From the NCBI RefSeq assembly GCF_037975245.1, contig NC_092582.1, positions 12,492,577-12,556,576 of the forward strand: DNA of 64,000 nucleotides, in the 5' to 3' direction. A model generated the notes under the pieces. It made no database searches and was not told the origin of the DNA. It saw only the letters and a list, made by a program, of their open reading frames with translations. This document shows, piece after piece, positions 1 through 64,000 of this stretch. Both the position numbers and the translations under genes were made by a program. Source of the DNA: Apostichopus japonicus (Eukaryota > Echinodermata > Holothuroidea > Aspidochirotida > Stichopodidae). Positions within the stretch are counted from its first letter, which is position 1, and each line of letters begins with the position of its first letter.

Positions 1-1732
1 TAAGAGACTATAAGGAAGTATAGTCCCACCCATGGCCTGTGCGGTAATACTTGTTGTCCTTGTCATCCTGTGAGGCTGATGTAGCTGGTCGATTATCCAC
101 TTACTTTACATGTCAGATTGATACAACCTTGAGAGAAAGTTACTGGTCATTTTAACCGGCTTAATTAGAACGGCTTGTGATAATATTTTTTCTTTGAGCA
201 CTGGACGTTTGATAACAGACTGAATTTTCTAATCAACATGTTAATCTGTAGAGCTGTACATGTCGTCCGTAAAGCAATAGCCGTGTTTATATTTTTCTGA
301 ATTGTTCCTCTTTTTAAATTTAAGATCTACAGTATGCTGCCATTGAAAGAGAGTAAGAAAAAACTAAGGTGCAGTGTATTGCTTGTGATCATTGTGCACG
401 TTTGATCATCATAACAGAACATTTCAAATATTGACAGATATTTGTAGATAAATCCTCTAAATAGTGAAAAGTAAGAGGAATTATACATTCACCGTGCACA
501 CGAAATCAAGTGCTTGTAACTATGTGCATAACATTTCCTCACTTAAATGTGCACATGCAAAGATTTAAAAATTGTGGGTTTTACTTTAACAACAACAATT
601 TGGTCATTTCATTCATTTTGCCAATTTATGAAAAAAAAAATGGCTTTAAATTTTGTAAATGTTTGCATACAATTTTTAAAGAACTCTTTCATCGTTTCAT
701 TATCTTTAGCTTTCAATCGACAAAACAAATTGTACTGGTATGTGATACGAAAAATTCAAAACTTTGCTCAATTAATTGGCAAATCTTTCATGCTGAGAAA
801 TCTATGAAACCAAAAGCTAGGTTATATTGAATCTGAAGTGTGAGGAATAAAGTTATGGTTCTCTATGTAAATTTGTTTCCAGCCACTTTGATGAATGAGC
901 CTTGGGCGTTAAATTTTATTTCTTGAAAAAAAAAATGAAAAAAAAATAAATACAATGTTGTATAAATGAAAGCAGTACTGTAAGCTGACAAATGCTCCTT
1001 CAATGATCTGTCTGTCTTTAAAGTGATTTTTCTTTGGCAAAATTAACTCATCCTTGTAAAAGTACTAACACTTTCTCCTTCTTCTTTTCACCTCGACCAA
1101 TTGATAATTATTTTTAGCAAACTGTTCATGCCTGTAGCATCAATTGGTAATATATATCTGTGGACAGAGAATTTTCGTCTTCGAGGCACGCAGCAGAACC
1201 AAACGGCCGGCATATGATTGACGATCTCCGTGCAGCTTTCGTGCAGCCTGCGTGCATGTCGGTCCTGTCGTTATTAAATCATAAGAACAGAGAAAGAAAA
1301 CAGAGGCTCGATCCTCCATGTGACTGAAAATACATCGCATTCGGTCGCGGTCTGTTTGGGGCATGAATGATAGCTCAGGTGTAAACCGTTGTCCGAATCT
1401 CAAATAATGTTGGAAGATGTGACATCTGTTTTCCATGATAACTCGTGGTCCCGGCTGCTGTCACTGTCCTTTAAGAGACGTGATGGCCAGCCGGTGTGTT
1501 ATACACATATACAGCAGTTTTAATGAAATTTTCCCTCCTTCTGTTTATATAGTAATAATACGTGTAAAGCTGCATGGTATTTTCTTCAGTGGTCTGATCA
1601 ATGCACTGAGTTATCAATTTAATATCATGTTGGTGTCTATACATGGTGGTTTGTGTATAGCTATATATGATATTATTTCCGTCTTGTTTTTTGTTATCAT
1701 GGCAATCAAGATGGTGTGTATGTGCATGTGCA

Positions 1733-2100
1733 CAGTGGCGTAGGAAGGTACTTTTGAGTGGGGGGGCTGAAGACTGATGGCCAGCCTGGGGGAGGAGTCT
1801 AAGGGGAGGGGGTGTCCCCCTTCCCTTTGGAATTTTTTGCATTTCCAGGTGGCCTCAGATGCAATTTGGTGCAATATAGCACACTTCAACACCCACTCCA
1901 TTTTGTAAACTTAATTTTGTATTTTCACCTGGCCTTAGATGCAATTTGGTGCTCCAAATGAGATTTTTTTTCTCATTTGGAAATGAAAAAGGGGTTTTCT
2001 GACTTGCGAACCGGGGGGGCGGAATGATACTTCCGCCCCTCCACATTTTTCACTGGGGGGCTGGTGCCCCCCAGCCCCCCCCCCGGTTCCTACGCCCTTG
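1733..2100. mobile_element. hAT-type MITE, copy 1 (368 bp)
   Basis: The element starts CAGTGGCGTAGGAA and ends TTCCTACGCCCTTG, giving terminal inverted repeats of about 14 bp. It is flanked by a perfect 8-bp direct repeat CATGTGCA (1725-1732 and 2101-2108), the target-site length of hAT transposons. The body is nearly identical in reverse orientation to 60479-60842. No transposase is encoded, so it is non-autonomous. It sits in DDAH intron or flank. Confidence 0.93.
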
Positions 2101-4540
2101 CATGTGCATGTATGTAAAAGTGTGTGTTGGTATGCGCAATGTAATTGAAAAACAGTATCTCAGGAATGAGCCTGAAGATCTCAAACGTTGCATGTGGACG
2201 GACCGTATTGAGCAGACGCAGCTCATTTTAATTGTGCCTATTGTTTTTGGTAAGGTGAAAGGTCAGTAGAACTCAAATTGTGAAAACCTTGTAAACGCAA
2301 TATTTTCAAGGAAACTTGGATGAATCTCATTCTTACGATACGTACAGTATATATGTCCTGTATTGAGATGCTGCTGCCCAATATTTCTTGTTCGATCTAC
2401 TTGTGAAGCGCAAAAAATAAGGATTTAAGAAGCAAAAGCTGTACATAGCAGCAGCAAAATAATTAATGTCTTAATAAGGAATAATTAATAACATATACTG
2501 AGAAATTACTTCTCTTTATAGCGTTTTTCTAAATGTTACTTTAGATGGTTTAGATTTTATAGCAGCAGTTAGAGAATTCTACAGTATGTCCTCATAGCAC
2601 GATTCTTTAAACTTAAAGTACCAAATGTTGTATTACATAAGTTGTGGTGTGCTTGACCGGCACTTCTAGGGCTTTGACCATTTATGGCACAGTCAATAGT
2701 AAAGAAGTCATGAAAGGCTGCAGGAAGTAAGCCATTCCAAGCATTTATGTGTCCAGCAGAAAAGATTATGTCAGATGCAGCCTGGCTGCAGCCCCCTTAA
2801 TGACCTGACACTGACCTTGGTGACTCAAGAGTTTTAGTTCACTTGCTTTAACATTGTTTCTTCCTTACATTTGCAAGTTATCTACAGTGAGAGAAGAAAA
2901 GAAAAACAAAATCTGAAGGGTTGTTTGAGCTTGCACAGTATATCAGTGCGGTGACATAAAGATGGTTTAGAAGAAACACTGGAGATCTGATTGATATCCA
3001 AAAGGCAGAAGGTTAACCATTTGAGAAGGTTTCTGTAAACAGAAATGTGTGGATGCTAATAAATTATACTGTAAATACTACATCTCACACAACCACAAAT
3101 GGTACCGCATTCTGGTCATCAGATTACATTAGTGATCTTGAGCGATGCGATAATTAACCGCTAAATGTAACTGAGCTACCAATATTAGAGCCTCAATATA
3201 TATATATGTACATATAGTACACACTTGAGAAACTACGATCACCTATTTTCCCAGAATTTTGAACGAGAGATTAGGGATGTGTGACATGATTCATGGAGAG
3301 AGAAGCAACAAGAATTTTAGCTCATCCAGCCAGATCATAATTTTATCATTACTATATATAGTACATGTAGCTGTAATGTTCAAACTGCATGCATGGTACC
3401 ATATATTAATTGCACTTAGCAAAATGACGATGTAGTTTATATCGGACAGTCGATTAGCTACTTTGGCAATTTGGTTGTGCTAATTTTCAGAAATTTCAGC
3501 AAAACCTTGAGTATTTAAAATTGCAATTGATTGAACTAAAAAACCCTGGTTTTTTCTCACAAATGAATATTCATTAGTAGATGTATATGCAATATTTTTT
3601 CTGTTTGTGACAGAGAGCTCCTTACGAGTATACCCTCCTTTTTTTATCAGAACATTATATAGATTTCATGCAAAAAGTGAAATATTAAATATAAAAAAAA
3701 AATCAGTTTTTTCTTCATAAGATTTAAGTTATTGTAAAGCTTGACTAGCAAAGAAATGAAATCCATTTTTTGGGGGGGGGGGGGTAAATGTTTTTTTTTC
3801 TTTTTTTGTATATGTTTTTATCTTGTATGATACACACAGTCAGCATAACTGTATTAATGTATAACCTAGCTATATATATAACATGCAGTCCTTTTTTATA
3901 GTAACAGGGATGTATACTGTAGGATATACTCTACCTAGCCTAGATCTTTAACTATTCCGCTCCCAGATATTTAATCTTATATCAACGATATACCACTTAA
4001 CAAAAAGAGATAAAAACGATTATGATAGGTGAATAAAAAAAAAAGAATTCATTTTGATGGAAAATTGAGACTCAATCCAAAAGTGTGAATCAAGCCTCTA
4101 TATATGATTACTCTTCCTAACAATACCTTAGGCTGCAAATCTGCAAGCTTTAGAAGATTTCCTATCCCAGAAAGCCTCAGTGTCTCTGTGACATATTAAG
4201 GGGGGGGGGGGGATGAGATGAGAGAAATAACCAAAGATTTAATCATTCTTTCTTTTCTCATTTTATATTTCTTTTTCTGATGAATACAGAGAATGCTAAT
4301 TTAGCTGTTGGCATTGTTTGATGAATAATATCCTCCAAAGATTCCAGAGATATTACAGTTCGTGCAGGGTTCAATGTCGTTCACTCACATCTCCCTTTTT
4401 CTGTTATTGTTGATCAGTTGCATTCATTTTAAGTCGGGGAATATGGAGAAGGATCGAGAAGTGGTCCTTATTTCTTACTTCTCTGTTTCACACATTTGAT
4501 TGCTAGAGCTACAGATTGATGTATTCTCTGATGACCTTTG

Positions 4541-4665
4541 AAAATAATTGGAAAGTTTGTTGCAAAACTTAATTCGCACCTCATACCGAATATATAGACA
4601 TATGTCTATATATATTCCGTATGAGGTGCGAATTAAGTTTTGCAACAAACTTTCCAAATTATTTT
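4541..4665. repeat. Near-perfect 125-bp palindrome
   Basis: Two arms of about 62 nt are complementary with only a few mismatches or indels and essentially no spacer; the centre is ACATATGT near 4603. Either strand could fold into a long hairpin, and the duplex into a cruciform. It may be a fold-back MITE. It lies about 180 bp upstream of the DDAH exon at 4846. Confidence 0.9.
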
Positions 4666-4845
4666 ATATTTGGGTGGATATTGATATACATCTGAATAAT
4701 ATGTAACAGTGTTTATTAGCTAGGATTAAACCTGTTTGATTAATTCTTATTGTAAATTTTTCGTTCAACTTTTCACCTCTTCATTTGGATAGATTCCAAT
4801 AATTACCCACAATGCATTTTATTCATCTCTGTTCACTTCTTTCAG

Positions 4846-7800
4846 CAAATTAAGAAAGTGAGTAACTTCGATTACACCACTGTGACGCTTCCCGATGACG
4901 CAGCGGCCAACTGTGTGTACATAAATAAGACGCTTCTTCATTGCTCGCAGGATGAGTTTCCCGAAAGCTACAAGGTGAGATGATCATGAGGATGATGAAT
5001 AAAGAAAGGAGAGGTGGGTGAGGAGGAACTGGGAGGAGAGACTAGGAATAGTATGTATGTGTGTGTGTATATATTTTAGATCCTCCTGCAAGCAGGAACT
5101 CGCGAAGAAGCCTCATTGGCTCATCAAAGCCGCAAGCTGACCGAAGTCAGTCTCTTAGATTCATATTTAACGTCCATGATTATGAATTGTCAATTGTCAA
5201 CAACTTCTTTTTTTTTTAATTGAATTGAATTTATTTTCTACATTCCATGATTTTACATTTTGAACAGTTAAGGATAAATATAGATGGTATCAAATACAGT
5301 AAACAGTAAATATAGAGTATTGAAATAATATGTATGTGAGATGGAAGTAGAGGAACCAGAAATAAGTGGATACTTTTCTGGTCTGGTCCCTTTGAGCTAA
5401 CACTCCTTTAACTCTGTAACTGGACGACATACATTAATCTTGGAGTGACTCGAACCGGGAACCTTATGATTGGAAGGCACCGGCATTAACCATTGAGCTA
5501 ACACTCCTTTAACGTCCATGGTTATGAATTGTCAATTGTCAACAACTCTGTAACTGGACGACATACATTAATCTCGGAGTGACTGGAACCGGGGACCTTA
5601 TGATTGGAAGGCACCGGCGTAATAACCACTGAGCTAACACTCCACAGTCAGTCATTAAACTTAAAAAACGTGATAAAGTTTTGTTTTGTAGGAAATTATT
5701 ATATCTTCTCTGTAAAGTAGGAAGGCACCCAGCCCTCTTCCACACCACCACCAATTTATGTTTCCTGTCTCTTCTGTGAAAACTTATTGAAATTGTGCAA
5801 AGTGTGCATGATATTCCTAAATCATAGGTCAGGAATCAGAATGCAGAAGGAAGCGATTTTCGCAATTTTATCCAGCAATATGGGATCTATATATTAAGAC
5901 CTGATAGTCGTCAACTATCAAACTATGAACTGAAAGAGCTGGCTTCTGCTTCCTTTTAAATATTGAAATAAAAAATGCAAAATATGGTGTCAATTGTTCA
6001 TTAAATCTATAAAGAAACCTCAAGTGGTGACACAGAGAAAACTTTAAAACTTGGGTGGATTGCCATGCTTGACACTCTCAGTCATATATTGCACAGTAAA
6101 TAACCAACAATCAAATAATATTATGTGATTTATTACACATGGCCTCTTATTTACCTTATTGTTTCAAAGTATGTGATAATTTTATGAGTGACTTGTATTC
6201 CATATTGAAGGGCAAATGTTTTTCTCCTTAAAATTGAGCAAAATTTCCATCAAATTATTGAAATTCACCTCTGAATAGAGATAAGAAAAACATTGCTTGA
6301 AGCAAAATTTCTAGTGGTCATTTTTGTGAGAGCTCTTTTGGTCTTTCATTTCCGTGATTGTTATTACTGCCTTCATCGATCTATAGAATGAATTGTTTGA
6401 GGTTCAGTTGTGGGAGGTACTGCACTGTACTTCTTGAAAGCAGTTCCCAATGTCTTGAACGTATCATGCTAGGACCACAACAACTTTAGGGAGTATTTTG
6501 TTTGATAAATTTGGTTCATGAAAGTAATGCTTCTATGCTTTGGTTTATTTCTGATGGCCTACAGTAGCTATCATCAGGTATGCATGGTTCATTGTAAAGC
6601 TGGATATAACGTTCATGAAAGTACAATCTTAAATACGATTAAATACGGATCGTACCGTGTGACAATCGTATAAGGAAGGAATGTAACAGAGCAGAACACA
6701 CACGCACATGCACACGCCAAAAATATATATATAAACATTAATTATGATTACAGGATCTTAAGTGATAATTAACTGATTTGTAGGGAGAACAAAACTAACC
6801 TTAATAAACCTTTAAAAACATAATGTCATAAGCTCGAAAAACAAATTGAAATAAGCAATGCAATACCACCCAGCCAGTTTGGGGCTATACCCGGAAACAT
6901 CTGGATTGGAGTCGTCGGGAGACCAAGGACATTTGTATATAATCCAGTTAAAATACAATGTATTGTGCATGTATAGGTGTAGTCAGCTATTACCAAGGAC
7001 AGTGCGTAGTGAAATTGTTTCATAGTGTGAAAGAACTAGTGTGATTGTGCCATGCATTTGGTACTGTAATTTAATTGTCATATTGTTGAAAAAAAATATT
7101 CAAAAGGAAGTGACAGCTAGGACATTGTGGAGTAATTTATGCAGGCGCGTAGCCAGGAATTTGCCAAGGGAGGGGCGAATCTGTAGGCAAACCATCAGAG
7201 CCGTAGATTCTGCATTGAAAACTATCTAAGCGTAGCGCCACCATGAGTTGGCGCTACGCGTACAAGAAAATTTTGGCTGAAAATGCCTCCCAGATCGCTG
7301 GAAATGACACTTCCCAGGCCTTGTAAGTTGCATCTAAGCTTGAAAAATTACTAGCGATATCATAAAAACATACAAAAATAATATGCTCAAGGGGGGCGGT
7401 CGCCCCCTTCGCCCCCCCCCCTGAATTTATGCAATGGTATGAATGTTTGGTTATCAGGTTGGGATGTGGATGATAGAGGTTGATACTGCAGTCCACTGCT
7501 TCCAGGTCTCATTGTAATAAATATATTACAATCTTAGGTATTATAAGAGATATTTAGCTGTAGATCATAATTAATTCTAAGTTCCACCAGGGATTTGTAA
7601 GAGATGGAGAAACAACTCTCTCTCTCTCTCCAGATCTATAAACCCCCTTTCAATATGTTCTTAAGAGTTGATTATACATTATGAGTGAAACCTGGTTGGC
7701 CCTCGCTTGGTTTACACCCAGAGAAAACAGCGATATTCTGAGTATCACGTGATCTATGAAGTTACCAAAGCTATCTTCCTCATCCCAGCTAATGAAGCAG

Positions 7801-8628
7801 AATAAACTTTCACAAAAGAGCTCCTCTGAGTAAGATAAGGAAGGCAGCTTACCCGGCAGCGATACCCAGGAAACTTTTCTGGGTATAAACCGAGCGAGGG
7901 CTAACCAGGTTGAATCTCTATAAATGTAGTTGTTTATTTTCAAGTCGTGTCATTGACAGGCCTATGCCATTGCACCTTGAGAGTATTAAGTATATCATAA
8001 CACTTTCCAATGGATGCTGAAGCCATCACAGTTGTATAAAATCCTCAGACTATGACGGGATGGTTGTTAACAGTAATTTGAAGTGATGTGTTTATTCCAC
8101 AACAGTCATGACTACATGTACGTTTAGATTAATATGACGGAAGAGTCCGATCGAACAGTGCTTATCATACGTCAGGAAAGTTATGAGCCTTGGGGGTTGA
8201 TCTTTAGCAGTTAATAAGTCATTATATGGTTGCTACCTAGCTTTGAACAATTAACCGTAAGTTCCCTGCAAGCTGTGAAAAGAGTTATTCTGAAAGGGAA
8301 AAAAATGTTTTTATCAAAAGTCCATCTGCGATAGTTGCCAGGCACTGCGGCATCATCTTCCAAAATTTATTGAAAGGTTTTGACAAATGGAAATACTATA
8401 TGGTTATATGGTAGCAGTAAGAGAACTTACAATGTACCGTATTACCATAAAGCAGCTGACCCTGATGGAAGAGTCTTAATTCGCTCATCTCTGTTTGCTT
8501 GTTTACAGGTCTTCGCAGAAAAGTTTCCCAAGACGCCTCGGGTGGCGATACCCAACAACGAACTCTTCAAGGTGGATGGTGCGCTGACATGCAAGTCACT
8601 TTTAATATGCAAGAAGCCCAAAGTCTGA
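4846..8628 (+). CDS. ddah: Dimethylarginine dimethylaminohydrolase (DDAH), last two coding exons; 5' part lies left of the window
   Basis: Two exons are visible: 4846-4974 (43 codons) and 8509-8628 (39 codons plus TGA). They are joined in phase 0 across an intron with ttcag/GT and tttacag acceptor/donor signals. The first exon carries the family motif LPDDAAANCVYIN followed by DEFPESYK. The second carries NNELFKVDGALTCKSLLI and ends KKPKV. In DDAH this C-terminal segment supplies the catalytic cysteine, which aligns with the Cys of ALTCK; vertebrate enzymes have two consecutive Cys here, this one has Cys-Lys. DDAH hydrolyses methylated arginines (ADMA, MMA) to citrulline and a methylamine, which relieves inhibition of nitric oxide synthase. 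I saw no further DDAH exon between 1 and 4845, so the catalytic His and N-terminal repeats must lie outside. DDAH1 versus DDAH2 cannot be decided. The gene converges on PPAN. Confidence 0.93.
5390..5643 (-). repeat. tRNA-derived SINE-like repeat in tandem partial copies
   Basis: Read on the minus strand, 5507-5442 and 5643-5576 resemble a degenerate tRNA: an A-box-like TTAGCTCAATGG, an anticodon-loop-like CTTCCAA (as in tRNA-Gly TCC) and a B box GGTTCGAGTC, with complementary ends GGAGTG/CACTCC. The following body (GTCGTCCAGTTACAGAGTTG, then a TTGACAATTGACAATTC-like stretch) is shared by the copies. A third partial copy begins near 5390. At 66-68 nt the tRNA-like part is shorter than a real tRNA, so it is a repeat rather than a functional gene. 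Confidence 0.7.
7144..7432. mobile_element. Transposon-derived repeat with internal 11-12 bp stem-loop
   Basis: It begins with the repeat-like end GCGCGTAGCCAGGAATT and ends in a GGGGGGCGGTCGCCCCCTTCGCCCC block typical of the other MITE termini here. In the middle (about 7230-7258), GCGTAGCGCCA and TGGCGCTACGC form a perfect stem. I found no clear target duplication, so the boundaries are approximate. Confidence 0.5.
7690..7910. mobile_element. 221-bp MITE with 4-bp TGAA target duplication
   Basis: The ends ACCTGGTTGGCCCTCGC and GCGAGGGCTAACCAGGT are inverted repeats. Complementarity extends inward about 30 bp to CACCCAGA/TCTGGGTAT. TGAA flanks both sides (7686-7689 and 7911-7914). The interior encodes nothing recognisable. 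It lies in the DDAH intron 4975-8508. Confidence 0.85.
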
Positions 8629-9006
8629 CAAAAGATTTAGGAGTGATGACCAGCAGAGCAGTCTAAAAGATGACACTCGAAAAAAGAAAAAAAAGTATAC
8701 AAAGAAATGTGAATCAGAAAAAAAGAAATGTTAGGGGCTAAGAATGATCGACACTAATTATCGAAATCTCTTCATTATAATCCTTTTCTAGTGTATCTGC
8801 CCTCCCCCTCCCCCCTCCCCCCCAATACCTTCCTTCCAGCCAGTTGATAATGTTATCCATTTGATAGGCGTGCAAGGAATTGATTATTCCCTTTCTTCTT
8901 CTAGCTTAAATAATCTCTTTCGGGAGTGATCCCATCGATGACGGCCAGTGTGTGGCAATCTGTACTTTCCTTGTAGCAGCTTCAAATTGTACCTGAAAAC
9001 TAGATT

Positions 9007-9012
9007 AATAAA
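9007..9012 (+). promoter_or_regulatory. Candidate polyadenylation signal of DDAH
   Basis: AATAAA lies 379 bp past the DDAH stop codon on the same strand. It is the first canonical hexamer I noticed downstream, so the 3' UTR would be about 8629-9030. Confidence 0.5.
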
Positions 9013-9739
9013 AATGTACTACTATGTTCAGGTAAAAAGAAGTTAATTATTTATGCATCCACTTTCCTACTGGACTAAACCTCCAGTGTTTGTGGTTTAT
9101 TATCATACACACCCCTACCACAAATAAGCTAAAATTGCTATATTCAAAGATGACTTCTTACACCAAGAATGAACAAATTAATAGCATATATACAGAGGGG
9201 GCAAAAAGTGTAATAAAGGCTACATTTGTTTGTTTCCCAAAATGCAAGCTCTTGTTATATGGTTTCTTGGTTGAAACTGCAAAAAGGCAGTTTCTAAAAT
9301 GAAGGTTTCATGGTGGTTTCACAATTGGTAATATAGCACCTTAAATTTTGAAAATATGTCAGTCTTGGAAGAGATCAATTACTGTATTTTTACTGAATAA
9401 TAATGTCATATCCTCTGCATGTTTAATGGAATGCAAAACCCTAATACATAAAACTGTTCTTATTGTGTTAGTCAAAGAAACTTTCTCTTACATCCAGGTG
9501 ATTTTTAGCCATTTCTACACCTGTTTAAAATCAGATAATAAATTTGAGGCAATCATAAAACTAAAACAATGGCAGTTTTTAAAATTAATTTCAAAAACAG
9601 GACTTTTTACTAATGATGATCTTCAATGACCTTGCTGAAAAATAATGCACAAATTTTTCTTACAAACTCATTAATTAATGCGATTTTTATATCAAACTAT
9701 TTTGAATACTCAGTCAGAGGCTTACATGCTATGTATTCT

Positions 9740-10300
9740 CTACAGGATGGTGTTGTCCATAGAGGATTTTGTCCCTACAGGATGGTGCTGTCTTAAGAGG
9801 ACAGTTTCTCTATAGGATGGTGTTGTCCTTACATGATATTATTATGACAGGGTGGTGTTGTCTGTAGCGGAGTTGTCCCTACAGGATAGTGTTGTCATAA
9901 AAGTACATTGTCCATATAGGATGCTGAGGATGGGTTTGTCCTTGAAGTATATGTCTCTATAAGATGGTGTTGTCTTTATAGGATTCAGTTACTTTATGGT
10001 TTCAGAAGGAGAGTGCTCATGTGAGATTGGTGTTGTCCCTAGAGGAAGCTGAAGTATCCATTCGGGATGGTGTTGTCCTTAGACTACATTGCATTTTCTC
10101 TACAGGATGGTGTTTTCCTAAGGCAAGGCTGTATTGTCCCTACAGGATGGCCTTGTTCGAAAGACATGCAGTTGTTTGTGAAGGATGGTGTTCTCTGTGT
10201 AAACGCTTAGAGCTGTTGTAGGGTTGTCCTTGCAGGATGTCATATCCCCTTCAGGTTGGTGTTGTCCTTATATATACATATCATGCGCTTGTCCTCAAGC
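9740..10300 (+). repeat. Degenerate minisatellite, core TACAGGATGGTGTTGTCC
   Basis: The core recurs more than ten times in diverged form (for example near 9751, 9776, 9811, 9983, 10058, 10102 and 10138), separated by irregular spacers. Open frames crossing it (10021-10514) are by-products of the repeat. Confidence 0.75.
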
Positions 10301-13300
10301 AGAGGATTGTGCCATCTGTATAGAACAGAATCCTACTGGGATGGTTTTGACCCTATATGATGCTGGTATTTATCATAATGGTGGTATAATCTTCATGAGG
10401 TGTTGTTCATCCATGGGTAGCGTCCATGCTGGGTATGTAGTGCAGTCTATGGTGCATGATATACCGTCCATATGGTACATAGTTCCCTACCATTCCAGGA
10501 GGATTGTGATCTAAACATTCTTGCGTGACGAAAGAACTGTTAACTCACCACTTAAGGGATCATTGGGGGAAGGGTGGGGGTGGCATGCTTGTTACCAATG
10601 ACTGTGAGGTGAATTTAGTGGTAAACATATTTCATGATTCAATATTTTTGTAATTTTTCAGTTTCTAGTTATGAAGAGGGGACAGATGATTCTAGTTATG
10701 GAGGGTGGAGGGGGGGGGATGCAGGGAGGTGGATGAGGGTTAAGTGGATGTGAGCGATGACTGTGACCAGCCCCCAATTTCTCTGCTGTTCTCCGTCCTC
10801 CTACAAAATGGATCAAATGTTGGACTCAAGAGCAATAATTTATGAACAGTGACATTTTTAATATTTGACCAAAAGTTGCTTTGCTTTGTTTGTTTCTGGT
10901 TTTCTTGTTGTTGCTAGTCTACTTTTTATATGCGAGTGTAGGCTTCACACGTTTGCTTTCATATGTGATCCTTCAAGGCATCCATATGAATTTTGCTTAA
11001 ACTTCTCTCCAAATAAAAATTTAGAAGAGAGAGTATAAGTAAGTGATGATTAAAATGCCCTTAACAATTCCAAATTCTCTGCAGGTTTTAAGTTTTAGAG
11101 TAATATTCAGTTGTATTCTGATGCATACAGTAGGTGCATCCCTTCACTTGGCAAAAAACTAACGAGATAAGTTCATGCCTTCTAGGACAAATTGATGAAT
11201 GTATAACCATTGACCATTTTAAAAATGTTTACAGCATTAGGCTCTTCACCAACCATTTTCTTGTATTTTTTACCTGGGGCAACCCAACGAGTTTAAATTC
11301 TAAAACTTTGCCAATTAATTTTGTCAAAAGAATGTTTTCCCCAGTGCTTGTTTAGATCTGTTGTCTCAACAGGAAATATTGTTCTTAATGTTCTATAACG
11401 GTTCTGATTTCATCTTCAGTGGACAATATTAATCACCCCTGAAATTTCTGAATTTGTTAATAATCTACGAGAAACAGAACTACTAATCAAACATGGGAAA
11501 AAACGATCATCGCTAAAAGTATATCACGTCTGAGGTATTAATACTTTGTTGTGTTGTAAATTAAGAGGCAACTGCATTGCGACAATCTTCTGAAATGCGA
11601 TTTAATTGACTCTTAAACTAGACTATTTTCTGCGTTTTCAGGATGTGGATACAAACAAAAAGTAGTTAAGCAGTTTAATAGCATTGTTATCTTCATTTTT
11701 GGGGCACAGTTTGTGATTTTAGTACTTTTGGCTTTCATTATGCGTTCACTTGCAGTGTAGAACTTTTAGGAATGGCAGGGTACACTAACTGTTTATTTTT
11801 TAATTTTATGAATTAACTCAAATGTCTACTTGCATTAGAACTTTGCAGTTTTAGTTTTTAATAATTTCTGTTATTTTAAATAGATACTATAGTTTGTTTT
11901 TTTATGTTCAAATGCAGTTTTATAGGGCAAACTCTCAGCAGGGCTGAGCAAGGGAAGATCTTTTGATTAAAAATGTAGTCATTTAGCAGGTTTAGAAATT
12001 CAGTAATACTGAAAAAGAGATTTGAAAAGTCACAGAAAACATTTCAAAATCCTGGCTAGTAAAGCTGTCAGCAATTTCATACACATGCATTTTAAAGATT
12101 ATGTATTCTTTCTGTAAAGTTTGAAAACTAAACTTAAAACTGTTGTCCGATCAAACTCTTTAAGAATTTAAGTAAATATATTACTCTTGATTTTGGTATC
12201 AGGGGCGAAGCAACCAGAATTTTCTAATAATAAATTTAATAATTTAATATAACTGATTAACAGAGCCGTGACAGGCTAATATTTAATTTAGACCTTTAAT
12301 GCTGCAAAGGTCATCGTGGCGTTTAATGTGAAGCCGAATGTGATAACCTATCGTTCGGTGGAAAACGGCGAAAAATAGAAAAAACACAAAACGTGTCCCA
12401 TTTTTGGCAGTGTCAATCTAGCAGGTTGTCTGCTCATTAGTGTTATTTCTAGTGCAGGTGGGAAACACGATTTGCACCAACTGATTTCCCAATTCCATAT
12501 TAATGCAAGATTATGAGTTCACATGGGTAAAAGGCACCTGGAATTTTTTCAAAGTTCAACAAATTTAAAGTTGTTAAGTGAGTTTGTCATGTAATTTCAA
12601 TTATTTTTACAATATTTTCTGAGCTTATAGTTAACAGTTAAATGAACTTAGACACTTTAACATCCACCAGGTGTTCTTTTTTGTCACCCCGCCTAAAATT
12701 GAAATTTAACTAATATAACTGTTTTATGAGAGGTCACAATCCTTCCTGACAAATATATCCACCTTCACACACACCTTCACACACACACAAACCAATGTAT
12801 AACACCCATATGTTTTGCCTTCCTTTAAACTTCTCTGTGGTAGTATATTAAAGCTGAACTGAATTTTCAAAACATTCTTTGAGACTGAATTTGCTTTGCA
12901 TCGAGAGCAGAAAATACAGTCAAAAGGAAACCACACAATTTGTCTTCCCTTTGATGTCCTTCCATAAGGCAAACGACATGCAAGTCCTGTTCATTTATTC
13001 TTTGAAAGTTTCCATTTACATTCAAAAAATCTTGTTTTTGTAAGGTATTTTTTCCTGTTACGTATTCATGTTAAATATCTGTCAATAAACAGCAACATCC
13101 TGACTACAACGCAAAATTAAACTGTTGCTTATTGGCAGAAGTGTTATGAAAGTTATAATTATATAAACTGCTTTAAACAATGCAGTCTACAAAATTCACT
13201 CGTCTGTATTCGTATTTACCTTTTCTTACAACTTTCTTAAACTCTCACAAATCATAATTGCTTATTATAGAACAAATGCATGCAAACAGATATTTATTTG

Positions 13301-14011
13301 CTGCATTTTAAGTTTGAAGTTATAGGTTTAGTGAGAGTTACTAAAAAAAAAAAATTAAACCTCAGAGGAAACTCATCTTGAAATGTGATAAATATTCATG
13401 ATTTCATGTTGAATATTCATAGCTTCGAACCTACAATATCTCAGTTCATATTTTAAATCAACTATCTAGAGTCCCCACATCTATAGAAAAGATACATTTG
13501 GTAGCATTTTGTCAAAAACTGGTTTTGGAGACAAAATTTTTAATGAAAAATATGATTTGTGGTCTTCTCGAATTGCCTGCAGTATTACTAATCTTGTATC
13601 CCTTTGTGACACCGATCAATTTGTGTCATAAGGTGTCATCATCATTCATGAATATTTTATGTCGTAGTTCATAAATTAACATGATTTACATCTTTCCAAT
13701 GGTTTTACTTTTTATTTGTTTCAAATACTTAATAACCCCAAGTATTAATTTCCTAAAGTTATTTAGCTTACTATGACACAAAAAAAGTTGGAGAATAGAA
13801 GAACTTTGACGTAATGTCAACCCATTTTTTCTCTGTGTGCTTATTATTATTATTATTACTGTTCTTTTGTGTTCAAAGTTTAAGGAATTCTGAGCATCTG
13901 TTCATAAAGATTCATACAGAATACACAAAGATACTAACTGTACAATGGTACATATTACACCCTGAAATACAACAAAATGTAAGACTTATTACTTTAAGGA
14001 GATGCAACACA

Positions 14012-15373
14012 ACCATCATCTGTGAGATTGGTATTGGCATGTGAGAGAGACAACTGTCATGAACAACCAACCAACCCTCCCTTCCTACTCACCACACCCT
14101 CCACAGCCAGGAGACATAAACCCTACTACCATCATCATTGGTCTATGTGATAGAGATAACTGTCAAGAACAACCAACCAACCCTCCTTACCTTGCCCTAT
14201 TCACCCCCCCCCCTTACAGCCAGGAGACATAAACCCTACTACCATCATCATTGGTCTATGTGATAGAGATAACTGTCATGATCAAACAACCCCCCTCCTT
14301 ACCTCAGCCTAATCACCCCCCCCCCTCCACAGCCAGGAGACATAAACCCTACTACCATCATCATTGGTCTATGTGATAGAGATAACTGCCATGAACAACC
14401 AACCAACCCTCCTTACCTTGCCCTATTCACCCCCCCCCCCCTTACAGCCAGGAGACATAAACCCTACTACCATCATCATTGGTCTATGTGATAGAGATAA
14501 CTGTCAAGAACAACCAACCAACCCTCCTTACCTTGCCCTATTCACCCCCCCCCCCCTTACAGCCAGGAGACATAAACCCTACTACCATCATCATTGGTCT
14601 ATGTGATAGAGATAACTGTCATGATCAAACAACCCCCCTCCTTACCTCAGCCTAATCACCCCCCCCCCTCCACAGCCAGGAGACATAAACCCTACTACCA
14701 TCATCATTGGTCTATGTGATAGAGATAACTGCCATGAACAACCAACCAACCCTCCTTACCTTGCCCTATTCACCCCCCCCCCTTACAGCCAGGAGACATA
14801 AACCCTACTACCATCATCATTGGTCTATGTGATAGAGATAACTGTCATGATCAAACAACCCCCCTCCTTACCTCAGCCTAATCACCCCCCCCCCTTACAG
14901 CCAGGAGACATAAACCCTACTACCATCATCATTGGTCTATGTGATAGAGATAACTGCCATGAACAACCAACCAACCCTCCTTACCTTGCCCTATTCACCC
15001 CCCCCCCCCTTACAGCCAGGAGACATAAACCCTACTACCATCATCATTGGTCTATGTGATAGAGATAACTGCCATGAACAACCAACCAACCCTCCTTACC
15101 TTGCCCTATTCACCCCCCCCCCCCTTACAGCCAGGAGACATAAACCCTACTACCATCATCATTGGTCTATGTGATAGAGATAACTGCCATGAACAAAATA
15201 ACCCCCCTCCTTACCTCAGCCTAATCACCCCCCCCCCTTACAGCCAGGAGACATAAACCCTACTACCATCATCATTGGTCTATGTCATAGAGATAACTGT
15301 CAAGAACAAACAAACCCTCCCTCCCTCCTTACCTCACCCTAATCCCCCCCCTACAGCCAGGAGACATAAACCC
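14012..15373 (+). repeat. 12-copy minisatellite, ~113-bp unit, with higher-order A-B-A structure
   Basis: The motif GCCAGGAGACATAAACC recurs at 14106, 14219, 14332, 14447, 14562, 14675, 14788, 14900, 15015, 15130, 15243 and 15356, a spacing of 112-115 bp. Each unit carries a C tract of variable length (about 7-11) followed by TTACAG or CCACAG. Units fall into type A (CAACCAACCAACCC...TTGCCCTATTC) and type B (CAAACAACCCCCC...CAGCCTAATC). Units 2-4 and 5-7 repeat the order A-B-A, which points to amplification of a trimer of about 340 bp. Several overlapping proline-rich frames cross it and are artefacts. Confidence 0.95.
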
Positions 15374-15748
15374 CAATTGACTTGATCAAGTCTAAATATG
15401 TGGCTTCAATTTTTTAGGTTTTCCTTTATTTCAATGCAATGTTTACTTTCTGTTATGGACAAGAGTTTTCTATATGCAGGATGTAAAATATTGGTGCTGG
15501 TTTCATGACCTAAAGATGAACTTGCTTTTAGGGTCAAACTAATTAACATTCCACCCTGAAATTATGAAAAGCAAAACGAGGAGAATGGTTTCATATCCTA
15601 GTGCCACTACTGTAAGCCATCAAAAATTTACAAAATGACAGCTCCCTGACATAATTTGAACTAGGCTGTCTCCCAAACAGAGCAAGATGTTTTCCTTAGC
15701 TGTTTTGGGAAGTTGTTCTTCACAAAGATCACTGTCCTATAAGCTAAA

Positions 15749-15809
15749 GGAGCCGAGAGTTGCGAGGGAGCCGAGAAATGCGAGGGAGCCGAGAGTTGCG
15801 AGGGAGCCG
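15749..15809 (+). repeat. 18-bp tandem repeat, ~3.5 copies
   Basis: The unit GGAGCCGAGAGTTGCGAG is repeated with a two-base variant in the second copy and a truncated fourth copy. It is GC-rich against AT-rich flanks. Confidence 0.9.
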
Positions 15810-16724
15810 ATATGGTTGTAATTGTGTCTCCTTTAAGACAACAACAAATCTCAAAAATGCAAATCAAAATGGCAGAAATGACATCCATCACAAAGTTCTT
15901 GCAAAATATGTATTTATGTTCACATGAAGATTGTCATTTGAAGATGATATTGTTTCTTCTGACATTGACGAACAGTGCAGACCCTACATCTAGTAATATT
16001 GTCCCCTTCACAATTTTGCAAGGTTGGTAAAAGTAACTCCATATTTTTACATTTCGGCAAACCAAAATTTAAATTGTGTGATTGATAATAAATCTAACCG
16101 ACTAGTAGAAACCATATGGCAACTTAAAGGAGCTTACCAGACAACTCACAATTTCAAATAAAATGTATCTTGAAACCAACATATTAGATATAGAAACCAG
16201 ACACACTCCAGATAGTTCTTTATCACACATCAACATTAAACATTCCGCCTACAATAGGTAAGGCACTCCTAATATCTTCCCTAAGCTGAAGCTTGTTATA
16301 AGGGAGCATGAGAACCATACCCAATACAATTCAGAATCATATGTAAGATATCAAATACTAAATATTCATATATTCAAACAACATGAAATGGTTGAAATTT
16401 TCAGTAGCAATGGACAATACACTGTTCCACCGGGACTCTCATGTTCCTCTCGCCAAGGAAATTTGAAAAATGTCCAACTGACATGACCTGATCTATCTTG
16501 CCATAGTCCAGTTCTATTTGGAGATATTGGAAGTAGTTTTGTAACCACTGACAGATTACAACACAGTTGTAAAAGAATTGACTGCATCTGGTACAAAATT
16601 GACGACCTCACCACAAGAATACCCACCAATCAAACATTTCCTTAGCTAGCAGTCCCTCATGGTCCTTATCACTCCAAATACAGCAGCTCTCTGATTATAC
16701 AACATACAATGATGATGTCATCTT

Positions 16725-19700
16725 TCATCGCTTTCTAAATGAACTTTTATGTTTCGTACTCCCTTTGAAACCTTTACCGGCCGTTTGTCTTCCAGCTGGA
16801 AACTTCCGATCCCGATTGACGACAGAACTGGATTTTCGAAACACTTTTCCCTTCGCCTGCTGACCTTTCGAGAAGGTCATGTCAAATTTTCCCTCGCTCC
16901 CCTTTGAGCCAAATCTTCCCTCACTCCTCCCCTTTGAGGCAAATTTTCCCTCGCTCCTCCCCTTTGAGCCAAATCTTCCCTCGCTCCCCTTTGAGCCAAA
17001 ATTTCCCTCGCTCCCCTTTGTGCCAGTCTTGTACCTCTTGTTTTGCATTCCCCCTCTCATGGGGTGGCTGGCTCTCCTCTTGAGTGGTCCCCCAGTCGCT
17101 GCTCTGTTCTTCTTGGGGAATAGATCTAAAAGTAGGTTTAAAAGCGAGAAAAACAAAGTGCATCTTTTGGTATTGAATAAAAAAGCTTTACAGAAAACAT
17201 ACAAAGTTCATTCATCATCTCAGTGGTCAAAGGTGTGATAATTTTGGAGTTTTAGGTTGTCAAACATTTTAATTTCCTAACAAAAAGAGAATGTAAGACT
17301 CTTCAAGAGTTCATTTTTGACACAATCCTATTTGAATGAGATAGGAGGGTGAGGTAGGTAGAAGGGGGAAGGTGGGGGGGGGCAATGAATTAGTATATGC
17401 AAGGGTATGGCCAGCAGACAATTTGGTATCATTCCTATTTATGTCAAAGGGGTGGCAAATGGGTGGGGAAAGGGTTCCATAGCTATAATGGTAAGAGTTG
17501 TTCTCAGCAGACACAGTACAATTGCAATATTATTACCATTTTGCCGATTGTTTCATATTAACAGAAATGGAGTCAAGAAAAGTTCTGGACAACAAAATTT
17601 GCATAACTGATTCATTGCTACAGTAGCTCCCTACTTAATAAAATGAGAAAAATCCTTGCATATGTCTTATGTTTGATCAACAGCAATTAATATTTTGAGT
17701 AAAAACCTTGATACTTCTGGAGAATGTGTCTGGAGAGTTGTGACACACCTGATAAATTACTACTTTAAGATATTCTTTATAGATACAGAGAGCCTACAAC
17801 TATGGAAGGAGAGATCCACAGGCATATATTTCACACCTATTTGTAATCTATATGTATTCTCTACGTAACCCATATGTATTCTATATGTAACCTCTATCTC
17901 TGTTCTAATAACATATTCAATGTCTTCTAATATTGAAAAAACAAGTAATTTTGAGCCAAAGTTCTGTATTCGCTGCCAACTCAAAATCTTTACATACAGT
18001 TTTAATAACTTTCACCAAATCTACCAAGCAGTTCACAAAGGTTTCACTCGCTGCCAGACCGGCTCCCCATGATTCTAAAGTGCATTCACTTATTACCGTT
18101 TACAGATCAGTAAATTAAGTATTGATTTTTTGAGCCATCTAAACGATGCACATGGACAGATAATGTGTACATTTAGTGACAAACTGTTGGAGAATATCTA
18201 CATTGATTTAACATTAAAACTTTCATTTCTGCATGACAAAAACGTGCACATCACCATGGCAACAAAATGTCTGCTATCACCTAACAAGTTTTGCTCATTG
18301 AAGTACGTCCTCTGTGTTGCAGCAAACCTTGTGCGGCGTTTACAACTGGATGAGTCATCATATTATTTTGCAGGAAAACAACAATTAGATTAGGAAAGCA
18401 CATCTTTTGAGCTGACAGAAACAATTTTCCATGAGAAAAGTAGACAACAGAAACAAACGACAGGGGTTTATTCAGCTGATATTAAATCAAGTTTCTAAGA
18501 ATAAAAAATAAATAAAGACTACAATGAACTGCCAGCCTCACCCCTCACTATCCCCCCCCCCCCAAACAAATAGATTAATATGCAACATTGGGCGACCTTA
18601 TTTATCGGAGAGACTCCATTTTGAAAGCTTGAGGAAACCTTTCAATGTTAGATCCCTGAAGTCAAAATGCATTTAGAACTTCCTTCTTTAACTGCTCTAC
18701 AAGAGTGCCTTATATAACCATACTTGCTCTTGTGCAGAAGAAGAAAATGTGTCTCACTCATTGGCTGGGTAAATCACCAAACGACAGACTATAAAGTCAG
18801 TCGGAATATTGTCAAGGCACTTCATTGCACATTCTGAAAATTATCCCCTTCCTTGGCAAAGATTCTTCCTTTGGGATTCAGAGTACAGCACTATCCCACT
18901 CGATCTTGTCAACTGATTCCTCATTATATCGATTCATAAATTAGATAAAAATCCTTAAGTTTTTGCAATCTTTCATTATTGCTACAAGTAACTAGAAAAC
19001 TTTAATACTGATATGTGATAACCACTGAGCACAATTTCTATCAGTGCAGGCTATAATTTAATACCATGTTTACTTTCAGAGAATTTACCCCCTGTGTCAT
19101 TTTACATCATTACCTCATCAGTCATTTACTCATCAGGAATTAATATTAACAAGGCCATGAGTTAAAAAATGCTTCAATGACAAATTCATTCCGTCAAACT
19201 TCTTGATTACTTAAATATATAAATTATGTCAACTCTGACAGAAAACAATTTATTGACACACTGCCAAAATTTTGCCACCCAAAATAAATGAGACTTGGCA
19301 TCAGCTGACTTTATTTAAAAATGTATTTTTGTTAATTGGTCGTCACGTTATCGCCCAAGAGATCATTTCTAGACTTTAAAGGCTCTGCGTTACCTCTTCT
19401 CACTTTGGTGTGATTTGGGTGCTGCCATAATTGAAGATAAAAGTTCCTCTACAAATAACTTGCAACTGTAAATAAACATACCACCTTAAATGTACCAGAA
19501 ATCAGAAATGATGTCAAAAACTTCAACATTTGCATGTGAAACCAGTGAGGCCAGGATCCAGGGAGAGGAGGCAGTGTGTACACCCTTTTCTTCAATGCCA
19601 CAGCTAAACAAAACAAGTAGTTAATAGCACAACCTTCCATGTAGACCTAACTACAGGTCTAATTTATTGCCTAAATATGCATCATAATTAACCATTTCAT

Positions 19701-22700
19701 ATCTTAAAATTGTACTATTTTTTTCTGGGAGAGGACCCCCAGCCCTGCATCCACAGTCAAAAGACACACCATCATAACTTTCACCTGAAAATGTTTTTAT
19801 ATCTCTTAATAAAACTAAACTCACTTATTCACAGAGGAGAAATATTATGTTGCATTTTGACTAAATTCTAAATACAGAGAATATTGACAGATAATCAAAC
19901 ATGCCAACAATATCCCATTTCAAGGATAAATCACCATAAAGATAAACCATAGAAAATGATATTGAAGAGCATTTTGTGTGAAGCCATCACAGACCATCCG
20001 TCACGACCAACGCCAAGGGAGAATCAAGGATTTATCCAAAATATTTTTATACAAAATATAGAGATGGGGTGTTCACCCAACAGTGTAGATATTTTCTCTT
20101 TTAGCTTTGTGTTACATTGTCTTTAATATGCCTTTAAAGATGCAAATATCATACTAATAGCCCAAATTCAAATATTAAAAGCCACATTCCATCTAATCAA
20201 ATGATAAGTTAGCTTAAATATCGATTTTCCCAGTTACGGCTGAAAGGCTTTCTATCACCCACCTACACAACCAACCGACTCTTCGCATGGGATCTGTTGG
20301 CAATGGACTGGGCGAATCTTACATTTGAGTTGTTAAAACGACTGGGAATATTTAACACATAGGGGAGAGACACCCGTTTGCTAATCGTTTCGATCTGTCG
20401 ATGTATATCCCCGGAGCGAGACGCAGGAGACCAAATCATCAATCAACTATGCTGCTAAATATACCAGAAGTTGCCCGAGAGGAAACCCACAGAAACCTCT
20501 GCAGACATCTATCATGAGGACCGACCTGTGAGAGACTCAATGTCTCAACAGCATTAATGTGGGGGTGACATTTGAAGTCGTTTCTAGAGCAGAATGATGG
20601 ATCACTGTTTCGGTCACGACTACGGTTTTCTCACATCTGCAAGGTCATTAACTTTGTTAGAATTACCCCCCGAGGTCTGATAAGATGCTACTGACAGAAG
20701 ACTTGTGACAAGTCTGAGTAATTAAGAGATATCATTCATTGTCAAATACCTGTCTGAATTGGAAGACCGAGGAGATCTATTCATCAATATAAATTTGAAC
20801 AATGTTTCTAGGTAGAATTATTTGTTTGGCAATTTTTTTGTTTGAAAAAGCAAAGGCAAACAGTCAAAAAGATGATATAACTCCTTCAACAAAGCTAGAA
20901 AAAAAGAATTGACCTAATGTCAATGTTACAAGTTTTCTTATGAGAGGTGGGAGGTGGGGAGTAACAATAAACTAAGAACAATAAACTAAGAACAATAAAA
21001 TAAAATGAGAGTAACTCCTTCAAATGTGTTCTGTGAAAAAGGACACAAAACATTTACACAATATCGGTGACTAATGTTGGAAGATAACTGCAAACCGTTA
21101 TAAACGCAGTCAGGAGAGGTTTTTTTCTGAGAGATCACTGTGTGAAATTGTAGTACCATACAACTCTTGGGAGAGACACTAAGAGGGATATTACCCTCTA
21201 CATAAAATTGAAATTGCTTATCAACTTTCATCCTTCAGTAACTATCTAGTGCTATGAGATTTCTCATACTGTAGGGGTCATTTTGTGCCAACTCACACTG
21301 ATTTCTGACAGGTTCAAAAATTAAAGCTGTTTACAGTTTGGTTTAAATGTGATAATCAAGACCTATTGCGAATCGGCACTTCATGATCTTATAATGAAGT
21401 GAAGACATGGTCAGAATTATGGGGAGTACATTTTTTTAAAGACTATTTCAAAGAGAAATTGGCAAAATCCTTTGGCATAGGTAGCTTTATGTTGGGGTTA
21501 GGCTGTGGAATGACAGACATACATCATTAAGCCTAAGCTTACTATCTGATAGGGAATTGGCATTGCAAAGTAGTATGATGACACATCACACTGATGAGTA
21601 TACAAAGAGATGAAATAAATTTCAGTGTCAGAATAAATCAGTCATAATTTTCCAATCCTCACTGTGTTGCTGAGCGCATTGTGAAATAGACAAAGAAATC
21701 CCACGACTAAATGATAAAATATGCATGTGGAAGGCATGAATAGTCTAACAGTTTCTTTATTACCAGTTGCTGTAATCTAAAATGGTCGATCGCAGAGCTA
21801 AGATCAAAGTGAGCTTTATCCTTCTGAGATTTTTTAGCAGTCTGCAGTCTAAAGTTTGCTATATCCATCTGAGATTTCTTAGCAGTCTAGACCTAATAAT
21901 AGAGCATGGGTTTGAAATTTGAAGAGAGGAGTAAGGAAAGGAGAGAAGAAAGGAAATGTTTTTTTTAAATAAAATACCTGGGTCTGGCTCCTCTCCGACC
22001 TCTTGTCTGTAGTACTCCATGTCATCATCAACATCTTTTTCCTCAGCTGCTCCTTCTCCTCCTTCTCCTTCTTCTTCCTGCTTCTTTACATTTCCTGCCA
22101 GAGACTTCTGCCTGATTTGTAGAAAGTAAGCAAAACAAAATATGTATTTGTAATTGTTTACATCATTTTTAATTAACCAAAGTTTTCTTGAAATCCCTTC
22201 TCTGCCACTTTCTGTGTTGTATCAACTGTCAGTAGCACGGAAGGCAAAGTAACAGGGTTTCTGACATGCAACCCCCACCCCTTCCCCCTCCCTCATCACC
22301 CTTCCAAGAACATTACAGTTAGTAGGGTATAGCAGACAAGCATTGACATGTTACATCAATACTGTCTGGGAGCACAGGCAGCACATGGGAGTAAAGATGC
22401 AGGGTTTACCCTGGAACCAAAACTCAAAGGTTGTTGTCGTTGCAACAGTAACTTTGACCAGTGCATACACACTTTACTTACTAATGGTGCTAAATTATCA
22501 GATCTTAACTTGAAATCTAGTCAATAAACTATAATAGTTCCTAGGGCATAGCAGAGTAGCATAGACATGTCTACAGGGGGGTAGGAGATGGGGGGAACTG
22601 GGGGTAAGTGTCCCCCCACTTTTTTCCAAAATAGCAAATGTGCCCTACTGGCAAATCAAATGTGCTCCTTTGATGAAGAACTGTCTTTTGGATATCTGAA

Positions 22701-25700
22701 GCCTTTGTTAATTTTAATATTTTATTTTAATTATTTATTTTTAGTCTGTACATGCTATTTTTAAAATGGCATCCCATATCTTTTGTAGCATGGTTAACAA
22801 TAAACAATCTCAATAAATAAAAACTCAATGTTGCAGCGTTAAGTGATATGGCCGGTGTGTATCGGTTTATAGCATAACGAGTGGTGGTTGTGGAATGAGA
22901 AAGTGCCCATCTGATGTTTCCCCTCCCCCTCCACTTTTGGACGCTTCCTACCCCCTGCATGTCTATGTTACTTCTGTCTCAGACAATTGGGTAAGGACAC
23001 AAGGTCAACAGTGAGCAACCTGTACGGTTCCAGGGCTTGGCCTAGAACCACAAAGCATGTGATGTTTTGACCGCATCAGTCACTTTGATCTCTATGTCGC
23101 CATTTCAGTCACCTGTGATGCTAATACGCTCTCACAAGTTCTTCACACAATCTGCTTTCTCACACCTTCAAATGGAACTCAATATTCATTAAATGAATAT
23201 TAAAGATGTCCCTATGAATATTCAAGACTACTACTCACTTATGCTCCTCCTTCTGTTGTTGCTTCTTCTTGACATTTTGCTCCTGCGTTCTCTTCCTCTG
23301 TGCCTTTTTATTCCTGTAAACAAAACAAAATTAAAGAGATTGGAAATGTTAATCACATAAAAGTGTGGAGAGGAAAATACCAGAAACCAAAACCTGGAAA
23401 TGAAAACAATGGACTTCTTTCTTTCTTTCATGGCGGCAAGATGATTCCTGTGTGACATTTTATGTCCTCACAAAATTACACAAAACAAATCAAATAACCT
23501 TCCATATCATTAAATATGATTATATGAAGATTAATGCTGTATTTTTGGAAATGACCATTTTTAAAATTCCAATCCAGCTTCAAATAACATACCTTCCAGA
23601 GCCTCTCTACTCATTTTTGATATTATTAAGTATGGCTAACTCACTCACTAAGCTGTGTGTTTATCAAGAGCTTAATTTCATCTGAAATCCATTTTCTGCC
23701 ACTGTCTGGCTAACAGGTTTTTTCTCTTCATTATTCCTCACTGCTTGCACATTGACGAAGAAATCTGAGTTTTTGCAGATCATATCGCGACTTCTATTAA
23801 TCATTAGCATGTAAACGTGAGGATAATGGATGGTTTTAAAGTTACAGGACTAAAGATCGTCTACACACTTACCTCTTAGTAGTCCTTCTATCTCTCAGTT
23901 GTGCAATTTCTTGTTTACTCTTTGTAACTGTAAATAGAAAACAAATAAAATATGCAAGCCAAAAAAGAAGATAGAAATTAGGGTTCACCAAAAACAGACA
24001 AGGAACAGACACGTATGGATAAAATGTGGAGGAGACTAAATCGCATAGTTTCTATCAAAAATATTTTGATGGAAGAGTACTTTACCTTGCTAGCCAGTTA
24101 TGAGCATGAAAAGTGGGCAATGTTTTCGAAAGTAAAAAGTCCACTGTTTGGACCCTCCAAATTACTTCAGAGAATTCAGGGAGGGTTAATTAATTAACAG
24201 TATCAATTGTTTATACTGAGGAAGGATAACGTATGCTAGCTTACACATCTGTCAAAACTGTACAGGTGACCGCTGTTGATTAATTATAGTATATTTCAGG
24301 AAAAAAGGCTGTTTGCAAGAAATGTCCCCAAATCACGACTGCATATTGATGTCATTCAGTTCTGTCTATCAAAAGATGATCGATATTTGGTAAATTTTCA
24401 TTCCTTATCAAATATCATAAAAATTTGGTTCATTTTCTTGCCTAGTGTAGGTTCATTTGAATTAAACGAGATTGACTTCTAATCTGCTTTCAATACGATA
24501 TGAACCCCAACCTGGACACATGTCTGGGGTGATCAAAACTCTCAGGATCAAATTCATTACTTACCTAGTATGGAAAAGTTCATTTAATTAATTAATTTTT
24601 CTTACTAATTTGAATTTAAATTGATTAAATTTACTAAAATGTTATTTGATTAATTTTTATGACATGAGACATTTTATTCGAATTGGTTTGGGTAAAAATT
24701 GCAGACTGTTGGCAGCCAAATCGTTAAAAAAATTATTAAAAAAAAAGAGTTAAGTTCAACGGAAGGACAAGAACCTACCATAACTGTGATATAAGACTTC
24801 TCCTTCTGACAGACCCTCCTCAATCTTGATCAGTTCTAGCGTCATTCTCGGACCAATCTGTGAAAACAGCAAAATAGTTAATTAAGAGATAGATTAATTA
24901 AGAGAAGACTGAGCCATAGTTTGGAAGATTGGAAACAATTTCCATGAGATGGACATGGATGAACACAGGGTTATATCTCGTTTTCTTTGGGGTGTTTTTC
25001 AAGTAGAAGACAAGTTAGGATGATGGCCTTATTCAGTTTAGGTCACATGCCATCTAGTACGACCACCATTTATATTCCCATCTGACAAACAATAGGGTAC
25101 AAACTGCCCCCCCCCCCCTCCTCCCAACACCACCACCATTCTTAGTATCTGATGACTTCCTAGAAACACTGAAGAGGGTCAGGACACCTGTTTAACAGAG
25201 GAAAACAGTTGATCCATCATATGTTAGGACAGAAGAAACTGTATTTTCAAAGTTACAAAGCCCACAATGCATATGTTAACTGTACTCATTCCCAATGCAC
25301 AGCTTCAACTTTGCCCGTATAAGGAAACTCTACATTTAGGTCAGTTTCAACCAAATCTACAACCACCTCAAAATAATAAGAAGCAGATACTCTTGTGTTA
25401 TCTCTCTCTCTTAGGAGGCTATAATAGTTCTGTTACCTTGATCTTCCTTTTCTCACAATAAACATAACAGGATAGAATCTGCGGCCTACGGCTACATAAT
25501 ATGTCTTTATACCTCGACTAATCTCACGGCGCTCTTCTCTTTGGCGATGTTTCCTCTACTTGTCATCTTCTGCGGGAGCGTGACTTCGTTGTGTTCTCCG
25601 TCTAATTCTGCTTCGCTCTCTGAGAGATTCCCCGTACTTTATAAGAGATGAGATAAGAGATGAAATAAGAGATAAGATTAGATAAGATAATAGATGAGAC

Positions 25701-28700
25701 AAATGGTTGCGTCTATAAGCTAATGTATTAACATCATATAAACATAAACTTTATATATGAAATGGGTAAATAGAACTTTATGTTTGAAGTTCCTCAATTT
25801 ATAGTTTATGGATTAAATGATAGGTTAAACGGCTAATAACAGGAATCATCTGATATCTAATTAATGCAAGTTGGTGAAAAGGTTCTACAAGCACTGTGCC
25901 ATATTTACTTAATTTTTTTTCCAACTGACTTAAAATTTAACCTCAGACATGCACTCATCGTATCGGGTGTAATATATTGAGATTTTCATGATACAGAATA
26001 TTTTTGTCTTCCATTTGTCAGATGCCAGCAGATTCCTCGACATTACAATCACATACTAATACTATGTATTGTACTGCCACATACTTCTACTTTGCATTGT
26101 ATACTTCTACCCTAGACATATGTAAAGTGAGTGCAAAGGTCGCAACTACTTTGCATAAAGAGGGCTCACTTCAGGAAATAATCTGATACATCCTGGTAAT
26201 GCTGCAGACTTGGAATCTTGGGCTGGATTAGTTTCTTTACACAGCGACTCATGCCAACTGGAAGTGCCTTGATAGAACTGTCAAAGAAATGTGGGGAGAA
26301 AATGGGAGAAAAATTATTAAAGAAAAAGAAGAAGATGTAAATGTAAATGTAATTAATGGAAAAGATACAACATGTAGACATGTACATCTGCCACTGGGAC
26401 TGACAAAATGATTGATGAGATTACTATCCAAAGTTTTTTTTTCTCTCGTGAAATCGTACTTAAATTACATTATTTGGAATGTAAAGTATCACCTTCAAGG
26501 TGTCAAATTTCACACAAACGTTCACGTCATGAAGACATAACATGTGTTATAAATAAATAATTCTGTGCAGCCAGTCAGTCACCAGTGCAACTCCTATATG
26601 ATTGATGAAATTCTACTTTTTTCAGAGAAAAGACAATTTCAGAACGACTTTATATCCTTCCAACTACAAAATACAAAGGATAAAGAAAGAGGTACAAAGA
26701 GGATTAACATTTACAAGAAATATTTGGAAAACTTAACCAAATATTCTTCAGGGTTGTGATTATCATAAGATTCCTTTTAATCAGAAACTTACTAATGTCT
26801 AAAGTCGATGAGTTTTGTCTCTTCATTGTAGTTTACCATGACGCAACGTCTGATGCTGTTGATTTTGACCTGAGAAAGAAACGAGAATAGAACCGTCTTA
26901 GCAAATGATGAATGATAATATTCCTCTGCACATTAAGACCTTTCAGGTTTAAACAGGGAGGTGAAAAACAATGTATTATATGAACAAGTAATGGCATAAA
27001 TTTTTATAAAAGGGACCCACGGGGAGTCAGAAATTGGATTAAACCAGATTGGTTTATCAAAACCCAGTCTTGATTTAGTACTCTTTCTACTGAATACTGT
27101 GACTGTAGGCATATGGTATACTTTACAGAATTCAAAATCTTAAATTTATATAGCATTATACATTGACCTAAATTTGCTGAACATCTAGCGTGACAAAATA
27201 GTCAGCAATAATTAGGAGAATATTTTTTACAGATCCATTCATTTCTGTAAAAAAGGAGCTTTCTTTCTATTTTTGAACATTGAGCTGAAAGAACGACACG
27301 ACCGCAAAAAGTCATTTGCACCATCAGTCTTGTCCAGCCTTGATAATGCCACGAGTATGACGGGATGCAGCAGAAAAGCTGACAAAAAAACATTCCAGTT
27401 TTTCTTCAACTGTATATTATTCTTTTTTACGCAAAAAATATGTCCTCACCTCGTTAACGTCGATCGGTGGAAACATATTCTGGAACATGGTAGCCATCAG
27501 CTTGAGATGCAGACTGGTTCCTCCGAAATTATTGAGAACGAGAAGCGGAGGATGCAGGAATTGACCGGCGTACATGCTCTGTTTCTTTATGGAGGATGCG
27601 ATGTCCTTTGCCAGTGAGAACTTGATATCAAAAACAAACCACAGAGATGAGTTCTTAGCTTCATATATTGGATATTTTCACAATCCATATTAATATTGAG
27701 AGTCACAATAACTGATCACTTTTATAAATTAAAGATTTCAGTGAAATACTCATTTTCACTGCTAGGTTAATGTCACATGGTCCATAGCAACTGGATTTGG
27801 CAAGATGAGAGATGAAGATGGAATCAATCATGCATTATATCAATATTATCAGAATCCATAAATATTATTGATCACATATAATTCACAGACTACATTGATA
27901 TCTAAGGGATAGTCTGGTAGCAGGATATCTGTTTTAATTAATACGTAACTGCCACATCCAGACACCATTTTAAAAGTCTGTTAAGAAAGTGTATAACTTT
28001 TTAAACATTTCGTCTATTAATGTTGTGAATGCTTCTGGCAACAGAAGAGTGAGTGACATCAACAGAATGACAAATGTTTGGTTTTCACTATAGCCAGCTA
28101 CCATTTTCAGATTTGACTAATGCACCTTGGAGTTTTTATCCTGCCTAGGAACAGAGAATAACTAACCTCTGTGATTCTGAAAGTCATGGTTGGTCCCCTT
28201 GACAACCGCATCACTCTCTGAAAGAATAAAAACAAAGGTATATTGAACATTCTGACCATGTGTATTGGCAATACAGTATCGATGTCTGCCATATACCGGA
28301 ATAGACACAGACCTTGCCCATTGCACATTTTCTCTAGATGATAAGATCCATTGTTGAGGGGAGTAACACTACAGTATCTACCGACATACCATGTAAGCCA
28401 ATGTGTCAAGTCACCGAACTAATGACAGTTTCTCTTGACCAACTGAGACAAACTCCCTCGAAAAACATCAGGGTGGCATCCATGATATTGAATGCAAGCT
28501 GGATCAGAGCTCAGACGATCTGTTGCTTTCCTGGTTATTTGCTTTAAATTTTTCTTTTCGGTCTCTTTCTTTTGAGGACACATGACTCTGTCATCGATAA
28601 GTTTGGACCTGGTCATGACAGAAAGAAAGGTTCTCCAACAATTGGAAAACTGGTTAGACCCAGATCTGATATAATCTTTTCAACTCAGCTCCAGAGAATT

Positions 28701-31700
28701 GATTTAGTTCTTAATGGTCTATAACCCTGTAAACTATTAGAGGACAAGGTTTTCCATGCAGAAACTGTGCATCACACCAGCCTTAGCTCTGCAATCTTTC
28801 CCACCAGATCAGCCTACTGGAAACAGACCACCGCCCTCTTTAAGTAACTACGATCATTAGCAACAGGAAGTTAAGAAACTTGATACTATCAAGGACTGAA
28901 AATGTTTTCAATTGTAGAAAGTTGTTTTAGTTTTCATGATCAATATTTATGAAATACAGTAGATTCACCCACTGAGCCTGACTAAAGTGATAGCAGAAGT
29001 GCTTTGTTTGATAGATTTTGAAATGTTATCAGGCTAAACATTTTGTGTCAAGGAAAATAAAAATGGACCAAAAACCAAGGAAAGAACTGAACAATAACAA
29101 TTGATAAGAATCAACAGATTAACATAATCATGTTCACAACCTTCTGTGCTTTGGAAATTAAACGCAACAAATTATCACTCTGCATGAAAAATGCGATAAT
29201 TTTCAGAAATGTTGATGAGTAAAGCCACTTCTGATTAGCAATTGACAATAACACAAAAGGCAAGAAAGTTCACACCAATTCCTGTACAGTGTGCTTCGGT
29301 ATTTACATCAGTCATTCAATATAGTGGTTCAGTTTGAGGCAGTTTTGATCATTATTGCTAAAAACTACAGTAAAAACTTAAAACTACAATTTACAGATAG
29401 TTCATCATCTCTGTCAAACACTTGAGGTGGAAAATGGGAAATAACAGATAACAAATATTGAAATTTACAGAAGACATGCTTTTTGAAAGAAAAACCCAAA
29501 CAATATCATTTTCCTATTGTTACAGGTATATTAACTTACAAGATTGTTTCCCAAGTCCGTCTTTGAGAAAACAGAAAAGTAGTTGACTCCAAGAGGGCCT
29601 GCCACAGTCAAGAAATCCTTCAGTGAGTTGCTACCTTTTGCCTGCAAATGAACAAGCGAAAAGGGTTTTCGAACGATCATATCCCTGATTATGTCAAATG
29701 AAACCCTTGTAAAAGGATAACTAGATAACCAGATGCTTTCATTCAATATCATAGGCTGTTAAAACTATGTACTGAAATTAGCTGCAATCTAAAGCAGCTT
29801 TAGGGTCATGATCAAGATTTGGCTTGTTCTAAGTAATGAGAGATGCATTGTGGTAGACTTTCTGTCATAGCATAATTCTTTGTTACTATTAATTTAGAAG
29901 CTCCTTTCTATATAACCTATGTGCATACTAATGCAAAACGTTTCCACTTACTTCTAAATCTCTAGCTGTGAATGGCTCAAAGACTCTTCTGAAATCCTTC
30001 ATTAGTTGAAAAGACACTTTCCCAATCACACCTCTTGTGAAAACAAATGTATGGGGCACTTTAGCATAGTCTTCTTCTGGCTTTGCCTGGTTCCTTTTTG
30101 ATAATTTGGAGGTCTTTCCCTGTAGATCAAAACAAAAAAGAAAAATGAGATACAGGCCTTGTGCTAACCAAGATGAAGATACAATCATTTCTATAAATTC
30201 TTAACATCCAGTACTTATCAGTATTAGTAAATCATTCTGGACTATATAGATCAGCCTGGGCAGATGACAGTGATCTGGACCTGCAAGCTATATTGGTCAG
30301 GGCAGCTCCTCCACCAGTGACAAAGCTAGCAACATCAAGTCCTCCATCCCCTCCAAAGACAAACCAATGAGATTTAACATCTGAACAGTGAACATAACCG
30401 ATTCTGCTTGGATAACTGTATCCTTTACTAGTCACTCTCTTAAAATAACACCCAGCTAGTTATGTACACACAAAAATTGTATGCAAACACACTAAATATT
30501 GGATTTGATTAGCAGGTATTAGGTAATGGAGGTTAGAGGACCCCTTCGGACTCCCCGAATTCCCAACGCGTCAATATGCTCACGATACAGTAGTGCTGAT
30601 AGTCATAATCGATTAATCGCCAGTAGTCGCGATTACAATTTGGAAGTTCAATTAATTGCGCTCAAAACCTAAGTTACGATTACTCGACTACAAGCTAGCA
30701 CTACACATAATCTGCTTTTGAAAAATAGCCTAAGCTATCAAAAACAACACTAAAGCAGTTTGTCAGCAAATATCGCAATAAGTATACATGTTCTCACAAT
30801 TCTACACTAGCACTGTGCTGTGTTAAAAATTGGCGAGCATCTGCTTCAGTTAGATTCGTGCATTTGCTTGTCAGTAATTAGTTGTTCTAAAGTGCAACAT
30901 TCAGTCCTAGCAATGTTTAATCATTGCACATAATCGCAAGTTCGTAACTTATTAATCTTTTACGATTACCAAAGTATTTGTCATTTCTTCAGACATGTTT
31001 ACAATTACTTCATTACTGGCCTGGTTCACATTTGTCGGATGTCTGATAGAGTGTGTCGATTGTAGTGTAGTTTCATTTCAATGTGCAAAATATGTACCTG
31101 CTATTGTGCTAGGCCAAAGCCTAGCCTAGAATGTTAAACGTCCTTCTACAGAAAACTTTTGCATACTGATCATCACACTGCTACAAGGTGTTACAACCAT
31201 TGTTTGCATGTTTGCTTTTATTAGTGATTACAGCTGTAGTAGCCTTGTAGATTCATTCAAAAGTTTTTGATTTACTATGGATGATTTTAAGAAACGTAGA
31301 TTGAAACTTGTTCATTTTTGTTTGGTAGATTTTTTAACATGATTTAGACACCACGCGTTAAGACACTTAAGAACATATAAAGACAGTGCACCATGGAGAA
31401 AGATTTGTTTTGGCTATTCCTGCAATGTAAACATGACAGTGATGAGGTCATATCTGTAACAGAGTAATCACAGTAATCACGAGAAGAGCTATGCGATTCA
31501 TCGACTACAAAAGACAGAGTCGACTATCAGCACTAGTTTGTGTCTTGAAAATGATTATATCATGCTTCCTTTATAGTATATGATCACATATGATATATGA
31601 TTTAGGACTAACATTAGTGATGAGTACATTTTTAGTTCATATATTGTAAATACCAACTGTTTTTAAAGGGTGTGAAGACTCGCGCACAAAGAAACATCTC

Positions 31701-34517
31701 ATGCCGGCAATCTGACCTAGTTTCGAATGAGGTGTAACAGAAGTGTTAGACACCACCATCGATCCCAGAAAATACACACACAGCTTGCTACCGTCGGGAC
31801 TTAGACACTAAGTGTACAGTCAATACATACAGCTACGGTCAATACCCACAACACAGTGTACATAGCAGCGTGGACATCTCAGGTCTAGATAAAAGATAGC
31901 AAGGTATCACGTTTCATTACAGCCTGCATTTTGTAGCAACAAGATAACGTCATTTGCAAGCAACAGAAAGTTCACTTTTTCTGAGTGCGGCACGCTGTTT
32001 CAGGGGTCGAAATTTACGCTATTCCGCTATCCCGAGATAGTGAAATCATGAACGGAATACCAAGTTGCTTGGGTTCACTATTCCGTATGGATAGTGCTAA
32101 AATTGATAGCTAACAACAAACTTTGACAAATCCATCTAAATTTACTTGCCTGTCACTAGTCAGGCAACAATTTTAATTTTATTTGTTTCCCGGGCGTTAA
32201 AACTTGCCCAGAAATACAAAAGAAACTCTCTTTACACGTGAGTTGCAGTTATGTACAGTACATACATGTTCCGTAGCCAACTGCACTTGCACAGTATAGC
32301 AAGCCTTACATTTTCCTCCGATTTATTGCACTTTACACGTTCCGTATACCATCGCGTATGCACGGAAATTTATCACCTCGTGGGTAACAGGTACAGTAGT
32401 ACAGTGTTGAAAATCCTTGTTCAATTTTCCGCGAACATACTAAAAACAACTGCCGATCTCCCGATTTTGGTTATATTTTTCGGGCAAGTCGTTTCAGCCC
32501 CCAAATCAAACAAGGCTCCTACGCCTATGCTTGTGGGTGTCCAGGGGCGAAGGCCCCCGGAAAATATTGGTAATGTTGCTTGTCTGGCGATAAAAAATTA
32601 GCAGTTGAAGATGCAAAATAATAACAAATTTTGGAATTTAAATTGTCACGAAACTGATGAAAATTTTAAAATGACAAGTTGGAGAGTGTAGCAATATTAT
32701 GTTATGAAAAGAGATTTAAATTGTCTTACAATCTTTAGAAAGTTTAACTTACAAAACTTCCGATATTATGAAACAAACAACGTTCGGCAAAGCCCCGTTT
32801 CTAGACTGCCATATAATAACCATGAACATAAGTAAATCAGTTTACAAATGCAGTGTTTACCCCTACTTAAATACTACGTTAGGCTACACATATGCTGCGA
32901 ATTTTCCGAAGTACCTTGCCAAACAACTGTGAGCTCATCCCCTGTCTAACACCTGTTTGTTAACATTTTTTGGCACGTTTCCAAGAAACGTTACATGGGG
33001 TTCAACTGTTTTGGCTCCATTCTAGAATTAATAAGGTCAGTCAGTAAAGGATCGGTAAATTAATGCGAAATATTATCTTAGGCGTTCAAGAAAAGTAGGT
33101 AAAATATCCCCGTAACATTTAGATAAGTAAAACACACCTCAAGCCAACTGACTCCTCCGCATGAACAAAACAACATATTTCCCATGATACACGAGGCACA
33201 GTCCATACTATACAAGCATAGCACGATATCAAGGCCCCTATAGTTACCATCCTTATGAAAGTAACCCTTGTAATGACATGTTTTAGGCCACTTGGCATGA
33301 TTCACTAAATGCTTAATATTGTTTCCATGTTCTTGTAGAAAATTTCAACTTCGCAAAATACAATAAGTTGTGTTTTGTATTTACGTGTGATCCGTAACCG
33401 ACAATGTGGTTAGGCTATTTGCTATACACTTTACTATGGTAGGATATTATTTTTGGGTATTTTTGGAAATTCTAGAAAATACTTTTTCTCCCGCTTAACA
33501 CCAGATGTGGTCTTACGGTTTATTCATAAATGGGTGTAATAGCACGATATGCCAGATTCGCGTGAATTTTTCGAAAGTGTTTTGCTCGATCTTTTCGTAA
33601 AATTTGAAAGGTGTACCAACTTACTTTTTGTACACAATTGGTATTTTTTCTACTGATTTTCGTTTTTTCCCTCTATACAGTACAGTGAAGTGAATTTGTT
33701 GTGCATTGAGTATAAACTTAACGCGAATGCAAGAAAACGATGCGGGGACTTCCAGCAGACAAATGTTTTCTTTGCGGGATTACTGAGTCAGTTGAAGGGA
33801 ATCCCGCACATTAGAGGGAATGCTGAACTGAAGTCAAATGCATACGAAAGAAAACAATTACTAACTAACATACAATATAAATTTAAAAAAATGTGGAATG
33901 GCAATATTGTTCAAACCATTTCCCGCGAGGCTGATTTATTATAGCAACCTTCCCGCGCTGGGCCGTAGATGTCCGTGTGACCCATATACCCTGAAGTGTG
34001 TGAAACTAGCCATTGGCATTGCCCTTGTGAGTGGGTTTTACAACCTGCGTCCTGGGTAACATGCTCTCTCGCCTCAGTACTCAAAACAATTATGATTATC
34101 AACCAACCAACAAAAGACACAACATATAATTTTGTAATGTTTTTTTTTCTTTTTATTGTTTCAAAGGAATAGTGGAAAATGAGACGGAATAGTGAATTTT
34201 CAAATCCACTATTCCGCTGGAATAGTGGTAAATATTCTAAATTTCGACCCCTGTGTTTGGGGTGAGTCTTCAATGCCTTTAATTTTGTTGTTGTTGTGGG
34301 GCAATCCTGATTAATCTGAACATATGGTTACCCAATGTACGGTATCTTAGGCCTACCTTACCCTGTAACATGGCTAGCACAACGAGGCATGCATACACCC
34401 CATATGTCTAACCTAGGCTACACTATACAAATTGTACCCTAGCCTACAGTACATGTATTTCTACAAGTATAAAGAAACAGATACTGAGATATGTAACGTC
34501 ACCTTCTTCCTTGCCAT
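16725..34517 (-). CDS. ppan: Peter Pan / SSF1 homologue (PPAN), Brix-domain 60S ribosome assembly factor, 13 exons, 519 aa
   Basis: Exons in coding order are 34503-34517, 29952-30119, 29540-29641, 28167-28217, 27450-27620, 26793-26869, 26170-26277, 25513-25636, 24779-24857, 23873-23927, 23239-23313, 21978-22111 and 16725-17125. All junctions are GT-AG and every phase closes. The product starts MARKK. The Brix domain runs from about residue 27 (PHTFVFTRG) to 280, with SNSLKDFLTVAGPLGVNYF, RLSRGPTMTFRI, FLHPPLLVLNNFG, LKLMATMFQNMFPPIDV, KALPVGMSRCVKKLI and SAVRLVEIGPRMTLELIKIEEG. It continues into a basic coiled stretch, an acidic segment (DVDDDMEYY) and DLFPKK. PPAN/SSF1 acts in the nucleolus in pre-60S maturation. 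The last exon adds a tail of 9-10-residue repeats rich in Gly, Ser, Lys and Glu, making the protein about 46 residues longer than human PPAN. The gene is head to head with PSMB1. Confidence 0.96.
16876..17032 (-). repeat. In-frame repeat in the PPAN C-terminal tail
   Basis: About five copies of a 27/30-bp unit encode F-[GA]-S-K-G-(R)-S-E-G-[NRK]. Units differ by an optional Arg codon, so copies are 9 or 10 residues. The length change is always a whole codon, which keeps the frame and suggests coding constraint. Confidence 0.9.
17126..21977 (-). other. PPAN intron 12 (4.85 kb)
   Basis: It separates the acidic-segment exon from the tail exon. No nested gene was recognised. A block at about 20220-20720 is visibly less AT-rich than its surroundings but has stops in all frames I read. 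Near 20965-21000 there is a short tandem of AACAATAAACTAAG. Confidence 0.6.
22574..22957. mobile_element. hAT-like non-autonomous element (384 bp) in PPAN intron 11
   Basis: The ends are CAGGGGGGTAGGA and TTCCTACCCCCTG, which are inverted repeats. The flanks carry a perfect 8-bp direct repeat CATGTCTA (22566-22573 and 22958-22965). The interior is AT-rich and non-coding. It belongs to a different family from 1733-2100, although the termini are similar. Confidence 0.9.
30591..31535. mobile_element. 945-bp terminal-inverted-repeat element
   Basis: The left end TAGTGCTGATAGTC and right end GACTATCAGCACTA are perfect 14-bp inverted repeats. Sub-terminal CGATTAATCG/CGATTAC-type motifs lie inside both ends. 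TA dinucleotides at the edges could be a TA target duplication; I found no 8-bp duplication. No transposase was seen. Confidence 0.75.
31667..34278. mobile_element. TTAA-type MITE, copy 1, split by a later insertion
   Basis: Termini AGGGTGTGAAGACTCG and CGAGTCTTCAATGCCT lie inside perfect TTAA duplications (31663-31666 and 34279-34282). Without the insert the element is about 354 bp and matches 49263-49613 in reverse orientation over its full length. The TTAA target is typical of piggyBac or Kolobok-related elements. The insert occupies 32001-34253. Confidence 0.9.
32001..34253. mobile_element. 2.25-kb CAGGGG-type DNA transposon nested in the MITE
   Basis: The ends CAGGGGTCGAAATTTA and TAAATTTCGACCCCTG are perfect 16-bp inverted repeats. 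TGTTT is duplicated on both sides (31996-32000 and 34254-34258). Near both ends are several sub-terminal copies of ACTATTCCG/GGAATAGTG, as expected for transposase binding. Small open frames (for example 33690-33944) show no transposase motif I can recognise, so it looks non-autonomous or decayed. The hAT-like terminus with a 5-bp duplication is unusual. Confidence 0.88.
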
Positions 34518-34911
34518 TTTGAGTACTATAGGATAAGGAATCGATCGTTGAAGCTAGTCCGTTAAAGCTGATGATGAGCGTCGAAAATAGACTGGTTTTA
34601 CTTAGGTTGTGCCGAATTTGCTGTTGATACAAAATGGTGCTATTTCAATCACGGGTCCCTTGAAATATCATTTTCCTTACACGAGTAAACTCTATGATCC
34701 AGTTTCACGAAACCACGTTGGGATTTTTTTTTGAACTGAGGACGCTATTGCAATTTAAATTGTCTCTGCTGGACTATTTGCAATGACCATGCGAAAACAA
34801 CCGTTCACTAACTAGGCACTGTAATTGTCTAGTCTTCACACACAAAAGCAAACTTCATGTTAGGCTAGACGACGATTTACGTAAATAAATATAACTTACG
34901 AGAACGTTACA
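34518..34911. promoter_or_regulatory. Probable bidirectional promoter of PPAN and PSMB1
   Basis: Only 394 bp separate the divergent start codons. No TATA box is obvious. An ACAAAATGGTGC stretch near 34629-34640 resembles a YY1 site. Shared control is inferred from the geometry, not shown directly. Confidence 0.6.
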
Positions 34912-37900
34912 ATGGAACTGAATTTTGAAATACCACAACCTGTTAATTACCATAGTACACCAGCAGATTTGGGCAGACAACATGGATTTAGTCCATATGC
35001 ATTTAATGGAGGGTAGGTTAAACCCACTTTCCTGGAGCGACCCCTTAATGTAACATAGCCTTGGCTAAGCCTAGGCCCTAGAGTACTTAGGCCTAGCCTA
35101 ATGCTAATTAGACTAGTTAAAACCTAGCCTAAGGCTATTTTAGTGGGGCCGTGTTTTAGGCACCTAGACTAGTAGTATTAGTTTGAAGGAGTAGGCCACA
35201 TTAAATTAGAGGTAGGAATTGCAGAATTCCCTGCAACTCACACACAGAGCTTTTTGAGTAGGACAATAGCCTACATTTTACGAAGTGGCTATTTTTACGA
35301 CCAGGAGTAACAATAATTGCCGGTTACGCATGCGCAGTTGCTTTAACGTGGCTATTTTTACAACCAGGAGCAACAATAATTTCGGGTTACGCATGCGCAG
35401 TTGCTTTGTGTACTTTACTGCGCATGCATAACCGGAAATTCGCTGATGTTGTAAGATTAGTTTATAAATAATTGTTACTCCAGGTCGTAAGAATAGCCAC
35501 GGCCTACATTTTATACTACTACTGTACTAGGCTAGGCCTATAGCCAGCCTAGGGACTTGCAAGTTCTGGTCATAATTTGTGAGATTCAAGAGTTGCAGGG
35601 TATTCTGCAATTTTGCAGGTTAGACTTGGAACTATAAATTCCACATGACCTTCATTTGAAGATTGGTCACTTTCAGTCAAAATCTTGACAAATTAACCAG
35701 TTTTACTGGTTAGTGTCAAGGCTAGCATGATGACACAGTAGGTGTATACAGTTCCAGTGCCATTCCGCCATAGGTACATACCGCCATAATACAAATGTGA
35801 TGTTTCTTCTTTTGCAGCAGCATCAAGAATATATGCATACCGCCATCATTTCTTTGTCAATAAAAAATCCATCACCATTTACGAAAGGTCTACTTAAGTA
35901 CAGCTAAGTTTAGTGGTTTAATGATATGACTGCAAGTTCATTGTGATTTTCATGAATTTTCTTTGTCCAAATTTCTTCAAACTGCCCTTATAAAAATGTT
36001 TTTTTTGTCCTCTTTTTTTTCAGAACTGTTCTTGCATTGGCAGGAGAAGACTATGCTCTGATTGCATCAGACACAAGACTCAGTGAAGGGTTTTCTATTC
36101 ATAGCAGAGATCTTCCCAAGTTGAAGAAACTGTAAGTGTCATGAACTACATACAGGGGATAATTTAGTGTTCAAAGGTTCTAAGAATACAATGGTTACTG
36201 TACATTAACAGAAACTGCTATATCTTTGCACTTGTATAGCACTTTGACAATTTGCAGAGCATTTTGCTATGTAGTACCAGATAAATTATTCCTTGTCATA
36301 TCCACCTTTTACAAAGTGAACATGACTTCTTTCCAGAAAATACTGAACATATATTTAGGTGAAAGTGCAATGAACTGAGTGTCTGATAGATTGTTTGATT
36401 GTATGAAACCATATATATTAAACATTGCCTAATCTCAATGATGTGTGAAGTAAGGAACAGAACAAACCCCATACCTTGTACAGGAAGCTTCATGTTGTCA
36501 TTAACAGTTTTTCATATAACATTTGTGAGATTATGTTACCCCTGTGTCTTAATAACAATACAATGTTACTACACACATTACAGTAATGCTAAAGTATATT
36601 GTATACTGTGTGCGAATAAAGAGCAAGGTCTTGGCATATTACGTTGTTTACCAAAACTTTGATATTCTCACATTGAAATCTCAACAGAACAAATACGACA
36701 GTTGTTGGTTGCTGTGGTTTCCACGGAGATGTCCTTACCCTCTCCAAACTCCTTGAAGCGAGATTAAAGGTACAAACTTTTATCTTCTGTATACTATTCT
36801 CATTCAAAACAAAGTCGTGAATTTTACATGACATACATTTCAGAGCTATGGTAAGTGGGATTGTAATTTAAGTATAATAATGCGATGGCAGGTGATCCTT
36901 GATGTCAAGAATTTCATTTTTGGAAGATGAAAAGCAAACATCCTGGTTATGAATAATACACATTTCAAATGATCTCAAGTTCACATGCTCTAAACAGTGA
37001 ACAGCTGGCAATAACTAGACAGCTTATCTATATACCTTTACTTTCATCAGGCTAACTAAATCTTGTGCTATTAATAGATAGATTGTAGATAGAAGGAAAC
37101 AGTTGCAAATCCCTAAAATCCATGCACCCATGGGATATTCTTCATACAGTTTGACAACAGTTTAGGTCGTTTTGGTTGGTGAATTCTGTTCTGGGATGGT
37201 ACTGTTGGAAAAAAAATTCAACTTGATACAATTACTTTTTTTCACGTCTCTCTCTTTAGATGTATGGTCATGATCACAACAAAGAGATGACATGTAACGC
37301 TGTGGCTGCAATGTTATCTAAAATCCTCTACTATCGCCGTTTTTTCCCGTACTATACATATAACATCATCGCAGGGTTAGACGAAGAGGGTAAGTTTACA
37401 CGTGTAAGATTTAAAGTGATTTTCAATCAAGTTTTGAATATTTAGAATGGTCAATTATTAGGCCATGAAATTTGGTTTCAATACCACCGGAAGAGTACAT
37501 ATGATCAATGCTAAACTTGATCAAATAACTCTGGCCAACATGCTGAAATGGTTATTTTAAAATTAAGTGGCATTTCACATCTGTAACTTAAACTATGCCT
37601 TTTTTGGCACCAGAGTTACATAACTAATTATTGCCATATTCTGTATAAAGGCTGTAAAGTGCTTCACGTTACCCAAGAGAAAGGAGAGGAAAGGAAACTC
37701 TTAGGAGAGGAAATGATCTTGAAGCCTTATTTAATAGTACTACACTAAGAAGATACCTGTGAGAAAGTTTAGTTTAGCAATAGAGTGCTGAACATATTTA
37801 TCACCATAAATTGTTGTTCTTTTGTTCCTTGCAGTTTGAAATTCAAATTCACTGAAATTGGTGCTCTGCATCTTAGAACTATGTTCTGATGTGAGTTTTG

Positions 37901-39017
37901 TTCAATGTTTGTCACAGTTTGACAAATGCACACTGTGTTGAAGAAGACTCTTTGAATATTTTGGAAGCAGTTCATCAATTTTTTCAGTTAAAATTCTTCT
38001 GAATTTTTGTTATCAGTTTCATATGCTGTAACATTGCAGAATGTTTCGTTTCAGGTAAGGGATGTGTGTACAGTTTTGATCCTGTGGGTTCCTACGAGCG
38101 GGAAGTGTACAGGGCTGGTGGATCAGCTAGTTCACTTCTACAACCGTTACTAGACAACCAGGTAAGCAGTGAGTGGGAAAATCTAGATGCCCTCGAATAG
38201 TGAAACTCGATCCAATAAAGGAAAACCTTTCGTTTCATGCAAGCTTGAAAGGGAACTGTTAACATGCTGTACAATCTGTCAGTGGAATTTTTATTGATCT
38301 CCACATATACCAGTGAATTTTTCATTAAAGGAATTTTCTAGTGAAAAATGGGATCCAGTCCTTCTGGTCATATCATTATTTGTAATTTTATCGCCCTAAG
38401 CCTTGCCCTGTGATGAATTTTAGTTTCTGTGATAGAGTGCTTGAAATGTTGGCCTGTCCTGCCAGAAAATTTGAATCGAACACTTACTTGCGTCGAAAAA
38501 CATCAGTGCAGCACATTGGTCAGACTCGATCAGATCTCACGATAGACTGCCACTAATATATTCCTTTAACACCGCTGGAGCTGTAGCATTGCTTAATGGG
38601 GTGTGACAAGTGCCCTGTTTTGCCTTCATTTCATGAATCAGTATGTGCTTCCAGACACTAGAAATGCAGTCAAAGTGTAAAGGAGGTTGGATCACTTGCA
38701 GTCGTGTTGTGAATAAAGTAACAAAATATCAGTTAGTGTGGTCAAGGTTGAAAAAATACTGACTAACCTAGCAAGCTGTCCTTAGTCTTTAGGAAGTAAC
38801 CCCCTGTGTTTTTCCTTTTAATGTTGGACAGGTTGGTGGCAAGAACCAGGAGGGCTACGATGCCTCACCCATTAGCCTGGAGAAAGGAGTGGCCCTGGTG
38901 AAGGACGTCTTCATATCAGCAGCAGAGCGTGATATATACACAGGAGATGGAATTGCGATCCATATAATTACAAAGGACGGCATCAAAGAGGAGAGATTTC
39001 CCCTCAGAAGAGACTGA
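34912..39017 (+). CDS. psmb1: Proteasome subunit beta type-1 (beta-6), 6 exons, 237 aa
   Basis: Exons are 34912-35012, 36024-36131, 36688-36769, 37260-37389, 38055-38161 and 38832-39017. All junctions are GT-AG and phases close. The protein starts [10 protein letters not shown]. Family blocks in order are [20 protein letters not shown] (about residues 26-45), [92 protein letters not shown] and a C-terminal PLRRD. Human PSMB1 has 241 residues. In the 20S proteasome this is the beta-6 subunit, a structural beta subunit without the catalytic N-terminal Thr, which also fits here: mature-type sequence begins around GFSPY. It acts in the nucleus and cytosol. It diverges from PPAN and converges on COQ4. 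Confidence 0.98.
35285..35500. repeat. Tandem plus inverted repeat in PSMB1 intron 1 carrying three NRF1-like motifs
   Basis: A ~60-bp unit (GTGGCTATTTTTACRACCAG...GCATGCGCAGTTGCTTT) occurs twice in tandem (35285-35344 and 35349-35406). It then recurs once in reverse (about 35417-35500). Each unit holds a CGCATGCGCA-like sequence (35326-35336, 35389-35399, 35419-35429), close to the NRF1 palindrome. It lies about 370-590 bp inside the PSMB1 gene. Confidence 0.8.
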
Positions 39018-40311
39018 AGCCACAAAAAATTCCTCTTTTGTCCGTTGAATTTTCAATTTTTTTGTTTCTATTGTCATATGGTCTGCTTGTTATTCCCATT
39101 CAGCCATCTACATCCAGGAGATGCCCCAATTTAGGGATTTTGTCTCTTTTGAAGGGAACTTATAAATCTTTCACCCTACCAATTGTCAAAGATGTATATC
39201 CATATGGCATGTTCATAGCTTTTCTGGTTCACTGGTTCCTGTAGAGAGAATTTAACAGGTAGAAAACACATGGTGTTTGTCAGTTCTTTGTATGATGCCA
39301 GAATAATTCCACAGAAAACTGTGTAAGTGTGTAAGGCTATTCATTTCAATGATATTTGGATATCTGCAGAGTTCAATAGTATCTGTTTATTTAACAAATT
39401 CAGTAACTAAAGTTACTTTTGTTATGCAAACATTTTGAAAGCATGCCTGTGATAAGTTGTATGGTAAGTTACATTTTAACATCGATGTCACATCTTAAAA
39501 ATGCACACAATGTAAGAGTAAGGTAGTATGATGGTGAAACTGTCCTAGACCAAGACCCAAAATGTGATTGACATAAAGAGAAATATTTCCTAAATTCCTT
39601 GTCATTTTCTAAGCCGTTGTGCCACTTCATTTTGTAAGGTAAAGAGTTGTTAATCTTTGTAGAACAACATACCCTTCATTGCATTATGTGGTAATACGGA
39701 CAGAAAAATGTTGAATTATGGCCCAACTTTTACTGTTGAAGTAAAAATGATCAGTGTAGCAACCGTATTGTAAAAGTCTTGTTTGGGGTTTTTCAGAAAT
39801 CTAAAATGTGTTTGTGATAAAGCACAACAAGCATCTCTGTGCTGCGTTATATATGGAATGCTCAAAATGTTAGATCAGTGTGTATTTCTACACATCTTTA
39901 TTCAAATTGTCATAGTAAAGAGAGAGTTAAGAACATCTTTTCTTTAGTGTTACTATGAGACAGACAGTTTGGAAGTTTGTCACCCATGAATTGTCAAACT
40001 CCTTGAAAGTAAATATCACGATCAAATGTATTAACATTAAATATAAATATAGCAAGTGACATATTACGCAGGAGTCACTGTTGTGTAGTAGTAATAAAAA
40101 AGGTTGGATCTTTGAATTTATTCAAGTGAAAATTACCCTGATTTTTGGGGTCCTGTATATTTATTCAAACCACTATGAAGTACAAGTCTCTTGTAAACCA
40201 CAAAGCTTTTCCTTGGCTTTGATCTTAGAAGAATGAAACTTGCATCCTTTTATTTCTATTTGTACAGTTGTACCATTCATCTCAAAGACATGTGTGGTGT
40301 ACATCGATATA

Positions 40312-40317
40312 AATAAA
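40312..40317 (+). promoter_or_regulatory. Candidate polyadenylation signal of PSMB1
   Basis: AATAAA lies 1.3 kb past the stop codon. An earlier hexamer-like AATAAA near 40092 is an alternative. Confidence 0.4.
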
Positions 40318-40375
40318 CAAGGAAACAGAAAAATACGAATAACTGCTGTCTTCTTTTGTAAATAAATAATTACGT

Positions 40376-40381
40376 TTTATT
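40376..40381 (-). promoter_or_regulatory. Candidate polyadenylation signal of COQ4
   Basis: TTTATT on the + strand reads AATAAA on the minus strand, about 980 bp past the COQ4 stop. This is weak evidence without transcript data. Confidence 0.3.
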
Positions 40382-41360
40382 GTCGTCCTCTCGTATATGT
40401 TTATTGCAAATGAGCACAAATGTATTCAATGATGAGAGTGAAAACTGAACTCTACCTATCTGCTATCACAGCTTCAAAGTAATGATATCTTCAGACAAAT
40501 GCTGAAAGTATTAATACATGGACGAACAATCATTGAGATATTCTTTGGCAAATATACTAAATTATCTACATCGGTGTTTATCTTTGAAAGTCTGATAAGA
40601 ATATGCGGTAAAAGAGTTATATAATTTATGACCTTACTTGACTTCTATCCTCATTCAGCTTACATACTCAAAAGCGTTTGCCAGGCATGGCAGATTAAAA
40701 CACATATGTGGAGTAAAAATAGTTTTACAAGGCAACACCCATACAGTTCCTGGAAGCTATATATTTCAAAACATCCAGTTTCCATTAACTGGCTCAGTTG
40801 CTACAATTCCCCCAAGAAGAGAGAAAAAGCCCTCAATGGACTTGCTATTATAGTAATGTCAACATTCCTATGAAACATTGCATTTTCCTGTGCCATCACT
40901 GCTCCAGGGGTAGGGGTGGGGTGTATATACCCCTATTCGACTCATACAAGACTTTAAAGCAGTTCTCAACACAACCCTGCATGTAGACCTCATTTAAAAT
41001 CCCAATCTGCTTCAGAATGCTCTATTCAAATCTGAAATTTGATTTGTTTCTGGGTGAGGACCACCACAAATCCCCAAATGGGGGTGGCCCATGCCCCTTC
41101 CTTATTAAAATCCTGTTTCCTGCTGTTTTATCACATTTTTTTGAAAAACATCGTTTGGAATATTTGCATGTGATATTCTTATACTGCAAACCCCAATGCA
41201 GTCAGAAGAATCTCGAGTTGTATTTCTGCTGTGATGCTATTACTACCTTTGCTGTTGCCTGATTCATTCACATAATAACTAGACCAAATTATGGAAAGTT
41301 ATTCATGCAAAAAAAACTATGGATTTAAGAGACATTTTACATTGTGACTAAAAATTAGTG

Positions 41361-44300
41361 TCATCTATTTTGTGTTGGTTTGGCTATGACATCCAAGCGT
41401 AAGTCTTTCCGGACTTCTTCTATAGGCTCTTCCCATCTCTTCTCAAAATAACAGTTTAGGACCAATTCACTCTTTGATGCCGTTCTGAAGACCGCCGGAA
41501 TGTAGTGCTCTCTCAGTATCCGCCGCCTCCTACCAAGGTACATGAAAGAAAACGTTAGACTTAATATTAAACACTGTCATAATTGTGGGTTGCATTTTTA
41601 CATACAAACACCATGATGTGAAAGTACCATTTAGAAATAGCAAAGTTGGAAATTCATACAATTTTCCTATAAGACAAAGAGACCAAAGTAACTTTCCTTT
41701 CAACATAACTGTCAATGAATTTGGGCAGAGGGGAACTGCACATCACACTTCTGAGATGTTGCTCTCAATTACCCCCTCCCTTTTCCTATCCGAAAAATAA
41801 GAAGGTTTTATGATTAATTCTGAACCAGATTCACTATGTAGTGCACTGTATTCAGCAAAATCTCAAAAAGAAAGAAAAGTTCAAGCAAACAGCAGTTCTT
41901 TAACAATGAAACAAAAGGTAAAGAATAATTGATCCTTGCAACAATCTACCTGCCCTACCATCACCTCACGGGACACCATCATTTCACTTGTAAATTAAAG
42001 TTATACTGTACCTGCAGCATATGAAGAGCAAAGCAATCACCTATGTTCACCAAATTTCTATGATAGAGTCAGTATGCCCTGCCCCCCTCCCTGCCCAGAT
42101 GCTTCTGAATTTATACAAATGATATCAATTTTCATTCATTATTAAGGATGCAATCTCATGTTACCCTCTATGTATTGTCAAGGTGAGGTAGAAACCATGT
42201 TTGAAATGAAGCTCTTACCTAGGTGTAAGACGTATAGGTCCAACAAAGGCCCCCAAGGCACACATGGGAAATCTAGTATTGACCATCTCGAACCACTTCA
42301 CCACGACTTCTCCGAGCATCGTCGTCGGCATTCCCAGGAGACAATGGTAAAAATCGTGAACTTCTCGATACCTCTGCATGACATACGCCAACTCGCCATC
42401 ATCCACATATTGCACAGCTGCCCTGGAATCTGAGGTGATATTCTGGGAAGGAGACAAGTGATGGCAACAAATGTTTTTATAAGACAGTATATTATATAGC
42501 AATTGGAAAAGGGCACTGACCCAAAGTCAAGTATGTATGCTGAAAGTAACTCATGTTACACAGTTAATGAAATATTCCAATGATTTGAATAAATATGGGA
42601 AGAAATCATCTTTAAGTCACTTGACTATATCCTTGCCAGAATATTTTATTTAAACATTCCATTTGTACTATCGGTACAAGATATCTTTGACATCATCTCA
42701 GTTCATGGAATGTTTCGTTAACTTCAAACCCCATGGAGAGCTTAACTGTGAATTCATCGAATGCAAAAGATTCTTTCACAGACAAAATTCCTCAGATTAA
42801 GTTAGTAACATTTCTTTACCCATGAGGTAGAGTTGTGGATGGCAGTAAATAACTCAAAAAATGATGAAAATCACAAACAATGTACTGACTTATTTCTCCA
42901 ATGTATTTGTTTAGAAAAATGAGACTGCCTTTGACATTTTGACATTTGACCAAGCATTCCAGACCAAAAAACCTGTATCTATTTCCCTGGAGTAGGCTTG
43001 GCTATCTACTAAAAACACTGTAATAGGGTTTCAATATATTTAGTACTACATAAATATTTTTTTCAGAAACCATCCCCCCCCCCCCCAAAAAAAATGTATT
43101 TATTTTCTGCTTCAAGGAACAAGTGCAACTAAAGTGCAATGAAATGAATACATACGTTTTTTGTCATAAACCTCTGATATTCTCTCCCAAGGGTTCCTTC
43201 CGGTAACTGTGCCAGGAGGTCCATATCCACAGTGTGAGTATTGATTCTTGGTCTCTCTCTGACAGTTTGAGATACAAAAAAGGGAAAGATATGTTAGGCT
43301 GTTAAGAGAAAGCAGATCTTCAGCAATAAAAAAAACATATTATAGAAAGGAAGTAACATTAAGAACATAGATCAAAGTTCCATCTTTTTTTTTATTATTG
43401 ATCGAAGTTCCATCTTCATAGCTTGTTTTACTTTGCTCAATTTGCAATGATTTATACAGATGCTTAACACACAAAACTGTCTTTAACTTGGACTTTTTCT
43501 CCTTTTTCTTTGCTAGTGCCATTGAAATCACTGTATAATTTTGATGTACTTATTTGATCAATAAAAAGTAACGTCCCATTCACACCACTGAATATTTTGC
43601 AAGGTTACATAATCATTTCAATTTAAGGAAACAAAAATCATTGCTTTACTGTTCTCAGTTTTTCACTGTTCTGATACACCAGGATGGGGACTGGTGGAAA
43701 TAGAAACAAAATAGGGACTGCAAAACTATCAATGATAAAAAATAATATAAAAAAATTCATATAACAAGCAGGACATACATATCATGTAATGTTGAAATTG
43801 CATCAAGACAGTTAATGAGTTTAGTGCTAGACAATGCCTAATATTCTGGCTGCATCACAATACAATCAAATTTAATCAATTCATCTAAATGTTCTGTTTG
43901 TTTTTACCTCAATATCTGCTGACCTTCTGGGTGATTAATCATTTGTGAATGAATCCGTTTAAGTGCCAAATGACCTGTTGTTTCACCTAGCACTGCAACC
44001 ATATCTAGAAAACAGAAGGAACATTTACAATACAACAATAAGAGGTTCTTATTATGTTCAATTTTGACCAGTTCTTTCAACAATATGATCAGTTATGCCA
44101 CTTCCTGACTATATGCTCGTTGAGTTCTACAGCATAGTTCAGTCTTTGAAGTTTCACCAAAGAATATAATACTGTATGATACATAATCAAATAATAAATT
44201 GCAGTACGAGGTACATATTTAAGCTGCGTTATGCTGGCATAAAATTCATTAATACTCACTCCAAAGTTTGAGCATGCTAAACTTTTTTAAGGTTAAAATA

Positions 44301-46534
44301 TTACCTCTTTAGGTTCGGTATTACCTAAAGCATTCCTAAACATTCCTGACGACAAAAAAAAAATCCATGTATTCACTCAGCAGCTGAATGAATGAGGCAT
44401 AGATGAATGATGATCTCAAATAAGGGAATCCACCAAATTGATTTCCCTGGCAGAAGAATAGGGACTAATGTTTGCACTTTTCATCCAGCAGTTATAGAAA
44501 ACATGAATGTGTCATGTTAGTCAATGGGCAGCCAGACAAATAGGGATTAGTGCCCTTGTTTATTTTCTGGCTGCTGGACAAATAAAACAACACATTTCCT
44601 TAATCACCCAGCAGCTTGAAAATGTAAATAAGTGTCAACAGTTACCATTTTTTTACCCATCCCATGTGTGTTGTGCTGGATAGATAATATAGGGGATTAC
44701 TCTGAAGGGCTATCTGAATTCCCTTTAGCTTTTAATGCTCGTATTCTAACCAAAGGCAAAATGAACAGCAATTGCATTTTTAAAAAAAAGTGTTTTGTGC
44801 TTTATCATCAATATGTAAAACTATAAAATCTGATTGAACAGTATATGTTGGACAAACAGGGGGGTAATACATTACTACTTACCAAGCTACTGTGAAGTTG
44901 GCATGATGAAAGAAAATATACATGATGTACTGTACCTTCTGATTATAGTATTAATAGTAAAATTTATTTTAATTGATAAGTGACACTTCTCAATACTCAC
45001 CATGTCTGTATGGGTCATAAATAGACATAAATGCAGAACCTACTGTCAGAATGGCCTTTTGAAGATAAGTGGTTGGTCGATGGGTTTTGTAAAGTTTGCT
45101 ATCTTCACTCTGAAACCATGCATCATGATTGATAACACCAGGTGCTGAACATTGAACTGAAATGTACAGATATTATCTATCAATAATCATCTGTTCAGAC
45201 CTATAATTTTTTTTTTCAATTCTACTGTGATAAAGTGCAGTACAGTAATACACAAACAAAATTTGTGGTTTGAATCAAATGAAACTGGCGAGTGATCTCT
45301 AGTAACATACAGTAGAATGATGTGGCTTCTCACTAGCTTCAATGTCTTTGAAAAGATTTTAATAAATGGTGATAATAATTTGTGACCCAGAATACAAAAT
45401 TTATAATTTTCCCCTTCATTGTATCAAATCTTGCATATTTTGTTGAGGCAGTTTGGATTAGAATTGCCAACAACTGGTTACAATTTGACTTTCAACAGAA
45501 CAAATCTGTGCCACTAACATACAGTATGTTTACCACAGTAGGCAAAATTAGTTAACATGCCAAGTAACACTAGGCTGGTTTCATTGCCTATAATGCCACT
45601 CCTGCTATCTACTTGACCATGGCACTGACTGCTATTATTAGCCCACTGTAGGCTGTGTAAACAGATTTGGGGCTATCAATGATAGGCCTTAATTAAAACC
45701 TAGGCTTAACAATGTTGGCTAAATGTGTGAAATAACTAACAAAAACGTCTCAAAATACAAAATTAATGTTCCCTCATTCACTCTGGCTATTTTTTAAGCT
45801 TTTAACACCCTCCCCCTAGTTTTGCACTTTTTGGGGGGGATTTGGAAATCTTACTCACTAAAAATAACCAATATTACTTAGCATGATACCACTACTATAT
45901 GGGACCTGACAAGTTTGATCTTAGGGGCTCAGAGCATAGCAAACAGCATTCAGAGTCAATTGATGTATACCTACACAAAAGTTACAGTTAGCTTATCGAG
46001 GACAAGTGTCAATTTAGGGGTATGAAAGAACTTGACACGGCAGACATTTTGTGGTCAAATACTGCTCAATTGTACCTTGTATATGCACAGAACAATAAAT
46101 ATTTTGAGATCATTACATTTCTGAGAAACCACACATATAAAAAACACATACATTTGTGTGATTTAGGTTTTTCTTGATCTACATTGTTGATCAAATCCTT
46201 AACTTAAAGGCGTCAATTATGAGCCCACCATGCTATTATTACTACTATTGCTTTAGGCTACGCTAACGCTAGCATAATTTCTAGGTCTAATGTCGTCGCA
46301 AACGGCATGATATGAAAATATAAGAATGATAACTTGGCAAAAAAATCCAGTATCCTATACACATCGTATGATTGAAATCTTACCGTGAGCTTTAGTTCTA
46401 TGAAATGAACGGCGCAACTCATGTACGGTATTCGAGACAGGTACTCGTAACACACATTTTATTACTGGCCTAACGTTACTGATTAACCGATTTTGCGAAC
46501 TGTAGCCTTGACCACAACTGCGACAAAACATCAT
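41361..46534 (-). CDS. coq4: Ubiquinone biosynthesis protein COQ4, mitochondrial, 6 exons, 299 aa
   Basis: Exons in coding order are 46384-46534, 45001-45156, 43908-44004, 43156-43258, 42219-42442 and 41361-41529. The phases close. Exon 2 could instead start at 45144, which would drop four residues. The first 50 residues are basic with almost no acids ([10 protein letters not shown]...), a mitochondrial targeting sequence. Diagnostic blocks are [49 protein letters not shown] and [20 protein letters not shown]. The last holds the COQ4 metal-binding motif HDxxH-x11-E (H198, D199, H202, E214). [14 protein letters not shown] closes the protein. COQ4 works at the matrix face of the inner membrane in the complex Q/coenzyme Q synthome. 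It is longer than the human protein (265 aa), mostly at the N-terminus. It is head to head with TSEN15. Confidence 0.97.
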
Positions 46535-46899
46535 TTTTGACTATATGATTTTATTTGCGATACTTTAAGTAATCCACGGGAATATTGATGGCCTGCGATG
46601 AAATGAAAACCCTCATCAAAACCACCAATATTATGACAAGCTGTAGCTCTATGCGTAACAGTTACTGTGTGACAATAACACCAAATTCTTCCTTCAACAA
46701 CCGCTGTTTCTTATACTTTCGTGAAACTGGTACATGAAATGAAGTTTTGTGTCACTCAAATAATACAAGAACCACTAAGAGTAAGCTGCAAATAGTAATA
46801 GGGCAGAAATCCATTTCTGTGCAAGGCGTATTATTTATTGTTGTGCATCCAGCAATCAAAATAAAAGTAAAAAATCGCAACAAAAAGAAGCAAGGATCA
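46535..46899. promoter_or_regulatory. Probable bidirectional promoter of COQ4 and TSEN15
   Basis: 365 bp separate the divergent start codons. No TATA box or strong known motif was seen. The TSEN15 frame stays open upstream of its first ATG back to about 46747 but has no other ATG there. Confidence 0.55.
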
Positions 46900-49800
46900 A
46901 TGATGACAACTCCTGGAGGTGGTAAACGTTTAAATTGGTACACAGACCATCCTGTGGTTCGTATGAATTGATTTATGTAGTTTAGTGCCAAATTGTATGA
47001 AAGTTGGCAAATCTGTCATATGTACTTATAAACTTTCAGCTATGTTAACTAGCTTTGAATTTGTTAGGGTACTGGTTGTACGAAATTTAGTCACATTGTG
47101 GCTATTCGTCAATATATGTTTATTCACATCTTACTTGCATAATGCACAACTTTGCCGTTCACACTGAGTAATACCTGCAGTCTACACTGAGGCACACCCT
47201 ACGCCAGACTTGCTTCCATTTTCCTTTCCTTTAGTTTTGACAATATCACTGGCTCATGCCTTAATGTAGTTATTACTTAAAGCGCTCTACTTGCTACAAG
47301 TCTGCATTGAACATTACTGAGTGCAGATCGAGTACACCTTTTGCCAAGTCCACTATTGGTATTGCAACAACAAACACAGTTTTATCATGATCATTGTTTC
47401 TAGGTGACATGATAATTTTTAAAGAAAAACTGAGTAGCTGCCAACATGAGCTAGTCCTTCAAAAATTGCACTTTGTACAAAAAAAATTATCCAACACAAA
47501 CATTTGCATGTGGTGGCATTTGCAGATAAGATCAACAATGCACAACAACGTTGCTATAAGGAACAACTTGTAATTAGAAAGCTCGTAGGAAGTGGAAGAT
47601 TGTTGCAGAAGGAAGAGGTGAGGGTATAGTTTAGTAAAGTCTATAGATACTTGCTATTCATAGGAAGCCATAACTATATACTGGTCAGTACTAACGTTAC
47701 TACCTCCAGGCTACAAATTTGTATCTGTATGTAGACTTCTGTAAAACTTGCTCTATTTAGATTACATAATATGACAGTATGACTTTCAACTTGTTATGAC
47801 ATCTCTTTCCCTGCCAGGCAAAAGAGAAATTCATGTTGTTTGCCTGGTTGCTGATATATAGCAATGGCACAACTCTTCTGTTGGGTAAATAGGCAAACTA
47901 ATCTCCAATGATGAAGCTACACCTTCTTGACTATTTCCTTACCAGGGTAGGCTTGGGCATGTAACCCGGAAATACTAGTTGGAGCAGGGCGGCGCTTACA
48001 GTCACAATACTGTACTCCTGTCCTGTAACTTGTGAAGCTTTGGTACACAATGTGGCACAGATTGTGAGGGGGAGGGGAGGGGCACAATAGCCTGCATGGG
48101 GGTGGGTACAGCTCCCCCCCCCCTGTGTCCTGGCATGGCTATGGGCCTGGGTGGGCTGTAGGGAATCGAGAACTGTCCCTATCAGAAGTTCCTAGAAAAA
48201 TGTTCACACAGAAGAGTTACAGCTTCTCTGATTAAGTCAATGAGCATGTCAACCCAAATGCTCGTCACGCTTAAATTATTTTCATACAGAACTGGCAAGT
48301 AGGGTTTCTTAGTAAAGTTCCCTCCCTTTTTTATTTTCATAACATACTAAACATCCACCACTTAAACCCATGGCCACTTAATTAATGATGATATTAATTA
48401 ATACTTCATTAGTAATTAATGACATAATAACTGTGTTATGAAACAGCACCTCTGCTGTACCTGATCATAAGTTTGTCAGTAACTTGCAGTGAGCTGTGAG
48501 CTTTTAAATTGTAATATACCCTCGGCTTCTGGTCGTACAAATTGTGAGAGAAAACTGACTTGTGCACAAACTGTGGAGAATAGGTAAGAAGCTAAGTGAT
48601 AACTGATATACTCAAATAAAGAAGTCTATTCTTACAGGGTTTTTTTTTTTCATTCACATTAAGTGAAGTCATTTTTATGAATGTGAGTATAATATATCGT
48701 CAAATCACAATAAACAGTGAGATCAATTCTTTTCCAGCTGGAAGAGATGAAGGAATGGGGCTTTGACGGAAGAGTCAGTGTTCATGCAGCATTTACAGTC
48801 TACTTGGATCTGTGTGAAGGTGATGACTTTTTCAAATAGATTGTATCCTGCATGTGAGACAGTTTTTTATATAGTAGAAGTAAATCCTAACATGCTTTCT
48901 ATGTTGTGTGATAGTGAAGTATGTTAATCAATCTTCTACAAACAGTGTCTATTACAAGGATAAATTCACATTCATATACTTATATATATGGAGTAAAACA
49001 AAATCTTATTGACGCATTTAGGCAAAAATATAAGTCACTCTGTTAATATTCTGTTAATATTAACAAAGAAATTGCATCAGCAAGTATATTCACCAAAATA
49101 TTAGGGAAATTAATGATATGAAATTGACTGGGAAATTTTGAGCAATCTTTATAAAACCAAAAATTGTCAGGGGAGTAAATTCTGTGTTTTGGAATTGCAT
49201 CTACAGTAGTTACTGTAGAGGGCTACACAAAACCTGCAACAACCAATGTTTGTAGGAATTAAAGGCATTGAAGACTCGACCCAAACCGCGTGCCACCCTC
49301 TGAAAAAGTTAACTTTCCGTTGCTTCCGAGTTGCTTCTTGTCGCTACAAAATGCAGACAGTGATGAAACATGAGACCTTGTTATCTTTTAGCTAGACCTG
49401 AGATGTCCATCGCTGCTATGTACACTGTGTTGTGGGTATTGACCGTAGCTGTATGTATTGACTGTACACTAGTGTCTCATTACCGACGGTAGCAAGCTGT
49501 GTGTGTATTTTCTGGGATCGATGGTGGTGTCTAACACTTCTGTTACACCTCATTCGAAACTAGGTCAGATTACCAGCATGAGACGTTTCTTTGTGCGCGA
49601 GTCTTCACACCCTTGATAATATCCTATGCATTGTACAAAATGGCGTTTACAAAGTTTCCAAACAATTATGCAAGGTATCTTTAGTATTTCTGTAGATGCA
49701 GATTGAGACTATTGTTTTCTAATAATTCTTGCCAACACTTTAATACTAGTTTCCTGTGAAATTCCTTTTATTTAATTGGAATCTTTTGTATCTTGAGTAT

Positions 49801-50960
49801 TAAAGTATAAAGCTTTTGAATTTCTACGTAAAATTTTTCTTCTCTTGACATTTTTCCTACGTGATTCGTTTTTCTTTACAGCTAAAACTTGGTGGAATGT
49901 CAGTGTTCATCCTTGCCAAGAATTACAAATGGTTTACATTACTGGGAAACCAGTGAAGAAGGCTCACATGAAAACAGTCTTACCTGTCCTGGCTCAAGAG
50001 GAGATCAGTGTGGAAAGGTAAAGTGCTCATAATCGGTACCTCATCATTAAAGAATGGAATAATTTAGTGACGAGATCGTTTGAAGCAATTTTGAGATTTA
50101 CGAAGTTTGTATATTATCATAAAAATAGCAAACAATGTTCGGGCTACTTTTTCATAAATCATATCTTTTCAGTTAAGTATTAAACAATTTGGTACTATTT
50201 CTGTAGCATTTATCTATTCTCTAGCTTGATAAATGATCCCTGGAAAGATATAGAAACTTGGTAAAAAAATGTATTAATAGACTAATTATAATGATAATAA
50301 TAATATGTCAGTATCATTAAGTAAACATCCTGGGAGGCAGCTATTTTACAATTTACTAAGCAGCAACATATGGATGAGGGTAGATGAAATGGCTTGTAGC
50401 TTTTTCTCCTTGAGGAGGATGGCTAGATGCAAGTAACAATTTTGGATGAAAATTTACAGCTTTGATGAAGCTCCCTGATTACTTTGCTTGGCCTAAGCTC
50501 CCACATGATGTGTTCATTGCATCTAATGCCATTGCTATATATACAGCTGTAGGAAGTTTAATTTAATAAATTTACTATCAGAAATATACTTGGATGACAA
50601 AGTCGATCCCGAAGCAATACCCGCATATGTACCGTGGCATCTTAAATAGATACGGTGTCAAACTAAGACAGAATGTTCGGTTTGCTTTTCAGGATGGACA
50701 CTTTTTTAAAGTTCATCAAACCTCTATCTACGAATGAGAAATGTGAAGGTGATGGAGATAAGAGCCAAGAAGAAAAGGCACATGTGATTACTCTAGCTGT
50801 GGTAGACACTGATTCAACGATTGTTTACTATAATATCAGCAACCACCTTCAGCAACCAAAGAACCTGGATGAGCTTGAAGAGGATGGGTCAACCACACAG
50901 AAACAGAAGAAGAGAAAAGGTGGACAAAGATGGCATTCTAAAAAGAAAGGGAAACCTTGA
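46900..50960 (+). CDS. tsen15: tRNA-splicing endonuclease subunit Sen15 (TSEN15), 5 exons, 212 aa
   Basis: Exons are 46900-46960, 47526-47617, 48738-48819, 49882-50017 and 50693-50960. All phases close. Family features in order are NWYTDHPVV, then LEEMKEWGFDGRVSVHAAFT followed by VYLDLCEAKTWWNV, CQELQMVYITG, LPVLAQEEISVERM and VITLAVVDTDSTIVYYNIS. The last aligns with the TSEN15 C-terminal strand block (TLAIVESDSTIVYYKL in human). A Lys/Arg-rich tail (residues about 190-212) follows and is longer than in human TSEN15 (171 aa). Exon 2 (30 codons, KINNAQQ...LLQKEE) has no counterpart I know in human TSEN15. It is supported by matching phase and a good GTGAGG donor but has a weak pyrimidine tract; exons 1 and 2 are less certain than 3-5. 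Sen15 is a non-catalytic structural subunit that pairs with Sen34 in the nuclear endonuclease that cuts introns from pre-tRNAs. Confidence 0.9.
49263..49613. mobile_element. TTAA-type MITE, copy 2 (351 bp), uninterrupted
   Basis: It is the reverse-orientation twin of the element at 31667-34278. Termini AGGCATTGAAGACTCG and CGAGTCTTCACACCCT lie with TTAA on the left (49259-49262) and a decayed TGAT on the right. It lies in TSEN15 intron 3 and keeps the empty form of the site that is filled in the other copy. Confidence 0.9.
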
Positions 50961-53900
50961 CGACAAGTGGCTCTGAATTGATATTTCAGTGTTCTATGCG
51001 GACATTGCTTTATTACTCACCTGGAGGCTTGAGCAAGAATCTCTACAAATGAGAAGAAGAGATGAGATGTGACTATAAACTGCCGAGAGAATGATCTCCA
51101 CGAGGGCAAGAAAGTGAGATCGCTAAGAAGATGAAGATGGCAAGAACTTTGGGGAAGATGCACCACCTGTGATATTTATATATTGAACCTTGAGAGTTTA
51201 CTAGGGCTTATTCGCAGATTCAGAATCAGCAAATACACAATGGGAGAAAGATGTCAATGGCTTATTAAATCATTAACTTTCAAGGCATGGCAAGGGGGGG
51301 GGAGGGAGGGGAGGGGGAGAGTTGTGGGAAGTTCTCAATGGTTCTTCATCACAGGTTTAGTCAGATGCGTAATGTAAGATGAGTATGTTTGGTATTGGTA
51401 TTCTCATAGAATGATGTGGTTTCGTTGACTATCACACGGCATTTATCACAAAAAGAGGCTTTTGTTGTTAATTCTCATTGTGCAGCCACAAAGGGTGACT
51501 CCTGCACAGAGCATCTATTGTTGTGGCAACGTATGTGCAATCTAACTTATAGTCAAGCCAAAACTATGGTAAATATTTGAGGAGAGTCACATAATATAGT
51601 CTATATGTATAAGAACAGAGAGAGAGGTTTTGACAACTCCCTATTGTTAACCTTAGGGAATATTTGTCAAGTCACGTTCCAAATAACAATAAAAATTTAT
51701 TGTGTTTGTTGTGGTAAAAATACACACTGCATTTGTTTGCCAAGATGGGGCGTGAAGAGTAGTAAAAATCACTTTGTATTGATGAGAAGATATCAAGTAA
51801 CTAATGTATCCATTCTGAGTGAAATTGAGTTCCACGATAAAGGGCAAGTTTATACTAACGATAAACGTGGATAGAAATATGTGTAAGTGAAATTGTTCTT
51901 TTTTTCTTCTTACTTTAAAGTGCAAAGTCGGAATTTTGTGTCCCCAAATTAAGAGAAAACAAGCCATTCATTTTCTGATTCATTTACTGCTGATTATGTG
52001 TTTTGTGCAATAAAACTTGTCCTTTTGAATTTACACTGACATTCTTTTATATTTTAATGTCAGTTGTCTGTTTTGTCTCTACCCCTTCCCCTTCCCTAAG
52101 TAAATGCTATCTAAATTGTTGCTGCACTTCCTTCCCCTCCTACTACCTCACTGCTCTTCCTTCCCCCTACTACCCCCATCACCCCCCCCCCCCCACACCA
52201 CCGCCACCCTCCATTACTAAAAGCTATTATCTTTACTATATTAGAGTACTGAATTAGAGTCCATATGTTAGGGATCCCATATTGTGACATCAAACGCCAT
52301 CAGTATTGTCCCAAATATGCTAGAAAGTTGAATAATGGTCACCCATGTTTGACCAACAATAATTGATTGCCACCGTCAGAGCATCTGTTCATCTCTTAGT
52401 AGACATGTATGTCTAAGTGAGCCCTCCTTCACGTCTGGAGATGAATTGGAACCTCTCAGAAGGTACTTTTCAGAACGTTTTAGCATGCTAAATTTAGGGA
52501 TAATACTGACGAATTGAATAAATGGGTAAATATCATTTTGGTTTGGATGATGTGAACACTGTTTAAATTGTAGGGGGGGGGGGGGGTAGTATTAATCACA
52601 GCTTTTATCCATGCACCCTCCATCCAAATAAGAAGATTTCAGGGCTTGACAGTTTTGCTGTCTGGGGAATAACAAAACAACCATACAGAGAAAACAGTAA
52701 AAAATGGATCCATTTTCGCAATAATGAATAGACTCATTTTATTACCATGTCAGCATCAATTATATTTGATATTCAGAGAAAGACATGTAAGCAAAACATA
52801 AACAACAAAAATTCTAATACGTTTTGAAAAGTACTTTCCCGAGGATTTTTGTTACCATTTGAACCAGAAATTGAGTAGGCTTTGGTTTAATCAATTTTAT
52901 CCAAACAATTTGCACAACTAAGACCCATTATTGTTAATGTTTGAGTGCTAAGATTTCAATTCATAACCGGTAGGCTAATCAGTTGGAAACATAATGGGGT
53001 ATCTTTTCGGATGATGCTGACAATTTGTAGTCGTACACTAATCCAAGAACGGCAGTAAAAAGTCAAGCTGTACAAATACCTATTCTTTGTTCAAAGCTTT
53101 CATCATAGCGAGGAAATCGTTTTTTCGGTGCTGGTCTGGCAATCATTCTCGTCTAAAAGGCAATATCGATGACAATATAACATGTAAATGCTATCATTTG
53201 GTCTTCCAGCAAACACAATCTTTGTATAACACAATGCGACATTTTAAGAAACTTTAAAGATAACAGAAGTTAAACCAGATGGAAACTGTCATCATTATAT
53301 TTTTTCTAAATCAATATTTTATTATTATTATATAATAATAATAAAACGGAAGATAGACGTTTCCTTTGGGGCGCCCCCACTTATTGTGATATGATTGTGA
53401 CGTAACACCAACGGTAATGAGCTAGAAATTCACGTAATCATTGCAATGTAAATGCAGCTGTGTGATATATCTTTAACTTCCGTACACAACGATTGCGAAA
53501 CCAAGTTCTGAGTATTTCTCTTAAAATAGATCAAAGTGTAAACTCTCCCCGAGGATATACACTAAATGGTTAGTCATGTATAGCATTAAGTCTAGTTCAT
53601 TCGTTTTTCAGAAATTCGTCCCCTCGGTTTCTTTCTTTTTTGATTTATATGCGCAAAGAAGAAGCAAATAACGATGTCCCTTTAGTGTTCGATTATTACC
53701 AGAATTAAGGTAAATGCAGGCAATACCCACATAAATGTTTCTGTTAGTCCTCAAATGTTCAACACGTCCAGTGCTGGGTAGAAACTCTATGGAGGGGGGC
53801 ATTTGAGGAACATCGAGAAACACTATGTATCGTCCGTGTAACATGGTGATGCATTTGATGTGCGTTTACACCAGAGCCTTTTCTAAGAATGTTTTAGTGG

Positions 53901-54140
53901 GTGGGGCATTGTCTCAAAAGGGACCATCATATTGTGGTTGCACACTTCTGACTAATTTTACATCAGAAGAAATGCTATGAACATTTCGTTAAAACTAACT
54001 GAAATAGCGGATACTGTCAAGGCGTCCACATTATCGTAGGACTACTTTCATTCAGGATGTACAGAATCTCAGGGGGGAGCTTCACACTCCCCGAACCCCC
54101 CCCCCCCCCACCCCAGCAGGCTACGGTATTGGCGTCAATC
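50961..54140. other. Region between convergent TSEN15 and the maltase gene
   Basis: It contains the TSEN15 3' UTR, with AATAAA at 51688-51693 and 52009-52014. Also present are homopolymer G/C tracts near 52573 and 54099, an AT palindrome near 53318-53345 and otherwise AT-rich DNA with no recognisable gene. TTTATT at 53318-53323 could be the maltase poly(A) signal in reverse. Confidence 0.5.
52009..52014 (+). promoter_or_regulatory. Candidate polyadenylation signal of TSEN15
   Basis: AATAAA lies about 1.05 kb past the stop codon. A closer alternative is at 51688-51693. Confidence 0.4.
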
Positions 54141-63525
<9,385 letters not shown>

Positions 63526-64000
63526 CTAAAACAAAATGTACAAGAAACTGCGCGACATCTGATTTCTGTACAGTCTTGTAAATGGTGTGCGTTAAATTTG
63601 ATGACGCTACTATATATCAAGTTTTATAAAATATTTTTTTATATTGTCGTTCTATCATAAAGTGCTTTTTTCCCCCCTACAGCAGTTTTGATTAAAGACA
63701 AACTTAGTGAGTTTAAGATATCGCTTAGAGTACATATACTGAGTTCTTAATAGCTGCTTGGCTTATAACGTTGATTTTCAAAATTTTCTTGTAAATATGG
63801 ACAATTCACAAAATTAAAAAAAATTACACCTGTCATCATGTCAAACAAAGTATATTAAGAAATCAAGAACTAAATTAAAAAATGAATAATCTTTAAACTT
63901 TATTTGAAGAAGAATCATCTATGGGTGACGACAATATTACTTGGGTAATACCAAGTAGGATTGGTAAATTCGTTAGACAACGATATTGAATAATGCTGTA
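63526..64000 (-). other. Maltase intron reaching the window edge
   Basis: No exon with the expected upstream GH13 motif (a WW...YQIYPRSF-like block) was found here, so the preceding exon lies beyond 64000. Confidence 0.6.

Follow-up and report, generated by a model that had tools for sequence, protein, structure and literature searches.

An interrupted MITE and its uninterrupted twin

The window, by which we mean the whole 64-kb stretch of DNA analysed here (G000:C22:12492577-12556576, in a genome of 671,581,487 bases in 35 contigs), carries at 31667-34278 a MITE flanked by TTAA on both sides, read directly at 31663-31666 on the left and at 34279-34282 on the right. The MITE falls into two parts, a left one (31667..32000, forward strand; delimited by sequence reading and by alignment to a twin and to sibling copies) and a right one (34259..34278, forward strand; sequence reading and twin alignment). 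The left part ends in a first TGTTT (31996..32000, forward strand), a second TGTTT (34254..34258, forward strand) precedes the right part, and both copies were assigned by twin alignment together with a table of termini. Between them lies an inserted element of 2,253 bp (32001-34253), whose termini, CAGGGGTCGAAATTTA at its start and TAAATTTCGACCCCTG at its end, fix the boundaries 32001 and 34253. A sequence-only reading had proposed that a 2.25-kb element cuts the MITE at exactly these positions and is bordered by a 5-bp duplication, TGTTT; direct reading and alignment agree with every coordinate, and reading of 31996-32000 and 34254-34258 confirms the duplication.

An uninterrupted copy of the same MITE, the twin, lies at 49263..49613 on the reverse strand and was recognised by reading and alignments; it has GGTTT at the equivalent site. 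When the left flank, one TGTTT and the right flank are joined and compared with the reverse complement of 49230-49660, the alignment is unbroken and scores 556, against 514 for the left flank alone and 547 if both copies of the duplication are retained. Collinearity is thus preserved across the junction, as expected from the earlier claim that the twin shows the pre-insertion sequence. What has to be amended in that claim is the status of the site: the twin represents the pre-insertion state as a paralogous copy of the family, not as the locus's own empty allele.

The family is large. A search with the twin returned 1,246 rough candidates in the 671.6-Mb genome, and the 40 of them that were scored all have at least 92% identity. 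From the rough candidates, a density of about 0.12 copies per 64 kb is expected, so that finding a twin within the same window was mild luck. The twin retains TTAA at 49259-49262, and its right-hand TTAA has degenerated to TGAT (49614-49617). In the 20 copies that match the twin most closely, a sample that does not count the twin and leans towards it, the insertion site as aligned and read by eye is GGTTT in 16, GTTTT in two, AGTTT in one and GATAT in one; TGTTT occurs in none, and TTAA (also by eye) is present on the left in 15 and on the right in 18. The G-to-T change that sets the interrupted copy apart predates the insertion, because it is carried by both copies of TGTTT and was hence duplicated along with the site.

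MITEs related to Kolobok or piggyBac have TTAA flanks, short inverted termini, a length of about 350 bp and large families. The interrupted MITE resembles them in each of these respects, and Kolobok and piggyBac are the candidate superfamilies.

A 5-bp-duplication hAT shell around a buried second element

The inserted element is itself a composite. Its 5′ shell (32001..32401, forward strand), beginning with the terminus described above, is 81% identical over the first 250 bp to the 5′ end of L025, a copy found elsewhere in the genome, and its 3′ shell (34037..34253, forward strand) matches the 3′ end of that copy at 85% identity over element positions 2036-2253. Searches of the genome gave at least 39 match rows for the 5′ end of the element and at least 44 for the 3′ end. 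The genome-wide search for the 16-bp terminus that had been suggested as a check returned 26 exact matches on each strand, compared with none on either for the reversed pattern, which speaks against chance, and duplication lengths were tabulated for 28 copies.

CAG-type ends are typical of hATs. The CAGGGGTCG element has short terminal inverted repeats beginning with CAG, and both 16-bp ends are exact in 19 of the 29 rows tabulated. Because L025, with the same ends, carries hAT transposase domains, the inserted element is a non-autonomous hAT whose duplications are mostly 5 bp long. A Pfam search with six of its 13 reading frames gave a single row, EURL, below the cut-off (E 0.13); its longest frame, 138 amino acids, extends past the edge of the element.

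L025 is 5,377 bp long, has a TGTTC duplication and shares with the window's element only the outer 250 bp and 218 bp at the identities given above. One of its frames, of 421 amino acids, contains a zf-C17orf113 zinc finger (E 1.1e-10) and a separate frame the hAT C-terminal dimerisation domain PF05699 (E 3.6e-5), both above their cut-offs; a match of DUF659 to an L025 frame lies below its own. A sequence search of solved structures with the L025 frame gave no match. L025 is the sole transposase-bearing copy found with both ends, fragments being present also at C4:8255982 and C7:15856235. Since its ends are 15-19% diverged from those of the composite, the actual mobiliser may be another copy or another family. 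A related transposase-bearing family of four copies (L055-L058), with termini CAGTGAATAATTTTAA, aligns to the L025 frame in two pieces at 40-47% identity. Its members are 98-99% alike across about 4.7 kb, so the family is probably of recent origin. In each of the four, the N-terminal match runs through one TAA, which may reflect an intron or a lesion.

Most of the inserted element belongs to neither end of this shell. The boundaries given for a single 2.25-kb element stand; its composite make-up had been overlooked, with about 1,635 of the 2,253 bp coming from a second, buried element. This hAT-type element (32402..34036, forward strand) has the 5′ terminus CAGTGTTGAAAATCCTTG, and some 300 bp are missing from its 3′ end. 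Its 5′ end is fixed by ten full copies of its own family (L100-L109), all ten of which have their position 1 aligned at element position 402; window position 32402 is therefore the 5′ terminus of an element whose family makes 8-bp duplications. The position of the 3′ junction is accurate to a few bases. With 1,035 rough candidates genome-wide, the interior of the inserted element recurs well outside the family of the 5-bp shell. An initial candidate explanation for this core, captured host DNA, was dropped, as the core proved to be a repeat and then an element with its own termini.

A pattern for the terminus of the buried family has 166 forward and 151 reverse matches, and its control none on both strands. 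Pairs were read among the first 100 of these 317 matches, leaving out two matches on C5 that may form a pair, with 6.3 kb between them. Eight of the 11 two-ended copies read have exact 8-bp duplications and two have 8 bp with one mismatch; the eleventh, read at its ends only, shows no clean duplication. The family would accordingly be placed among the canonical 8-bp hATs, which it resembles in its CAGTGTTGG/CCAGCCCTG ends and in its 8-bp duplications, these two features being the whole basis of the match. At the buried 5′ end, the presumed 8-bp duplication is CAGTAGTA (32394-32401); a partner was not found in element positions 2000-2060, and none of the copies read has a 5-bp shell that holds the buried element in complete form.

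Fifteen of a set of 20 copies align end to end with the window's element in one piece, and both internal junctions are therefore common to them.

The same core also occurs outside the 5-bp shell, and 14 such places were fetched (L066-L079). Both CAGGGTTCTGCC ends of a further family are present at six of them (L070, L071, L072, L074, L076, L078), with readable 6-bp duplications at L071, L072 and L074, and pieces of the CAGGGTTCTGCC shell appear in the alignment at three others (L073, L075, L077). The remaining five (L066-L069 and L079) have no CAGGGTTCTGCC shell; at L068 and L079 the core is bounded by its own ends, and the flanks show an 8-bp match with one mismatch at L068 and no match at L079. 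The CAGGGTTCTGCC family is hAT-like. In L071, the 3′ end of the core is present, give or take a base or two, and its first 200-250 bp or so are absent, the opposite of the 5-bp shell, which keeps the 5′ end. As the truncations lie at opposite ends of the core, its two lodgings look like separate events.

Duplication length within and between families

Three hAT-type families with modal duplications of 5, 6 and 8 bp thus coexist in one genome, which allows the constancy of this length to be examined within each. For the 5-bp family, 24 of the 28 two-ended copies, the window's included, have an exact duplication: 5 bp in 19, 6 bp in three (L005, L008, L022), 7 bp in one (L015) and 4 bp in one (L009). 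Four have none (L006, L011, L018, L028), although L028 matches over 5 bp with one mismatch. This count excludes L021, which has a broken 5′ end and figures in the 29-row terminus table, as well as L029-L034 and L059-L065, for each of which one end is damaged, absent or was not retrieved, and the one-ended matches at C3:16353778, C15:852716 and C17:25649616. Cross-pairing of left and right flanks from different copies (756 pairs) gave three 4-bp matches, three 5-bp matches and none longer; in view of the three 4-bp matches in this control, the one 4-bp duplication may have arisen by chance. The copy L018 (G000:C19:25130000-25132401) may have inserted aberrantly or been rearranged afterwards. 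In the related L055-L058 family, three duplications are 5 bp long and one, that of L058, is 6 bp.

The table for the 6-bp family covers 41 pairs, namely L071 and L072 plus 39 of the 40 pairs found when the first 100 out of 249 matches to its terminus were listed. Left out were L076 and L078, which lie in AT repeats, L070, which has both ends but no exact duplication, and L073, L075 and L077. Twenty-seven pairs have 6 bp, one has 5 bp (L085), one has 8 bp (L088), three have no exact duplication and nine are unreadable in AT repeats. The three near-matches comprise 6 bp with one mismatch (L083, L126) and 7 bp with one mismatch (L086). Since 5 of 506 cross-paired control flanks match by chance over 5 bp (8 do so over 4 bp), L085 is weaker evidence than L088. 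The nine insertions in (AT)n repeats, out of 41, raise the possibility that the family favours TA-rich targets.

In the 8-bp family, of which few copies (11) were read, the exact duplications are all 8 bp long (8/8). Duplication length is thus modal per family, not fixed, and the families with short staggers show a tail. Fisher tests returned no significant difference between the 5-bp group (6/28 off-length) and the 6-bp family (2/29; p 0.14), nor between the short-stagger families together (8/57) and the 8-bp family (0/8; p 0.58).

Our preferred reading of the spread, put forward tentatively and at somewhat less than even odds, is that short-stagger hATs use one enzyme whose two target cuts would be loosely spaced, so that most duplications measure 5 (or 6) bp and the rest range between 4 and 8 bp. 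Rather less probable is that the 6- and 7-bp duplications stem from a second enzyme, such as the transposase of the 6-bp family, which would use the same ends without any slippage. This would fit the presence in the same genome of a many-copy 6-bp family whose termini also start with CAGGG. Against it, the termini part after CAGGG (CAGGGGTCGAAATT versus CAGGGTTCTGCC), and the 6-bp duplication of L058 occurs in a transposase-bearing family whose other three duplications are 5 bp; neither point is decisive.

The families can be set beside groups already described. The hAT5 group, credited to Kapitonov and Jurka (2007), is cited in PMC12730594, and its 5-bp duplications are described in PMC9004415; the text of PMC6004678 does not mention hAT5. 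The CAGGGGTCG element is like hAT5 in the hAT domains of L025 and in its modal 5-bp duplication (19/28), which makes it a candidate member, but differs in that 5 of its 24 exact duplications are 4, 6 or 7 bp long. Similarly, the hAT6 group has 6-bp duplications (PMC12730594), as do 27 of the 41 CAGGGTTCTGCC pairs; the CAGGGTTCTGCC family is a candidate member by this length and differs in its single copies with 5 and 8 bp. For the hAT7 group of rust fungi, 7-bp duplications are reported as a lineage trait (PMC12730594). That case is like the present one in that hAT duplication length varies between lineages, whereas here single 7-bp and 8-bp cases arise within 5-bp and 6-bp families.

A search of mainly open-access literature returned no account of a spread of duplication length within hAT families. 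As hAT5, hAT6 and hAT7 are named by this length, a spread within families is relevant both to the definition of the groups and to the way in which the transposase holds its target. If loose cut spacing by one enzyme were true, the 5-, 6-, 7- and 8-bp groups of the literature would be shifts of one distribution.

History and relative ages of the nest

All parts of the nest belong to known kinds and reflect ordinary transposon biology; what the locus offers is a clean three-layer nest with a paralogous empty site as its control. With high confidence, we propose that a composite non-autonomous hAT inserted into an older TTAA MITE, and that the burial of the 8-bp-duplication element and a deletion came earlier. 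In the ancestor, a member of the 8-bp family would have landed at position 402 of a 5-bp-shell hAT, after which the 3′ end of the insert and the rest of the host's inside were presumably deleted. The composite would then have been amplified as a single unit, with an L025-type hAT transposase presumably acting on it in trans, and would have entered the MITE by ordinary cut-and-paste.

It is doubtful, by comparison, that the core moved between shells by recombination or gap repair instead of by transposition of an 8-bp-family element followed by deletion. Such an origin would account for the fact that in both shells, the 5-bp shell and L071, one core junction is not at a transposon terminus; the other junction, however, coincides with a terminus of the buried family, to the base in the 5-bp shell and to within a base or two in L071, and this speaks against it because a terminus-located junction is what transposition predicts. 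That the interruption is an artefact of assembly or rearrangement can be set aside with near certainty, as no point in its favour was found and the same termini with an exact duplication recur at 23 of the 27 other two-ended copies genome-wide.

The order at the locus, MITE first and composite hAT second, follows from nesting, not from divergence, and upholds the relative age given by the sequence-only reading for this locus. Insertion of the 8-bp-duplication element into the 5-bp shell took place earlier and elsewhere than the MITE insertion. The activity of the MITE and that of the hAT are not separated in time by divergence: 22 MITE copies have a median pairwise K2P of 0.064, and the window's hAT copy is at 0.040 from its nearest relative and at a median of 0.068 from 15 siblings (the sample being the 16 full-length copies among those fetched). 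Two copies of the composite, L018 and L019, are only 0.002 apart, from which the composite probably moved recently.

Further repeats are present elsewhere in the window. A tandem array at 14039-15373 consists of 11.8 copies of a 113-bp unit with a higher-order period of 343 bp. A 348-bp repeat pair, 97% alike and in opposite orientation, occupies 1733-2080 and 60495-60842, and an 86-bp stretch at 55974-56059 is related to it.
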